The position numbers were made by a program, and so were the translations under genes. Of a stretch of DNA of 64,000 bases, positions 1 to 64,000 are shown one piece after another. The stretch lies in NCBI RefSeq assembly GCF_000235405.2, contig NC_017095.1:620001-684000 (forward strand), given 5' to 3'. The DNA is from Fervidobacterium pennivorans DSM 9078 (GTDB taxonomy: Bacteria; Thermotogota; Thermotogae; Thermotogales; Fervidobacteriaceae). Position 1 is the first letter of the stretch. Each line of letters begins with the position of its first letter. The notes beneath the pieces are model-generated. The model was given only the letters and a program-made list of their open reading frames with translations, was not told the DNA's origin and made no database searches.

Positions 1-1
1 A

Positions 2-508
2 ACGGCAATGAGTATGGCTTTAGATAAACGATTGGAGGCTGGTATCATCGCATTTTCAGGCGGAGATTGGCGTTGGATAAATTGGTATTCACCATATGTG
101 GAACCCGTTAGGGAAGGATACGCGAAATACAGTAACGAATGGGGATGCAAGGATGAGCAAAAATGTGTTGAACTAAGGAGCGCGAGTAGAAAAAAGGTTC
201 ACACGCTGAAAAGCATAGACGAGATATTCTCACTTACTCCAACGTGTTTTCATTACGACCCAATTTCGTATGCGAAGTTTATCGACCAACCAGTTTTAAT
301 GTTCACAGGGGTGTTTGATAAAGTTATTCCGCCTCAAGCCTCTAATGGTTTTTACAGATTACTACCAAATGCAAAAAAGATATCTGTGCCATCTGGTCAC
401 AAGTCATCATATTTGTTTAGAAGGTTCATCGGTAGAGCAAGTGTAAAATTTTTGAGAGATTGTCTTATCAAAAATCGAAGCCAAAATGCTAATCTTAATA
501 TCGTTTGA
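2..508 (+). CDS. alpha/beta hydrolase, C-terminal part (runs off left edge)
   Basis: The reading frame is open to the left edge and its first residues (TAMSMALDKRL) look like the turn just after the nucleophile elbow of an alpha/beta hydrolase, so the nucleophile serine lies outside the window. The visible 168 residues include the strand and turn around GVFDKVIPP that would carry the catalytic aspartate, and SGHKSSY, which would carry the catalytic histidine. Spacing and order fit a dienelactone hydrolase or acetyl-esterase-like fold. No signal peptide or membrane segment can be judged because the start is missing. The substrate is unknown. An internal ATG at position 8 is not a credible start because it would remove the fold core. 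Confidence 0.7.
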   Translation, partial: TAMSMALDKRLEAGIIAFSGGDWRWINWYSPYVEPVREGYAKYSNEWGCKDEQKCVELRSASRKKVHTLKSIDEIFSLTPTCFHYDPISYAKFIDQPVLMFTGVFDKVIPPQASNGFYRLLPNAKKISVPSGHKSSYLFRRFIGRASVKFLRDCLIKNRSQNANLNIV

Positions 509-546
509 CGTTTCATTTTTAAGAAGTCTTCTCAAACTGTCGGTTC

Positions 547-702
547 TTATGGATAACCTTTCAAACGAAGTCCCAGGAGGAACCACAATTTGCCAAGTAT
601 TACGACAGTTATAATAAGAATAACGAGCACCGCTACAAGAACACTGCCGTTTCTAAATTTTTCTAATGATTTCAGGAATAGAGCATTTTTTCGTTTTTTC
701 AT
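547..702 (-). CDS. small single-span membrane protein (51 aa)
   Basis: A 51-codon minus-strand frame starts with ATG after a GGGGG purine-rich stretch and encodes a basic N-terminus (MKKRKNALFL), a short linker (EKFRNGS) and one strongly hydrophobic span (LVAVLVILIITVVILG), then a short basic tail. The pattern is a coherent small integral membrane protein rather than random translation, but no family is recognised. Its start lies 24 bases from the end of the neighbouring IS remnant, so it may be what is left of a larger unit. It could also be a chance frame. Confidence 0.45.
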   Translation of the reverse strand: MKKRKNALFLKSLEKFRNGSVLVAVLVILIITVVILGKLWFLLGLRLKGYP

Positions 703-726
703 GAAAATTTCCCCCATCCCCGAAAC

Positions 727-1113
727 GATAATGTTAACTAAAAGTATTGAAACTTTCCAAAAACCGCATTATCCTTTAAAGATGGGACACCCCCAACCAA
801 CTCTCGACAAAGGAGGTATCCCGATATGAACAACTCAACACTCTCTTGTCCCAAATGCGGTTCCACCAGCTTGTACAAAAACGGTCATGACAAATACGGT
901 AACCAACAATTCCTTTGCAAAGCCTGCCATCATTCTTTCAAACTTTCCCATTCTCACAAACACAAAAACTTCCCTTTCCCTTATCCCAAATGCACTTCTT
1001 GTGGTAAATCTAAGGTTTTTGTGTAGTGAAGAATCTTTGGAAAACGCACAATGGTAATATCAATCTCATTCTTTCACACTTACACTCTTTCATCACTACA
1101 AGTTAACACTATC
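727..1113 (+). mobile_element. internally deleted copy of the zinc-ribbon DDE insertion sequence
   Basis: The ends match those of the complete element at 30028-31086: it begins GATAATGTTAACT and closes with GTTAACACTATC, the two terminal inverted repeats. Inside, the first part of the transposase (start 826, after an AAAGGAGG site) is joined directly to the last part of the element, removing the whole catalytic domain. The 66-codon remnant frame keeps two zinc-ribbon cysteine pairs (CPKCGS, CKAC) and CTSCGK. The flanking 8-mers (CCCGAAAC and ATATATTT) do not match, so no target duplication survives. Total length is 387 bp. Confidence 0.88.
826..1026 (+). pseudogene. truncated IS transposase, N-terminal zinc ribbon only
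   Basis: Sixty-six codons almost identical to the start of the complete transposase (30985 to 30035). The frame keeps the first zinc ribbon (CPKCGS with CKACHHSFK) and one half of the second (CTSCGK), then passes straight into the 3' end of the element at SKVFV and stops. The DDE catalytic domain is absent, so the product cannot transpose by itself. It could still bind DNA ends and interfere with an active copy in trans, but that is speculation. Confidence 0.85.
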
Positions 1114-1143
1114 ATATATTTTTCAATTTATCTTAATACGTGA

Positions 1144-1149
1144 TATAAT
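1144..1149 (+). promoter_or_regulatory. probable -10 box for the amidotransferase-like gene
   Basis: TATAAT lies 48 bases before the start codon at 1197 in the AT-rich gap after the IS remnant. No convincing -35 box is seen at the usual distance. Confidence 0.4.
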
Positions 1150-1196
1150 AATTATACCACATAATTTTGAAAAACTACAAACGTGGAGGAATTGTT

Positions 1197-1880
1197 ATGT
1201 GTCGAATGGCGGGATTCAGTTCGAGTGATGGTCTAAGAATAGCAAGAATAATCGATTTTACAAAACATATGGCAAATTACGGTATGGAATCCCCACACAA
1301 CGACGGCTGGGGCATTATTGCTATGAACGATGAAGAAAAAATTATTTTCAAATCAATTAAGCCTATATACAAAGATTCAAAAGTTAATCTTTTTTCTGAT
1401 AACACGATATACACTCTTGGCATTGTTCATGCAAGATTAGCATCTGCAGGTTTACCAAAGACCACGCTCCAGCTTCATCCATTTTATATCGATGGAAAAT
1501 ATTTTGCACACAACGGTACAATCAAAAGTGCAAAAAGAGAGAATATATACAGCAGCGATACTTATGAGTATTTCGAAAATATCGCTTTATTTAAAGATAC
1601 GTTTGACCTTGGTCAAAAGATAAAAGATTATGCTCAGAAAAATGAATACAGTGGAATGAACTTTTTGATGATAGATGAAATTGAAAAAGCGTTGTACGTG
1701 TGTTGTCTATATACCGATTCCGAGAGGAATCGAGAGTATTTTACCTTACACTATTACAACGATGATGCCGATTTCATAGTTTACTCAGAAAAATTTTCCA
1801 ACGACTACAAATCGATGGAAAACGGTGAACTGATAAAAGTAGTCGCTGGAAAGATAGTTGATAGACTTATTGTGCTTTGA
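1197..1880 (+). CDS. class II glutamine amidotransferase-like protein
   Basis: The ATG at 1197 is chosen because it follows GGAGGA at 6-base spacing and makes cysteine the second residue (MCRMAGF), the N-terminal nucleophile of class II (Ntn) glutamine amidotransferases once Met is removed. Other family landmarks follow: HNDGWGI, HARLAS, then HPF and FAHNGT, which form the glutamine pocket and oxyanion region. At 227 aa it is a stand-alone domain like the YafJ/Gat-II group, with no attached synthase. It presumably releases ammonia from glutamine or a gamma-glutamyl compound in the cytoplasm; the acceptor is unknown. It converges with the MFS gene downstream, overlapping it by 14 bases. Confidence 0.85.
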   Translation: MCRMAGFSSSDGLRIARIIDFTKHMANYGMESPHNDGWGIIAMNDEEKIIFKSIKPIYKDSKVNLFSDNTIYTLGIVHARLASAGLPKTTLQLHPFYIDGKYFAHNGTIKSAKRENIYSSDTYEYFENIALFKDTFDLGQKIKDYAQKNEYSGMNFLMIDEIEKALYVCCLYTDSERNREYFTLHYYNDDADFIVYSEKFSNDYKSMENGELIKVVAGKIVDRLIVL

Positions 1881-3141
1881 TATCTCCACGTTTTACAAAT
1901 TGCAGTGTAATCAAAGATAACGTCAAGAAAGTTATCGAGAGAGCAAAGAGTGTGTTGTAACCGATATAATCGATAAACAATCCAGCAAGCGGTGGAGCTA
2001 TTATATTCGCAGCCATGGAGAAGAAGTAATAAAGCCCTGTGTAACCACCAACTTTTTCTTCAACAGTCATATCAACAATCGTTGGCAGAGAATTCACATT
2101 CACCATCGCCCAACCAAGTCCACCGATTGCAAATAATGCAAAATAAACTTTTGTAATCAAACTTGGATTATCCAAGCTAACTCCCACGAAAAATGCAAAT
2201 ATTAAAACCAAGATCACTATCGATAAACCTATACTCATCGTTTTTCTTCTACCAAGCTTTGCACCTATGAAGCCAGCTGGTATTGCGAAAATCATGAACG
2301 TTAAAGAGAAAAATCCAAGAACAAGAGCACCCGTACTTTCTTTGATACCGAGGTTGAATTTAACAAAGCTTGTAAAAAACGTCTCAAGTGCGTTGTAACC
2401 TATGAACCAAAATAGTATCGAAACGAGCATGAATAACAAACTTTTTTCCTTGGAGTAAAATACATCTCTCATATTTTCTCTTAGCTCATAGAACGTCTTT
2501 TTGTAAATGTTTTCAAATTTCATCTTTTCAGAACTTTTTCTTTTGTATTTTTCGTCTTCTTTTATGAATAGCACAACAAGTAACTGAGACAACAGTAGTG
2601 TAACTCCTCCAATGTAAAAAGGCAGTCCATAGCTTTTATCGTAAAGTGGTTTTCCAGCAAAATAAGCAAGTAACGCACCAACTCCACCCATGAAGTTTAT
2701 AACACCGTTAGCTTGACTTCTGTATTCAGAAGGTGTTATATCCGGCATCAACGCGATGACCGGAGATCTGAAAAGCGCCATGAAAAAGTTCATGAATATG
2801 ATATTCAACATCATGAGCCACAGCAATTGTATCGCACGTGTCAAAGGTATGAGCCCGAAAGTCACAACAGCTAAAGGTGCACCGATAAGTATGTAAGGCA
2901 TCCTTCTACCAAGCCGTGTACGTGTTTGGTCACTCATAACACCGATCAATGGTAACATGATAATCGCAAATAGATTATCGATTGTCATTATAAAACCTAT
3001 GACCGTTGATGATAAGTTGAAATCTTTCAGAAAGACGGGTACGTATGCATTGTAAAGAGGCCAAACTAAACTGATACCAAAAAAACCAAAACCAAGAAGC
3101 AGCAAGTTTTTAAAACTCATTCCACGTTTAGTATCTTCCAC
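1867..3141 (-). CDS. MFS transporter, GPH/SLC45-like
   Basis: A 12-span major facilitator of about 424 aa. The GTG at 3141 is preferred because it sits about six bases after AGGGGGG; a longer frame from 3171 exists but has no ribosome site. The loop after the second span reads GVMSDQTRTRLGRRMPYILIG, the typical MFS motif A as found in the glycoside-pentoside-hexuronide and SLC45-like groups, which suggests a sugar or glycoside symporter. The substrate cannot be named. It is followed on the same strand by no gene, since it meets the amidotransferase-like gene tail to tail. A second MFS gene lies upstream on the same strand, 76 bases away. Confidence 0.85.
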   Translation of the reverse strand: MEDTKRGMSFKNLLLLGFGFFGISLVWPLYNAYVPVFLKDFNLSSTVIGFIMTIDNLFAIIMLPLIGVMSDQTRTRLGRRMPYILIGAPLAVVTFGLIPLTRAIQLLWLMMLNIIFMNFFMALFRSPVIALMPDITPSEYRSQANGVINFMGGVGALLAYFAGKPLYDKSYGLPFYIGGVTLLLSQLLVVLFIKEDEKYKRKSSEKMKFENIYKKTFYELRENMRDVFYSKEKSLLFMLVSILFWFIGYNALETFFTSFVKFNLGIKESTGALVLGFFSLTFMIFAIPAGFIGAKLGRRKTMSIGLSIVILVLIFAFFVGVSLDNPSLITKVYFALFAIGGLGWAMVNVNSLPTIVDMTVEEKVGGYTGLYYFFSMAANIIAPPLAGLFIDYIGYNTLFALSITFLTLSLITLQFVKRGDIKAQ

Positions 3142-3216
3142 GACTATCCCCCCCTGAGCTGTTTTGTACATTGCTATTTTAGCATAGATTTGTTAATTTT
3201 CTTAGAAATTAATCGC

Positions 3217-4491
3217 TTAGTCTATATCACTATTTTTCGTTTCAACACCCAAAAATGCAACGACGATTGCGGAGATAATAGATAACAAAGATATATAAAA
3301 GAATATTTCAAACAGCGATTTATTTTTCGACAGCATGAAACCAGCGTACTGTGGCGCTAATATACCGGCAATTCTTGCAACAACTCCAGCCATACCATTC
3401 CCAGTTCCCCTTACAGATGTTGGATATAATTCAGGTGTGTACGCATAAACAAGTCCCCACGTACCAAGCACGAACAACGAAAGTAAGATAGCCACAATTA
3501 TCAAAAGCGCTTCAGAACTCACAAACGCCCACAACAGAGCACTTAAAGCCATTCCCAGCGTGTAAACAACCAACGATTTTTTTCTTCCAATTTTTTCTAT
3601 AAAATACGCAGCAGATAAATAACCAGGAAGCTGTGCAACTATCATAAAGAAAGTAAACCACAACGATTTTGCACTACTTAGACCCTTTTGAGCAAAAATC
3701 TTTGGTGCCCATGAAAATAGAGCATAATATGTAAAACTGACGTTGAACCATTGAACCCATATCATTATCGTTCGACTCAGATATTTGCTTTTTAGTATCT
3801 CCGTTATCTTTGCTTTGTGATTAATCGAATACTCTATATCACCAGACGTCTCTATTGAGAATAGTTTTTCGAGTTTCTTTTTTCCATGCTTTTGAAATGC
3901 AAATTTTGGAGATTCAGGGAATTTTGCTAACAATGGTATTAACAATATTCCGCTGATAAAAACAAAATAACTTATACGCCAGTTTGTATTTACCGTAAGA
4001 ACTGCTATAAGACCGATGATGATACTTCCAATCGCCCAACTTGCTTCGAGCAAGACAAGGTACATCCCCCTGAGATTTTTCTTAGTAAATTCGGCAAGAT
4101 AAGCATTAGCTGAGGGCATCAAACCGCCGTAACCTACACCAGCCAAGAATCGAAACACGATAAACTGAATTGGGGAATTGGAAAAACCGATAAACGTTGT
4201 AAAAAGTACCGTGAATAAGAAATATATCATATTAGAAATCTTCCTTCCGAACAAATCAGATACCACGCCTACACTCAACGCACCGACTAACATCCCAAAA
4301 AACGTTGAGCTGATGATATTTGCCGATGTGGAAATATCCAAATTCCACAATTTGGAAATCGTTGGAAGCGTGAAAGACAACACAAGAACACCAGCCGCAT
4401 CGAACATCCACATCAAAGAAGTGATAAGCAAAATCTTCTTCTGGTACTTCGGCGCTATCTGTTCTTCCAAAACCGCATCCAAGCTTACCAT
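3217..4491 (-). CDS. MFS transporter, sugar-porter/aromatic-acid-type
   Basis: A 424-aa 12-span transporter. After the second span it has GVVSDLFGRK (motif A), then RFLAGVGYGGLMP and a PESPKF motif before the central loop, the signatures of the sugar porter and AAHS-like branches of the MFS. The C-half repeats motif A as EKIGRKKS. The start ATG follows AAAGGAGGCATGAGTTT. It is a different family from the MFS gene next to it, so the pair is not a tandem duplication. The substrate, a sugar or small organic acid, is not deducible from sequence alone. Confidence 0.85.
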   Translation of the reverse strand: MVSLDAVLEEQIAPKYQKKILLITSLMWMFDAAGVLVLSFTLPTISKLWNLDISTSANIISSTFFGMLVGALSVGVVSDLFGRKISNMIYFLFTVLFTTFIGFSNSPIQFIVFRFLAGVGYGGLMPSANAYLAEFTKKNLRGMYLVLLEASWAIGSIIIGLIAVLTVNTNWRISYFVFISGILLIPLLAKFPESPKFAFQKHGKKKLEKLFSIETSGDIEYSINHKAKITEILKSKYLSRTIMIWVQWFNVSFTYYALFSWAPKIFAQKGLSSAKSLWFTFFMIVAQLPGYLSAAYFIEKIGRKKSLVVYTLGMALSALLWAFVSSEALLIIVAILLSLFVLGTWGLVYAYTPELYPTSVRGTGNGMAGVVARIAGILAPQYAGFMLSKNKSLFEIFFYISLLSIISAIVVAFLGVETKNSDID

Positions 4492-4526
4492 AAACTCATG
4501 CCTCCTTTGTGAAAATATATAAAGTT

Positions 4527-4557
4527 AATATTTTACCTGTTCCAAACAATATTTTAC
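4527..4557 (-). promoter_or_regulatory. direct repeat upstream of the MFS gene, candidate operator
   Basis: On the plus strand AATATTTTAC occurs at 4527-4536 and again at 4548-4557, a 21-bp period equal to two helical turns. It lies 36-66 bases before the MFS start on the minus strand, where the promoter should be, so it may be a regulator binding site or overlap the promoter. Confidence 0.4.
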
Positions 4558-4629
4558 TATACAATACAGCACATGTCTATTAGTGTAAAAGTAATAAAAG
4601 CTTTTGAAAAATGCTCTAAGAGGACATAG

Positions 4630-4671
4630 AAAAAACAAAGACCTATCCACACTTTTTTGCGGATAGGTCTT
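4630..4671 (-). terminator. intrinsic terminator of locus A
   Basis: Perfect 11-bp inverted repeat (AAGACCTATCC and GGATAGGTCTT) with a 12-base loop. On the minus strand the stem is followed by TTGTTTTTTC, a U tract, and lies 44 bases after the stop of the CPBP gene at 4715, so it terminates the minus-strand locus A transcript. Confidence 0.8.
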
Positions 4672-4714
4672 AATTAGAATCATTTTCAGTTTTAGATACC
4701 ATTTTATAAATAAT

Positions 4715-5608
4715 TCATAGTGTTTTCACTTCTTCTGAAATTTTTTCACCAAACTTATATCTTGCAAAGTAATCCAATAGAACATAAATAGTTTGAGAAA
4801 TTGTGATCAAGATTATAACAAAAATCCCGTCTTCAAGGTCAGCGTTCAGTGCTCTTGCAAAGAAATAATTCACAGAAAAATGTGCACCAAGAGATGTCCA
4901 AAAACTTTGTCGTGAATCGAGCAAGTATATGTATAAAAATCCAGCAGAAAAATAGTAAGGTACTTGTATCATATAGAGTTGAAAATCGCTCAGTCCATTT
5001 AAGCCAATACCACCCAACCTATTTTCATGAAGTATTGTGAATAGAGACAGAGAAAACAGAAGTGCAAACGTATTGTTCAAAGCCTTGCTATAACCTTTAT
5101 AAATAAAAACTCTTATAATCAATTCTTCATAGAAAGCCAATACAAATACTTGCAGTATTTCTAACCAGAAGAGCCAACCTTCAATTATATCCACTTGACT
5201 CTTTACATAAAACAACGAAGCGATATGTATTCCAGGAAGTAGTATCACCGTAACGTGTGTAAGAAATGGAACGTACAACCCGAATAATAGCGATTTAATT
5301 GGCTTTTTTGTAAATAGAGAAGAAATCTCTCCAAAATAGTTTTTTAAGCCTTCTTTAGTATTTGAAAGATATACAACGGTAATCGATAGTAAAAAGTAAA
5401 AAAATGTATTCACGGCAGGTTCGAGAAGTCCGTAAATAAAGTTAAGCATGTTGTCTTTAAAGAATGGAGAACCGATACTACGTTGGAAAAACTCTCCACC
5501 GTTAATCAGTTTCTCTATCGAAATGGTTATATGCGTGCTATACTGCATCCACAAGACGACAAAAGCTATAGAAAGTACATAAAGTAATACTTGCTTTGAT
5601 TTACGCAT
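4715..5608 (-). CDS. CPBP/CAAX-type intramembrane metalloprotease (locus A, gene 3)
   Basis: A 297-aa multi-span protein with the three conserved motifs of the CPBP (ABI) family: EELIIR at about residues 161-166, a histidine at 194 (ILHENR) and GAHFSVN near 242-247. These provide the metal-binding and catalytic glutamate, histidines and asparagine. In Gram-positive bacteriocin operons such proteins give self-immunity; in eukaryotes relatives cleave CAAX peptides. Here it is the last gene of a three-gene minus-strand locus, two bases after the preceding gene and followed by an intrinsic terminator. A close paralogue, broken by a frameshift, lies at 10202-11094. Its actual substrate is unknown. 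Confidence 0.85.
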   Translation of the reverse strand: MRKSKQVLLYVLSIAFVVLWMQYSTHITISIEKLINGGEFFQRSIGSPFFKDNMLNFIYGLLEPAVNTFFYFLLSITVVYLSNTKEGLKNYFGEISSLFTKKPIKSLLFGLYVPFLTHVTVILLPGIHIASLFYVKSQVDIIEGWLFWLEILQVFVLAFYEELIIRVFIYKGYSKALNNTFALLFSLSLFTILHENRLGGIGLNGLSDFQLYMIQVPYYFSAGFLYIYLLDSRQSFWTSLGAHFSVNYFFARALNADLEDGIFVIILITISQTIYVLLDYFARYKFGEKISEEVKTL

Positions 5609-5610
5609 CT

Positions 5611-6618
5611 TTAATTACTCCTTTCACGAACTTTGATTTCTTGAAAAAATAACTCTGGAAAGACCTCACCCGAGTCATACACTTCCAATTTTATTTTAGA
5701 TGAACCCGTCCCTGGATAATAATATCTTGACTTACTATCCCCTCTGATTTTGTAAGTAACCCTTGGAGCGTAGTAAATCCAGTTTACGTTAAAATCGTTA
5801 CAAAAACCATAAAATGCGTATTCTAAGGATTCACCGGGTTTAATTGTACATGGTAATCTTTGGCTCACATCGACAGATGTTACGTATTTCTTTACATTAC
5901 CGACTATCTCTATTTTTAATACTTCAACATCTGCTTGTGTGACATTCTCAATCCTTTCTTTGTAAAAAGGTAATTCTTTATTCGATTTTTTGAAGAGCAC
6001 TCCATTACTCTCTCCCTCACTTCTAAAAACTAATAACCTTTCTTCTTCGGGAGTAGTTCCTATAATTATTAAATCCAATGGATATTCGTACTCTCTATTT
6101 TCAAACGTAAATATAAGTTTTTTCAAATTGTATTCTTTACCAGGTTCAACATCTTCATTTGAGAATCTTAGATAATATATACAAGAATACAAATCTGGAA
6201 ATATTATTCTGGAAATATCGACAATTTCTTGTTGAGATATTCTTATTTTCTTACCATCATCGCATACCATTTCCTTAAAAGATAATGTTTTTAACACATT
6301 TTTTCTTCCAAAAATTTCTATTTTGAAATCTTCAAAACCTTCGATACCTTTTTGTTCTTCTTGAAGTATGTTGCTATCTAATATGCCCGTTTTCGTTTTT
6401 GAAAAAACAACGTGGCGAACACTAACATCGTTTGGAGGTTCAATGACAAATTTTTTACTTCCAGTGCACCCTCTTCTAATATAAACTGAATTTCGATCCC
6501 ATTTAGCGAAAATGATTCTATCGCTTATTTCTCCAGATATAATGAGAATGAAAACACTAATCAGTAAAATGAGAGAAAAGACTATAGTTGATAGGTGCTT
6601 AAGGATAAACTTTTTCAT
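5611..6618 (-). CDS. membrane-anchored extracytoplasmic protein (locus A, gene 2)
   Basis: A 335-aa protein with one N-terminal hydrophobic span (residues about 9-28, no lipobox) and a long, beta-rich remainder predicted to face outside the cytoplasm. No domain is recognised. Only a few cysteines are present (for example RRGCTGS, MVCDDG, LYSCIYY, LPCTI), some of which might form disulfides. It follows the small secreted gene after a hairpin at 6648-6670 and precedes the CPBP gene by two bases, so the three should be co-transcribed. A paralogue with two frameshifts lies at 11097-12080 in the same relative position. It might be an immunity, chaperone or secretion accessory protein, but nothing in the sequence decides this. 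Confidence 0.6.
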   Translation of the reverse strand: MKKFILKHLSTIVFSLILLISVFILIISGEISDRIIFAKWDRNSVYIRRGCTGSKKFVIEPPNDVSVRHVVFSKTKTGILDSNILQEEQKGIEGFEDFKIEIFGRKNVLKTLSFKEMVCDDGKKIRISQQEIVDISRIIFPDLYSCIYYLRFSNEDVEPGKEYNLKKLIFTFENREYEYPLDLIIIGTTPEEERLLVFRSEGESNGVLFKKSNKELPFYKERIENVTQADVEVLKIEIVGNVKKYVTSVDVSQRLPCTIKPGESLEYAFYGFCNDFNVNWIYYAPRVTYKIRGDSKSRYYYPGTGSSKIKLEVYDSGEVFPELFFQEIKVRERSN

Positions 6619-6647
6619 CCACTTACCTCCCCTGTAAGCAAAATTAT

Positions 6648-6670
6648 ACCAAGCCTGGATACCAGGCTTG
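6648..6670 (-). promoter_or_regulatory. conserved intergenic hairpin between locus A genes 1 and 2
   Basis: Arms CCAAGCCTGG and CCAGGCTTGG pair perfectly around a 3-base loop. It lies 36 bases after the stop of gene 1 and 30 bases before the start of gene 2. The following bases on the minus strand (TATAATTTTG) are a poor U tract, so it may be a leaky terminator or an mRNA stabiliser that sets unequal expression of the secreted protein and downstream genes. The same hairpin at 12107-12129 carries a compensatory base-pair change. Confidence 0.7.
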
Positions 6671-6705
6671 GCTTGGTTAAGTATTGTTAGACTTTAAAGT
6701 TTATC

Positions 6706-7260
6706 TTAAGGTTTATAGTCAACCCATTTCCAGCCTGGAGTTGCTGGTGAATGATCCGTATAATTTCCAGATCCTTTATATTCATATCCGGAACCAAAAC
6801 CGACTGGTACATACTTTTTTACTGTTGTGACCTTTATGTTATTCATTGTATTATAAAGTTTAGAAATCCATCCAGGCTCTATTACTTTTTCAAATTCGTT
6901 AGTTTCTTCTCTTTTGTAACTAATATTAACTGTAACTCCTGCTTTCGCAAAATCTTCCATACCAAACTCACCTTTACAACCAACGTTGTTTTCCCATACT
7001 TCCCTTACTGTTCGCCTAACTTTTACAGGTGTTGCTCCTTTGCTGTTGTCATACACAAAAGCTAATTTTTCTCTGGTTATATATGATACTGATACCTCAT
7101 AGCGAGTAGGTTCCCAAAACCATTCTGGCGAAATTGTTCCTTTACTTATGGAGGCTAACGATTCACTTGTTTCTGGCATTAATTCTGCCATAATCAACGA
7201 ATTGTTCAATAGAAGAAATAAACTTGCAAGAACTATTAACACAACTTTACCACCCTTCAT
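6706..7260 (-). CDS. small secreted protein of unknown family (locus A, gene 1)
   Basis: The second ATG (7260) is preferred: GGAGGG lies six bases before it, while the first ATG (7266) touches the ribosome site. The product is about 184 aa with a clear signal peptide (MKGGKVV, then a hydrophobic core ending near SLIMA), leaving a mature protein of about 160 aa. The mature part has alternating hydrophobic residues (YEVSVSYI, GVTVNISYK, IKVTTVKKYV), two glycine-rich turns and only one cysteine, which suggests beta structure. I see a faint resemblance to beta-rich pore-forming or surface-stress proteins but assign no family. It is the first gene after a strong promoter with a palindromic operator; the downstream CPBP protein could be its immunity or processing partner. 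Confidence 0.6.
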   Translation of the reverse strand: MKGGKVVLIVLASLFLLLNNSLIMAELMPETSESLASISKGTISPEWFWEPTRYEVSVSYITREKLAFVYDNSKGATPVKVRRTVREVWENNVGCKGEFGMEDFAKAGVTVNISYKREETNEFEKVIEPGWISKLYNTMNNIKVTTVKKYVPVGFGSGYEYKGSGNYTDHSPATPGWKWVDYKP

Positions 7261-7285
7261 TTCCATCCCTCCTATGCGTGATTCC

Positions 7286-7301
7286 CTAAACCGCGGTTTA
7301 G
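7286..7301 (-). promoter_or_regulatory. palindromic operator of locus A
   Basis: Perfect 16-bp palindrome CTAAACCGCGGTTTAG between the promoter and the ribosome site of the secreted gene. It starts 11 bases after the -10 box, near the expected transcription start, a usual place for a repressor site. The identical core recurs at 13844-13859 before the other secreted gene. Confidence 0.75.
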
Positions 7302-7312
7302 TGTACGCTCAA

Positions 7313-7341
7313 ATTTTAGTACATATTATGTTATCTATCAA
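7313..7341 (-). promoter_or_regulatory. sigma-70 type promoter of locus A
   Basis: On the minus strand TTGATA and TAAAAT are separated by 17 bases. The same arrangement (TTGATG, 17 bases, TAAAAT) occurs at 13871-13899. Both are followed by the same palindrome and preceded by an A/T homopolymer (14 As here on the plus strand at 7363-7376) and a conserved upstream block at 7406-7443. Confidence 0.75.
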
Positions 7342-7405
7342 TCTCAATTAAGTACAGATACTAAAAAAAAAAAAAAGCACTATTTTGATTTATACGGTTA
7401 TTTCT

Positions 7406-7443
7406 TTCATTTACTCATTTTTATTATGTAATTGAAATGTAAC
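7406..7443. promoter_or_regulatory. conserved upstream block of the twin promoters, copy A
   Basis: Thirty-eight positions, nearly identical (about two mismatches) to 13954-13990 (allowing for end effects), including TTCATTTACTCAT and GTAATTGAAATGTAAC. Such conservation 65-100 bases upstream of two promoters, in otherwise diverged DNA, suggests an activator or nucleoprotein site rather than neutral duplication. Confidence 0.6.
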
Positions 7444-7524
7444 ATCAAACACCAAAAAAATCCAAGTTAAGTATCAAAACAATTGAAAGTTCAAGAACTA
7501 AGTTTGGTACCAAAAGTCCTGTGC

Positions 7525-7552
7525 TTGAATAAAATGTATATTATGCTATAAT
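7525..7552 (+). promoter_or_regulatory. promoter of the interrupted ATPase gene
   Basis: TTGAAT and TATAAT with 16 bases between them, ending 42 bases before the ATG at 7595. The dyad at 7556-7585 lies immediately downstream. Confidence 0.55.
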
Positions 7553-7555
7553 ATA

Positions 7556-7585
7556 CTCGCAAAGTGCGATATCGCAAACTGCGAG
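7556..7585. promoter_or_regulatory. dyad operator-like element before the ATPase gene
   Basis: A 30-bp near-palindrome centred on TGCGATATCGCA, made of two tandem TCGCA-AA(G/C)-TGCGA units. It lies between the -10 box and the start codon and includes the ribosome site edge (GCGAGG), so it may be a repressor site or a translational hairpin. Confidence 0.5.
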
Positions 7586-7594
7586 GTAAGTGGT

Positions 7595-7926
7595 ATGAAG
7601 AATCCTTTCAAATTTGGAACGGTTGTTAAGGGCAGTGATTTTTGTGATAGAGAATCTGAAATGGAGATGATTCTTTCGGATATTAGATCTGGAACACATA
7701 TAACACTTATCTCACCAAGGCGGTACGGTAAGACTTCGTTGATACTGAATCTGTTTGATAGGATAGACTTTGCCGATACGTTTTACATCGATGTTATGGG
7801 CTTAACAACTGTGAGTGATTTTCTAAATGCTTATACAAAAACCTTCATTGAGAAACTCGGTGGCAAGAGTAAGATTGATACGATCGTGAAGAAATTCTTG
7901 CCTAAAGTTGAGGGATTACAGTTGAC
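7595..7926 (+). pseudogene. AAA-type ATPase, 5' part, split by a tnpB element
   Basis: The ATG follows GAGGTAAGTGGT. The N-terminal part of a P-loop ATPase of the archaeal-ATPase/ATPase_2 kind is visible: FCDRESEMEMI, then the Walker A loop ISPRRYGKTSL (lysine near residue 46). The coding sequence continues only to VEGLQLT, where the inserted element begins; translation then adds a few element-encoded codons and stops at 7942. The rest, including Walker B and the winged-helix tail, resumes at 9305 in a frame that joins perfectly if the element is removed. The role of the ATPase is unknown; such proteins are often linked to mobile or defence regions. Confidence 0.8.
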
Positions 7927-8080
7927 CTACTCCCCGCACTGAAGTGCGAGGATTCTTCATGCGGTATGTTAGGAAACTAACCTTAACCGCATCGGACTGG
8001 TCAAAGTCCCTACTCCTATTCCATTATAGGAATTCGGAGATACCTTTTTGAGTATATTCAATTCTCCATTTACATCGGCG
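7927..8080 (-). ncRNA. candidate omega RNA at the right end of the tnpB element
   Basis: In characterised tnpB elements an RNA overlapping the 3' end of tnpB and the right end serves as guide scaffold, with flanking host DNA as guide. Here the 3' end of tnpB, 42 bases of non-coding DNA and the end hairpin at 7932-7951 are in the right places. Extent is a guess from family knowledge, not read from the sequence. Confidence 0.35.
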
Positions 8081-9204
8081 TTTAACACTGTTCCACAGTG
8101 CTTACAAATATACAGTCCACGGTGTACTCTGTTAGTTTTATCAATTGTTCCACACCTTGAACATGTTTGTGATGTGTATGATTCGTTTACTTGTATCACT
8201 GTTATCCCATTTACCTTTGCTTTGTATCTTAGTTTCTCTATGAACTTTCCATACGGCATCTGATGAAGTTTTTGATTATTCTGTTTTCCTATATCGATAT
8301 TCGTTATCCCTTTGTTTAGTTGTCCTATTACTATCGTTCCTATTCCGTTGCTTAAACAATATTCAACGATTTTCTTTGACGCTTTGTGCACAAAATCGTT
8401 GATATAGTTTTTCTTGTATCTGTATAGCTTATGCAAACGTTTAGATGTTTTGATTTTTTGCCTATCAAGTATAGCTTTTAGTTTTGCTGTTGTTTTGTTA
8501 ATTAATCTTAGTTTCGATAGTAATATCTTTCCATCGATAATGAAACTATTTACTCCATCAGTGCACGTTGCAAAGTTACTTACTCCAAGGTCAATGGCTA
8601 AAAACTTGCTACTATCCAAGTGGATTTGTTTTTCTTGGTCTTTGAGAACATCGATAAGTTGTCTGTAAATTATCCTGAGAGAGTAACTGATATATCCAAA
8701 GGATTGGTATGGTACAAGTTCAACTTGCTGGATTTGTATAGTATCGAACGATAGAGTTTTTGGTAACTCTATCCATATGTAAGTGGATTCGATACTATAC
8801 TTAGATTTGAGATATTCTTTTGTTTGCTTGGAAAGAGATAAACGAAGTTTGTTACCAATTAACCTGAAGCCTTGTTCTTTCCAAATGACAGGAAAATGAC
8901 CGTCTTTAGGTTGGTATCGAGGACATTTGGTGTGTTTATCGAAGGTATTCTTCCAAGCGATTTGAAGCTTTTCAATTACGGCTTGAGCACTTTGAGAATG
9001 AAGATTACGAGCAAAAAAGCTATCCTTAAGTTTTTGCTTAAGTTCGTAAATTGAAGTACCATTTTCGATTACTTCGTGATTAGCAACGTTCCAGAGCTTG
9101 GAAGCTGAGTAAGTGAGATGACCAAAGATGATGGCAAGTTTCTTATCAGTTTTCCTCGAAAGGTCTAACATGAAGCACTTAGTTAAGTATTGTTTCAACG
9201 ACAT
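7969..9204 (-). CDS. tnpB: TnpB RNA-guided nuclease (IS605 OrfB family)
   Basis: The ATG at 9204 (MSLKQYLTKC) fits the family start; an in-frame ATG at 9279 lies inside the end hairpin and is unlikely. The 411-aa protein has the N-terminal helical region, a RuvC-I motif (AIDLGVSNF, Asp about 205), a four-cysteine zinc finger (CSRC and CKHC) and a RuvC-III Asp in LNADVNGELN (about 377). At the RuvC-II position the usual glutamate is replaced: the strand reads IVIGQLN. A glutamate in VNESYTSQTC (about 341) may substitute, as in the TnpB subgroup described with a rearranged active site. It lies alone, antisense to the ATPase gene it interrupts. Confidence 0.88.
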   Translation of the reverse strand: MSLKQYLTKCFMLDLSRKTDKKLAIIFGHLTYSASKLWNVANHEVIENGTSIYELKQKLKDSFFARNLHSQSAQAVIEKLQIAWKNTFDKHTKCPRYQPKDGHFPVIWKEQGFRLIGNKLRLSLSKQTKEYLKSKYSIESTYIWIELPKTLSFDTIQIQQVELVPYQSFGYISYSLRIIYRQLIDVLKDQEKQIHLDSSKFLAIDLGVSNFATCTDGVNSFIIDGKILLSKLRLINKTTAKLKAILDRQKIKTSKRLHKLYRYKKNYINDFVHKASKKIVEYCLSNGIGTIVIGQLNKGITNIDIGKQNNQKLHQMPYGKFIEKLRYKAKVNGITVIQVNESYTSQTCSRCGTIDKTNRVHRGLYICKHCGTVLNADVNGELNILKKVSPNSYNGIGVGTLTSPMRLRLVS

Positions 9205-9304
9205 CACCACACTTTGGAATGTACTAATACAATTATGCCATACAAAACTAGATAACTCATAGGCTCTGTATCCCCGCATTGAAATGCGAGGTTTTAGAGC
9301 CTTG

Positions 9305-10052
9305 AAATTCTATAAATATCGGTTCGTTTGGTATAAGCTTGAATATATCACCGACTAATTCAAATATAGAAGAGGTTATCTCATTACCGGAAAAGTTGAA
9401 TAAGAGAGTTGTCGTAGCTATCGATGAATTTCAAGAGATCGCAAATATAAAAGAATTCGATTTGCTTGCGATTTTCAGGAAAAAGGCTCAGTTTTTTCAA
9501 AATACAACATTCTTATTCGCTGGTAGTCGAAGACACGTTATGAGGGATATCTTTTCAAATCCAGAAAGACCTTTCTATAGATTCTCTAAGATAGTAAATA
9601 TCGATGTACTTGATAAGACTGAAACAGTGAACTTTATAGAGTATAAGTTCAGGTCAAGTCTGATAGATATCGTTAAAGATATTTGTGAGATGATCTACGA
9701 TATATCAGAAGGGCATCCGTATTATATACAGTATCTTTCATATACGTTGTGGAATGTCATTAGTCTCAAAAGGCGTTCACGTTGTGAAATAGAAGATTTC
9801 AACGAAGCCTTGAATCAAGTCTTATACTCAGAACACCCGATGTTTGAAATGCTATGGGATTCTTTAACGCCAAATCAAAAGACGGTTTTAAGAAATATCG
9901 CATTTGATAAATCGCCGTACGATTTGCAAATGAGTGCCGGGAGTGTGAAAAGAGTTATCGATACACTTGTGAAAGCTGATGTTATCGAAAAGCGGAACGA
10001 AAAGTATAAAATAATTGATCCTATGCTAAGATTGTGGCTGAAAAAAGAATAA
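9305..10052 (+). pseudogene. AAA-type ATPase, 3' part
   Basis: Continuation of the gene begun at 7595. The joined frame reads VEGLQLT into NSINIGSFGIS, then Walker B (VVVAIDEFQEI), a sensor-like FAGSRRH and a C-terminal winged-helix-like segment (TPNQKTVLRNIAF to IIDPMLRLWLKKE), which is the usual architecture of ATPase_2 proteins. A TTG at 9339 could start an N-terminally truncated product, but it would lack the P-loop. No frameshift or stop is seen within this half, so the tnpB insertion looks recent or the gene could be restored by precise excision. Confidence 0.8.
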
Positions 10053-10118
10053 AAAATATTTCATTTTATGCTCATGAAACTTTTCGGTAGTAACTTAAGA
10101 TTTTTCAATTCAAAAGAT

Positions 10119-10146
10119 ATCCGCACTTGTATGAATTAGTGCGGAT
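10119..10146 (-). terminator. intrinsic terminator of locus B
   Basis: Perfect 9-bp stem (ATCCGCACT and AGTGCGGAT) with a 10-base loop, 56 bases after the CPBP pseudogene on the minus strand and followed by a short T-rich tail (ATCTTTTG). Position matches the terminator of locus A, although the sequence differs. Confidence 0.65.
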
Positions 10147-10201
10147 GATTATTAAGTACAAAGTATTAAGATAATAATATTGATACCTTCTTTTGCAACT
10201 A

Positions 10202-11094
10202 TCATGTCAATTTCAATTCTTCAACTTCTTCTCTGTTGACCTTATGCCTAAGGATGTAATCCAGAAAAACATAAATAACTTGGAAAACTGTAATTAGAAG
10301 AATAACAAAAATTCCATCCCTAACGTCAGATTTCAAGCATTTAGCAAAGAAATGGTTTACAGAAAAATGTGCACCAAGAGATGTCCAAAAACTTTGTCGT
10401 GAATCAAGCAAGTATATGTATAACAATCCAGCAGAAAAATAGTAAGGTACCTGTATCATATACAGTTGAAAATCACTCATCCCATTCAAACCAATACTAC
10501 CAAGCCTGTTATTGTGAAGTATTGTAAATAAGAACAGAGAAAATAAAAGTGCAAAAGTGTTATTTAAAGTTTTACTGAAACCTTTGTAAATAAAAACTCT
10601 CATAGTTAATTCCTCATAAAACGAAAACACAAATACTTGCAATATTCCTAACCATAATGGCCATCCTTCAATTATGTCTACTTGCATTTTTACGTAATAT
10701 AATGAAACGTTATTCATCCAAGGAAGAAGTATTACTATAATGTGTGTAAGAAACGGTACATATAATCCAAATAATAGCGACCCAATTGGTTTCTTTGTAA
10801 ACAGCAAAGAAATCTCTCCAAAATAATTTTTCAAACCTTCCTTACCTTTCGAAATGTATACAAGAAGTATCGATAAAAACAAGTAAAAAACAACATTCAC
10901 AAGAGGTTCAATAAGACTGTAAATAAAGTTGAGCATGTTATCTTCAAAAACGGTGAGCCGATACTGCGTTCGAAAAGTTTTCCACCGTTAATTAATGTTT
11001 CTATAGAAGAAGCTACATCCCCACTATAATCCAGCCATAAAATGATAGCAACTATAGAAATTGTGTAAAGTAATGCTTGCTTTAATTTACGCAT
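10202..11094 (-). pseudogene. CPBP-type protease paralogue with one frameshift (locus B)
   Basis: Paralogue of the gene at 4715-5608, starting at 11094 (MRKLKQALLYTI). Colinearity holds to GSPFLK, then the frame shifts and the continuation MLNFIYSLIEP lies one frame over. Restoring one base in the five-base A run at 10946-10950 (plus strand) gives GSPFFEDNMLNF, matching the intact copy (GSPFFKDNMLNF). The rest keeps EELTMR, LHNNRLG and GAHFSVNH, the CPBP active-site motifs. The gene is either decaying, phase-variable by slippage or affected by a sequencing error; the neighbouring paralogue has two similar lesions. Confidence 0.8.
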
Positions 11095-11096
11095 AT

Positions 11097-12080
11097 TTAA
11101 TTACCCCTTTCGTGAGTGTTGATTTCTTGAAAGAGCGATTTGGGAAATATTTCCCCCGAATCGTCTACTTGCAATCCTATCTTTGATAAACCTGTACCTG
11201 GATAATAATGTCTTAACTTATTGTCTCCTCTGATTTTGTAAGTAACCCTTGGAGCATAGTAAATCCAGTTTACCTTAGAATCGTTGCAAGAACCATAAAA
11301 AGCGTATTCTAAGGACTCACCAGGTTTAAGTATACAAGGCAATTTTTGGCTTACGTCAACGAATGTTATATATTTATTTACATTACCAAATATTTCAATA
11401 TCTGCTTGTGTAACGTTCTCAATTTTTTCTCTGAAAAATGGTAATTCTTTATCTAATTTTTTGAAGAGTACGGTATTAGTCTGACCTTCACTTCTGAAGA
11501 CTACTAAACTTGCTTGCTCTGGGGTACTCCCTATAAAGGTTACATCCATTGGATATTCGTACTCTTTATTTTCAAACGTAAATATAATTTTTTTCAAATT
11601 ATACTCTTTACCTGGTTGAACATCTTTATATGAGAATCTTAAATAATACAAGCAGGAGTACAAATCTGGAAATATTATCTTAGAAATATCAACAATTTGT
11701 TGTTGTGATATTTTTATTCTCTTACCATCAGCACACACCACTTCTTTAAAAGATAATTTTTTGATACATCTTTTCTTCCGAAAACTTCTATTTGAAAGTC
11801 TTGAAAACCTTCGATACCTTTTTGGATTGTGTCATTGTCTAAGATACCCGTTCTTACCCTTGAGAAATTAACAGAACGAACACTGACATCGTTTGGAGGC
11901 TCAATTACGAAATGCTTGCTTCCAATATATCCTCTTCTGAGATAAATTGAACCTCGATTCCATTTAGCAAAAATTATTCTGCTACCGATTTCTCCGGATG
12001 CGATGAGCACAAAGACATTAATAAGTAAAACGAGAGAAAAAAACTATAGTTGATAAATGTTTAAGAATAAACCTTTTCAT
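11097..12080 (-). pseudogene. membrane-anchored extracytoplasmic protein paralogue with two frameshifts (locus B)
   Basis: Paralogue of the 335-aa protein at 5611-6618. The start is the ATG at 12080 (MKRFILKHLST). A +1 change in a T run (seven Ts on the minus strand against a shorter run in the intact copy) breaks the N-terminal membrane span near 12042, and a -1 change in an A run near 11760 breaks the frame again after GRKDVSK. Between and after these points the protein matches its paralogue closely (FAKWNRGSIYLRRG, ISQQQIVDIS, PRVTYKIRGD). It lies two bases upstream of the CPBP pseudogene, keeping the operon order of locus A. Confidence 0.8.
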
Positions 12081-12106
12081 GCATCTACCCCCTACAAAAA
12101 TCCATA

Positions 12107-12129
12107 CCAAGCCCGGATACCGGGCTTGG
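12107..12129 (-). promoter_or_regulatory. conserved intergenic hairpin, locus B copy
   Basis: Arms CCAAGCCCGG and CCGGGCTTGG around a 3-base loop. Compared with 6648-6670, position 8 of the first arm is C instead of T and its pairing partner in the second arm is G instead of A, so pairing is kept by a double change. Confidence 0.7.
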
Positions 12130-12164
12130 TTTGTTTAATTATTGTTAGACTTCAAAATTTATTT

Positions 12165-12183
12165 TAAGGTTTATAATCAACCA
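12165..12183 (-). pseudogene. 3' end remnant of a second copy of the locus A secreted gene
   Basis: The last codons of the secreted gene (VDYKP and stop) are still recognisable before the hairpin, at the same distance as in locus A. Homology stops abruptly at about 12183, twenty bases from the end of the unrelated 391-aa CPBP gene, marking a recombination junction. Confidence 0.6.
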
Positions 12184-12202
12184 AACGGGACATGATTATT
12201 AC

Positions 12203-13378
12203 TCAGTTTTCTCCATGATACAGTTTGTAATATCTTATAGAGAAGAGAAGTATAATAATATACAGGTAAACTCTCCAGAAAGCAATAAACGAAAGACTAA
12301 AATTGGCTGGACAAAAGTTTGTAATTAAGGAAGAAATACTGAAAGCCAAAAAATTATAAAGTGTATCACTGACTCTAATCAGAAGTATCAGTACAAGAGA
12401 GACTACCAATAATATTTCAAATGCTGTTGCCTTCTGTATTATTCCTATTGAAAACACTGTGGTGGATGATATAATAATTAATATGCGCTCAAGTTTAGGA
12501 ATAACGTTGTCTTTTAAAAGTATTAGATACGGTAAAGTATACATAAATATCAGCTCTAGATAAAAAGACCTCGGTGAAAATGTTCTAAGAACAAAAAGCG
12601 AACAAAAGTATAGAAGATTAATATAAGAATAAGTTACTAAGGTTCTCTTGATTTGGGTTGTTCCGATAAAATGAAAAAGAAAACAGAATATTACAGCGGA
12701 AATTAAATATAAACAAATGATCAAATCAACCTTTTTTTCATCGTAATTTTGAGTAGAAGATAATATTATGGACGTAGGTAATAATATGTATGGAATTTGA
12801 AAAATCATATTTGTTATCAGATTTGATATTTTTCTACTCTTTAAACTTAGTTTAAATGATTCCAAAGTTACCGGTGTTTTTTTTACAGAAAAATAAACAA
12901 TAAATATCGCCATGATAAAGTAAACCACTTGAGATGTCGAAAATAAGGCTGAGAAGGAATTATCAGGTAAAAATAGCAAAAAATTATTATTCAAAAAGTG
13001 CATAAGAGAGATTATCAAAATAGAATTTGTGAAGTCATATACAACGGTTAAACCGAATCCGTGAATAAATAAATGAAGTAGAAGTATAAAATTCGGATAG
13101 TATTGTATATGTGCAAGTGAAAATATAATCGAAGAAACAACGGCGCTGAACATGGCGCTGTTGTTTCTTTTTAGGTATGTATAAAGTTTCACTCTGAATA
13201 TGAATTCTTCAAGTAAAACGAGAGCAAATTCTAGAAAAAAATTATTTTCACTAAAATTCTCACTAAATCTGTTAAGTTTGCTAAAATACGTCAAAAGTAT
13301 AAAAATAACAAATGTATAAATAATATTCTTTTTTAAACTTTCTAAAGCATCTACCGATACTTCTCTATTCGAATTCAT
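12203..13378 (-). CDS. CPBP/CAAX-type membrane protease, long form (locus B)
   Basis: A 391-aa, strongly hydrophobic protein with about ten spans. CPBP motifs are in the N-terminal half: LLEEFIFR (Glu 57-58, Arg 62), SLAHIQY (His 90) and LMHFLNNN (His 127, Asn 130). The C-terminal half adds several further spans of no recognised family. It differs clearly from the 297-aa paralogues in the same island, so it is not part of that duplication. It follows the secreted gene at 13424 by 45 bases and should share its transcript. A role in immunity to, or processing of, that secreted product is plausible by analogy only. Confidence 0.75.
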   Translation of the reverse strand: MNSNREVSVDALESLKKNIIYTFVIFILLTYFSKLNRFSENFSENNFFLEFALVLLEEFIFRVKLYTYLKRNNSAMFSAVVSSIIFSLAHIQYYPNFILLLHLFIHGFGLTVVYDFTNSILIISLMHFLNNNFLLFLPDNSFSALFSTSQVVYFIMAIFIVYFSVKKTPVTLESFKLSLKSRKISNLITNMIFQIPYILLPTSIILSSTQNYDEKKVDLIICLYLISAVIFCFLFHFIGTTQIKRTLVTYSYINLLYFCSLFVLRTFSPRSFYLELIFMYTLPYLILLKDNVIPKLERILIIISSTTVFSIGIIQKATAFEILLVVSLVLILLIRVSDTLYNFLAFSISSLITNFCPANFSLSFIAFWRVYLYIIILLFSIRYYKLYHGEN

Positions 13379-13423
13379 TTTATCACCACAACTGAAGCAT
13401 TTATGACAGCATTGTTTTAGGTC

Positions 13424-13816
13424 CTAATCATTTAATGATTTATTGGGTAAAGACATTGTTATATGAGATACTTCATAGATTCTTTCTATAGACATCGTAC
13501 TGGAGAGAACAAGGTAATTATATTTTATCATCTCGTTGTACTCCTTCGCATTCTCCACACAATCTTCTACAGAATCACCAATTATTCTAACTAAATAATC
13601 ACAAACTTTTCCACCAATGTACTCTACAACAAATTTAACTATAGCAATAAATATTTTTCCTGTTGAATTAGGCGAATGCATGTTCTTAACATAACTAATG
13701 TTTACTTCATTAAACGTCTCTGTAGAGATTTTTAATATGTCGGCTTTAACCACTGAAGGTACATACAAACCAAGAACGCATAAAAAAACAATCGTTACTA
13801 TTTTCTCAATTTTCAC
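13424..13816 (-). CDS. small secreted protein of unknown family (locus B)
   Basis: Start is GTG at 13816, seven bases after GGAGGG, in the same leader context as the secreted gene of locus A. The 130-aa product has a signal peptide (MKIEKIVTIVFLCVLGLYVPSVVKA) and a mature part of about 105 aa with two cysteines (VCDYLV, EDCVEN) that could form a disulfide, and an amphipathic middle (IFIAIVKFVVEYIGGKV). It shows no similarity to the secreted protein of locus A even though the promoter and leader are nearly the same. Small size, export and a CPBP neighbour are the usual features of bacteriocin genes, but no known family is recognised. Confidence 0.6.
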   Translation of the reverse strand: MKIEKIVTIVFLCVLGLYVPSVVKADILKISTETFNEVNISYVKNMHSPNSTGKIFIAIVKFVVEYIGGKVCDYLVRIIGDSVEDCVENAKEYNEMIKYNYLVLSSTMSIERIYEVSHITMSLPNKSLND

Positions 13817-13842
13817 TTTCTATCCCTCCTTAATTTTAATCT

Positions 13843-13860
13843 ACTAAACCGCGGTTTAGT
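13843..13860 (-). promoter_or_regulatory. palindromic operator of locus B
   Basis: Perfect 18-bp palindrome ACTAAACCGCGGTTTAGT, containing the same 16-bp core as 7286-7301, 11 bases after the -10 box and before the ribosome site of the secreted gene. Confidence 0.75.
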
Positions 13861-13870
13861 GTACACACTT

Positions 13871-13899
13871 ATTTTAGTACATACCGTGCCATTCATCAA
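13871..13899 (-). promoter_or_regulatory. sigma-70 type promoter of locus B
   Basis: On the minus strand TTGATG and TAAAAT are 17 bases apart, matching the locus A promoter in sequence, spacing and distance to the palindrome. A ten-base A/T run lies at 13915-13924. Confidence 0.75.
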
Positions 13900-13953
13900 T
13901 CTTAATTACAGGCTAAAAAAAAAACATTATTCCAGTTTATATAACTTTTTCGT

Positions 13954-13990
13954 TCATTTACTCATCTTTATTAAGTAATTGAAATGTAAC
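13954..13990. promoter_or_regulatory. conserved upstream block of the twin promoters, copy B
   Basis: Counterpart of 7406-7443, differing at about two positions, 55-90 bases upstream of the -35 box. Nothing else is seen between here and the terminator at 14102. Confidence 0.6.
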
Positions 13991-14101
13991 TTCAATTACG
14001 AGAAGTCAGAGTTGCAAATTGAAACTTGAAAAACACACACCATAGAGCATTATAAATCTAAGTAATCGAGCAAAATATTAAATTATCCTGCTATAATAAA
14101 T

Positions 14102-14131
14102 AAAAAGTCCGGAATTAATCCGGACTTTTTT
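14102..14131 (-). terminator. intrinsic terminator after the purine permease
   Basis: Stem AAAAAGTCCGG and CCGGACTTTTT around a 7-base loop with T tracts in both directions. It lies 19 bases after the permease stop on the minus strand. Confidence 0.85.
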
Positions 14132-14149
14132 CCTTTTCGTTTGTTTTAA

Positions 14150-15514
14150 TTATTCCCTGAAGAATGTTAGATAAGCCACAAAAAGTATCGCAAGAAACCA
14201 AGTAAACCAATGTACTTCTTTTCTTTTTCCAGAGAGAGTTTTTACTATTGGATACGTGATGATTCCGAGAGCGATACCGTTAGCTATTGAGTACGTGAAT
14301 GGTATCATCGTAAGCGTTACAAACGCAGGAACTGCATCCGTTATATCATCCCACTTGATACTCATCAAACTTTTGACCATAAGAACACCAACGAATATAA
14401 GTGCTGGAGCAGTTGCAGCAGCTGGAATTGTCAATGCAAGTGGTGAGAAGAATAACATTGCAAGCATGAGTAAAGCAACGACAACTGCCGTTAAACCTGT
14501 TCTTCCTCCAACTGCTATACCGGTGCTACTTTCAATGTAAGTCGTAACTGTCGATGTCCCAAAGAGTGCACCTACAACGGTTCCTATAGCATCCGCGAGA
14601 TATGCCCTTGTGCCTCTTTCTAATTCTCCGTTCTTCTTTGTGAATCCTGTTCCCTCAGCAAGACCTGTTAGTGTCCCGAGTGTATCAAAGAAGTCAACAA
14701 AGAAGAATGTGGCAACAACGACCCAGAAGGTTCCAGAAAGAAGGGTTTGAGCATCGAACTGCAGTTTGAAGAATGTAGGAGATATGTCGGGAATCTTTCC
14801 TATTATTCCTTGATATTGAGTTACGTTGAAAAGAGGAGTAGCTCCAATTATAGTTGTAAGTATGATACCAAGGAGAATCGAACCTGGAACGTTTAATGCG
14901 AAAAGAACTACAGTTATAAAGAAGCCAAGAATCGCCAATAATGTATGAGGTCTATTTAAATGTCCAAGTGTGACGGCAGTCACAGGGTCAGGCATTACGA
15001 TTCCTGCGTTTTTAAGACCTATAAGTGCTATAAAAAGGCCTATACCGGCACCTGTTGCTGCCTTAACCGGTTGTGGAACGGCTCTCGCTACAAATGCTCT
15101 CGCGCCTGTAACCGTCAGAAAAACAAAGATAAGTCCTTCAATGAAGACAGCTGTTAAAGCTAACTGCCAAGGAATTCCAAGTTTTAAACAAACCGTGTAG
15201 GTGAAATACGCATTGAGCCCCATACCAGGTGCAAGTGCGAATGGGTAATTCGCGTAAAGTCCCATAATGAGTGTTGCAATAGCACCACCTACGATGGTTG
15301 CAACCATAAATGCACCATAGTATGAGTTGTAAAGAGCTTGGTCAATAATCTTACCTGTTTGGTCAAAAACTCCTGGGACTGCTTGAACTAGGATGGAAGG
15401 GTTGACAAAGACGATGTATGCCATCGTCAGGAAAGTGGTAATACCGGCTACAACTTCTTTGCGAACCGTAGAACCTGCTTGTGAGATACCGAAATACCTG
15501 TTGATACTCTCCAT
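14150..15514 (-). CDS. NCS2-family purine permease (AzgA/PbuG-like)
   Basis: A 454-aa protein of about 13-14 spans, beginning MESINRYFGI and continuing with REVVAGITTFLTMAYIVFVNPSIL, the hallmark N-terminus of the AzgA/PbuG hypoxanthine-guanine-adenine branch. It also has ALAPGMGLNAYFTY, where the substrate-binding segment lies, and FVDFFDTLGTLTGLAEGTG in the second half, both typical of this branch. It should import purine bases by proton symport. The start follows GGGGGGAAAAGAG. No purine riboswitch was found before it; the 88-base leader instead contains a long hairpin (15552-15589). It ends at a strong terminator. Confidence 0.9.
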   Translation of the reverse strand: MESINRYFGISQAGSTVRKEVVAGITTFLTMAYIVFVNPSILVQAVPGVFDQTGKIIDQALYNSYYGAFMVATIVGGAIATLIMGLYANYPFALAPGMGLNAYFTYTVCLKLGIPWQLALTAVFIEGLIFVFLTVTGARAFVARAVPQPVKAATGAGIGLFIALIGLKNAGIVMPDPVTAVTLGHLNRPHTLLAILGFFITVVLFALNVPGSILLGIILTTIIGATPLFNVTQYQGIIGKIPDISPTFFKLQFDAQTLLSGTFWVVVATFFFVDFFDTLGTLTGLAEGTGFTKKNGELERGTRAYLADAIGTVVGALFGTSTVTTYIESSTGIAVGGRTGLTAVVVALLMLAMLFFSPLALTIPAAATAPALIFVGVLMVKSLMSIKWDDITDAVPAFVTLTMIPFTYSIANGIALGIITYPIVKTLSGKRKEVHWFTWFLAILFVAYLTFFRE

Positions 15515-15551
15515 ACTCTTTTCCCCCCACGCTAAGATTTTGGGAATTTTT

Positions 15552-15589
15552 GCTGGGAAACTTTTTCTTTTTTTTGTCTGTTTCCCAGC
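15552..15589. repeat. perfect 10-bp inverted repeat upstream of the purine permease
   Basis: GCTGGGAAAC and GTTTCCCAGC flank an 18-base T-rich spacer. On the minus strand it lies between the 75-aa gene and the permease; the minus-strand copy lacks a U tract, so it is not a clear terminator. It may be an attenuator or RNA-protection stem. Confidence 0.5.
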
Positions 15590-15602
15590 TTGGTTTTTAT
15601 AC

Positions 15603-15830
15603 TTATTTCAACTTAATTTTTGTTCTGTTTTCAAACTCTACAACAACGCCATCAACTATTATATGGTCAATGTCAGTGCCTTCAACCATTTGAATAATGG
15701 CGTCTTCAAGGTCCTTTCTCTCTTTGTTGAGTTCTTTTATGGTTTCTTTGACTCGCAGGTATCTTCTAACAAAGTTCTCTAATGTCTGTAAAAATTGTTC
15801 TTTCTGTGCATCACTAATAATTTCTGCCAT
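15603..15830 (-). CDS. small hypothetical protein, coiled-coil-like
   Basis: A 75-aa protein starting one base after the aminotransferase stop. The first 45 residues look helical and coiled (QFLQTLENFVRRYL, KETIKELNKERKDLEDAI), followed by a short beta segment (HIIVDGVVVEFENRTKIKL). No family is recognised. The tight spacing says it is translated with the upstream aminotransferase. The combination is reminiscent of small adaptor or phage-like proteins, but no function can be assigned. Confidence 0.65.
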   Translation of the reverse strand: MAEIISDAQKEQFLQTLENFVRRYLRVKETIKELNKERKDLEDAIIQMVEGTDIDHIIVDGVVVEFENRTKIKLK

Positions 15831-15831
15831 C

Positions 15832-16962
15832 TTATAACACCTCGCTTATCTTTTCTACTACAAACTGAATTTCTTCATCTGTAAGTTCTGGAAATATCGG
15901 GAGCGCAAGTGTTGTCTTAGATAATTTTTCTGCGACAGGAAAATCACCTTGTTTGTACCCATACTCAGCGAAACATTTTTGTAAATGCAAAGGTAATGGA
16001 TAGTAAAGTGCTGTTCCAATTTCATTCTTCGTTAGGTGGTCTCTGACTCTGTCTCTTGTTTTTTCGTCTTCGAATTCAACAACATATTGATGGTAAACGT
16101 GGCTTCTGTAACCTTTTTCTTCAACCTTTGGATACTTTATTGGGAGTTTCTTTTCTTCAAAAAGTCGTTGATATGTTTTCGCTATTTCTATTCTCCTTTG
16201 GGTCCATTCTTCTAAGTGCCTAAGTTTGATGCTAAGTATTGCAGCATGAATTGAATCAAGTCTTGAATTGTAGCCTATCATTTCGTGATAATACTTTTTC
16301 TTAGAGCCATGTTGTCTAAGCATTCGTGCACGTTCAGCAAGCTGGTCGTCATTTGTCACTATCGCTCCTGCATCTCCATAAGCTCCAAGGTTTTTAGTTG
16401 GGAAAAAAGAAAAAATGCCAATATCGCCAAAGGTTCCTGATTTTTTGACAATATTGCCGATTTTCCCTTCGCTTCCTATAGATTGTGCGGCATCCTCCAA
16501 TATTTTAACACCAAACTTTTGTTTTAGGAAGTCCAATTTTTCAAAATCAACAGTGCGACCGAATAGATGTACTGGGATTACAACTTTTATCTCTTCTTTC
16601 TTTAACACTTGTTCTACCTGGTTCAGGTCTATGTTGTAAGTATCGGGTTCAACATCGACAAATACAGGAATACCTCCGTTGCGAACAATACACGAGGCAG
16701 TAGCAAAGAAAGTGTAAGGAGTGGTTACAACCTTTTCACCCTTTTCTATTCCAATAGCATGGAGCGAAATAACAAGCGCGTCACTACCGTTAGCTACCCC
16801 AATTGCATGTTTAACATCTAAATATTCTGCAAGTTCTTTTTCAAACTTTTCAACACTTGGTCCAAGTATAACTCTTCCATCCAAAATAACCTGGTCGATC
16901 GCATCCAAGACTTCTTTTCTTATTTTTCCATACTGTCTTGTCAGATCGAAAAGTGGAATCAT
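15832..16962 (-). CDS. DegT/DnrJ/EryC1/StrS aminotransferase
   Basis: A 376-aa PLP-dependent sugar aminotransferase. It starts MIPLFDLTRQYGKI and has the family landmarks GVANGSDALVISL (cofactor phosphate site), PVHLFGR and EDAAQSIGS (Asp contacting the pyridine ring) and FFPTKNLGAYGDAGAIV, whose lysine forms the Schiff base. Members aminate keto-sugars attached to nucleotides for cell-surface glycans or, less often, antibiotic sugars. The gene lies in a minus-strand run after a TPR-like hypothetical gene and radC; no other sugar-nucleotide genes are nearby, so its pathway is unknown. Confidence 0.9.
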   Translation of the reverse strand: MIPLFDLTRQYGKIRKEVLDAIDQVILDGRVILGPSVEKFEKELAEYLDVKHAIGVANGSDALVISLHAIGIEKGEKVVTTPYTFFATASCIVRNGGIPVFVDVEPDTYNIDLNQVEQVLKKEEIKVVIPVHLFGRTVDFEKLDFLKQKFGVKILEDAAQSIGSEGKIGNIVKKSGTFGDIGIFSFFPTKNLGAYGDAGAIVTNDDQLAERARMLRQHGSKKKYYHEMIGYNSRLDSIHAAILSIKLRHLEEWTQRRIEIAKTYQRLFEEKKLPIKYPKVEEKGYRSHVYHQYVVEFEDEKTRDRVRDHLTKNEIGTALYYPLPLHLQKCFAEYGYKQGDFPVAEKLSKTTLALPIFPELTDEEIQFVVEKISEVL

Positions 16963-16982
16963 ATTAGCACCTCCATAAGACC

Positions 16983-18179
16983 TTATCGTTTTGATGAATA
17001 GTTAATTTTGCAATGTTCTTCTGAGAAAACTAGCCTTACAAATTCAGTACTACGGAAGCTTATGTAAATATCATATCCTGGATTCTTTTCGATAAAATCT
17101 AAAATACCTTTATTTTCACTAACTGGCTGAAAATCCCTTGGCAGGTGAATGAACTGTTCCATACCTATTTTGGACTGCTTTAATGGTTTGGCGTAAATTT
17201 GGTATTCGCCGACTTGAACTTCAAAAGCTTTTAAATATTGTTCAGCAATTGTTCTATTGTTCATATTGTAATAAAGCATTCCCAAAAACAACTTACCTTC
17301 AGGGCTTTTTTCAAATTTTCTTATTTTGCTTAAGTCAACTTGGTACCCAGCTAGAAATTTCCTTGCCTCGATTGCCAACTGACCAAATACACACCATTCA
17401 GGAGCAGTTATAGTTTCACCTCTGAGATAGGCTTTGTGAACATTCAAACACGTATGGTTTTGGATAGGATAATCCCGGCTACTGTCAATGTAAACACCTA
17501 AGAGAACAACCAACGTAGCAAATCCTCTTTCACGCACAGCAGTGTTTAAGCTTTCCTCTGTTGCCTTGTTAAGATACATTTCGTAAATAAGGTTCCATAA
17601 TGATGATTTTCTTGCTAACAATGTTAATATTTTCTCTATGCCATCGCACGTTCCTTTTAATAGTTCCCTTTCAAGTAAAAGCAACAACGGGTAGATTTGT
17701 TCAGGATTGTTTTTTAAGAATGTAATAGCCTCTTGTGATATATCTTCTCCGTTGTACATAGCTGATAAAAGCCTGTTATAGTTCGCTTCGATTCCACTTG
17801 CTTGTTGGAAGGATTCTTTAGCCTGTGATATATTTCCTTCAAGTAAGCGAATTAAACCTTCGTAAATAATCTTCCAATTAATGTTTGTGACTCTCGTCAT
17901 GAAAGTTTTGAGAGTCTTAAGTACATCATCTATGCTTGCATCGTAATCTTGAAAGTTTATATCATAAAGCGTTAGACTTTTGCCTTCGGACAAATGAGCT
18001 GTGGTAACTACGCTTTCTCGAAGTTTTTTGATAGTTTCTTCGTCAACAGTAGATGGCTTTTGCTTATCTGTCTTCTTTTCCTTAAGCAACCCTTTCTTTT
18101 TCAAGTCTTTTTCGAGTTCCTCTTTAAGTTTCATAAGGTTTCTTAACTTATCGTCTTCGTTTTCGAAACCGCCAGTCAT
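16983..18179 (-). CDS. hypothetical helical-repeat protein
   Basis: A 398-aa soluble protein with no recognised domain. The N-terminus is lysine- and glutamate-rich and coiled-coil-like (residues about 9-60). The middle and C-terminal parts are helical with TPR-like segments (IYEGLIRLLEGNISQAKESFQQA; KLFLGMLYYNMNNRTIAEQYLKAFE). Such repeats usually mediate protein contacts. It is separated by 26 bases from radC and 20 bases from the aminotransferase, so it probably belongs to a common transcript with radC, maf and the aminotransferase. The function is unknown. Confidence 0.6.
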   Translation of the reverse strand: MTGGFENEDDKLRNLMKLKEELEKDLKKKGLLKEKKTDKQKPSTVDEETIKKLRESVVTTAHLSEGKSLTLYDINFQDYDASIDDVLKTLKTFMTRVTNINWKIIYEGLIRLLEGNISQAKESFQQASGIEANYNRLLSAMYNGEDISQEAITFLKNNPEQIYPLLLLLERELLKGTCDGIEKILTLLARKSSLWNLIYEMYLNKATEESLNTAVRERGFATLVVLLGVYIDSSRDYPIQNHTCLNVHKAYLRGETITAPEWCVFGQLAIEARKFLAGYQVDLSKIRKFEKSPEGKLFLGMLYYNMNNRTIAEQYLKAFEVQVGEYQIYAKPLKQSKIGMEQFIHLPRDFQPVSENKGILDFIEKNPGYDIYISFRSTEFVRLVFSEEHCKINYSSKR

Positions 18180-18205
18180 ATCATCACCTCTTGTTCTGAA
18201 TAGAC

Positions 18206-18862
18206 TTACTTCAGGCGTTGCACAATACTGTAGTATGTGCTTCCTATAATTACGTGGTCATGGACAGTTATACCCAAGACTTTACCGGCCTCTACCAGAC
18301 GTTTGGTAATTTCTATATCATCTGCGCTCGGAGTAGGGTCCCCAGACGGATGGTTGTGGACTATAATTACCCCATGTGCATTTCTCGCAAGTGCTTCTCG
18401 AAATACATCACGTGGATGGGCAATTGATGTCGTTAACGTACCTCTTGAAATATCGGAAGAACCGATGATTCTAAGTTTTGAGTCTAAGAATATAACTCTC
18501 ACAACTTCTTGAGGAAAGTTCTGCATATCTAAGCAGTACTGAAAAACTTTTTCTGGAGAATTTAAAGGTCCTTCTGAATTCTTTACCTCTTCTTTTGCTA
18601 AGCGTTTTGCTATCTCTAAAGCGGCAATGAGTGTAACTATCTTCACCATTCCCAAACCTTTTACTTTTCTCAAATCTTGCACCGTGGCCCGCGATAGTTT
18701 ATATAAGCTTTTCCCGTTTTGTTCGAATATTTCTTTTGCAACAGTCATCACATCCTTGTTTTTTGTTCCTGTGCGCAAAAGTATTGCAAGCAGTTCTTCT
18801 GTACTGAGGGCTTGTGGACCCTCCTTAAGTAATTTTTCCCTGGGACCATTTTCGAGTGGCAT
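18206..18862 (-). CDS. radC: RadC/JAB-domain protein
   Basis: The ATG at 18862 gives MPLENGPREKLLKEGPQALS, the usual RadC start; a longer frame from 18922 is just read-through of the maf region. The 218-aa protein has an N-terminal helix-hairpin-helix region (LSRATVQDLRKVKGLGMVKI) and the C-terminal JAB/MPN metalloprotease-like motif VHNHPSGDPTPSADD. Despite its name, a role in repair is doubtful in other bacteria. The start overlaps the end of maf by 38 bases, so the two are translationally linked. Confidence 0.92.
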   Translation of the reverse strand: MPLENGPREKLLKEGPQALSTEELLAILLRTGTKNKDVMTVAKEIFEQNGKSLYKLSRATVQDLRKVKGLGMVKIVTLIAALEIAKRLAKEEVKNSEGPLNSPEKVFQYCLDMQNFPQEVVRVIFLDSKLRIIGSSDISRGTLTTSIAHPRDVFREALARNAHGVIIVHNHPSGDPTPSADDIEITKRLVEAGKVLGITVHDHVIIGSTYYSIVQRLK

Positions 18863-19466
18863 ATTTTTGGATAACCCCCCTATCCAACAAAACCTGCCAA
18901 AGCTTTGGTACAGGTAATCCAACTACATTTGTATAATCACCAATAATTCTTTCAACAAAAACACTGCCAAGTCCTTGTATGCCATAAGCCCCAGCTTTGT
19001 CTAATGGTTCACCTGTTGAAATATAGTATGAAATTTCCCAATTGCTAAGCTGTCTGAATTTAACTTCTGTTTCTTCGAAAAATGTTATCTCTTCACCTGA
19101 TATTTTAACACAGACTCCAGTAAAAACTTTATGCCAATTTCCTGAAAGCCTTCTAAGCATTTTTTCAGCTTCACTTTCATTGGATGGTTTTCCAAAGATT
19201 TCCCCATCTAACCATACAATTGTATCAGCTGTGATAATAGCATCGACCTCGTCAAACCTAAAATGATAGCGATTTCTGTAGGTATTTAGTTTATTGAAAA
19301 CAGCTTCACATTTCAGTTTGGCAAGTTCTGTAACTACAACATCGGGATTGTATATTTTCCCATCCGGTACGTCTTCAGCGATATCTGGTTTTACAATCTC
19401 AAATGGCAAACCTAATAAGGAGAGCAACTGTATACGCCTTGGAGAAGAACTCCCGAGTATAATCAA
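18825..19466 (-). CDS. maf: Maf-family nucleotide pyrophosphatase
   Basis: A 213-aa protein starting MIILGSSSPRRIQLLSLLG, the conserved nucleotide-binding start of Maf/ITPase-like enzymes, followed by ITADTIVWLDGEIFGKP with the metal-binding acidic residues and the SGNWHKVFTGVCV segment. Family members hydrolyse non-canonical or pyrimidine nucleoside triphosphates to monophosphates and can arrest septation when overexpressed. The gene sits between a NYN-like nuclease gene and radC on the minus strand, an arrangement consistent with genome-maintenance functions. Gene order and overlap suggest co-expression with radC. Confidence 0.9.
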   Translation of the reverse strand: MIILGSSSPRRIQLLSLLGLPFEIVKPDIAEDVPDGKIYNPDVVVTELAKLKCEAVFNKLNTYRNRYHFRFDEVDAIITADTIVWLDGEIFGKPSNESEAEKMLRRLSGNWHKVFTGVCVKISGEEITFFEETEVKFRQLSNWEISYYISTGEPLDKAGAYGIQGLGSVFVERIIGDYTNVVGLPVPKLWQVLLDRGVIQKYATRKWSQGKIT

Positions 19467-19482
19467 ATATATACCTCCCCGA

Positions 19483-20421
19483 TTACAATCTCAAATCATA
19501 CCAGATATTTCTGATGTTCATATTGTAATCTTTGAACTTATCTTTTGAACACACAACACCCTTGATCTCTCTTGCAAGTCCTAATATCAGCTCATCTGCC
19601 GGTGAATGATAGTAAGTGCGTTTGTAGTTAAAATATCTCGTATGAAACTTGTATTTAGCATTTGCATCGAAAACCAAATAAAATGGAAAGTAAGTTTGGT
19701 CTAATTTTGAGATTAATTCCAAAAGTGCATCTATCCTCTCTGGACCTCTAAGTTCAGAAGCAAGAAGTATGTTGTTTCCATCTATAACCACGGGAATTGT
19801 TTTTGATTTTGAGTTCAACACTTTCCATACATATGGATGCACTTTGTTTTTTATTTCACTTTTTTCTATAGGGCTTAGGTAATCAACAAAATCATTTATC
19901 CAAAGGTATTCTTCAAGGTTTTCGGGTTTAACTTTGAAAATCTCTTCCTTCACATCCCTCAAAAATGTGTCTTTTTCAATACTTTCCAGTGCATACAACT
20001 GAAGGAAATTTTCCAATTTTGCTTCTTTGAGCTTTTGGCGCTTTTTTGCAAGAAAAGCTTTGTAGTTTTCAACTTTCTCATTCGGGAACGGATACGTGGA
20101 AGGCTTTGACCAAAAGAGAATTTCGAAAAGAACGTATCGGGAAAGCTTGTTTTTCTCAAACTCTGATATCTTAATCTCAATACTTTCTCGGATTGTAAAA
20201 AGACTGTCGAGCAGGAATGACAAAATAATAGGATTGATTCTTCTCAATCCTTGCTTGTTGGGATGTTCTAGATTTTTTGTGAGCACTTCAACCTTTGCTT
20301 TGTCCAAAGCTTTGTAATTCTTCAAAATATCCACAATAACCTTTCGTTTGATTTCCAGGCTTCGTAGTCGTTCCAAGTAAGCTTGGTCATATATATCCGC
20401 GTTCCGAAACGATTTTAACAA
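19483..20421 (-). CDS. NYN/Zc3h12a-like ribonuclease domain protein
   Basis: A 312-aa protein with a TTG start. The first 200 residues are charged and helical with no recognised domain. The C-terminal 110 residues resemble the PIN-like NYN/Zc3h12a nuclease fold: VVIDGNNILL (first metal-binding Asp), FYLVFDANAKYKF (second acidic strand), SPADELILGLA (third acidic pair) and VVCSKDKFKDY (the typical final Asp). This suggests a metal-dependent RNase, but no nucleic-acid target is known. It ends 16 bases before maf. Confidence 0.65.
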   Translation of the reverse strand: MLKSFRNADIYDQAYLERLRSLEIKRKVIVDILKNYKALDKAKVEVLTKNLEHPNKQGLRRINPIILSFLLDSLFTIRESIEIKISEFEKNKLSRYVLFEILFWSKPSTYPFPNEKVENYKAFLAKKRQKLKEAKLENFLQLYALESIEKDTFLRDVKEEIFKVKPENLEEYLWINDFVDYLSPIEKSEIKNKVHPYVWKVLNSKSKTIPVVIDGNNILLASELRGPERIDALLELISKLDQTYFPFYLVFDANAKYKFHTRYFNYKRTYYHSPADELILGLAREIKGVVCSKDKFKDYNMNIRNIWYDLRL

Positions 20422-20439
20422 ACTACCACTTCCTGGATT

Positions 20440-21057
20440 TTATTTGAAGAACGGATTTATTTCGAACAATCTTTTTATAGTAACTATATCACCATGTCCT
20501 GGACAGATATACCAATCTTCTGGGAGAGTTTTGAATAGTCCTCTCAATCTTTTTATCGTTGCTGTCATTTGTTTTCTCATTTCCGCTTGTTCTAATTTAT
20601 CTACATACAAATCGACCCTGCCAATTGAATTGGAAAATACAACATCACCTGTGAAGATAACCCCTTCAAAGATTATTATCCTTGAACCAGGTGTGTGACC
20701 AGGTGCAACAATTGTTTGAAAATATTCATCTATATTATACCACTCCACCTCAAAAGCGAAAGGTTCCGTGAAAAATGCCGATAGGTTTGATATGGGGTCC
20801 GTGAGTGCAATGCTGTCTTCTGGAGAAATGTATATTCTGTCAAAATCGATTTCAGGAAGCCCACTTATGTGGTCATAATGACCATGTGTGATTATAACGT
20901 CAACTTGTCTGTCTTTCTTAACTTTTCCGCCTATACCGAACCCAGGGTCTATAAGGTAAGTTATACCATCTAAATTGAATTTATACGTGCTGGTTTCGAA
21001 CTCTCCTGACGTCTTAAGTATTTCGATTTGGGAAAGACTAAGCTTTGCTAGGTTCAT
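20440..21057 (-). CDS. MBL-fold metallo-hydrolase
   Basis: The ATG at 21057 (MNLAKLSLSQ) is preferred: it follows GGGGGGTTATCCA. The roughly 205-aa protein has the beta-lactamase-fold metal motif THGHYDHISG and downstream histidines in PGHTPGS and CPGHGD. The single-domain form belongs to the glyoxalase-II-like hydrolases, which cleave thioesters or phosphoesters; the substrate is not known. It is the gene upstream of the NYN-like protein and downstream of a Gate-domain membrane protein on the same strand. Confidence 0.85.
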   Translation of the reverse strand: MNLAKLSLSQIEILKTSGEFETSTYKFNLDGITYLIDPGFGIGGKVKKDRQVDVIITHGHYDHISGLPEIDFDRIYISPEDSIALTDPISNLSAFFTEPFAFEVEWYNIDEYFQTIVAPGHTPGSRIIIFEGVIFTGDVVFSNSIGRVDLYVDKLEQAEMRKQMTATIKRLRGLFKTLPEDWYICPGHGDIVTIKRLFEINPFFK

Positions 21058-21094
21058 TGGATAACCCCCCTTTGGAAATAGCATCCTTGAACTG

Positions 21095-22231
21095 TTAAAA
21101 GAATATTCTGTAGAGAATGTTTGCTGAAAATCCAGCGACTAATCCTCCAATTGTATGCGAAAGAATAGCCTTGCTTGTAAGATAACGATAACCCAGAGCA
21201 TCCATCATGCCAACATGCGTACTAAGGTATCCACTCCAAGTCATACCAACTGCTGTAAAAACAGCAACATCACTTGGCTTGATAAGCCCATGTTCGAGAA
21301 ACTTGGGAACCAACGCAAGTGCTGCACCTGTTGAACCAAGACAAGTTATTGGAAATGCGATAAGCTGTGGACTATCAAACCCGAAGAGGATTTTGATGGG
21401 CCAATATATGAGCTTTCCAAGTTTATCAAACAAAGCGATACCTTCATACGCTAAACCCTGATATCCTGTGGAAGGGTCTTTTGGTCCAAATGTTAGCATC
21501 ATAACCAAAGTACTTATAACAAGTACACCTGGAATTATGCCGAGACCTATGTCGACCCCTGTCTTTCCCCCGTCGAGCATAGCTTCTAAGAACCTTTCAA
21601 ATGCATTTCCTTCGCGAATATCTCGTAAATGGGACACACTCTTTTCCACTTCTTTGTGAACGCTTCCCAAACGTTTTTTGGTCGATATCGAAAATAATCT
21701 AACGCTCACAATGCTTCCAATCACTGTTCCTACGTTTCCTATAATAACAGCTGGTAGTAGATTAACACCAACTTTGCCACCTTGGGCAATAAAGAAAGTT
21801 GACACTATCATTCCCATTCCAAATGATGTTCCAAGATTACAAAGTAAAGGTTCCTGCCATTTTTCAAAATGTGATATGAAGGATTTATCTTTGGCAAGCG
21901 CTATTATCGCTGGGTTATCCGAAAAGTATGTAGAAATTATGCCCATTGCCGCGATACCTGGAAGACCATACAATGGACGCATAAGTCTATCAAGTAGTAA
22001 GTGAATCCAATGAACAATTCCAAACTCGTAAAGCAAACTAGCAAAAGCTCCTGTTAATACTGCCACAGCCATTATAAAAAAGACAGTATTCAGCAAAAGG
22101 TCATGAGCGGTTGCCATAAGAGTTTTAAAAAAGTTGGCACTACCCATCACAGATATAAATACCCAGAAAAAGATAATTACTACAGTCAAAAAGACAAAGC
22201 TCTCTAGTGAAAAGATGTGTTTCTTTTGCAC
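21095..22231 (-). CDS. nucleoside-recognition (Gate) domain membrane protein
   Basis: A 378-aa protein with about ten spans and a GTG start after GGGAGGT. It has the glycine-rich, small-residue pattern of the Gate domain shared by nucleoside transporters and spore maturation proteins SpmA/SpmB: GIISTYFSDNPAIIALAKD, CNLGTSFGMGMIVS and LPAVIIGNVGTVIGSIVSV. Such proteins are thought to be transporters of small solutes, but this subgroup is uncharacterised. It overlaps no gene and begins a minus-strand run; a 217-base AT-rich gap separates it from the divergent rnr gene. Confidence 0.75.
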   Translation of the reverse strand: MQKKHIFSLESFVFLTVVIIFFWVFISVMGSANFFKTLMATAHDLLLNTVFFIMAVAVLTGAFASLLYEFGIVHWIHLLLDRLMRPLYGLPGIAAMGIISTYFSDNPAIIALAKDKSFISHFEKWQEPLLCNLGTSFGMGMIVSTFFIAQGGKVGVNLLPAVIIGNVGTVIGSIVSVRLFSISTKKRLGSVHKEVEKSVSHLRDIREGNAFERFLEAMLDGGKTGVDIGLGIIPGVLVISTLVMMLTFGPKDPSTGYQGLAYEGIALFDKLGKLIYWPIKILFGFDSPQLIAFPITCLGSTGAALALVPKFLEHGLIKPSDVAVFTAVGMTWSGYLSTHVGMMDALGYRYLTSKAILSHTIGGLVAGFSANILYRIFF

Positions 22232-22448
22232 ACGTATACCTCCCTGACTTTTTTAATTTTGTCCAAGCTCTACTGGAAGTCTATCATCTAAAAGAAACAT
22301 AGTCAAAAGTGTTCTGGTAGGAAAAATCCTGGTCGTTCAGTAATTAATCGTCGTTTGGTATTTAAAGTTTTATGAGATTCAACGCCGCTTAGGTATGATA
22401 TAATTGACAGTAGATTAGCGAAGAAGACAATAAAGGAGGGAAATTTTT

Positions 22449-27422
<4,974 letters not shown>

Positions 27423-27458
27423 GGTAAATCATAATATTAATCTCAGGAGGAGATTTGC

Positions 27459-28523
27459 TTGGATGTGAAGAAGATTCTAAAAAACGTACTCATAGCTTTA
27501 GTAATAGGATTAGCTATAGTAAATATCATAGGCATATTCTTTGCAAAACAAGACCCCATAACAGCGCTTAAGAACTACCCATTTAAAGCCATCATTGTTC
27601 TAATCTTACTAATGTTTTCAGATTACAGCTCTCAAGCTATTCGAACGATGATAGTCGTGCGTAGTTTAGGTTACAAAATAACCTTTTTTCAATCACTCGA
27701 AAATTTCTTCCTTACAGTGTTCTTTTCTCATGTGACTCCTATGTCGATAGGTGGTCAGCCTTTTCAGATATACCATCTTACAAGGTTAGGAATTCCCTCT
27801 CATGAAGCTACAAACATCTCACTAACAAGAATGTTTGAAAGTGTTTTTATAACATTTACAATCGACATCATAATGTTGAAAACTATACTTAATGTTCTTA
27901 ACGGAACACTCGGTTTGTCGGTTATTATGTTAGGATTCTTTGTTACGCTCGGAATAACAATAGCTGGTATCTTAACGTTCACCAACAGAGACTTACTTTT
28001 CGTTGTCTTCAAGTTCTTCTCTCGAATAACGAAGTCAAAAAAACTCGAAGAAAGAGAAAAAAAGACTTTAGAATGGCTCGATATGATGACGAAATCGACA
28101 AAGGAGCTCTTCCGCAAGAACTACTGGACCTTGGCTGTTGATTTCATCCTGGGCTTATTAGTATCTTTAATTCCGTCTTTTATGATTAAGTATGCAATCG
28201 AAGTTATGAGTACTAAAAACGTTCCATTATCTGTTGTCTGGGGTGCAGTCAATATGCTCAACACTATTGTCTTTTATATCCCAACTCCAGGTTCAAGCGG
28301 TGGAGTTGAAGGGTTTTACCAATTGGTTTTCTCTCATCTTTATGAACCTAAGGCAGTGATGACAGGGATATTCGTGTTTAGGCTTGTAACATACTATCTT
28401 ATCGTTTTACTTGGAATATTCCTTATGTGGAAATTTGCAGCGTTCAGAGAGGAGGTTTCGCATGTCGATGAAATTGAACAAGGAAATGAACAAGCACAAT
28501 CAACTGTGGATGATAATAAGTGA
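27459..28523 (+). CDS. lysylphosphatidylglycerol-synthase-TM-like flippase family protein
   Basis: A 354-aa integral membrane protein with about eight spans and a TTG start after AGGAGG. It resembles the UPF0104 / LPG_synthase_TM superfamily: SQAIRTMIVVRSLG, SHVTPMSIGGQPFQIYHL and YIPTPGSSGGVEGFYQLVF, the last being the most characteristic motif. Members with only this domain are thought to flip lipids or glycolipids. It overlaps the phosphoesterase gene by about 60 bases, so the two are translationally coupled. Confidence 0.8.
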   Translation: MDVKKILKNVLIALVIGLAIVNIIGIFFAKQDPITALKNYPFKAIIVLILLMFSDYSSQAIRTMIVVRSLGYKITFFQSLENFFLTVFFSHVTPMSIGGQPFQIYHLTRLGIPSHEATNISLTRMFESVFITFTIDIIMLKTILNVLNGTLGLSVIMLGFFVTLGITIAGILTFTNRDLLFVVFKFFSRITKSKKLEEREKKTLEWLDMMTKSTKELFRKNYWTLAVDFILGLLVSLIPSFMIKYAIEVMSTKNVPLSVVWGAVNMLNTIVFYIPTPGSSGGVEGFYQLVFSHLYEPKAVMTGIFVFRLVTYYLIVLLGIFLMWKFAAFREEVSHVDEIEQGNEQAQSTVDDNK

Positions 28524-28980
28524 TTCGCATGATAACATACCTAAAATCAGGGAATTCATGGAAGTTGCCAAGCAAAGAGAAATCACACATGTTTTCCATT
28601 TAGGAGACATAGTTTCACCTTTTGTAGCTCCGTATTTTCTTTTGAATGGGGTTAAGTTCATAGGAGTATTTGGTAATAACGATGGAGAGAAACTGTTCTT
28701 AATGCAGAAATTTCAAAACAAACTTCACAACCAACCATATGAAATAGAGGAATCCGGTTTTAAAATCTTTCTGATGCACGAGCCGTATGCGTTGGTGCCG
28801 GCTATAAAATCCCAGCTTTACGACTTCGTTTTTTACGGCCATACACATCAAATTGACATTAGGAAAGAAGGCCGCACATTAGTAATCAATCCTGGCGAAT
28901 CTTGTGGTTATCTCACAGGAAAAGCTACCGCTGTGATTCTTAACCCCGAAACATGTGATTATGAAATCATTGAAGTTTAA
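28462..28980 (+). CDS. YfcE/MJ0936-type metallophosphoesterase
   Basis: The ATG at 28462 follows GAGAGGAGG; the longer upstream frame belongs to the flippase region. The 172-aa protein has the calcineurin-like metal motifs ISDSHDN, HLGDIV, GNNDGE, MHEP and GHTHQ in order. The short length fits the YfcE/MJ0936 phosphodiesterase family, whose members cleave small phosphodiesters in vitro. It overlaps both neighbours (flippase before, comF after), so it is translated in an operon. Confidence 0.9.
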   Translation: MSMKLNKEMNKHNQLWMIISDSHDNIPKIREFMEVAKQREITHVFHLGDIVSPFVAPYFLLNGVKFIGVFGNNDGEKLFLMQKFQNKLHNQPYEIEESGFKIFLMHEPYALVPAIKSQLYDFVFYGHTHQIDIRKEGRTLVINPGESCGYLTGKATAVILNPETCDYEIIEV

Positions 28981-29644
28981 CACCGAGCTGTCAAAACTAT
29001 TCAAATATTTTGAGAACGCATTTGAAAATGTATTAAACCTAACGACGGACACAGAGTGCGTGGTGTGCGGTTCGCAAAGTTTTGGTAAAAGACTTTGCAA
29101 AGATTGTGCTTTTGTAATTAATAGTCCTCCTGCAATAACAACACGAAAAGTAGGTCCCTACGAAATCCATTATTTTGGATTTTATGAAGATAAGCTCAGG
29201 GAATTCATCTTAGCTTATAAATTCAAAAACCATCATTCACTTGCAAAAAACTTTGGCGAAATGTTATATAAAACGGTTGTAGTAAATAACATACCAGCTG
29301 AAATGATAACATACGTTCCAGCGACAAAAAGCGCTAAGAAAAAGCGTGGATACGACCATATGAGACTTGTCGCTGTCGAACTTTCAAAAAAGTTACGGAC
29401 ACCGATGGTAGATGCATTGAAAGCCGTTCGCGAAACTGACCAGCTGTTAACAAAAGACAGGGCAGAAGCTGTTAAAGGAAAGTTTGCTTTAAGAAAGGAA
29501 GCGAAACTTTTAGAAGGTAAGAGAATACTTCTAATTGATGACGTTTTAACAACTGGTAGTACCATGTTAGAGGCTGTAAGGATACTGAAAAGTGCCAAAC
29601 CTGATAATATAAGTTGTTGTGTGATTGCTTTAAACAAAGGTTGA
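28961..29644 (+). CDS. comF: ComF family phosphoribosyltransferase-like protein
   Basis: A 227-229-aa protein starting at GTG 28955 or ATG 28961, inside the end of the phosphoesterase gene. It has an N-terminal zinc-ribbon-like pair (CVVCGS, CKDC), the FKNHHSLAK and YVPATKSAKKKRGYDHM segments and the PRPP-loop motif LLIDDVLTTGSTM. ComF proteins take part in DNA uptake for transformation in several bacteria. Whether this group is competent is not decided by the window, though a pilin-like gene is present at 39065. Confidence 0.85.
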   Translation: MKSLKFNTELSKLFKYFENAFENVLNLTTDTECVVCGSQSFGKRLCKDCAFVINSPPAITTRKVGPYEIHYFGFYEDKLREFILAYKFKNHHSLAKNFGEMLYKTVVVNNIPAEMITYVPATKSAKKKRGYDHMRLVAVELSKKLRTPMVDALKAVRETDQLLTKDRAEAVKGKFALRKEAKLLEGKRILLIDDVLTTGSTMLEAVRILKSAKPDNISCCVIALNKG

Positions 29645-29676
29645 TAAAATTTTGAATGAAGTAGGAGGGAAAATCA

Positions 29677-29937
29677 ATGGATAACATTCAAAACAACCAA
29701 GAGGTATACATAACTGAAAATACAAGCTTCGAAGAAATTGCTGAATATTTTCCATACTTAATACAGCCTTTACTTGAAAAGGGTATCAAGGTTATAGTCT
29801 GTGGAGATGTGAAATGGGGGACAATAGGTGAAGAATTAGAGAGATTAGGCTTGAAAAAAGAAGAAATTTTAAGGGAATTGAACGAAATTGCTAAGAAACA
29901 AGGAGGACCTGTGCGTTCTTTCAAATTGGACATCTAA
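29677..29937 (+). CDS. DUF1858-like small protein
   Basis: An 86-aa protein starting after GTAGGAGGG. The helical segment (SFEEIAEYFPYLIQPLLEKG) and the following VIVCGDVKWGTIGEELERLG match the small DUF1858 fold of four helices. These proteins are usually found near redox or hybrid-cluster proteins in anaerobes, but here the neighbours are comF and an IS element. The function is unknown. Confidence 0.65.
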   Translation: MDNIQNNQEVYITENTSFEEIAEYFPYLIQPLLEKGIKVIVCGDVKWGTIGEELERLGLKKEEILRELNEIAKKQGGPVRSFKLDI

Positions 29938-29967
29938 AAAGTTAATGAAGTCTGAAAGTTTTAGTGG

Positions 29968-29973
29968 TATAAT
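29968..29973 (+). promoter_or_regulatory. orphan -10 box pointing into the IS element
   Basis: TATAAT lies 31 bases after the DUF1858-like gene and points into the left end of the IS element, where no plus-strand gene remains. It may be the promoter of a gene lost when the IS rearranged the locus, or chance. Confidence 0.25.
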
Positions 29974-30027
29974 AATTTGATGCAGCATAAAGATTGATGG
30001 ATTCTTCCGAGCTCTCACTAATCAAAC

Positions 30028-31086
30028 GATAGTGTTAACTTGTAGTGATGAAAGAGTGTAATTGTGAAAGAATGCGATTGATATTGCCATTGTGCGTTTT
30101 CCAAAGATTCTTCACTACACAAAATCCTTGAATATATTTCGCTAAGTTCTTCGTATTCTTCAGCCCTCGCTTGAGTCGGAAAAAGTCTTTCAACAATGAA
30201 AACTTAGATTCACATTGATTGTTTTTACCGAGCGGTACCACTACGTGATTGATATTTCTGAACAACAGCTTTACTGCACTTTCATATGCACCAAGTCCAT
30301 CAGTAATAAGTTCAATGTTTCTAGGTTTTGAATTACCAAAGAACTTCTCGAGCAATACTTTGACTTGTCCCATATCACGATACTTTGAGACATGCCAACA
30401 AAGAATTAAGTTAGTTTCGTGATCAACTAATAGCCAAACATAGTACTTTTGTTCTTTGAACACAAGAACAGTTTCATCAGCATGAACTGAGAAAACATTT
30501 TCGATGGTAAATGTTGGAAAAAGTACAGAGAATAAAGTACACAATTTAATAACCCATTTGTATATGGTGACATGAGATACTTTGATATTAAGAGAATGAG
30601 CAAGAGAGCGATAAGACATATTGTGTTTCATATACAAAACAAAAGCCTTTAAGACGAAAAAGATAGGGAAGCGGAAATATTTAAATTTCTCAGGAATAAG
30701 GGTGACTGGTTCGGGGAGGTTAAAAGGTACTCTATCTTTGGTACGACAAGCTCTACAACGGAAGACAACGAAAGAGCGACGGACTTTGTAAATTTGCATA
30801 GATTTACCACAAGAAGTGCATTTGGGATAAGGGAAAGGGAAGTTTTTGCGTTTTTGAGAATGGGAGAGTTTGAAAGAATGATGGCAGAGTTTGCAAAGGA
30901 ATTGTTGGTTACCGTATTTGTCATGACCGTTTTTGTATAAGCTGGTGGAACCGCATTTTGGACAAGAGAGCGTTGAGTTGTTCATATCGGGATACCTCCT
31001 TTGTCGAGAGTTGGTTGGGGGGTGTCCCCTCTTTATAAGGATAATGCAGTTTTTGGAAAGTTTCAATACTTTTAGTTAACATTATC
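30028..31086 (-). mobile_element. complete zinc-ribbon DDE insertion sequence, IS6/IS240-like
   Basis: The element is 1059 bp. Its terminal repeats are GATAGTGTTAACTTG at the left and, inverted, GATAATGTTAACTAA at the right; both ends recur in the deleted copies at 727-1113 and 39526-39790. It contains one gene on the minus strand. The flanking 8-mers (AATCAAAC and CATTATGG) differ, so the element has lost its target duplication through deletion or recombination. This agrees with the truncated ABC ATPase gene at its right edge. Confidence 0.9.
30035..30985 (-). CDS. DDE transposase with N-terminal zinc ribbons
   Basis: The ATG at 30985 follows AAAGGAGG. The 316-aa transposase has two zinc ribbons (CPKCGS with CKLC; CTSCGK with CRAC), a helix-turn-helix-like stretch (YRSLAHSLNIKVSHVTIYKWV) and an RNase H-like catalytic domain with the DDE residues in HADETVLV, ITDGLGAYESA and NNQCESKFSLLKDFF. 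The domain pattern resembles the IS6/IS240 group (8-bp target duplication, as seen at 39518-39525/39791-39798) with an added zinc ribbon. The frame is intact, so this copy could mobilise the two short derivatives. Confidence 0.88.
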   Translation of the reverse strand: MNNSTLSCPKCGSTSLYKNGHDKYGNQQFLCKLCHHSFKLSHSQKRKNFPFPYPKCTSCGKSMQIYKVRRSFVVFRCRACRTKDRVPFNLPEPVTLIPEKFKYFRFPIFFVLKAFVLYMKHNMSYRSLAHSLNIKVSHVTIYKWVIKLCTLFSVLFPTFTIENVFSVHADETVLVFKEQKYYVWLLVDHETNLILCWHVSKYRDMGQVKVLLEKFFGNSKPRNIELITDGLGAYESAVKLLFRNINHVVVPLGKNNQCESKFSLLKDFFRLKRGLKNTKNLAKYIQGFCVVKNLWKTHNGNINRILSQLHSFITTS

Positions 31087-31284
31087 CATTATGGCAAGGG
31101 AGGTAACACTCTTACCACTTCCAGATTCACCCACTATTCCAAGGGTTTCACCCTCGTAAACGTCAAAATCAACACCATCGACTGCCTTGACGACACCGTC
31201 TTCTGTATAGAAATACGTTCTTAGATTCCTTACACTCAAGAGTGGTTGCTTTTTTTCCAATTTATTCACCTCCAGCCATTTCAA
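31072..31284 (-). pseudogene. oligopeptide-type ABC transporter ATPase, truncated by the IS
   Basis: Only the N-terminal 66 residues remain: [11 protein letters not shown], then the Walker A loop [15 protein letters not shown]. At that point the frame enters the IS terminal repeat, adds DNVN and stops. No signature, Walker B or downstream half is found on the other side of the IS, and the partner ATPase (OppF-type) is also missing. The gene follows the OppC-type permease by three bases. The protein cannot hydrolyse ATP, so the importer is probably dead unless another ATPase substitutes. Confidence 0.88.
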
Positions 31285-31287
31285 ACG

Positions 31288-32229
31288 TTATTTTAGTCTT
31301 GGGTCAAAGACGTCTCTTAAAGCATCACCGACAAGGTTCCAGGCAAGAACGAATAAAACCATTGCCATACCCGGATAAAAGACCGCATACCAGTATGTAA
31401 AAGCTGAACCGCTTGTTCCAAGTATCCAGTTCCTTGTAAAGTTGAGCATCGAGCCCCAGTCGGCATATCCCAGAGGCGCACCAAGTCCCAAGAACGAAAG
31501 ACCTGCTGCAGTGATAACAAGAGAACCCATACGCATCGATGCTTGAATGAGAACTGGGAATATAGTGTTTGGCAGGATGTGTTTTATTATAATGAAGAAG
31601 TCCTTAATTCCAAGTGCCTTGGCAGCTAAAACGAATTGCTCTTCTTTGACTTGAAGAATGTTAGCCCTTATAAGTCTGGCGGCACCCATCCATCCAAAAA
31701 CTGTCATTGCAATCATAACCTTGTCAAGACCGTTACCTAAGATTGTGGTTAGCACCATTGCTGCCAAAAGGAACGGGATGGACATGAAGGTATCTGTAAT
31801 TCTCATAAGTATTTCATCAATCCATCCACCGTAATAACCAGCAATTGAACCAATTATTATACCAAAAATCGTAGAGAGTATAGTAACAGTCAAGCCAATA
31901 TAGAACGCTGTCCTTGTGCCCCACACAACTCCGTAAAAAATATCCCTTCCCTGTATCATACCAAACGGATGTTCACGTGATGGTGGAACTGGTTCTGAGC
32001 TCCAAGTAATAATTGGCATTATGTATGGATTATCCAGCTTCATTGGTTTTCCTTCCTCATCAAGCATCATCGGGTTCAATGGCTTTGCAATAACTGGTGC
32101 GAATATAGCAACGAGGATAAAGAATATAAGAAGCGAAAAACCAAGAACAGCAGAAGGATTCCTAAGTATCTTTCTCAAAACTCTCCTGAATTCTGTGTTC
32201 ATCTTTGTCGTTGTTACACCTTCGCTCAT
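31288..32229 (-). CDS. oligopeptide-type ABC transporter permease (OppC/DppC-like)
   Basis: A 313-aa permease with six spans and the EAA loop ILQVKEEQFVLAAKALGIKDFFIIIKHILPN. An extended N-terminal extracytoplasmic insertion (MLDEEGKPMKLDNPY, HPFGMIQGRD) is typical of the OppC branch. The ATG follows GGAGGTGCC. Its neighbours are the OppB-type permease upstream (15 bases) and the IS-truncated ATPase downstream. No substrate-binding protein gene lies within the operon; in these bacteria it is often elsewhere. The imported solute (peptides or oligosaccharides) is not predictable. Confidence 0.88.
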   Translation of the reverse strand: MSEGVTTTKMNTEFRRVLRKILRNPSAVLGFSLLIFFILVAIFAPVIAKPLNPMMLDEEGKPMKLDNPYIMPIITWSSEPVPPSREHPFGMIQGRDIFYGVVWGTRTAFYIGLTVTILSTIFGIIIGSIAGYYGGWIDEILMRITDTFMSIPFLLAAMVLTTILGNGLDKVMIAMTVFGWMGAARLIRANILQVKEEQFVLAAKALGIKDFFIIIKHILPNTIFPVLIQASMRMGSLVITAAGLSFLGLGAPLGYADWGSMLNFTRNWILGTSGSAFTYWYAVFYPGMAMVLFVLAWNLVGDALRDVFDPRLK

Positions 32230-32243
32230 CTTCTGGCACCTCC

Positions 32244-33281
32244 TTAACCAAGTCTGACACGTGGATCAAATACTGCGTATAGTATATCAATGATGAGGTT
32301 ACCGAGCACTAAGATTATCGAATAGAACAGAGTAGTTCCTAACACTGTTGCGTAATCAAGTTGAACGGAAGCTTCAGCAGCTAATCTTCCTATACCTGTT
32401 CTGTTGAATATAACCTCGATTATAACTGTACCGGAGAGCAAACCTATTACCATAGCACCTGCAACTGTTACAACCGGAATCATCGCATTCCTTTTCGCGT
32501 GCTTGTGGATGACGTCCTTTTCAGGAACACCTTTTGCTCTTGCAGTCCTCACATACTCTTTGGAAAGAACTTCAAGCATACTCGACCTTGTGATTCTCAA
32601 CAAATATGCCCACCAAAGGAATGAGAGTGTTATAACCGGTCCTATTATATGCCTAAGTGCGTCCCAGAAAATATCAAGCCTTCCGTTGATAAGTGCATCA
32701 ATTGTAAGAAGATGCGTGACTTTTAAGTACTCGGGCGACTTGACAATTTCTTCAGCCCATTGTGAAAGGTTTCCCGGAGGGAACCAACCAAGCACTGAAT
32801 AAAAGACCATAAGCACGAGTAATCCAAAAACGAAGTCTGGGAAAGACCATCCAACGATTGCGATAATCCTAATGAAGTGATCAAGGAATTTATCGCGCTT
32901 AACCGCTGCAGTAACACCAAGCCAAATGCCTACGCCGACAACTGGTACTAATGCGTACAGAGCAAGTTCAAGTGTGTACGGGAACCTACCCCAAATCGCT
33001 TTCAAAACCGGTTCTTTACCTACCTGTGACCATCCAAGGTCACCTTGGAGTGCGTTGAATAACCATTTTCCATATCTCTCAATAAAAGGTTTGTTCAAAC
33101 CATACTTTTCCTTCAAAGCTTCCAGCTCAGCTGGCGTCAACTTATCAAATACGTTTGGGTTAACGTATGAAGCAAGAAGCTTATCTGGACCTAGTATCTG
33201 GAAGAGTGAGAAGATAATCAGCGACACACCCAACACGATGAGGGGTAACAAAAGTAACCTTCTGATGATAAATGTAGTCAA
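32244..33281 (-). CDS. oligopeptide-type ABC transporter permease (OppB/DppB-like)
   Basis: A 345-aa permease starting at TTG after GGGAGGTGG. The N-terminal span (FIIRRLLLLPLIVLGVSLIIFSL) is the usual OppB start, and the EAA loop LSKEYVRTARAKGVPEKDVIHKHAKRNA is conserved. It is the first gene of the interrupted operon; the 149-base upstream gap before uvrC shows no clear binding-protein gene. Because the ATPase gene is broken, this permease may no longer function. Confidence 0.88.
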   Translation of the reverse strand: MTTFIIRRLLLLPLIVLGVSLIIFSLFQILGPDKLLASYVNPNVFDKLTPAELEALKEKYGLNKPFIERYGKWLFNALQGDLGWSQVGKEPVLKAIWGRFPYTLELALYALVPVVGVGIWLGVTAAVKRDKFLDHFIRIIAIVGWSFPDFVFGLLVLMVFYSVLGWFPPGNLSQWAEEIVKSPEYLKVTHLLTIDALINGRLDIFWDALRHIIGPVITLSFLWWAYLLRITRSSMLEVLSKEYVRTARAKGVPEKDVIHKHAKRNAMIPVVTVAGAMVIGLLSGTVIIEVIFNRTGIGRLAAEASVQLDYATVLGTTLFYSIILVLGNLIIDILYAVFDPRVRLG

Positions 33282-33430
33282 CTACATCCACCTCCCAAAG
33301 GAATATTTTAATGTGATAAGCACAGATTGACCTCTAGGTTTGCGTTATTAACGCTTCGAAACGCTTTAGACTCTTCCCTTGCTTAAATTATAACACCTAT
33401 GAACCTTTTATCAACTTACTTAACAAGAAT

Positions 33431-35122
33431 TTAAATGTCTTTCAGGTAAGATAGTTCGTTTAATAAACTTTCTGCAGCCTTTTTCCCAATTAATTGTTCA
33501 ATTTCTTCCCTTGACGCAGTTTTCAATTCTTCAACCGAGGAGTAACGCTCAAGTAATATTCTTTTTCTTTTAGGACCTATCCATTTTATCTCATCTAAGA
33601 AAGTTCTCAAGGACCTCTTAGTTGCCAGCTGTCTTGCAAACGTATTTGCAACTCTGTGTGTTTCATCTCTGAGTTTTACTAACAATCTCAAAACAGGATG
33701 GTCATAACTTAAGCTCACAGCCCCATGCTTGGTTACAATCACCTCTTCTTCCTTGGCTAATCCAATAACATCGCACTTTTTACCTATAGCTTCTAACGCT
33801 TCGTACACTGCATTAACCTGTCCGATGCCCCCATCAACAAAAATGAGGTCAGGTAATTCATGTTTAGTGTATCTTCTTTTTATAAGCATCCTTATACTTG
33901 CGTAGTCATCTAAAATATCACCCAATTTGTATCTTCTATACTCTTCCCTTTTGACTTCCCCGTTTTCGAAAACTATAAGCGAAGCGACCGTATTTTTGCC
34001 GGAGGTGTGAGATATGTCAATTCCTTCCATCCGATAAGGTACTCTACTCAAGCCTAACAATTCCTTCATCTGCCTAAGAATAGCCTTGTTGGAAAGTATC
34101 AACCCTATTTCGTAATTGAGGTTTTCAATAGCCTTGTCAAGTAGTTCGGAATAGAGTTCGGCTTTAGGTGATGGAACTATGAATTCTATTCCGAGCACTT
34201 TGGCTAGTTTTGTTAGCCCTCTGCTTTTTTGTTCAACTAAAACAATCTTTGGCAGTTCGGCCCCCCTCGATACATAAAACTGTTCTACAAAATCTTCAAG
34301 CGTGCCTTCAAATTCGTAAAGTAACTTACCAATCAGATAACCTGAACGGATTCTCAAGACCAAATAGGTATTGCTCTTACCAACTATGACATCTAAATTA
34401 ACTTGGTCAGGCAAGACTACACCTTGCGCTTCCATAACTTTGCTGAAATTCATCAATATATCTCTATACTTGGCTGCGTTTTCAAAATCTAACAGTTTCG
34501 CGTGTTGCTCCATTTTGGTTTTGACATATGCAACAACATCAGAGAAGTTTCCGCTAAGCACTGTTTCTAGCTTCTTCAACCTTTTTTTATATTCTTCAAC
34601 ACTTTCCTCACCTACGCATACTCCGGAACAAAGTCCAAGGTGGTAATCCATACAAGGTTTCTTTATCGATGTTAAGTCTTTCTTACATGTTCGAAATTTG
34701 TAAACTTTTCTAAGCACTTCGAAAAGTTGCCGAGTAAAGGCAACGTTCGTGTATGGACCGTAAAAAGTCCCTGTGCCTTTGCGTGAACGGACAATCTCTA
34801 AATACGGGACTTCATCATCACTTATACGTATGTAAGGATATACTTGTGTATCTTTTAGCATAGCGTTGTATTTTGGTTTGTGTTCAAAAATCAAATTGGC
34901 TTCAAGGATTAGTGCTTCCTTTTCATTTGAAACCAATATAATTTCCAAATCGTCCGCTTCCTCTACGATTAGCTTACTCTTCCCTGAGGTTGCTCTAAAG
35001 TGTGATGTTAACCTTTTTTTCAGGTCCTTTGCCTTGCCAATGTAGATATATTCGTTGCCTTTTTTAAATAAATACACCCCAGCTTTGTGAGGAATATCAT
35101 TTAGTATATCTGGATTAACCAT
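33431..35122 (-). CDS. uvrC: UvrABC system protein C
   Basis: The ATG at 35122 (MVNPDILNDIPHKAGVYLFKKG) fits the family start; upstream codons in the same frame are not needed. The 563-aa nuclease subunit has the GIY-YIG domain (AGVYLFKKGNEYIYIGKAKDLKKRL), the cysteine cluster around CKKDLTSIKKPCMDYHLGLCSGVC, the UvrB-binding UVR motif (MEQHAKLLDFENAAKYRD), the RNase H-like C-terminal nuclease (EGIDISHTSG, FVDGGIGQVN) and the terminal helix-hairpin-helix (IKWIGPKRKRILLERY). It makes both incisions in nucleotide-excision repair. Confidence 0.95.
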   Translation of the reverse strand: MVNPDILNDIPHKAGVYLFKKGNEYIYIGKAKDLKKRLTSHFRATSGKSKLIVEEADDLEIILVSNEKEALILEANLIFEHKPKYNAMLKDTQVYPYIRISDDEVPYLEIVRSRKGTGTFYGPYTNVAFTRQLFEVLRKVYKFRTCKKDLTSIKKPCMDYHLGLCSGVCVGEESVEEYKKRLKKLETVLSGNFSDVVAYVKTKMEQHAKLLDFENAAKYRDILMNFSKVMEAQGVVLPDQVNLDVIVGKSNTYLVLRIRSGYLIGKLLYEFEGTLEDFVEQFYVSRGAELPKIVLVEQKSRGLTKLAKVLGIEFIVPSPKAELYSELLDKAIENLNYEIGLILSNKAILRQMKELLGLSRVPYRMEGIDISHTSGKNTVASLIVFENGEVKREEYRRYKLGDILDDYASIRMLIKRRYTKHELPDLIFVDGGIGQVNAVYEALEAIGKKCDVIGLAKEEEVIVTKHGAVSLSYDHPVLRLLVKLRDETHRVANTFARQLATKRSLRTFLDEIKWIGPKRKRILLERYSSVEELKTASREEIEQLIGKKAAESLLNELSYLKDI

Positions 35123-35319
35123 GCTGAGTCTCTCACCTCTGTGTAAATCAAACATCTTTTGGTTATATTATACTACCTTACACCACAATTTGCACGAGGT
35201 TTCATATTCAACGCAAAAGTTAACTAAAGTTAATGAGTTTTTCGTTGAAGAAAAAACTGTTTGAGAGTAAACTTAACATGAATTGGTAGAAAAGCTATAC
35301 GTTTTTTCGTGGGGGTGTA

Positions 35320-36900
35320 ATGATGCCTGAAAAGTACATAGTAGTAACTGGTGGTGTTTTGAGCGGTATTGGAAAGGGAATATTCTCCGCATCACTTGCG
35401 AGACTTTTAAAAGAAGTTGGGGTTGACATAAATGTGTTAAAAATAGACCCTTATTTAAATGTCGATGCAGGAACGATGAACCCAAATCAACATGGAGAGG
35501 TTTTCGTCACTGATGACGGCTACGAAGCGGACCTGGACCTCGGACATTATGAAAGATTCTTAGGTGTTAGTATGTCAAGAAGAAACAACATCACAGCAGG
35601 GCAGATATATTCGACGATAATCCAACGTGAGCGCGAAGGAAAATATCTTGGCTCCACTGTTCAAGTCGTTCCACATGTTACTTCTGAAATAAAAGAGCGA
35701 ATTACATCAATGCCGGGGAAAGTGCTTTCAATCGAAATAGGAGGAACCGTTGGAGACATAGAAGGCGAAGTATTTCTTGAGGCAGTTAGAGAGCTCGCAT
35801 TTGAAAAGAACAGAAACGATTTTCTGTTTATTCATGTTACTTACGTGCCTTATCTAAGAGTTACCAACGAATTCAAAACAAAACCAACGCAGCAATCTGT
35901 CCAGTTACTGAGAAAAATAGGAATTCAGCCGGATGTTATTGTTGTCAGAAGTGAAATGCCAATAGATTCCCAAAGTCTTTATAAAATAGCACTTTTCAGT
36001 GGTGTTCCAAGAGACATGGTCATAAATCTACCTGATGTTGGAAATGTCTACCAAATTCCAGAAACACTCTACGAAGCGGGTGTTCACAAACTTGTTGCCA
36101 ATCGACTTAATATTCAAATCGAAGAAAAACCATTAGGCTGGTCATATCCAAAATCATTTAAACCATACAGAATAGCACTCGTTGGTAAATATCTTGGAAC
36201 GGACGATGCTTACAAAAGTATCATTGAATCGATTTTCCTTTCCGGTGTTCAAAAACCAGTTGTCATAGATGCGCAGGAACTTGAGGAACTGGACGATGAA
36301 GGTGTTGCACAAAAGCTCTCCAGTTTCGATGCATTGATAATCCCAGGTGGATTTGGCAGGCGTGGAATTGAAGGCAAGATAAAAGCTATAAAATATGCGA
36401 GAGAGAACAAAAAGCCCATCCTTGGTATATGCCTTGGAATGCAACTTATGGTTATAGAATTTGCAAGAAATGTCTTCAATTTGAAAGGTGCCAATTCAAC
36501 AGAATTTGATGTTGAAACTCCTTATCCCGTGGTAAATATGATGGAAGAGCAAAAGAAAATCATGAACCTTGGTGGCACAATGAGGCTCGGCGCTCAAAAG
36601 ATGCAGGTTCTTAAAGGCACAAAGCTTTATAGTATTTACGGACAAGAAGAGGTTTACGAAAGACATAGACATCGATATGAGGCAGATACTGTTAACTTTG
36701 GGTTTTTATACAAATTCCCAGGAGAAGAAGGTTACAAATTAACTATATCCGGAAAGTCTGAATTTCTCGAAGCTATAGAGTTAGATGACCACCCATTCTT
36801 TGTCGGTATCCAGTATCATCCCGAATACAAATCAAAAGTTGGGGCACCGCATCCACTCTTTACCGCTTTAATAAAGGCAATAGAGGAGGTTAACAAGTGA
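35320..36900 (+). CDS. pyrG: CTP synthase
   Basis: A 526-aa enzyme starting at 35320 or 35323 after GGGGGTG. The N-terminal synthetase domain begins KYIVVTGGVLSGIGKGIFSASL and contains KIDPYLNVDAGTMNP. The C-terminal class I glutamine amidotransferase domain has PGGFGRRGIEGKI, the nucleophile cysteine in GICLGMQ and the histidine and glutamate in QYHPEYKS. It makes CTP from UTP with ammonia from glutamine. The stop overlaps the start of the PHP gene (GTGA). Confidence 0.96.
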   Translation: MMPEKYIVVTGGVLSGIGKGIFSASLARLLKEVGVDINVLKIDPYLNVDAGTMNPNQHGEVFVTDDGYEADLDLGHYERFLGVSMSRRNNITAGQIYSTIIQREREGKYLGSTVQVVPHVTSEIKERITSMPGKVLSIEIGGTVGDIEGEVFLEAVRELAFEKNRNDFLFIHVTYVPYLRVTNEFKTKPTQQSVQLLRKIGIQPDVIVVRSEMPIDSQSLYKIALFSGVPRDMVINLPDVGNVYQIPETLYEAGVHKLVANRLNIQIEEKPLGWSYPKSFKPYRIALVGKYLGTDDAYKSIIESIFLSGVQKPVVIDAQELEELDDEGVAQKLSSFDALIIPGGFGRRGIEGKIKAIKYARENKKPILGICLGMQLMVIEFARNVFNLKGANSTEFDVETPYPVVNMMEEQKKIMNLGGTMRLGAQKMQVLKGTKLYSIYGQEEVYERHRHRYEADTVNFGFLYKFPGEEGYKLTISGKSEFLEAIELDDHPFFVGIQYHPEYKSKVGAPHPLFTALIKAIEEVNK

Positions 36901-37628
36901 GCGCAAAAAGTAAAACCTTGTTAGCAGATTACCATATTCATAGTAGATACTCACCAGACTCACAGTCGGAAGTTGAGGACATAATTGAAACTGCTCGAGA
37001 AAAAGGAATAAATCACATAATAATTACAGACCACTATGAACTTGCCGATGAGCACGCGAATATCATAGATATTGATTCTTATCGTTCTGAAATGGAAAAA
37101 TACTCACTTCCAGTGGGGGTCGAACTCGGTTGGGATGGGTTGAAAGAACTAAAAGTCAATACAAAGAAATTTGACTACGTTTTGCTTTCCCATCACTATG
37201 TAGAAGAACCGATTACTCAAGAGAGTTACAAAAATTACCTTCTTCGTTTGCTCGATATAATGAGAAGATTCGACGAGTATCACACACTCGCACACCTTGA
37301 TTTTCCAAGAAGATATCACAGAAACAAAGAACCGTTTTCCGTGGAACTCTACGATATTATCAGTGAGATAATGAAGATACTTATCAAAAACGGCAAAATG
37401 TTAGAAGTAAACACCGCAGCTATTGAAATTTACGGAGAACCGAACCCTTCCACTGAACTTCTGAAACTTTACAAATCTCTTGGTGGCAGGAATATAACAA
37501 TCGGTTCCGATGCACATTCATTGGAACAGATAGGAAGAGGAATTGAGAGAGGTATTGAAATACTCAAAGAATTAGGTTACAATTATATCTTAGTGTTCGA
37601 TGCTGAATGGCGAGAAGTAAGGATTTAA
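36897..37628 (+). CDS. PHP-domain phosphoesterase (histidinol-phosphatase-like)
   Basis: A 243-aa protein with a GTG start overlapping pyrG by four bases. The metal-binding motifs of the PHP fold are visible: YHIHSRYSPDS, ITDHYE, GVELGW, LSHHY, LAHLDF and, at the end, GSDAHSLEQIG. The single-domain form fits the HisK-type histidinol phosphatase group, but no histidine-biosynthesis gene is nearby, so the substrate remains open. It is followed 46 bases later by tsf. Confidence 0.85.
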   Translation: MSAKSKTLLADYHIHSRYSPDSQSEVEDIIETAREKGINHIIITDHYELADEHANIIDIDSYRSEMEKYSLPVGVELGWDGLKELKVNTKKFDYVLLSHHYVEEPITQESYKNYLLRLLDIMRRFDEYHTLAHLDFPRRYHRNKEPFSVELYDIISEIMKILIKNGKMLEVNTAAIEIYGEPNPSTELLKLYKSLGGRNITIGSDAHSLEQIGRGIERGIEILKELGYNYILVFDAEWREVRI

Positions 37629-37674
37629 TAAGTGAAGTATACATCACAAAAATACGTAGAGGAGGTTGGATGGT

Positions 37675-38268
37675 ATGGAAATTAACGCCCAAATGGTTAA
37701 AGAACTTCGTGAAAGAACAGGTGCTGGTATGATGGATTGTAAAGCCGCACTCGCTGAAGCAAACGGCGATATGGAAAAGGCTATAGAAATACTCAGAAAG
37801 AAAGGGCTTGCAAAAGCTGCAAAAAAGGCAGGAAGAGAAACTAAGGAAGGACTTATCATCTCTTATGTTCACCACAACGGAAAAATAGGTGTCCTTCTCG
37901 AACTCAACTGTGAAACAGACTTTGTTGCAAGAACAGATGAATTCAAAGAACTTGGAAACAAAATTGCAATGCACATTGCAGCTATGGCTCCAAGATGGGT
38001 CAAAAGAGAAGATGTCCCAGCAGATGTTATCGAAAAGGAAAAAGAAATATACAGAGAACAACTGAAAGATTCTGGTAAACCTGCTCAGGTTATCGAAAAG
38101 ATAATTGAGGGAAAACTTGAAAGTTTCTATCAAGACAACTGCTTACTTGAGCAAAAATACGCGCTTGACCAAACAATTTCAATCAAAGATATGATACAAC
38201 AAGCAATTGCAAAGATAGGAGAAAACATCCAGGTTTCCAGATTTGTCAGAATGCAAGTTGGAGAATAA
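37675..38268 (+). CDS. tsf: translation elongation factor Ts
   Basis: The ATG at 37675 ([26 protein letters not shown]) follows GAGGAGG; a TTG nine bases upstream is too close to the site. The 197-aa protein has the UBA-like N-terminal domain and the TDFVAR signature ([15 protein letters not shown]) that binds EF-Tu. It is shorter than the Escherichia coli factor, having a single core subdomain as in Thermus-like versions. rpsB, its usual neighbour, is not in this window. A strong terminator follows. Confidence 0.95.
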
Positions 38269-38296
38269 TAAACAAAAAAAAGAAAAGCCATAACAA

Positions 38297-38329
38297 AACA
38301 CCGCGGAATATAAACCGCGGTGTTTTTTT
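38297..38329 (+). terminator. intrinsic terminator after tsf
   Basis: Stem ACACCGCGG and CCGCGGTGT around an 8-base loop, followed by seven Ts. It lies about 28 bases after the tsf stop. Confidence 0.92.
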
Positions 38330-38471
38330 GTCTTTACACCAGTATTTTTGCAGTTCATTAGTTAGAGAAAGCTATTCATCTCAAAAAAGTAGCCTTTTGT
38401 GTTTTTGTAACGAAACGACAAAAAGAACGGTGTAAAATATTTTCGACATCTTTCAAAAAGTGGTGAGCAGT

Positions 38472-38890
38472 ATGAAAACAGGTTTCACTCTAATCGAACT
38501 GCTCATTGTTATAATAATTATCGCCATTTTGATAGCAGTGACGATATATCTAACACCTGCAAGCACAATTCACATATCAAAGCAAATCAGGTTGCGCAAA
38601 ATTTTAGAGCAATAAGAACGGTAGTGGAGAGTTACATAAAAATCGAAAAACACAAACCAGTGAGCATGGAAGAACTTGTTGAGAAGAATTATCTTTCATT
38701 TTCACCCGATGGCTTTTCAATTAATTTCGAAAATGCCGATGAAAATGGCGAGTACATTGTTCAGATAATTTATTCAAAATCGAATATTGACCTCAAGAAA
38801 GTTTTAGAAATTCTTCCAGATGTTCGAGAAAAAACTGAAGGAACAGAAAAACAGTTGGTTTACTCGTTTAGTATACAAAAATCTTGGTAG
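38472..38890 (+). pseudogene. type IV pilin-like gene with one frameshift
   Basis: The ATG at 38472 (after GGTGAG) opens a frame with a prepilin N-terminus, MKTGFTLIELLIVIIIIAILIAV, where cleavage would fall after the glycine and glutamate-5 is present. After TPAST the frame shifts near 38564-38570 and the correct continuation (IKANQVAQNFRAIRTVVESY) is found one frame over, ending FSIQKSW. That part aligns with the intact pilin-like gene just downstream (ASQVAQNFRNIRVAFENY; FSVQKWW). The two are tandem paralogues, one of them broken unless frameshifting is programmed. Confidence 0.75.
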
Positions 38891-39064
38891 TTGTTGTAAA
38901 AATTTCATCCTAAAATTAATGCACTTCATAATGATTTGCTTGCATTTTATCCCGAGATGCTAACCGTTTAACCCAAAACTATCCAAAAACAAAAAGCTTG
39001 TGCGATAATATTAATAGAAGATTTGAAAAAACAAATTCAAATCCTAAAAAAGGAGGTTGGGATT

Positions 39065-39469
39065 ATGAGAAAAGGTTTCACATTGGTTGAACTCTTGATT
39101 GTTCTTGCAGTTATCGCAGCGCTTATGTCAGTTGCAACACCACTTGCGCTTAACGCTGTGAAAAACGCAAAGGCAAGTCAGGTTGCACAGAATTTTAGGA
39201 ACATCAGGGTAGCATTTGAAAATTACTTCAACACGGAAAAATCAACCCCGACTGACCTTGACACACTGAAAAACGCTGGATATCTTAGCAGTGTACCAGC
39301 AAACTTTGAACTATCAGTTAGTGGACCTACAGGTGGAGAATACACAGTTACAATTACGTACACAGGTAAAGATGTTGATGCAAACAAAGTTAGACAAAAC
39401 GGATTACCGGAAGCAACAGAAACAGATGCGGGCTTAGAATATACATTCAGTGTGCAGAAATGGTGGTAA
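39065..39469 (+). CDS. type IV pilin/pseudopilin-like protein
   Basis: The ATG at 39065 follows AAAGGAGG; the frame extends upstream to 39023 but without a second ribosome site. The 134-aa protein starts MRKGFTLVELLIVLAVIAALMSVATPLAL, a class III signal with cleavage between Gly and Phe and Glu5, followed by the long helix and a small C-terminal globular domain ending FSVQKWW. It should be processed by a prepilin peptidase and assembled into a pilus or secretion pseudopilus; no assembly genes are in the window. It is the second of two tandem paralogues and is followed by its own terminator. Confidence 0.88.
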   Translation: MRKGFTLVELLIVLAVIAALMSVATPLALNAVKNAKASQVAQNFRNIRVAFENYFNTEKSTPTDLDTLKNAGYLSSVPANFELSVSGPTGGEYTVTITYTGKDVDANKVRQNGLPEATETDAGLEYTFSVQKWW

Positions 39470-39488
39470 GAAAATTACCAATTTATCT

Positions 39489-39520
39489 AACCCATCCCGA
39501 AAGGGATGGGGTTTCTTTTT
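39489..39520 (+). terminator. intrinsic terminator after the pilin-like gene
   Basis: Stem CCCATCCC and GGGATGGG with a GAAA tetraloop and a T tract (TTTCTTTTT), 22 bases after the pilin stop. The IS remnant inserted directly after it. Confidence 0.92.
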
Positions 39521-39525
39521 AATAT

Positions 39526-39790
39526 GATAGTGTTAACTTGTAGTGATGAAAGAGTGTAAGTGTGAAAAAATGAGATTGATATTACCATTGTGCATTTTCC
39601 AAAGATTCTTGACTACACAAAAACCTTTTGAGCGTTTTTGTATAAGCTGGTGGAACCGCATTTGGGACAGGAGAGTGTTGAGTTGTTCATCTTGGAGAAC
39701 CTCGTTTGTCAAGAGTTGGTTGGAGGGTGTCCCCTCTTTAAAGGACAATGCGGTTTTTGGAAAGTTTCAATACTTTTAGTTAACATTATC
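39526..39790 (-). mobile_element. 265-bp internally deleted IS copy with 8-bp target duplication
   Basis: The ends match the complete IS at 30028-31086 (GATAGTGTTAACTTG at the left, inverted GATAATGTTAAC at the right). The transposase is reduced to its first few codons joined to the C-terminal end, a different deletion from that at 727-1113. The flanks are an exact direct repeat TTTAATAT (39518-39525 and 39791-39798), so this copy moved as a deleted, non-autonomous unit. An AT-rich terminator-downstream site was the target. Confidence 0.88.
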
Positions 39791-39798
39791 TTTAATAT

Positions 39799-40170
39799 TG
39801 CAGGGTTTTTTCATTGAAGATGGAACAAAAAGATTCTTTGAACGGTTTTTACTCTCCTTAGGTCTAATAGATTGTAGTACTACTCAGAGATTGCTTTTTA
39901 AATGTGTCAAAAATTGTTTGCTTTGATTACATGAACGTGAGATGAACTTAAGGCACGGGGAAAGGCCGGGAACCCGGTGAGAGAGATGAAGATTTTTGGC
40001 TTGACATGGGTATCCTTTTGTGTTGGAAAAACGCAGACTCGAAGAGTATATTGCCCCCCCTTGCCAAACCTCCTTTCTCAAGTGGTGGTATTAGCGGGTA
40101 GAGATGTTATCTATGATAAGTTATTGAAAAAACCATCCCAACAGGGGATGGGTTTTTTAAAAAAAAGAGC
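39799..40170. other. gene-poor interval with a GC-rich, possibly structured segment
   Basis: No convincing gene is present; frames here are short, shift at a run of seven Cs (40054-40060) and lack ribosome sites. The segment 39950-39985 (GGCACGGGGAAAGGCCGGG, then ACCCGGTGAGAG) is strikingly GC-rich for this AT-rich genome, which in thermophiles often marks structured RNA. CCGGG and CCCGG form a small stem there. No known riboswitch or ribozyme consensus could be matched. It could equally be an eroded gene. Confidence 0.35.
40131..40165. terminator. bidirectional intrinsic terminator
   Basis: Stem AAACCATCCC and GGGATGGGTTT with a 5-base loop and T tracts on both strands. On the minus strand it follows the stop of the MetH-activation-like gene by a few bases. 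Confidence 0.85.
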
Positions 40171-40746
40171 CTATTTTACAATTCCCGCAATACAAGTCGT
40201 TGTTTTTCTTGGAATCATAAGTCCTGTATCAAGCACTGTGATTTTGTCTGTAACACCAAGTAGTTCGACGTAAGTCTTGTTCACAGTTATGTGCAAATCA
40301 CCGTATCCCGGGGAAAATCTCATTGTTAGCTCGCAGTTGTTACGACTTTTGAAAATCTGTTCAAAAGTGTCATTGAGCTTTTCAATAGCTTCAGAACCCC
40401 AGGCGTCGAGTAACATAGCCTCAAGCGTTGATGTTTGCGAAAGATTTTCGATTTCTTCGTCGAGAGTGTTTCCTAGTGTGGAAATGAAAACCAGGAATGT
40501 ATCGTACTGTTTAAATTTCCCAGGTATTGCAGTTTCCGGAATTTGGTCTTTTTTGAAAACATCCCAGTAAACAAACGGTTTTGCTACTTCTAATCCTTTT
40601 AGATATATCTTGTTTGCAATCTCCAATAACTTTTCATCATCTATAGCCTTTGAATAAATCACACCCGCACGTGCAAGGAAGATTTTTTTGGAAGGCATAT
40701 ATTGATACTTTTCGGGGATAAAGATTTGCAGTTCAACCACCTCCAA
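40171..40746 (-). CDS. vitamin B12-dependent methionine synthase activation-domain protein
   Basis: A 191-aa protein with the hallmarks of the MetH activation domain: residues near YDTFLVFISTLGNTLDEEI, then RFSPGYGDLHITVNK and, at the end, TGLMIPRKTTTCIAGIV, which contact S-adenosylmethionine and reactivate cob(II)alamin. As a free-standing protein it is the usual partner of a split methionine synthase. The start is uncertain: TTG (40746) or GTG (40740) overlaps the best ribosome site (GGAGG), so a non-ATG start just downstream may be used. A bidirectional terminator follows. Confidence 0.85.
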   Translation of the reverse strand: MEVVELQIFIPEKYQYMPSKKIFLARAGVIYSKAIDDEKLLEIANKIYLKGLEVAKPFVYWDVFKKDQIPETAIPGKFKQYDTFLVFISTLGNTLDEEIENLSQTSTLEAMLLDAWGSEAIEKLNDTFEQIFKSRNNCELTMRFSPGYGDLHITVNKTYVELLGVTDKITVLDTGLMIPRKTTTCIAGIVK

Positions 40747-40854
40747 TTGTTTGGTGATAAAATATATTGTAAGATGTTATGTAAGGTTTCTTTGGTTCAT
40801 ATGATATCACAAAGCTTTGCTAAAGTTAAGATACTGTAATAGGAGGTATATCTT

Positions 40855-41310
40855 ATGAATAAACCTATCGGGATTGAAAATCCTGAAGTTTGCAAGATTT
40901 GTGGTGGAAAATGTTGTAAAACATACCCTGGACTTGCGACACCTGAAGATTTTGGGGCACCGGATATTGAAAAATTCAGAGAAAATCTGTTCAAAGCCTT
41001 ATCTTCAGGTAGATGGACAGTTGATTGGGTTAGTCAGGAAGAAGGACTATATTTTGTCCGACCTGCCGTTAAAGGATTTGAGGGTAGTGTGTTTGACCAT
41101 AGATATTCGGGTGAATGCACGTTTTTGACACCAACCGGATGTGAGCTTTCATTTGAAACCCGTCCAGAAAGTTGCAGGATGCTTATCCCAAAAATTGATG
41201 AAAGGTGTGATCCTCAAGGCTACACACGAGCTGTGGTGGCACAGCGCTGGAAGGAATATTATGATATTTTGATTGATGTAGCCATTGATGTAGAAAATTC
41301 CAACTTTTGA
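40855..41310 (+). CDS. YkgJ-type cysteine-cluster protein
   Basis: A 151-aa protein starting after GGAGGTAT. The N-terminal CKICGGKCCKTYPG is the CxxCxxxCC motif of the YkgJ/zinc- or iron-chelating family, followed by CTFLTPTGCELS, RPESCRM and DERCDP, giving eight or more cysteines in the expected places. Members are thought to bind iron-sulfur clusters or zinc and are uncharacterised functionally. It lies 14 bases upstream of a flavodoxin-like gene, suggesting a shared redox role. Confidence 0.82.
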   Translation: MNKPIGIENPEVCKICGGKCCKTYPGLATPEDFGAPDIEKFRENLFKALSSGRWTVDWVSQEEGLYFVRPAVKGFEGSVFDHRYSGECTFLTPTGCELSFETRPESCRMLIPKIDERCDPQGYTRAVVAQRWKEYYDILIDVAIDVENSNF

Positions 41311-41324
41311 AAGGGGGTTAGGGT

Positions 41325-41816
41325 ATGAAGAGCATAGTTATCTTCTATTCTCTTGATGGCCACACGAAGTTTGTTGCCGAGTTATTGGCACAAGAATTAA
41401 CGGCAGATTTAGTTGAACTTGAGTTAGTAAAACCTTTCCCAATGAAAGGGTTCAAGAAATACTTCTGGTGTGGGAAATCCTCGGTCTTCAGAGAAAAACC
41501 TGCACTGAAAACTAAAATTCCAAATCTACAAGAATACGACCTGATAGTAATTGGCACTCCTGTGTGGGCAGGAAATTGCGCCTCACCTATCAATACGCTA
41601 TTGTCTATAATGAGCAATGAGCAAAAACTTCAAGGAAAAAAAGTAGGTATCGTTGTTACAAACGGTGGTGGAACTATCAAAAGATGTGTGAAACAGATAA
41701 AAGAAGCTCTTCAAAACAACGAGTTCTTAGAACCTCTCCATTTCGTTAATCCATCAAAAGAGGATAAAGATGAAATCATCAAAAAGATTCGAGAGTGGGT
41801 CCAAGCCGTAAACTAA
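41325..41816 (+). CDS. flavodoxin-like protein
   Basis: A 163-aa protein with a flavodoxin fold: the FMN phosphate loop region is IFYSLDGHTKFVAELLAQEL, followed by YDLIVIGTPVWAGNCASPI and VVTNGGGTIK at the ring-binding loops. The DGHT loop is a variant of the usual SxTGNT. A central RGK-rich segment (WCGKSSVFREKP) is long for a short-chain flavodoxin. It is probably an electron carrier or FMN-binding reductase. It is co-directional with the cysteine-cluster gene. Confidence 0.85.
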   Translation: MKSIVIFYSLDGHTKFVAELLAQELTADLVELELVKPFPMKGFKKYFWCGKSSVFREKPALKTKIPNLQEYDLIVIGTPVWAGNCASPINTLLSIMSNEQKLQGKKVGIVVTNGGGTIKRCVKQIKEALQNNEFLEPLHFVNPSKEDKDEIIKKIREWVQAVN

Positions 41817-41831
41817 GGGTAGTGTTTGTAG

Positions 41832-42347
41832 TTAACCATTTTGTCTAAGCAAATTCCCATTGCAATCTATAGCTACAACCAATGGAAAATCTTTTACAGT
41901 GATTTCATAAATTGCTTCTGGTCCGAGTTCTTCAAATGCAACGATTTTCCAATCTAAGATTTTTTCCGATAGATATGCAGCACATCCGCTCGGAGCAACT
42001 AAATATGGTGCTCTGTATTTCTTTATAGCCTCTATTGCCTCATGTGTTCTTTCTCCTTTACCAATAGTTGCAATTACACCTTTTGAAAGTGTGTATTCTA
42101 AGAATTTATCCATCCTTTTTGACGTCGTTGGACCTATTACCATCCTACCATTGGAAAATGTAGGACCCGCGTAGAAGATAATCTTACCATATAGAGATAT
42201 TGGCAGTTTGCCTGTTTCTCTTTCTTCTTCGATAATCCTTTTATGCGCTGCATCACGCATTACTAATAGAGTTCCAGAATAGTAAAACGATTCTCCTGCC
42301 TTCAAATTGCGTAAATCGCAGAGAGCAATTTTATCTATTTTATTCAT
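41832..42347 (-). CDS. class I fumarate hydratase/tartrate dehydratase, beta subunit
   Basis: The ATG at 42347 (MNKIDKIALCDLRN) lies within the last codons of the alpha subunit gene. The 171-aa protein has the beta-domain signatures IFYAGPTFSNGRMVIGPTTSKRMDKF, GKGERTHEAIE and APSGCAAYLSEKI. In two-subunit iron-sulfur hydro-lyases this subunit completes the active site with the alpha subunit. Substrate choice between fumarate and tartrate is not decided by sequence here; fumarase is the common assignment in anaerobes. Confidence 0.88.
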   Translation of the reverse strand: MNKIDKIALCDLRNLKAGESFYYSGTLLVMRDAAHKRIIEEERETGKLPISLYGKIIFYAGPTFSNGRMVIGPTTSKRMDKFLEYTLSKGVIATIGKGERTHEAIEAIKKYRAPYLVAPSGCAAYLSEKILDWKIVAFEELGPEAIYEITVKDFPLVVAIDCNGNLLRQNG

Positions 42348-43173
42348 TGATAACCACTCTCCCTGTGCGTGAGAGGTAGCAATCCACACTTATCGCGATG
42401 GGAAGTGTTGCTATGTGAGTAGGATAAGCGTATACCTTAACGCTTTGACAAGTGGGTCCAAAGCCCAGTGCCTGAACGCCGATGTGGAGTTCGTTTATGA
42501 GCGAATGTAGTTTTTGTGCTAAATCATCGTACCTTTCAAGATAAGGCAATTTGGGAAAATATTCATCTGTAAACAAGGCAAACCTTGAGATAAGTATGGC
42601 CATATCAGCTGTCCCACCGATACCTATACCAACGTTGATTGGAGGGCAAGCATTTGGTCCGTTCTTTAAAATATGCTGGACCACGATGTTGATTACATCG
42701 TCCTCAGTAGATGATGGCGGTATCATGTAAAGTGCAGATAAGTTTTCGCTTCCTCCACCTTTGGCAATCATCCAAATTTCTAATCCATCAGAAGTTTCAA
42801 CTTCAAACTCATGAATTATTGCTGGTAAATTATCACCCTTGTTCTTTCTTAAATAAAGTGGATCCAAAACTGTACTTTTTCGGTAGCCATTCTTTTCGTA
42901 AGTATCTTTAACAACTCTGAACAGAGTTTTTTGTAAAGATTCCTCAAGCGACAGGTTGTAAGGTTTAAATACAAAGAACTCAACAATTCCGGTGTCTTGA
43001 CAGAGTGGTATTTTCTTTTCTTTTGCAATCTTTATATTTTCTCTGATTTCATTTGCAAAGGGTCCTGTGTAACTTTCAAAAAGCCGTTGGGTATTCGGAT
43101 TGAGATTTGTGTTGATTTCTTCTAGTTTTTCCTGAACTTTTTCGTATATATTTTGACTTTTGATAATTTTCAT
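42340..43173 (-). CDS. class I fumarate hydratase/tartrate dehydratase, alpha subunit
   Basis: The ATG at 43173 follows AGGAGGAAGGAA, giving a 277-aa protein; the longer upstream frame overlaps the MATE gene. The three cluster-ligating cysteines of the 4Fe-4S hydro-lyase appear as KIPLCQDTGI, NACPPINVGIGIGGTADM and LGFGPTCQSVKVY. It should pair with the overlapping beta subunit to interconvert fumarate and malate, or related acids. The order alpha then beta with an overlap of eight bases indicates coupled translation. Confidence 0.88.
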   Translation of the reverse strand: MKIIKSQNIYEKVQEKLEEINTNLNPNTQRLFESYTGPFANEIRENIKIAKEKKIPLCQDTGIVEFFVFKPYNLSLEESLQKTLFRVVKDTYEKNGYRKSTVLDPLYLRKNKGDNLPAIIHEFEVETSDGLEIWMIAKGGGSENLSALYMIPPSSTEDDVINIVVQHILKNGPNACPPINVGIGIGGTADMAILISRFALFTDEYFPKLPYLERYDDLAQKLHSLINELHIGVQALGFGPTCQSVKVYAYPTHIATLPIAISVDCYLSRTGRVVINE

Positions 43174-43202
43174 ATATTCCTTCCTCCTGAAACTGGATGA
43201 TA

Positions 43203-44573
43203 TCATAGGTGTTCTTCATGAACCTCGGGAATCACCAATTCAACGTTTTCTATTGTGACATTTTTTATCCATTTTTCGCTTTTGATTCTGAAAAGAACGA
43301 TAACGGCTTTCACGATTTCATCAGACAAAGTTAGGAAATAGACCCATGGAAGCGATAGTTTCAATACAAATGCACCAAGGAAAGTAAGAGGAATGCCAAT
43401 AGCCCACAGTGTAAGTGTTTCGAGAATGAATGCAAATTTCGCATCACCACCTGCTCGTAATATACCAACAACCCCAACACCGTTGAAAGATTTTATAGGT
43501 GCTCCGATGACCATAACCCACATGGTTGCGGTAAGCATTCTTTTTGTCACAGGGTCTATCTTAAAAGTTGGAAGTAATAAATAGTATACCCCAATAATTA
43601 CAAGTGCGGATGCCAAACCCATTACGGAGTTAATAATTAACATCCTTCTGCTGAACTTGTGAACCCTATCATATTCAAGCCTCCCAATCATTTTTCCAAC
43701 CATCACAGATGCTGCTATGACCAAACCAAAAGTTATTGTCCAAACGTAGTTTTCAAAGGAAGATAGAATGTTTCTTGCAGCGTAGACACGAACTCCCATA
43801 CGTCCAAAAATAATTCCATATGTAGTCATACCCAAAGACCAGGATATTTCATTCAAAGTTGTGGGCGTTGCAAACTCGAAGAATTTCTTTATAAAATTTC
43901 CGTCAATGTGTGAGAAAGTAAAGCTGTATGGAACTCTTAAAAAGGTTGCACGTATTATCTGATAGATTGGGATAAAAAACCTTGCGATAGTGGTCGCAAC
44001 TGCTATCCCCAGTAATCCAAGTTTCGGAAAGCCCAGTAAGCCGTGAATAAGTGTGTATGCAAGAAAAATTTGCAACGCTGTGCCAAAAATGTAAGATTCC
44101 ATAGGTATCAAGGCAAGCTCAATCCCGCGAAGAAGGGTTCTGAACGATATTTCTAAAGCCAAGCCAAAGTATGATATCGAGATGATTCTAAGAAATGGAA
44201 CAGAATTCTGTATCACAGACTTATCATTTGTGAAAATGGCTGAAAAGAATTCAGGAAAGAAAAAAGTAAAAACGAAGAACGCAAGCGCTATTATTAAGGA
44301 GGAGTAGATCATGAGAGTTGAAGCACGTCTTATACCTTCTTCATCCTTTTTACCCCAGTATTGAGAGACAAAAATAGCTCCTCCGGTATTCAGACCGAAT
44401 AGAAAAAGTATGACGAGGAAAGAACCTTGATTTGCAATCCCGTTTATGGTAACTTGCTTTTCTCCCATTTGTGATAAGAAGATAGTAAGGATGAATGTAC
44501 CCGTGTTAGCAATGAGATTCTCCACTGATACCGGAATGGCTATTTTAAGAATATCTTTGACAGTGTTACTCAT
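43203..44573 (-). CDS. MATE-family efflux transporter
   Basis: A 456-aa protein with 12 predicted spans in the two six-span bundles of the MATE fold. Visible features include the opening ILKIAIPVSVENLIANTGTFILTIFLS, FGLNTGGAIFVSQYWGKKDEEG and the repeated halves. The ATG follows only a weak site. Members extrude cationic compounds using sodium or proton gradients. The gene stop lies 30 bases before the fumarase alpha start, so the three genes might be one transcript, but there is no obvious functional link. Confidence 0.9.
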   Translation of the reverse strand: MSNTVKDILKIAIPVSVENLIANTGTFILTIFLSQMGEKQVTINGIANQGSFLVILFLFGLNTGGAIFVSQYWGKKDEEGIRRASTLMIYSSLIIALAFFVFTFFFPEFFSAIFTNDKSVIQNSVPFLRIISISYFGLALEISFRTLLRGIELALIPMESYIFGTALQIFLAYTLIHGLLGFPKLGLLGIAVATTIARFFIPIYQIIRATFLRVPYSFTFSHIDGNFIKKFFEFATPTTLNEISWSLGMTTYGIIFGRMGVRVYAARNILSSFENYVWTITFGLVIAASVMVGKMIGRLEYDRVHKFSRRMLIINSVMGLASALVIIGVYYLLLPTFKIDPVTKRMLTATMWVMVIGAPIKSFNGVGVVGILRAGGDAKFAFILETLTLWAIGIPLTFLGAFVLKLSLPWVYFLTLSDEIVKAVIVLFRIKSEKWIKNVTIENVELVIPEVHEEHL

Positions 44574-44665
44574 ATGTTATCGTCTCACCCCGCGTGTATA
44601 AATGAGAATTTCTTCATTTTGTTCGAAAAACGAAGTTATCACTTCCTATTTTACCATAGAGAGTG

Positions 44666-44671
44666 TATAAT
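44666..44671 (+). promoter_or_regulatory. probable extended -10 box before the SDR gene
   Basis: TGTATAAT, an extended -10 box, 28 bases before the start codon at 44700 (20 bases before the alternative at 44691). The -35 region is weak. Confidence 0.45.
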
Positions 44672-44699
44672 TCAATGTGAGTGAGGAGGTATGGAGAGA

Positions 44700-45470
44700 A
44701 TGATAAAGAAATATGACCTTGGGGTATACCGGTGGGCACTTGTGACAGGTGCTTCCTCTGGAATTGGCAGAGAATTCGCTTTTCACCTTGCCAAAAGAGG
44801 ACTTAACTTAATACTCACTGGAAGAAACTTGAGAGCGTTGACAGAAACGGCAGATGAGATTCACAAAATCTCGAATTCAAGTGTTGTTATTTTGCAAGCA
44901 GACCTTACGAAAGATTTGGATATGATTCTCGATAATACTTCACGGTTCAATATTGATTTGCTCGTAAATAATGCTGGATTTGGACTTTACGGTGATTTCT
45001 TCAGCAATAGTCTTGATGATTATGTCCAGATGATAGAGTTAAACATCTCTTCGTTAACGAAATTAACTCATTACTACGGAAGTGAAATGGCAAAAAGAGA
45101 ATGTGGTGGGATAATAAATGTCGCATCAGTTGCGGGTTTCTTTCCAATTCCTCATTTGGCAGTGTATGGTGCAACAAAGGCTTATGTTTACAACCTTTCA
45201 ATGAGCTTGTGGGCTGAGTTGAAATCCAAAAATGTTCACGTTTTGTGTGTTGCTCCCGGTCCCACTGAGACAAAGTTTTTCGAAAGGGCAAAGATGGAAA
45301 CTAACGGTAAGTTAATGAAACCTGAACTGGTAGTAGCTGGTGCACTAAGGGCATTCGAAAAGGGTAAGCCCTTATACATTCCAGGCTTTGGTAACAAGAT
45401 GACTTACTATTTTGTCAGGAAGTTTTTTGGTGATAAGTTTATAGCGGAGTTCCTGGCTAAGTATTTTTAA
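44700..45470 (+). CDS. short-chain dehydrogenase/reductase
   Basis: Two in-frame ATGs occur; the one at 44700 is preferred because the first (44691) touches the GAGGAGG site. The roughly 256-aa protein is a classical SDR: TGASSGIGREFA binds the cofactor, NNAGFG follows, and the catalytic Ser is in NVASVAG with YGATKAYVYN giving Tyr and Lys. The remaining sequence resembles the DltE/YqjQ type, whose members reduce unknown ketones or aldehydes. It is 33 bases from the RecB-like gene on the same strand. Confidence 0.88.
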   Translation: MIKKYDLGVYRWALVTGASSGIGREFAFHLAKRGLNLILTGRNLRALTETADEIHKISNSSVVILQADLTKDLDMILDNTSRFNIDLLVNNAGFGLYGDFFSNSLDDYVQMIELNISSLTKLTHYYGSEMAKRECGGIINVASVAGFFPIPHLAVYGATKAYVYNLSMSLWAELKSKNVHVLCVAPGPTETKFFERAKMETNGKLMKPELVVAGALRAFEKGKPLYIPGFGNKMTYYFVRKFFGDKFIAEFLAKYF

Positions 45471-45503
45471 TGTAAGAATACTTAAACCTCGAAGGTGTGA
45501 AAA

Positions 45504-46676
45504 ATGGTAATCTCAAGTAAAGATGTGAAAACCATATACTTTTGTCCAAGAAAGGCAAAGTTTGAAATAAGACACAGGGAAAGAAATAAAAAATCCCTAT
45601 TGTCTGTTTCTAACTTTCAAACAGACGCTTTTGGTTGTATTCTCGTTGCTGAAGTTGACGAAATCGTTTCTGAAAACCCACTTGTCGTGAAGATATTGAA
45701 AACTGGAAAAAAGCTTTCTGAATACCATATGCTTGAAAGTGCGTTCGTTGGATATGTCATTGAGAGCAACGGAAAAAAGTTGGATGCGATAATAATTGAG
45801 AGCCCTTATTACAGTGTTTCTGTTAACTGGAAACCATACGTTAGTAGAATGCTTTCCATGATAGGGAGTTTCTGTGAAACAGATGAATTCAGGGTAATGA
45901 AGACTCACTTATGTCGAACGTGCCCATTTTCTCCAGAATGTTTCAAGGAAATTGTCAATTCAGAAAGTTTAACATTTTTACACGGTGTAAAAGAAAAGAC
46001 CTTAGAGAAATTGAATTCGTATGGTATTAACACATTAAAAGATGTAATAAATATGAACCCAATAGTTGAGCAACTGCTTGGGAAGGAAAAAGCTAAACGG
46101 CTTGCTGTCCAAGCCAAAAGTATCATAGAAAATAGACCTATACTTATTAGACCTGTCCCGAAGATTTCCGAAGGGTTATATCTCGATATTGAAAGTTATA
46201 CTCCGTTAAATTTTGATTATCTTTTTGGAATACTGGATGATGGTGTTTATATACCATTTTTGGCTTCAGACCCAAGTTCAGAGTCCAATGTCTTTAAAGA
46301 AGTTGTTAATTACATTTCCAAGACAAATAAGCCGGTTTACCATTTTCATAACTACGAGATAAATAGGTTTAAAAAACTGGCTCGGAGATATAACGTTGAA
46401 CTGTCCAAAAACTTTTTTAATCGATTTATCGATGTGTACAAGCTGTATATCGACCACGTAGCCCTGCCAGTTCCTTCTTATTCACTCAAGAGTATAGCAA
46501 GGTACTTTGGCTTTAATTGGCGCACGCAGTTAAACGGTCAGCTTGTGGTTCACTCTTACGCAGAATATCTAACAACTGGAGATAAAAGGATACTCCAAGA
46601 GATACTGACCTACAACGAGGACGATGTGAGAGCTACGGAATTTATCTTGAAAAAACTGATAGAAATTATTGCTTGA
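45504..46676 (+). CDS. TM0106-family RecB-like nuclease
   Basis: A 390-aa protein in two halves. The N-terminal half is a Cas4/RecB-like nuclease with a cysteine in YFCPRKAKFEIRHR and three more in CRTCPFSPECF, which may hold an iron-sulfur cluster. The C-terminal half resembles an RNase H-like exonuclease: LYLDIESYTPL, YHFHNYEINRF and a final YNEDDVRATEFIL carry acidic metal ligands. A helix-hairpin-helix-like segment (GVKEKTLEKLNSYGINTLKDV) lies between them. The family is found in thermophiles and actinobacteria and is presumed to act in DNA repair or recombination. Confidence 0.82.
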   Translation: MVISSKDVKTIYFCPRKAKFEIRHRERNKKSLLSVSNFQTDAFGCILVAEVDEIVSENPLVVKILKTGKKLSEYHMLESAFVGYVIESNGKKLDAIIIESPYYSVSVNWKPYVSRMLSMIGSFCETDEFRVMKTHLCRTCPFSPECFKEIVNSESLTFLHGVKEKTLEKLNSYGINTLKDVINMNPIVEQLLGKEKAKRLAVQAKSIIENRPILIRPVPKISEGLYLDIESYTPLNFDYLFGILDDGVYIPFLASDPSSESNVFKEVVNYISKTNKPVYHFHNYEINRFKKLARRYNVELSKNFFNRFIDVYKLYIDHVALPVPSYSLKSIARYFGFNWRTQLNGQLVVHSYAEYLTTGDKRILQEILTYNEDDVRATEFILKKLIEIIA

Positions 46677-46740
46677 TTATAAAAAGATATCTTTGGTTTA
46701 AGAAGTACTAGCAAGGTTCGAAATTCAGTTAAATGAGGTA

Positions 46741-47208
46741 TCAGAAAGAAAGCCCAAGAGAGATGTAGAAATACTGAGGTGAAAAGTTGAATTGGAATTC
46801 CGGATCCCCAAATAGATAAAAGAGTCTTACTCCAGTTTCAGCCGTTAGGAACAAAACATTAAGACCTGCGCCTAATTTACCATAGATACCGAGTGTGCCA
46901 TTTTGCGAAAAGTTCATCACGTTACCGACGGTCGTATAAGCAGCACCACGTACGTATAAAAGCCCAAGTGGCAGCTTCAGGTTCAAACCAAACATCAGCT
47001 CGTTCACATCGAACTGTGATACCATACTAAATTCCTGAGTTTCAAAATCATATGAGCCAACTGGATACATCAGAGTGAGTATTCCTGCATCGAATCTTCC
47101 ATACAAAGCGTAAACCTGGTCTTGCAGATTTTCAGCCTGAACACCTATGAACGAAAATCCTGCCGCTGCCATCACCAAAACAACCATCAGTAACAACTTC
47201 CTCACCAT
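46741..47208 (-). CDS. predicted outer-membrane beta-barrel-like protein
   Basis: A 155-aa protein with a signal peptide (MVRKLLLMVVLVMAAAGFSFIGVQA) and a mature part made of short alternating strands, ending in YFYISLGLSF. A C-terminal phenylalanine on an alternating strand is the classic signal for insertion of outer-membrane barrels, and this group has a toga outer membrane. Eight strands are plausible for its size. It lies downstream of the TM0106-type gene in the opposite direction and after the Liv-type cluster on the same strand, from which it is separated by about 110 bases. Confidence 0.6.
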   Translation of the reverse strand: MVRKLLLMVVLVMAAAGFSFIGVQAENLQDQVYALYGRFDAGILTLMYPVGSYDFETQEFSMVSQFDVNELMFGLNLKLPLGLLYVRGAAYTTVGNVMNFSQNGTLGIYGKLGAGLNVLFLTAETGVRLFYLFGDPEFQFNFSPQYFYISLGLSF

Positions 47209-47319
47209 AGTTCCCTCCCTTTCGTAATTTGATAAAACATAAATGTTCGAAACCTCTCACACGTCTCCAATAGTTTTGACATGTTCACTATCAAAATCGT
47301 TCAAAAATTTTTATGAAAA

Positions 47320-49035
47320 TTATGTTACTCCATCTGTGAGGTGCTTTATAACCTCTTCCGGTGCCTCTATAACCGGACTATGACCGATATCTTTCAGCAC
47401 TATCAACTTACCTTGTGGAAAAGCCTCCGCTGTTTTCTTCATACTTTCGTAATCGAGTATAACATCTTTATCACCGTAAATTACTACAACAGGTACTTCT
47501 ACCAAGAATGCTTTATCTGTGTAGTTATAATCTGCAAGAGCTTTTGCATTACCTATGAATGCTTTCTTTGCCATTCTTAGAGCATCTGATGTTATTTTAT
47601 CAAAGAACTTTTCATCATCGTAATTCGGAGCGTTCATCATCAAAGCTCGTTTAATCATATCTGGGTTTTTTCTGTAAACATCTACAATTTTGTAAGCCGA
47701 TTCATCGTAACGAGGCATACCAAATATCGGTGCTGGATCGACTAGTATCAATTTAGCTAAGTTTTTGGGATGTCTTACAGCGTAACCCATGGCGACTGCC
47801 CCACCTAAAGAATGACCAAGCAATATGAAGTTTTTTATTCCAAGGGTATCAACAAACTTTTCCAAGGCATCAACGTATTTTTCGATACTTACATCCCCCG
47901 GAAGCTCATCCGAAAAACCAAAGTTCGGCAAGTCAAGTGCGTAAACCGTGAACTGGTCTTTGGGAATCTTTTGTATGAACGGCTCAAAGAATCTGGAAGA
48001 AGCAAAATTTCCATGGACTAATACAACTGGGATATTTCCGTTTCCATGTTTAATATAGTGTATTCGTCCAACGTGGGTTTGAACAAACGTTCCAAAAGGT
48101 CTTCTGGATTTTTTTAGATACGCTATAATAGCGTTGAGGTAATTCATTCTGAACATCTTTACGTAGAAACTTATTCCCAAAGGCATGAACAGAACCACAA
48201 AAATCAGTAAAGCACCGAAAATAATAGTAAGTGAAAAGTTTGACCTGCTAAACAAAAATGGCATGGCAACGTAAATAAGTGCTCCGTAGAAAGGACCATC
48301 TACCGACGCCATACCACCTATAACGGATATAGCTAGCAAGTCGAGAGACTTTGCTATTCCAAAATCACTCGGGGCTATATAACCAATAACATGTGCATAA
48401 AGTGCACCAGCTATACCAGCGAACATGGAACCAATCGCAAAAGCAAGGACTTTGTACCAAGCAATATTTACACCCATCACAGATGCCGCAGTTTCATTCT
48501 CTCTAATCGCCATCCAAGCACGTCCGGTCTTGGAGTTTATTAGCCTATCAGCAACAACGTAAGCAACGAATAAGAAAGCAATTACTAACAAATACTTTTC
48601 TACATCGGAATTCCATAAGAATGGAAAAGGTATGTTCCTTATCCCTGCATGACCACCTGTAATGTGTTCAAGGTAACTGAAGAGTTGTTCAATAGCAACA
48701 ACAAACCCCATTGTTGCGATAGCAAGGTAAAAGCCTGACAATCTGAGTGCAGGAAAACCTATTAAAATACCAAAGATAAAAGCTGTTATTCCACCCAATA
48801 GGATTCCAAAAACAATGGGGATGTTATAGTGCATAACAAGCAGAGTTGAAGTGTAAGCACCTATGCTCATAAAGGCTGCGTGACCTATCGATATTTGCCC
48901 TGAATATCCCATAATCAAGTTTAAACCTAATGCGGCGAGCGCGTAAATTCCTACAAGGCTAAGTATGGTAATTATGAAAGCATTTTGTAGTAACAAAAAT
49001 GGCAACAACGCTAGTATTAACCAAATCCAAAACAT
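47320..49035 (-). CDS. livM: LivM-type ABC permease fused to an alpha/beta hydrolase
   Basis: Start is the ATG whose A is shared with the LivH stop. Residues 1 to about 300 are a complete LivM permease with about ten spans (GLNLIMGYSGQISIGHAAFMSIGAY, VMGVNIAWYK, SVIGGMASVDGPFYGA). A short basic linker leads to a full alpha/beta hydrolase from about residue 317: VVLVHGNFASSRFF, the nucleophile in GHSLGG (Ser about 409), YGDKD and GHSPVIEAPEEV (His about 552). The permease topology would place the hydrolase on the cytoplasmic face if its C-terminus faces inward. Hydrolysis could be coupled to import. No stop or frameshift separates the halves. Confidence 0.88.
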   Translation of the reverse strand: MFWIWLILALLPFLLLQNAFIITILSLVGIYALAALGLNLIMGYSGQISIGHAAFMSIGAYTSTLLVMHYNIPIVFGILLGGITAFIFGILIGFPALRLSGFYLAIATMGFVVAIEQLFSYLEHITGGHAGIRNIPFPFLWNSDVEKYLLVIAFLFVAYVVADRLINSKTGRAWMAIRENETAASVMGVNIAWYKVLAFAIGSMFAGIAGALYAHVIGYIAPSDFGIAKSLDLLAISVIGGMASVDGPFYGALIYVAMPFLFSRSNFSLTIIFGALLIFVVLFMPLGISFYVKMFRMNYLNAIIAYLKKSRRPFGTFVQTHVGRIHYIKHGNGNIPVVLVHGNFASSRFFEPFIQKIPKDQFTVYALDLPNFGFSDELPGDVSIEKYVDALEKFVDTLGIKNFILLGHSLGGAVAMGYAVRHPKNLAKLILVDPAPIFGMPRYDESAYKIVDVYRKNPDMIKRALMMNAPNYDDEKFFDKITSDALRMAKKAFIGNAKALADYNYTDKAFLVEVPVVVIYGDKDVILDYESMKKTAEAFPQGKLIVLKDIGHSPVIEAPEEVIKHLTDGVT

Positions 49036-49913
49036 CAAGCTCGCCTCCTTACTCTTCTTCCAAACAAACCATTCGGGAAAAAGACCAAGACTATCACTAT
49101 AATAACCAGCGAGATGGAAGCCTTAAAACCTTCAGAAATGTAATTACCCACGATTTTCTCTATGACACCCAACAACAAACCGCCAAAAACTGCCCCAGCA
49201 AATGTCTCAAACCCGCCCAACACGGCAGCTGTAAAACCTTGTATTTGATAGAATGTAAGCATTGTTGGTGAGACAAAAACTTTAGGTGCAGCAATTACTC
49301 CAACCAGCGCAGCCATAGCTGTTCCAAAAGCCCAGGAAAATGCTAGAATTGACCCCACATTTATACCCATGTAGCCTGCAACTTCTTCGTTTTCCGAAAC
49401 CGCACGAACGGCGATACCAAACTTGGTAAACTTAGTAAACAAAGCGATAACAATCGAAATCACAGCAAGGATAGAAAATACTAGTATGTCCTGCCTGCGG
49501 ATAACCATTATTCCAAAATCTCCCCTTATTACATAAGGAGCCCCTGATATAAGTTCAGGGAACGACTTATATTCAGTTCCCCAGAGTTGGACAGCCAACC
49601 CTTCCAAAATCATGAGTATTCCAAATGTAACGATAAGCATTGAACCGTGAGAAAGATGTCTTATAGGTCTCAAGGCGTAGCGCTCAACTAAGATACCCAT
49701 AAGAGCTGCAAACATTATTCCTAGTGCTATGGAAACAAATATATTGAGCCCTATTGAAGAACTCAGCCACCAAATTACGTAAGTCATGAACATCCCCATA
49801 TTTCCGTAGGCGAAATTCATAACACCGCTCACTTTATACATCATGACAAGCCCTATAGCAACTAATGAATACATAGCGCCTGTTGAAAGACCAAGCAGTA
49901 TTTGGTTTATCAC
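49035..49913 (-). CDS. livH: Liv-type ABC transporter permease (LivH)
   Basis: A 292-aa permease with eight spans. It starts MINQILLGLSTGAMYSLVAIGLVMMYKVSGVMNFAYGNMGM, the typical LivH N-terminus, and includes AVSENEEVAGYMGINV in the cytoplasmic loop and TAAVLGGFETFAGAVFGGLLLG. It overlaps the LivM-hydrolase start and the LivF stop by four bases, so all are translationally coupled. With LivM it forms the pore of an importer for branched-chain amino acids or other small carboxylic compounds. Confidence 0.92.
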   Translation of the reverse strand: MINQILLGLSTGAMYSLVAIGLVMMYKVSGVMNFAYGNMGMFMTYVIWWLSSSIGLNIFVSIALGIMFAALMGILVERYALRPIRHLSHGSMLIVTFGILMILEGLAVQLWGTEYKSFPELISGAPYVIRGDFGIMVIRRQDILVFSILAVISIVIALFTKFTKFGIAVRAVSENEEVAGYMGINVGSILAFSWAFGTAMAALVGVIAAPKVFVSPTMLTFYQIQGFTAAVLGGFETFAGAVFGGLLLGVIEKIVGNYISEGFKASISLVIIVIVLVFFPNGLFGRRVRRRA

Positions 49914-50641
49914 TTTTTAACACCTCCAAGATATTTCTCACGAACAACCGGATTATCTCTAAGCTCTTTTGCATTGCCCGAGAGTGCCACTCTTCCGTTT
50001 TCTAAAACATAACCATAATGTGCAATGCTGAGAGCTACGGAAGTGTTTTGTTCTACAAGTACAATTGTGATTTTCAAAGAATCGTTGATATGTTTTATTA
50101 CTTCTGTAATTTTCTCAATAACGATAGGAGCCAATCCAAGTGACGGCTCATCGAGGAGCAAGTATTTAGGATTGGCCATCAAAGCTCTTGCAATTGCCAA
50201 CATTTGTTGTTCTCCACCCGACAAAGTACCTGCTATTTGGTTGAGCCGTTCTTTTAAAAATGGAAAGATATCAAAAACAAAGTCAAAATCTGGTCTCCTG
50301 TTTGTGTAGGCCCCTGCCAAAAGGTTTTCTTTTACGGTCATTTGATAAAATATCCCTCTACCCTCTGGACACAACACAATTCCCTTCTTTACTCTCATAT
50401 GAACAGGTAGAGCATCTATGGATTCGTTTCCAAGGATTATCGTTCCACTGTATTTGACACTTCCAACAATAGCCTTTAATGTTGAGCTTTTTCCTGCTCC
50501 ATTGGCACCAAGAATGGCAGTTACTCTACCCGATGGAATATTCAGATCTATACCTTTTACGGCATGAACAGGTCCATACCAAACATTAAGTCCCTTGATT
50601 AGAATGTCCTTAGCATCCGTTGGCTGAAAAGGTTTCATCAT
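49910..50641 (-). CDS. livF: Liv-type ABC transporter ATPase (LivF)
   Basis: The ATG at 50641 is chosen because AGAGG lies five bases upstream. The roughly 243-aa ATPase has Walker A (LGANGAGKSSTLKAI), the family-specific Q-loop region, the signature LSGGEQQMLAIARALM and Walker B (YLLLDEPSLGLAP). The short form with these motifs is LivF. It works with LivG, LivH and LivM. A 12-base gap separates it from livG. Confidence 0.93.
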   Translation of the reverse strand: MMKPFQPTDAKDILIKGLNVWYGPVHAVKGIDLNIPSGRVTAILGANGAGKSSTLKAIVGSVKYSGTIILGNESIDALPVHMRVKKGIVLCPEGRGIFYQMTVKENLLAGAYTNRRPDFDFVFDIFPFLKERLNQIAGTLSGGEQQMLAIARALMANPKYLLLDEPSLGLAPIVIEKITEVIKHINDSLKITIVLVEQNTSVALSIAHYGYVLENGRVALSGNAKELRDNPVVREKYLGGVKK

Positions 50642-50659
50642 TTTCACCTCTCTGAACCA

Positions 50660-51427
50660 TTATTGGGCGGTTGCCGTACCTGAACCAAGGTACGCTTTTA
50701 TAACTTCTTCGTTATTTATAACCTCTTGAGCGGACCCTTCCGCAATCTTTTTTCCAAAATTAATTACGGTTATTCTATCCGATATATCGAGCACCATTCG
50801 CATATCATGTTCAATCAGAAAAACAGTAATCCCCTTATCTTTTATCTTAATGATTCTCTCTTTGAGAATATCTGATTCCTTCTCGGTCAAACCTGCAGCG
50901 GGTTCATCGAGAAGGAGTATTTTTGGCTCCGTCATAAGTGCTCTTCCCACGTCAATGAGTTTTTGGAAACCGTATGGAAGTGTTCCAGCATAAACTCCCA
51001 GTATGCTCTTTATACCAAGCAAATCGGCTACTTCAATAGCTCGCAACCTTGCCTTGCGTTCCTCCAGTGAAAACCTACTCGTGTGCATAACCTCGTCGAG
51101 ATGATTGTAATTCAACCTCGAGTGATAGCCAAGCATTAAGTTCTGCAAAACAGTCATATATTTGAAAATAATGATGTTCTGGAAACTTCTTCCAAGACCA
51201 TGGTAAACTCTTTTGTGAACCGGCACGTGGGTAATATCCTTGCCATCAAGGATAACCCTCCCATCGTGTTTAACCAATCCAGATATAGCGTTAAAGACAG
51301 TGGTTTTCCCAGCACCGTTAGGTCCTATCAAGGAATGTATGGTCTTTTCCCCAACTTCCATCGAAAGATTGTCAACTGCAACAAGTCCAGAGAACCTAAC
51401 AGTTATATTCTCAAGCTTCAGCATCAC
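50660..51427 (-). CDS. livG: Liv-type ABC transporter ATPase (LivG)
   Basis: A 255-aa ATPase with Walker A (IGPNGAGKTTVFNAI), a variant signature region (LPYGFQKLIDVGRALM), Walker B (ILLLDEPAAGLTEKE) and the H-loop in LIEHDMRMV. GRSFQN in the Q-loop region is typical of LivG. The start is GTG at 51427 or ATG at 51424 after GGGAG. It is preceded by a 195-base gap with a strong hairpin, after the binding-protein gene. Confidence 0.93.
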   Translation of the reverse strand: MMLKLENITVRFSGLVAVDNLSMEVGEKTIHSLIGPNGAGKTTVFNAISGLVKHDGRVILDGKDITHVPVHKRVYHGLGRSFQNIIIFKYMTVLQNLMLGYHSRLNYNHLDEVMHTSRFSLEERKARLRAIEVADLLGIKSILGVYAGTLPYGFQKLIDVGRALMTEPKILLLDEPAAGLTEKESDILKERIIKIKDKGITVFLIEHDMRMVLDISDRITVINFGKKIAEGSAQEVINNEEVIKAYLGSGTATAQ

Positions 51428-51490
51428 TTCTCAACTCCCGTTTTTATTGTTTCCGTTGTTTACCCTTCATTCTTATTTTTACTTACAAAA

Positions 51491-51545
51491 GCCGCGGGCT
51501 TTTATCGTGAAGAGCCTTTATTTCACCTTGACTATCGCCCGCGGC
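51491..51545 (-). promoter_or_regulatory. hairpin between the binding-protein and LivG genes
   Basis: Perfect 9-bp GC-rich arms GCCGCGGGC and GCCCGCGGC, 37 bases apart, in the gap between the binding-protein gene and livG. Such stems after binding-protein genes often protect the upstream mRNA or terminate part of the transcripts, raising binding protein over ATPase. Confidence 0.55.
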
Positions 51546-51622
51546 ACACAAGCTTTCAGCAATCAAAATACTTTGCGATTACTACCTTGAAATATTCTTT
51601 TTCGAAAATATTGTTCAAACTG

Positions 51623-52783
51623 TTATGGCCTAATTAAGTCGGTGAGTGGCACAAATTGACCGTTCTTAACAACCATGAAATACATTGAGGACTTACCGCG
51701 CCTAAGGTTTGGACCCCATGTAATATCTTTTGCAAGTATACCATTCCAATTTTTGAAACTTTCAAGAGCCTTCACAAGACCTTCCCTTGTCAAGTTCTTT
51801 CCGGCCCTAATCAATCCTTCTGTGAACACCTCTGCTGCGATAAATCCGGCAACTGCATATGAGGACATTATTTCTTTTGGATACGTTTGTTGATAAATAG
51901 AGATAGCTCTTTGGTAATCTCTCACAAATTCTGGTCTATCAGGAGTTGGAAGTGGTACCCATCCTGTAAAAATAACACCTTCAGCATATTTACCTGCTAG
52001 TTTTATGAAGGAGGGGTCGGCATTTGGATAGATGGTAATTATCTTACTATCAAGCCCGTAGTCGCGAATTGTTTTGATCCATCTTATTGTGTCCGTAATA
52101 AGTCCGTAGATAACAATAACGTCTGGATTTTTTTCAACGAGCTTTACAACAAGTCCGCTGTAATCTGTATCAGCGGGGTTGTAGGAAATCTCAACAACCA
52201 GTTTCATTTTGTAGTCTTCAAGCTTGGCTTTAAACGCAGCGTAGCCTTCTAAGCCAACATCGTTGTTCATGTAAACGATTGCTGGATTTTTGAATTTCGC
52301 AATCTCTCCTACGTATTTACCAATAAGAGTTCCCTCAAGAGTGTAGTCTGGTTGGACACCGAAGATGTATTTTTTCGGAGGAATAACGAGTTTTGATGTT
52401 CCCGCACCTTGATATACAAATGGAACTTTGTTCTGTTCGAGGTAATCCATAACTGCCAAACAACCGTAGGTTCCGAGTCCACCGACAATTGCAAAAACTT
52501 TGTCTTGCTCAACTAACCTCTTGACCTCGACAACTGTCTTTGCTGGGTTGAGTTGATCATCAGCGATTATTAGTTCTATTTTTCTTCCATGGATACCGCC
52601 TCTGCTGTTAATCCAGTTGAAGTACGCTTTCATCCCTTTGCTCATTTCTTGCCCGATGACAGCATAAGGACCAGACAGCGCTTGAAATGTTCCAACAACA
52701 ACTTTGTCGTTATAGACACCAACTTCAGCAAACACGCTTACCAAAAAGATAAGCATAAGAATAACACTTAACAACTTCTTCAT
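51623..52783 (-). CDS. Liv-type substrate-binding protein
   Basis: The ATG at 52783 follows GGAGGTGGGTTGT. The roughly 386-aa protein begins with a signal peptide (MKKLLSVILMLIFLVSVFA) without a lipobox, then VVVGTFQALSGPYAVIGQEMSKGMKAYFNWINSRGGIHGRKIELI, the conserved start of LivJ-type type I periplasmic binding proteins. Later IYMNNDVGLEGYAAF and GLITDTIRWIKTIRDYG mark the second lobe. It captures the substrate, probably an amino acid or related carboxylic compound. Its gene precedes livG on the same strand. Confidence 0.9.
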   Translation of the reverse strand: MKKLLSVILMLIFLVSVFAEVGVYNDKVVVGTFQALSGPYAVIGQEMSKGMKAYFNWINSRGGIHGRKIELIIADDQLNPAKTVVEVKRLVEQDKVFAIVGGLGTYGCLAVMDYLEQNKVPFVYQGAGTSKLVIPPKKYIFGVQPDYTLEGTLIGKYVGEIAKFKNPAIVYMNNDVGLEGYAAFKAKLEDYKMKLVVEISYNPADTDYSGLVVKLVEKNPDVIVIYGLITDTIRWIKTIRDYGLDSKIITIYPNADPSFIKLAGKYAEGVIFTGWVPLPTPDRPEFVRDYQRAISIYQQTYPKEIMSSYAVAGFIAAEVFTEGLIRAGKNLTREGLVKALESFKNWNGILAKDITWGPNLRRGKSSMYFMVVKNGQFVPLTDLIRP

Positions 52784-52836
52784 ACAACCCACCTCCTATG
52801 ATGGAATAAAATGGAAGCAAGAATAGCTCTACACAC

Positions 52837-54120
52837 TTAGATTAATCCCAGCTTTTGAGCTTCTTTTGTTAAGTAGTCACGAAAATCCGGATGTGCTATT
52901 GATATTAACGCAAGTGCACGTTTCCTTGTTGGTAATCCTCTAAGTCTTACCGCGCCCCATTCTGTCACAACGTAATCCAATTCTTGCCGTGGAACTGTGA
53001 TAGGTGAACCTTGTGGTAGTAGTGGAACTATCGTGGAAACCTGGCCTTCTTTAGCAGTTGACCTCATCGCTATGATGCCTTTACCTCCCTTGCTCTTTAC
53101 CGCACCCCTATGAGTATCCAGCTGACCACCCGTGCCACTATAATGACTTGTTCCAATTGCTTCAGAACAAACATTTCCTGTCAAATCGACCATGAGTGCA
53201 GTGTTGATACTGACCATCTTTTCGTTCTGGGCTATGATGTATGGGTCGTTCACATACCTACCTCTCAAGAACAGTACAGATGGATTGTCGTCAATGAACT
53301 TATACATTCTCTGGCTACCGTAAGCAAACGTACATACAAACTTTCCGTTCCAAAGAGTTTTTTTCTTATTCGTGATAACTCCTGCCTCAAAGAGGTCTAT
53401 CATGCTCTCCGTAAACATCTCTGTGTGTATACCCAAATCCTTTTTCTCAACTAAGAACTTTGCAACAGCATTTGGGATTCCGCCAATGCCCAGCTGAATA
53501 GTTGAACCATCTTCTATAAGTTCCACAATATGTTCTGCTATCTTTTTCTCAACTTCAGCTGGTTCAAGAAGTTCGGCTTGGGGCAAAGGATAGTCAACCT
53601 CTATTATGTAATCAACTTCGGAAATGTGAACATGAGTATCACCATGAGTTCTTGGAGCATTCGGATTTACTTCGAGTATAACTATATCTGCGTTCTCAAG
53701 TACATCCTTCTCGTAGACAACGCTTGCCGACAATGTGAAGAATCCTTTTTCATCCATAGGAGAGGCTACTCCGACAAAAACATTTATTTTTGTAGACTGT
53801 ATAAGGTTCATACCAGCTTGGTGCAGATTATTCGGAACATAATATGTGTTTTTTGAAAGCTTTCGGTTGTAAGGTCCAAAAAACCAAGAATAATTGTAAA
53901 ATCTATTGAAATATTCTTCGTTTGAACAAAATTCATAAGGTTCGGTGTTTAAACACGTATAAATTTCCAAGCCACTTACCTGTGTTCGATGCAAGTTTCT
54001 AAGGAAAACTTTCGGCTCCATGGGAGTCATTCCAACAACGATTGTCCAGTTATCTTGAAGGATCGACAGCACCTTGTCAATGTCAACAAGCTTTTTTTGA
54101 TATTCCTCTCTTAGATTCAC
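52837..54120 (-). CDS. acetyl-CoA hydrolase/4-hydroxybutyrate-CoA transferase family
   Basis: A 427-aa class I-like CoA-transferase with a GTG start overlapping the TetR stop by four bases. It has IQLGIGGIPNAVAKFL (CoA-binding loop), HTEMFTESMIDLFEAGVIT and CSEAIGTSHYSGTGGQLD, the segment with the catalytic glutamate and glycine-rich turn, all typical of the 4-hydroxybutyrate CoA-transferase and acetyl-CoA hydrolase group. It would attach CoA to a carboxylic acid. Its place next to a Liv importer suggests activation of the imported acid. The exact substrate is unknown. Confidence 0.88.
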   Translation of the reverse strand: MNLREEYQKKLVDIDKVLSILQDNWTIVVGMTPMEPKVFLRNLHRTQVSGLEIYTCLNTEPYEFCSNEEYFNRFYNYSWFFGPYNRKLSKNTYYVPNNLHQAGMNLIQSTKINVFVGVASPMDEKGFFTLSASVVYEKDVLENADIVILEVNPNAPRTHGDTHVHISEVDYIIEVDYPLPQAELLEPAEVEKKIAEHIVELIEDGSTIQLGIGGIPNAVAKFLVEKKDLGIHTEMFTESMIDLFEAGVITNKKKTLWNGKFVCTFAYGSQRMYKFIDDNPSVLFLRGRYVNDPYIIAQNEKMVSINTALMVDLTGNVCSEAIGTSHYSGTGGQLDTHRGAVKSKGGKGIIAMRSTAKEGQVSTIVPLLPQGSPITVPRQELDYVVTEWGAVRLRGLPTRKRALALISIAHPDFRDYLTKEAQKLGLI

Positions 54121-55358
54121 ATCGCCACCCCCAAGCCTTCGGAGAGGTAAATGTAAATATCTTCCAAAAAGCGTTCCAACTTTTCTGTATCAGAAACTTT
54201 GCCTGCAAGAATGTATCGTTCACCCAAATAATGACCGATTCCCATTAGTAGAATGGCAATGTATTGTAAAATGCTTTTTGTATCAATAGTCTTGAATTTT
54301 TCCAAATTTAGTTGGAGTTTCCCGTCCTTAACTGAGTTTTCTAGAGCTTTGCAGTAAGAAATAAATATCGATGTGTAATAATCTTTCGCAATCTCTAAAT
54401 CTAATGACTGGCTTTCTCTGACGATTTTGTACATACTCGCGTGACTTTTGAAAAACTGGACAAAGGCATACAACCCAGCTATCTCTTGAACTAACCTTGG
54501 ATAGTGTTTAACATTTTCCATGGCTTTTCTAACGTTGTATCTTAGCCCCTTATTTATCCATCGTACTAATTCACGTAAGATTTGCTTTTTATTTTCAAAG
54601 TAGAGATACACTGTCCCAACTCCGATTCCAGATGCCCTTGCAATGTCGTATATCTGCGTTTTTTGGTAGCCGTAAGTTCCAAACAAGGTTTCTGCATTTG
54701 CAAGTATTAATTCTCGTTTTTCATCTACTTCGAGAACATGTTTTTCAGGTGTGAACGTAAATATTTCTTTTGGAAGATTTTGGAATTCCTTCTTTTCTTT
54801 TTGAATTCCGTTCATAATGAGCGAGAGAAAAACCTTAGGCTTTACTTGTACTCCCAACAGATTCCCAAAGTTAATTGCAAACCTTATTGGTGACCAGAAA
54901 TAGAAGAGCCCAACATCAGTTAATCCATGTTTCTCCGAGATAGAATGTATTACATCTTCAAATTCGTTCCTTAACCATTCGAAATGATATTCGTTGAGAT
55001 GCATGGCTTGGATTAAGTTCTTATTTCTCTTGCAGTATTCAAAATATTTTAGTGCGACATCTGTTATAGACTCCCCTTCCAATGACTCTTTAAGGTCTCT
55101 TATAAAATCGTCAACAATCTCTCGAAACAATTCATACTTGTTAATGTAGTATTGATAAAAGGCAGCCGTGCTCAAACCTGCATGTTTAGTAATTTGGGAG
55201 ATGGACACGTCGGCAAAGTTGTTTTTGCTAAAGAGTTCTATAGCAGCCATCTTCAGTTTATTCTTAGATTCTATACCATCAGCTCGTTGGGGTATTCTTT
55301 TTGCTTTCTTATTTCCGGTGATTGTCACATCCTTCTGAAACATTTCTCTCTTCTTCAC
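54117..55358 (-). CDS. transcriptional regulator with two TetR domains
   Basis: A 413-aa protein with a GTG start after GGAGG. Residues about 32-85 form one TetR DNA-binding domain (KLKMAAIELFSKNNFADVSI, then AAFYQYYINKYELF) and residues about 212-265 a second (RELILANAETLFGTYGY, then GTVYLYFENKKQIL). Each is followed by a helical ligand-binding-like part. Ordinary TetR proteins have one such unit of about 200 aa, so this is a fusion of two. It overlaps the CoA-transferase gene, and a candidate operator lies upstream of the KAS III-like gene, so it may regulate the cluster in response to its substrate. Confidence 0.88.
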   Translation of the reverse strand: MKKREMFQKDVTITGNKKAKRIPQRADGIESKNKLKMAAIELFSKNNFADVSISQITKHAGLSTAAFYQYYINKYELFREIVDDFIRDLKESLEGESITDVALKYFEYCKRNKNLIQAMHLNEYHFEWLRNEFEDVIHSISEKHGLTDVGLFYFWSPIRFAINFGNLLGVQVKPKVFLSLIMNGIQKEKKEFQNLPKEIFTFTPEKHVLEVDEKRELILANAETLFGTYGYQKTQIYDIARASGIGVGTVYLYFENKKQILRELVRWINKGLRYNVRKAMENVKHYPRLVQEIAGLYAFVQFFKSHASMYKIVRESQSLDLEIAKDYYTSIFISYCKALENSVKDGKLQLNLEKFKTIDTKSILQYIAILLMGIGHYLGERYILAGKVSDTEKLERFLEDIYIYLSEGLGVAM

Positions 55359-55428
55359 TCTCTATTACCTCCACACCTTCCCAAAGCGATTCGAAAAAAG
55401 TGAGAAATAATCAACAAAGGTCTAAACA

Positions 55429-56412
55429 TCATATTCTAAAAGCAGTAGCAACTTGCTGATATCCAACACCGGATGTCAAGAAAATAACTACTTTACCTTT
55501 CACTTGCTCAATTTTTCCTTCATCAAACGCGTCATCGTAGGCCATGTACACACATGCAGAACCAGTGTAACCGTACTTATGCATAATCATATGTGCTTTT
55601 TCTATGGGCAGCCCAAGCGTTTCCATAACCTTTTCGATTGTCTTTTTCCTCACTTGTGTAAAGAATATCATACCTATTTCATCTTTTGTGATGTTGTATT
55701 TTTCCATAAGTTTATTAATCAACATGGGCCATCCTTCTTCGTTGACTGTAGATGGGTAAGCCGCTCTGAGATCCAGTTTGTGAAGCCCTCTTTCAAAACC
55801 TGCCAAGTTCATGGTGCCTGCCCCTATGTATATTCCCCAGTTTTGCCACCAACTACCGTCAGCGCGTGCCACACTACCTATAAACCCAGGTTCGTCCGAA
55901 GCCGTAAGTATTAGTGCACCTGCACCATCACTGAAAAGAGCTTCCCATGAATATTTCCAACTTAGAAACTTGGTCATCGCATATGTGCCTATAACGAGGA
56001 CATTCTTGTAATCCCCCATGGCTATATACCTTGCTGCGATATCAAGCATCAACGCTCCATTTGCACATGAAGCATTTACGTTAAAAGCAAGTGGTTCTGC
56101 TTTGTGGGCACCTATGAGGTACTGAACCCTTGGAGCATCTGGTGGGGATACCGCTTCCGGAGTATCTGTACCAACAATTATCAAATCAATTTCTTCCGGT
56201 TTCATACCAATTCGAGCAAGTGCCTTTTTAGCTGCTTCTGCAGCCATGTAAGTAGGAGTCTCCCACTCTTCTGAAATATGTCTGTGATTGATACCAATCA
56301 CATCTGAGAAATATGGGTCAATAGTAAACATCGTTAGCTTTTCGAACTCCGCATTCGTCATCACTTTCTTGGGAACATACATTCCAGAGGAAATAATCTT
56401 TGCGTACTTCAT
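55429..56412 (-). CDS. KAS III-like thiolase-fold enzyme with atypical catalytic positions
   Basis: A 327-aa ketoacyl-ACP synthase III-like protein with the nucleophile cysteine in NASCANGAL (Cys116). In true KAS III a HQAN motif gives the catalytic histidine and a GNT segment the asparagine. Here the matching stretches read FFTQVRKKT and KYGYTGSAC, so both canonical residues are absent (Thr252 and Tyr282 at the matching positions). A nearby His278 (MHKYGY) could replace one. The enzyme might be an acyltransferase, an HMG-CoA-synthase-like condensing enzyme or a non-decarboxylating variant. It is the first gene of the cluster with a TetR pair, a CoA-transferase and a Liv importer. Confidence 0.8.
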   Translation of the reverse strand: MKYAKIISSGMYVPKKVMTNAEFEKLTMFTIDPYFSDVIGINHRHISEEWETPTYMAAEAAKKALARIGMKPEEIDLIIVGTDTPEAVSPPDAPRVQYLIGAHKAEPLAFNVNASCANGALMLDIAARYIAMGDYKNVLVIGTYAMTKFLSWKYSWEALFSDGAGALILTASDEPGFIGSVARADGSWWQNWGIYIGAGTMNLAGFERGLHKLDLRAAYPSTVNEEGWPMLINKLMEKYNITKDEIGMIFFTQVRKKTIEKVMETLGLPIEKAHMIMHKYGYTGSACVYMAYDDAFDEGKIEQVKGKVVIFLTSGVGYQQVATAFRI

Positions 56413-56466
56413 CTTAGTAAACCTCCTTTATGTTCAAAGTAAGTTTTAACTGTGTATGTTAAAAGA

Positions 56467-56496
56467 TGAATCATATATCATATTTTATATGAATCA
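56467..56496. promoter_or_regulatory. candidate operator upstream of the KAS III-like gene
   Basis: A 30-bp imperfect palindrome with arms TGAATCATATA and TATATGAATCA about 55-85 bases before the start of the KAS III-like gene. TetR regulators bind such dyads near their own operon promoter, so the double TetR encoded two genes later is a plausible ligand-responsive repressor. The AT-rich gap from 56513 to 56645 holds no recognised gene. Confidence 0.5.
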
Positions 56497-56645
56497 CCTT
56501 TCAGATTATAGCACCTTTAACATCATAAAAGATATATTGAAATTCGAAAATATTTCGAGGATTGGTTTGAGAAATCAGTAATATTTGAAATATATTCTCG
56601 ATATTGCACATTTTCTTAAATATTCTGGCTTTTACAGTAGAGAAT

Positions 56646-56672
56646 AAAAATCCCACCCTTTTCCGGGTGGGA
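56646..56672 (-). terminator. intrinsic terminator after the DUF4438-like gene
   Basis: Stem TCCCACCC and GGGTGGGA with a 6-base loop. On the minus strand it is followed by TTTTTATT and lies 16 bases after the stop at 56688. Confidence 0.85.
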
Positions 56673-56687
56673 ATAAATTTTTACTCA

Positions 56688-57572
56688 TCAGATATTAAGG
56701 TAGTTTTTTATGTTACTATCCTTATCGAGAACTGGCACTATGTTATCTTCTTTTGATGTCATTATTATTACCATACCGGGACCATGTCCTGTTTTGTAGC
56801 AGTTCGAATGAACGACAACACCTATTGAAACGGCACCTTCTTTGTAACCTCCGGCTCCGTAACCGTTGTAATGGTCTGATATTGCAACTAAATCTCCTAT
56901 CCTTACTTTATCAAGTTTAAACTTCTTAATTTCTTCTTTATCTAAGGTATTCATATCATAATCGGTAGATGCTGGATTACCCGCCCCAATTCCAGAACCT
57001 GTTAAGTGTGCAGGAACGATTGCCGTGACTGGGACGTGTAATTTTCTATTCTTAATTTTTATTGGTATCTTTTCAAACAAATCGGGGTCAATATTCATGA
57101 CTTTTACTTCAGGATAATTAACTATTTCAAGTCCTTGCCCCCAGGCTTTAATCTGTATCTTATCTCCGATTGCCAGCTTCTCTTTCTCAGGGAACCAGAT
57201 TAATATGTGATCTATTCCTCCATGTTTTCCTATTACGTATCCTTTCATGCCTTTCGCATCTCCGGATATTAATGTTGCTTCGTTCCCAATGCATGCAAGA
57301 GCCATACAAGTTGGATTTAAATCCTTGTCTTTGTTTTTGGCGCTAACATCAGGTTCGATATGGTCACCATGCATCTTGAATGCACTGTCACCAAGCCCGA
57401 AGTTGTATGTGATACCTCCAACTCCGGGAATGTAAAACGAAGTGCCATTACCATCTACAACAGGCATACGGACAACAGGGTGTGCCACCTCAACCAATAT
57501 CGAAAGCTGAACAACTTGGTCCTTGTTCGTTCTGATAGAGTTGTTTTCTTTCGTTTTGTTAACTCCTCTCAT
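56688..57572 (-). CDS. DUF4438-like protein
   Basis: A 294-aa soluble protein starting after GAGGAGG. It resembles the DUF4438 family known from Thermotoga (TM1086-type): VAHPVVRMPVVDGNGTSFYIPGVGGITYNF, DHIEPDVSAKNKD, VTAIVPAHLTGSGIGAG and DHYNGYGAGGYKEGAVSIGVVVHSNC. Several histidines and aspartates could form a metal-binding site. The function is unknown; the name is taken from remembered family resemblance and was not verified by search. It is followed by its own terminator and preceded 41 bases upstream by a nitroreductase gene on the same strand. Confidence 0.7.
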   Translation of the reverse strand: MRGVNKTKENNSIRTNKDQVVQLSILVEVAHPVVRMPVVDGNGTSFYIPGVGGITYNFGLGDSAFKMHGDHIEPDVSAKNKDKDLNPTCMALACIGNEATLISGDAKGMKGYVIGKHGGIDHILIWFPEKEKLAIGDKIQIKAWGQGLEIVNYPEVKVMNIDPDLFEKIPIKIKNRKLHVPVTAIVPAHLTGSGIGAGNPASTDYDMNTLDKEEIKKFKLDKVRIGDLVAISDHYNGYGAGGYKEGAVSIGVVVHSNCYKTGHGPGMVIIMTSKEDNIVPVLDKDSNIKNYLNI

Positions 57573-57613
57573 GGTTCTTTCCTCCTCATCACATTAGGAT
57601 GCAATAAAAGAAC

Positions 57614-58132
57614 CTACCATTTCTCTACATGGATTTTGTTATCATCAACTTCTTTTAACGTATGCGCATCTTTTTCTTCGTCTGGATATCCAATTCCTAT
57701 CACGCAAAGCACCCTGTAACCATCTGGAATACCAACAATCTCTTTAATCTTTCCTTCGACTGACACCCCATCTTGGAAGCGGTCATGCGCATGACCCCAG
57801 CAACTTCCGAGTCCGTAATCAACACATAGAAGCTGTATATACGTTGCCACAATAGAGGCATCTGACATCCAGGTTGAACTGGCCTCATTTGCTGTGACAA
57901 TTATACATGCAGGTGCAGTTTTTAGGAATGAGAACGCTCCTTCTCTTGCTTTCATTATGCGTTCGATTTTGTCTTTTTCGGTTACAATAACCAAATCAAC
58001 AGGTCTAGAGTTCCTCCCACTTGGAGCCAATAAAGCATACTTTGCAATTTCCGCAAGAGTTTCTGGTGAGATTTCCTTATTTTTGAATTTTCTTATGCTC
58101 CTTCGTTTTAGGATGACATCTTTCAGTTCCAT
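57614..58132 (-). CDS. nitroreductase-family protein
   Basis: A 172-aa FMN-binding protein of the nitroreductase fold. It starts MELKDVILKRRSIRKFKNKEI, the conserved RSIR(K)F motif for FMN phosphate, and has ALLAPSGRNSRPVDLVIV, DASIVATYIQLLCVDYGLGSCWGHA and GIPDGYRVLCVIGIGYPDE, all typical. Small single-domain members reduce nitro groups, flavins or quinones with NAD(P)H. It is 41 bases upstream of the DUF4438-like gene on the same strand. Confidence 0.9.
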   Translation of the reverse strand: MELKDVILKRRSIRKFKNKEISPETLAEIAKYALLAPSGRNSRPVDLVIVTEKDKIERIMKAREGAFSFLKTAPACIIVTANEASSTWMSDASIVATYIQLLCVDYGLGSCWGHAHDRFQDGVSVEGKIKEIVGIPDGYRVLCVIGIGYPDEEKDAHTLKEVDDNKIHVEKW

Positions 58133-58264
58133 CCTCTCACCTCCGGCTTTTTAACATATGAATTTTTATGCATTATTGTTCGTATTACAAACTTTCCTGA
58201 CATAATTATACACCTACGCAGGTTAGTTTCAAATACCTGTTTAACTTTTTTCGAGATAATACAA

Positions 58265-58295
58265 AATAAAAACCCGGAAGACAACGTCCCCGGGT
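58265..58295 (-). terminator. intrinsic terminator after the flavoprotein gene
   Basis: Stem ACCCGG and CCGGGT with a loop of about 12 bases. On the minus strand the stem is followed by TTTTTATTTT, about 90 bases after the stop at 58382. Confidence 0.7.
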
Positions 58296-58381
58296 CTGTA
58301 AAAGTGTCTTTGGTTCAGATGCTTTCTGCTCAAGTATCTTTAACCAAAAAGTCAGCTTATCTTTCCGAAAGATTCCGAAGG

Positions 58382-59725
58382 TTAAACTAATCTTTCCAGA
58401 GCTTTCAATGCGACGGTGTTCAAGAAGTTCCAAGGTTTGTTGAAATATGGCTGGAAGAAGAAATCAGCAAATGCCAGGTCTTTGACTGTCATCTTGTTCT
58501 GCATAACAATTGATAACGTGTTCGCACTTTCTGTAACATCTGCTTTCGACATAACTTGTCCACCTATTATTGTGTGGTCGTCTTTTCTGTAAAGAAGCTT
58601 AACATAAACAGGTTCATACTCTGGCATAAATTCTGGTCTGTTGTTTTCTACACCGTAAATCGTTCCATAGTTTATACCTTTCTCTTGAGCAAGCAATTCA
58701 TTTAAGCCGGAAGTGGCAACGTTGTAAGAAAACACCTTCACACCCGATGTCCCTTGAGTCCCTGAGTATTTAAGTCTGTCCTCAAATATATTGTATGCGA
58801 CTATAGTTCCCATTCTTACGGCATTTGTAGCAAGAGGGATATATTCGTAACTGTTAGTTGGAGTATACCAAACCGCTGCACTATCACCTGCGGCAAAAAT
58901 ATCAGGATGAGACGTGTGCAGATAAGAGTCAACAATCAATGCACCGTTGGGCAACATCTCCAATTTGCCTTTGAATAGGTCTGTATTTGGTCTGAAACCT
59001 GTAGCTAACACAACCATATCGGTATCGAAGGAGTCCTTGTCTGTTATGACTTTTTTCACAAAACCATCTTCTCCTTCAAATTTCACAACTTTTTGCCCCA
59101 GCGCCAACTTAATCCCATTTACAGTAAGCTCATTTTCGAGTATATCGGTAAATTCCTTGTCCAAATACTTGGCTAATATTCTATCTGCTATATCTATCAA
59201 GACTACTTCTTTATTATTATGCCTAAAGGCTTCTGCAAGCTCAACGCCTATGTAACCAGCTCCGACTATAGTTATCTTGTTGGCATTTTTTGAGTGTTTT
59301 ACAATGTCTTGTGCATGGTAAAAATTCTTTGAAAGCATTATACCTTTCAACTCAACACCTGGAACATTTGGAATTATGGGCCAAGAACCAGTAGTTATCA
59401 CAAGTTTATCAAAGGTTTCTTTGAAAGTTTCGCCATTTTCGAGATTTCTGACAAGAACTGCTTTTTCTTCGATGTTAACATCAATTACTTCGTGCCTCAT
59501 CATCATTTTTGCTCCCAAATCTGAGAGAACCTTGGGCGAGGAATAAAAGAGCTTCATGGGGTCTTTTACTACTCCACCAACATGGAGGGCAATCCCACAA
59601 GAGAGAAATGAAACTGTGTCGTTTCGTTCATACACCGTTATTTGGACTTTGTCACCATAAAGCCTTTTTGCTGTCGTGGTGAAAGCCGTTCCTGCATGTG
59701 TGCAACCAATAACTACTACCTTCAC
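58382..59725 (-). CDS. CoA-disulfide reductase/NADH oxidase-like flavoprotein
   Basis: The start is the GTG at 59725 (VKVVVIGCTHAGTA, read as Met) after GGAGG; the longer frame lacks a site. The 447-aa protein has an FAD-binding start (VVIGCTHAGTAFTTTA), a redox cysteine in SFLSCGIAL, the NAD-binding GAGYIGVELAEAFRH and the FAD motif IFAAGDSAAV. The pattern is that of CoA-disulfide reductase and NADH oxidase (Nox), which detoxify oxygen or recycle CoA disulfide in anaerobes. A single active-site cysteine is typical of this group. It is followed by a terminator. Confidence 0.88.
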   Translation of the reverse strand: MKVVVIGCTHAGTAFTTTAKRLYGDKVQITVYERNDTVSFLSCGIALHVGGVVKDPMKLFYSSPKVLSDLGAKMMMRHEVIDVNIEEKAVLVRNLENGETFKETFDKLVITTGSWPIIPNVPGVELKGIMLSKNFYHAQDIVKHSKNANKITIVGAGYIGVELAEAFRHNNKEVVLIDIADRILAKYLDKEFTDILENELTVNGIKLALGQKVVKFEGEDGFVKKVITDKDSFDTDMVVLATGFRPNTDLFKGKLEMLPNGALIVDSYLHTSHPDIFAAGDSAAVWYTPTNSYEYIPLATNAVRMGTIVAYNIFEDRLKYSGTQGTSGVKVFSYNVATSGLNELLAQEKGINYGTIYGVENNRPEFMPEYEPVYVKLLYRKDDHTIIGGQVMSKADVTESANTLSIVMQNKMTVKDLAFADFFFQPYFNKPWNFLNTVALKALERLV

Positions 59726-59942
59726 AGCTTTTCCTCCTCTCATATTGAAGAGTTTTGTAATTTGCACTTCGAAATATTTTTGTGATAAAATTAACTTACA
59801 TCTAATTAGATTATACTAAGTCTATAATTATTTGTCAACTAAAATCTTATGATGTCTGGACAATAAATTCCTATTTTCCGCGAAATTTAAGATTTTCTGT
59901 AAATTCTTACTATAAACGTCGTTTTGTTTTTTCATACTTTTC

Positions 59943-59971
59943 TTGACTTTGTGGTTCTGAAGTGATATATT
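59943..59971 (+). promoter_or_regulatory. promoter of the thiamine operon
   Basis: TTGACT and TATATT with 17 bases between them, about 25 bases before the TPP riboswitch. Predicted transcription start is near 59979. Confidence 0.7.
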
Positions 59972-59992
59972 GTAAGTGAAAAAATTAAATAG

Positions 59993-60085
59993 CCCAGAGG
60001 GGAGCTCCATACTGCGGGGCTGAGAGGAAGGGGGCAACCCTTCGACCCTTTGAACCTGATCCGGGTAATACCGGCGGAGGGACAT
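59993..60085 (+). ncRNA. TPP riboswitch (THI element)
   Basis: The aptamer core is easily read: GGGGCTGAGAGG, then CCTTTGAACCTGATCCGGGT and TAATACCGGCGGAGGGA, the conserved thi-box bases that bind thiamine pyrophosphate. It lies between the promoter at 59943 and thi4. The 3' strand CGGAGGGA can pair either in the aptamer or with the following terminator stem, so TPP probably controls transcription termination. Confidence 0.96.
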
Positions 60086-60136
60086 GGGCAATACAAAGAA
60101 AGATAGAAATCTAATAAAATGTTTTTAACTGAACAG

Positions 60137-60165
60137 TCCCTCCGAGAAATTCGGAGGGATTTTAT
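60137..60165 (+). terminator. riboswitch-controlled intrinsic terminator
   Basis: Stem TCCCTCCGA and TCGGAGGGA with a 5-base loop, followed by TTTTATTTT, 34 bases before thi4. The first arm TCCCTCCG is complementary to CGGAGGGA at the 3' end of the aptamer (about 60074-60081), which gives an antiterminator when TPP is absent. Confidence 0.88.
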
Positions 60166-60198
60166 TTTCTGAAAAGTTTTGCATGGAGGTGTAAAAGG

Positions 60199-61026
60199 AT
60201 GAAGAAAGATTTGATTATCTCCAGGTTGATAGTCGAAAGTTTTTTTGAAAAGTTGAACAAAGGTTTGGAAGTTGACGTAGCTATCGCAGGATGTGGTCCT
60301 AGCGCTCTTGCACTTTCTCTTGCACTTTCTAAGAAAGGGTACAAGGTCGCAATTTTTGAAGCGAAGAACGAACCAGGTGGAGGCATTTGGGGTGGAGGAA
60401 TGATGTTCAATGAGTTGGTACTTGAAAGAGAATTGAAAGGCTATGTGGAAGAACTTGGTGTTAACTACAAAGAATTTGGGGAGTTTTTGGTTGTTGACTC
60501 TGTACACTTCGCATCGGCATTATTGTATCACACCACAAAAGCAGGAACATTAGTGTTTAACAATGTTTTTGTTGAAGACCTTGTAATGTACGACAAAAGG
60601 GTTTCTGGAGTTGTAATAAATTGGATGCCAACAATTAGAGAAAGATTGCACGTTGATCCGATAAGCGTTATTGCAAAGTTTACAGTCGATGGGACAGGAC
60701 ATCCAGCTAACCTCGTAAGATTGCTTTCTAAACGCGGAATTCTGCTCTCTGTTACTGGTTCTACCGAAAATCTATGTAGTTGTGGAACTGTTGAATATGA
60801 ATTCCCCATGGATGCGGAAAATGGTGAGAAATTTGTTGTGGAAGGAACAAGAGAAATTTACCCTGGACTTTATGTAATGGGGATGGCCGCAGTAAGCGTT
60901 GGTGGTGGTCCAAGAATGGGACCTATCTTCGGTGGAATGATTTTGTCAGGTCTTAGAGCTGCAGAACTAATCGAGGATGGTTTAAGAAGAGAAGTAGCGA
61001 AAATTGATAGGGAGACGAGAATATGA
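60199..61026 (+). CDS. thi4: thiazole synthase of the Thi4 family
   Basis: A 275-aa FAD/NAD-fold protein: [43 protein letters not shown], then DGTGHPA and [26 protein letters not shown]. It matches Thi4, which makes the thiamine thiazole moiety from NAD and glycine. The yeast enzyme donates sulfur from an active-site Cys; here the equivalent position carries His (DGTGHP), as in sulfide-dependent archaeal and bacterial Thi4 enzymes, so it should use free sulfide. It replaces thiG-type genes. A TPP riboswitch precedes it and thiC overlaps its end by four bases. Confidence 0.9.
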
Positions 61027-62306
61027 CGCAACTCGAATTGGCACGTGCTGGGCTTATCACAAAGGAAATGAAGTATTGCGCTGAGTTTGAGGGTATCGAG
61101 TTTGAAAGGCTCAGAGCACTGGTTGCCGATGGAAAAGTCGTGATACCAAGAAATAAATTACACAGTTTGGAAAGGCCAGTAGCAATAGGTGAACAAATGA
61201 CAGTAAAGGTCAACGCAAATATAGGCACATCCGTTGGATATTCCTCCTTAGAAGAAGAGTTAGGAAAGTTAGAAGTAGCGTTGAATGCTGGTGCTGATGC
61301 TGTGATGGTCTTATCGACCTGGGGTAATTTATCAGAGATGCGAAGGGAAATTGTGAAAAGAAGCCCTGCCCCGGTTGGTTCTGTTCCTATATATGATTCG
61401 GCTGTAAAGGCCTACGCGGAAAAGAGGAACGTGGTAGATTTTTCTGAAAAGGATTTCATCAACATGGTTCTTCAACATGCTGAAGATGGTATTGATTTTA
61501 TGACAATTCATGTTGGGATAACAAAGCGAGTGCTGGAGAAATTGAAAAACTCAAAGAGAATTTTGAAGATTGTCAGCCGTGGGGGTTCGATTATTGCTGG
61601 TTGGATGATTAAAAACAATAAGGAAAACCCATTCTACGAACATTTTGATGAGATACTTCAAATCGCAAGGGAGTATGATATTACACTAAGCTTAGGTGAT
61701 GGGATGAGACCAGGTGCTATTGTGGATTCTACGGATCCCCAGCAACTTGAAGAACTCTTTTTTATGCAAGAACTTGTTCTGAAAGCTTACGATGCTGGTG
61801 TGCAAGTTATGTTGGAAGGTCCAGGACATGTTCCTTTAAATGAAATCGAATTGAACGTGAAGCTTATGAAAAAGATAGGATTGGGACGACCTATATTTCT
61901 TCTTGGACCACTTCCAACAGATAGAGGAGTTGGTTATGACCATATTGTTAGTGCAATTGGTGGTGCATTGGCAGGTTATTATGGCTGTGATTTTCTATGT
62001 TATGTAACTCCTGCAGAACATGTAGGGTTACCGGATGCTGAGGAAGTAAAGGAAGGAGTAATTTCGGCAAAAATCGCGGCAGTTGTTGCAGATGTTGCAC
62101 GTGGCAACAGAAAAGCAATGAAATTAGAAGAAGAAATGGCGATAGCAAGAAGGGATTTTGACTGGAATAAGATGTTCAAACTTGCCATACATGCGGAAAG
62201 GGCTCAAAGAAAATTTGAGAAGATGAAATATACAGATGACGGTTGTTCTATGTGTGGACCTTTCTGTGCCATAAAAATAACTAAAGATTTTGCGGAGGAA
62301 AAATAA
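61023..62306 (+). CDS. thiC: phosphomethylpyrimidine synthase ThiC
   Basis: A 427-aa radical-SAM enzyme of the short ThiC form, overlapping thi4 by four bases. It has [59 protein letters not shown] and the C-terminal cluster motif CSMCGPFCA (CX2CX4C). It converts 5-aminoimidazole ribotide to HMP phosphate. Some sequences have a long N-terminal extension, which is absent here. Riboswitch control with thi4 is expected. Confidence 0.95.
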
Positions 62307-62310
62307 ACAA

Positions 62311-63099
62311 ATGAAAGGTTATCGCTGCAAAAAGAGGAAAGGGATTTCCACAAGCACTATTCGAGCAAATATATTAAAGATAGAAGAACTGCCGTTTGCA
62401 GAATTGTATGAATTAACGTTTTTTCAAAAGCAAGACTTGGACACATTAAAAGAATTTCTAGAGAAACGTGGTAAACCATTTGGTATCCATTTGCCATTTG
62501 TTTTTAGATACGCAGCAGTTCATCCAAATCCAACTTCATTAGATATAAATTTAAGAAAGGATACCTACGTAGTTAACATTGAAAGCGCAAGTTTTGCCAA
62601 AAGTTTTGGTGCAGAATACGTTGTTGTTCACTTTCCAAATGCGAAACAAAATGAGGCTTGGAAAGACGTTTACGGTATCGTCATGGAAAGCCTTGAACAC
62701 TTCTATGAATTAAACAAAATCATTGAAACTCGTCTGGAAAACGTTTATATGAATGATTATTTCCATTCACCAGATGATTATTTATTTGTTCTTAAGGAGA
62801 CTGGTTGCACAATGTGTTTAGACATCGGGCATTTATTAATTGACTCCGAAGTTTACGATTTTGACCCTGTTTATTTTATTGAGAAATTAGCGGACTTCAT
62901 AACTGAATTTCACATTTACTATGCTGATCTAAGAACTTATGAGCAATGCCACCACGCGCCGTGGGGGGATTCTTTCAACTTTAGAAGAGTTTTAGATGTA
63001 ATAAAGGAATTTGATGGTGTGGACTTTGTCGCAGAACCTTCTAACGACTGTCCTAACCAGTTGTCAAAATTAATAGAATTCTTGGAGGTGATGCTTTGA
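62311..63099 (+). CDS. TIM-barrel protein of sugar-phosphate-isomerase/AP-endonuclease-2 type in the thiamine operon
   Basis: The ATG at 62311 follows GGAGG after the thiC stop. The 262-aa protein has the pattern of the xylose-isomerase-like TIM barrel (AP endonuclease 2 superfamily): FGIHLPFVF, EYVVVHFPN, CLDIGHLLID, EFHIYYADLRT and VDFVAEPSND, with histidines and acidic residues for divalent metal. It is tightly packed between thiC and thiD, whose start overlaps its stop by one base. No known thiamine enzyme has this fold to my knowledge, so a salvage, repair or precursor-supply role is possible. Confidence 0.7.
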   Translation: MKGYRCKKRKGISTSTIRANILKIEELPFAELYELTFFQKQDLDTLKEFLEKRGKPFGIHLPFVFRYAAVHPNPTSLDINLRKDTYVVNIESASFAKSFGAEYVVVHFPNAKQNEAWKDVYGIVMESLEHFYELNKIIETRLENVYMNDYFHSPDDYLFVLKETGCTMCLDIGHLLIDSEVYDFDPVYFIEKLADFITEFHIYYADLRTYEQCHHAPWGDSFNFRRVLDVIKEFDGVDFVAEPSNDCPNQLSKLIEFLEVML

Positions 63100-64000
63100 T
63101 GAGCGATACATCTGAGAAAAGAGTAATGGTAATTTCAGGATTTGACCCATCAGCTGGGGCAGGAATTTTACAAGATATTAAGTCATTCGCTTTATTAGGA
63201 ATCAGTGCTATGGGTGTTGTTAGTGCGTATACTATCCAAAATACCCACAAGGTTTTTCTTGCGAGATTCCGCAAATGGGAAGAAATAGATCAAGAATTAT
63301 CCGTCCTCCCCGAACCGGGCATTATAAAAGTAGGTTTGATATCCCCGGAGATGCTTAGGCTCATAAGGGAAAAATATCCATCAGCAGTCATCGTTTGGAA
63401 CATAGTTTTACGTTCAAGTTCTGGCTATGATTTTGAACCCCCTGAAATTGTCAAGGAGAACTTGACCTATGCTGATTTCGTAATTCTGAATAATGAAGAG
63501 GCAGGTATATTAGGGTTAGAACCTTCAGATAGAGTTGTCGTAACAGGGGGTCATGGAAAAGAAGCTGAAAAAGTGATTGTAAAGTTTGGTCGCCTTGCTT
63601 TTGAAACAACGCGATTACCAGGAAGATACCACGGAACGGGATGTGCATTTTCTAGCTTATTTGCGGGGCATCTGTACCTTGGTTATTCTCCAGAAGAAGC
63701 TGTAAAGGCTTCTATAGAGATATTGCAAAAAGTCCTTGAAAAAAGCAATCAGCAAGTGCAACCGGAAATGCTTGCAAGAGATTGGATGAAGTTTGACGTA
63801 CTCGATTCATTGAACAGTGTAAAGAAAGAGCTCTTAACAGTTGGAGAAAAAACTATTCCAGAGGTCGGACAAAACGTCTCGTATGCGTTACCGTGGTCAA
63901 AAGATGAATTTGAAGTTGCTAAATTTCCAGGAAGGATTCGACTAAAAGAAGGAAAACCTGTTTTCGTTTCGGATGCGTCTTTTGCTGATTATTCTCACAC
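63099..64000 (+). CDS. thiD: ThiD-ThiN fusion (HMP-P kinase/thiamine phosphate synthase), runs off right edge
   Basis: The ATG at 63099 overlaps the preceding stop by one base. The frame is open to the right edge (300 codons). The first ~260 residues are HMP/HMP-phosphate kinase: ISGFDPSAGAGILQDIKSFALLG, VILNNEEAGILG, VVTGGHG, and RYHGTGCAFSSL with the ATP-binding loop. From about residue 265 the sequence (IPEVGQNVSYALPW, VAKFPGRIRL) fits the ThiN thiamine phosphate synthase domain. This fusion is known from Thermotoga and archaea and replaces ThiE, joining the thiazole from Thi4 and the pyrimidine from ThiC. Confidence 0.88.
   Translation, partial: MSDTSEKRVMVISGFDPSAGAGILQDIKSFALLGISAMGVVSAYTIQNTHKVFLARFRKWEEIDQELSVLPEPGIIKVGLISPEMLRLIREKYPSAVIVWNIVLRSSSGYDFEPPEIVKENLTYADFVILNNEEAGILGLEPSDRVVVTGGHGKEAEKVIVKFGRLAFETTRLPGRYHGTGCAFSSLFAGHLYLGYSPEEAVKASIEILQKVLEKSNQQVQPEMLARDWMKFDVLDSLNSVKKELLTVGEKTIPEVGQNVSYALPWSKDEFEVAKFPGRIRLKEGKPVFVSDASFADYSH

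Follow-up and report, generated by a model that had tools for sequence, protein, structure and literature searches.

An E_alt-class TnpB in a tnpB-only IS200/IS605-type element of Fervidobacterium pennivorans, a predicted RNA-guided nuclease

Two types of TnpB, E_can and E_alt, have been defined and an ExxxxxxCxxC pattern given; in typical TnpBs the canonical glutamate precedes the zinc finger by about 50 residues, and a tree built from about 800 representatives separates the two types clearly (PMC10711439). E_alt is described there as the sum of a D-Phi-G clade and a DPG clade, the Fanzors lying within the latter, and it is suggested that the moved glutamate may lower trans-cleavage of single-stranded DNA (ssDNA) (PMC10711439). 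Clades with a rearranged RuvC-II have been named RII-r3 and RII-r5, and one RII-r5 TnpB orthologue is reported to cut guided double-stranded DNA (dsDNA); 27/59 orthologues were active overall, so that class membership gives no assurance of cleavage. Some orthologues processed omega RNA without dsDNA cleavage in that screen, and other substrates have been suggested (PMC10278001). In the Fanzor SpuFz1, residues E541, D383, N385 and D606 are the ligands of two Mg ions (PMC10432273), and the Fanzor glutamate is placed on the loop that leads from the fifth strand into the TNB domain (PMC11423790). A literature search for Fervidobacterium and TnpB together found no paper.

We analysed a stretch of 64,000 nucleotides from Fervidobacterium pennivorans DSM 9078 (contig NC_017095.1, positions 620,001 to 684,000), hereafter the window, which carries a tnpB gene on the reverse strand (Table 1). 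By its match to a curated family model, NF040570 guided_TnpB (205.3 bits, cut-off 100, E 1.7e-60), the product is a TnpB of the RNA-guided nuclease family, and the Pfam models OrfB_IS605 and Cas12f1-like_TNB both score above gathering. Residues are numbered in the 411-residue form, counted from the start chosen in the preliminary description of this locus, in which the motifs DLG, IVIGQLN, VNESYTSQTC and NADVN begin at residues 205, 291, 339 and 375. That description had reported a RuvC-II strand lacking the usual glutamate, another glutamate ahead of the zinc finger, and intact RuvC-I and RuvC-III aspartates, and all of this holds: G294 occupies the canonical glutamate column, followed directly by Q295 at the usual D/N place, the other glutamate is E341 as numbered there, and D205 and D377 are intact.

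In the E_alt D-Phi-G TnpBs (PMC10711439) and the RII-r TnpBs (PMC10278001), as those sources describe them, the canonical RuvC-II glutamate is likewise replaced, a glutamate lies six residues upstream of the zinc finger, and the D-Phi-G of RuvC-I and the RuvC-III aspartate are kept. Nothing essential distinguishes the window protein from them, the spacing from E341 to C348 fits the published ExxxxxxCxxC, and it is assigned here to RII-r as a whole, either RII-r3 or RII-r5. It is an ordinary member of this large, already described E_alt/RII-r class. Membership in a TnpB subgroup with a rearranged active site, which had been proposed from the sequence, is favoured by the spacing, the invariance of G294 and E341 (n = 45) and the predicted fold; the further expectation that the copy could be a useful example is supported as regards membership and not as regards rarity, since the subgroup is large and already known. 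This removes a false alarm, since the whole clade lacks the glutamate at the usual place and the arrangement has been published. Two neighbouring categories were rejected. Fanzor or pro-Fanzor status needs DPG together with E_alt (PMC10711439), whereas the window protein has DLG in RuvC-I and comes from a bacterial IS200/IS605-type element; derived TnpBs carry NADXN outside the rearranged clades (PMC10278001), and here NADVN is present but RuvC-II is rearranged.

Table 1. Features of the tnpB locus, in window coordinates.
Feature	Position	Strand	Remark
tnpB-only IS200/IS605-type element, 1390 bp, intact	7922..9311	-	Right end, left end, empty site
tnpB, 411 aa	7969..9204 (stop codon within coordinates)	-	Longer frame to 9279 = 436 aa
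RuvC-I aspartate D205 (DLG)	8590..8592	-	D in 182/183 rows, gap in 1
G294, column of canonical RuvC-II glutamate	8323..8325	-	Within AF2-predicted strand 288-295
E341, alternative RuvC-II glutamate	8182..8184	-	7 residues before C348
Zinc-finger region, C348..C351 and C367..C370	8095..8163	-	
RuvC-III aspartate D377 (NADVN)	8074..8076	-	Within AF2-predicted helix 376-388
Probable omega/right-end RNA scaffold, 3' tnpB end and right end	7922..8045	-	5' limit approximate
Predicted guide, 20 nt assumed	7902..7921	-	Host sequence adjoining right end
Left-end hairpin, GGCTCTAAAACC...GAGCC	9262..9301	-	
TTTAT, predicted TAM/target motif	9312..9316	-	Adjoins left end
Interrupted ATPase gene, 5' part	7595..7921	+	
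Interrupted ATPase gene, 3' part	9312..10052	+	PF01637, E 5.5e-7, 30.1 bits, below the 33.2 cut-off

Gly294 together with Glu341 is found in 168 of 183 aligned homologues, a recurrence that excludes chance as the source of the combination, and the canonical glutamate without Glu341 in 15; none of the 183 rows has both glutamates or neither. Before counting, we removed further occurrences of the window copy, duplicate sequences and frames that did not cover the region. The related-locus sets were picked with patterns from E_alt relatives, which biases the proportions of the two types, but the absence of mixed rows is informative. In a same-phylum sample gathered without sequence patterns, consisting of the loci of best matches and fetched stretches rather than every match, 24 of 40 rows (window included) had Gly294 and Glu341 and 16 the canonical glutamate with another residue at 341. 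With the genome-contig loci, one viral scan and the remaining loci added, the counts were 96/111 and 15/111, and a second viral scan brought the set to its full 183 rows, no frame passing for 3 of 80 loci at this stage. The genome-contig search retrieved no relatives with the single TnpB protein as query, but did so with an alignment query. Fisher p values for the two columns concern related rows and so do not stand for many independent events. Twelve columns are invariant in a 45-row alignment (P95, D205, G207, G225, G294, E341, T344, S345, R362, D377, G380 and I384), and ExxxxxxCxxC or CxxG occurs in 92 of the 168 G294 rows, the other 76 lacking that pattern.

A tree of 78 rows, computed with the trait columns left out, needs one change between the E_can and E_alt states (SH-aLRT of the split 86, not starred), and the window copy lies on it with other E_alt members. 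Its rows are the complete set of 13 long E_can rows, 18 E_alt rows taken from the loci up to L062, and random draws of 22 from 70 further genome or contig rows and 25 from 69 viral rows, three further long rows being in no draw. A recent E-to-G loss in the window copy was rejected, the Gly294 and Glu341 combination being common across homologues. By the aligned sequences, the arrangement is ancient and fixed and not a recent lesion, and the apparently missing RuvC-II glutamate has most likely been moved rather than lost.

The zinc finger may add a second stage to this history. On another tree, of 67 rows, the window copy and three G076 copies (introduced below), all with zinc cysteines, are sister to 25/25 zinc-less E_alt rows with a support of 95, and the zinc-less state arises by one change; the zinc columns were also left out of this tree, which has long branches and biased sampling. 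Tentatively, this tree suggests that the small window lineage, which bears a zinc finger, is sister to an E_alt clade that lacks one. That it survives as the sister of a large clade of this kind, so that relocation of the glutamate would have preceded loss of the zinc finger, is a real possibility that we rate somewhat short of probable. If it is true, the lineage would be well suited to asking whether the zinc finger became dispensable through the move of the glutamate, and it may help to place the two events in order of time. Searches for literature on zinc-finger loss in TnpB identified no paper, although one may still be in print.

Structure prediction is consistent with the relocation. 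The AF2 model of TnpB (45 sequences; mean pLDDT 87.8, pTM 0.57) places E341 directly after strand 335-340 and before the zinc domain, as described for Fanzor. Folded alone, the RuvC-TNB part reached a pLDDT of 87.9 and a pTM of 0.85, and VIA-align superposed it on SpuFz1 (8gkh; Z 12.4, rmsd 3.5 over 184 residues), on the mimivirus Fanzor2 (9b0l; Z 15.6, rmsd 3.4 over 199) and on ISDra2 TnpB (8h1j; Z 14.3, rmsd 4.8 over 179), with higher Z, up to 18.7, for Cas12f chains. The superposition proposed in the preliminary description agrees, at the level of a model, with a Fanzor-like site, in which the glutamate likewise sits in the alternative place. Ungapped counting inwards from both ends of the ranges aligned with 8gkh (10-206 of the model and 374-621 of the chain) would pair D205 with SpuFz1 D383 and D377 with D606. 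Whole-model matches over most of the chain gave an rmsd of 16-20, which is taken to be lobe movement. ISDra2 TnpB (8h1j, 8exa), which we take to be of the canonical-glutamate type, has its overall fold in common with the window protein and presumably the same right end and guide logic.

Elements of the IS200/IS605 type have hairpin ends, produce no target duplication and are bordered on the left by a short target motif of fixed sequence, and the element around tnpB displays these end features. Its right end is set by GGTCAA, common to all nine copies compared and followed by divergence, and its left end by nine compared upstream regions, whose flanks read TAY at the end in 9/9 and TTAY in 8/9 when the match beside the left-end hairpin is taken for each locus and those inside coding sequence are ignored. 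With the element removed, the ATPase gene reads through in an exactly restored frame of 355 aa; compared with four intact orthologues (56-61% identity), it has no gap or insertion at the junction, and hence no target was duplicated. There is no Y1 transposase in the element or anywhere in the window genome, so that the element, described as a tnpB-only derivative working like an IS200/IS605 element, may have been left stranded and open to decay. An IS607 origin was rejected: the genome's two resolvase matches (708674 and 792039) lie about 80 kb or more away, and a related tnpB has a Y1 tnpA. The window genome has one full copy of this tnpB, and DNA comparison found no second copy there. A remnant of a different E_alt tnpB (L002; VPEEYTSPICPVCG, YHRDGVG) lies in the same genome at G000:C1:137774-137965.

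The final 124 nt of the element, up to the right end, have a folding z of -4.73, none of 200 shuffles being as stable. Across seven copies and a slightly longer stretch, 5 of 50 predicted pairs were changed on both sides, and these paired changes, in a stretch that is also coding, hint at RNA structure at the right end. Rfam with gathering thresholds reported nothing at the right end; below gathering, 7910-8045 (-) matched sot0042 (33.7 of 88 bits), a sense overlapping transcript according to Rfam, and HgcC (32.9 of 50), and one might guess that HgcC is itself a tnpB right-end RNA. The guide is positioned by the IS200/IS605 rule given in PMC10711439. In the mechanism proposed here, the 3' end of tnpB and the right end would yield an omega RNA that takes the neighbouring host sequence as its guide, and TnpB, by analogy with its family, would bind this RNA from its own 3' end. 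It would then find a TTTAT-like motif beside a match to host sequence 7921-7902 and, again as expected from the family, cut the restored empty ATPase site, with the consequence that retention of the element would be favoured. Within the RuvC site, E341 would be supplied by the loop that joins the last RuvC strand to the zinc domain, in place of the strand bearing G294, and D205, E341 and D377 would together hold two metals.

Related tnpA-tnpB elements are found in G076, a genome of the same family but another genus, with three intact copies at 75-77% protein identity and the same right end. A Y1 tnpA lies upstream of tnpB in C13, C14, C9 and C8b, whole in C13 but split or carrying stops in C14, C9 and C8b; no tnpA lies upstream of the window copy, nor of C21, C17, C8a and C18. 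Pairwise NG86 estimates of dN and dS among the three intact G076 copies were 0.028/0.266, 0.037/0.402 and 0.044/0.667, and dN/dS between intact relatives was about 0.07-0.11 (NG86) or 0.12-0.18 (YN00); dS against the window copy is near saturation, and the values describe the lineage and not the recent history of that copy. Three G076 tnpB pseudogenes (L044, L045 and L046, in C17, C9 and C8) have two in-frame TGA stops in common, near residues 78 and 350; it appears that the gene was copied when already dead, with mobilisation probably in trans.

It is very probable, in our assessment, that the locus encodes an E_alt/RII-r D-Phi-G TnpB with D205, E341 and D377 as catalytic residues, in a tnpB-only element at TTTAT, which would cut the empty site guided by omega RNA; the analysis shows the sequence, its conservation, the element ends, the empty site and a predicted fold, and we infer metal binding, RNA processing, cleavage and retention. 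The preliminary description also allowed for a catalytically dead TnpB, which might act at most as an RNA-guided DNA binder or else be a decaying transposon gene. The absent canonical glutamate, the lack of a Y1 transposase in the window genome and the three related G076 copies with in-frame stops would suit such a protein, but it appears highly improbable when the rearranged pair is the rule across homologues (168/183 rows), multi-copy elements included, when D205, E341 and D377 are all present in an intact frame, when dN/dS is low between intact relatives, and when the element ends are intact, unlike those of a domesticated gene. TldR-like nuclease-dead TnpBs combine a broken RuvC triad with an exapted, non-mobile locus. 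The window copy, with its complete triad and intact mobile element ends, was not placed among them.

A rearranged site that works but whose chemistry has changed, for example towards nicking, towards other substrates or towards weak collateral activity, also seems unlikely; guided dsDNA cleavage by an RII-r5 TnpB (PMC10278001) speaks against it, whereas the orthologues found to process omega RNA but not to cut dsDNA in the published screen (PMC10278001) and the suggested reduction of ssDNA trans-cleavage by the moved glutamate (PMC10711439) lean towards it. An active RNA-guided nuclease of a known subgroup is the most likely description of the protein. If active, it would be an E_alt TnpB for which omega RNA, guide and TAM are already predicted.

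Two further observations concern other parts of the window. A gene pair, an Rce1-like protease and a 335-aa protein, occurs twice, once on each side of the interrupted ATPase gene, at 4715-6618 and 10202-12010, the likeness of the pairs being judged by eye and the second copy of the 335-aa gene being split into two frames. A TPP riboswitch scores above the Rfam gathering score at 59988-60100 (+).
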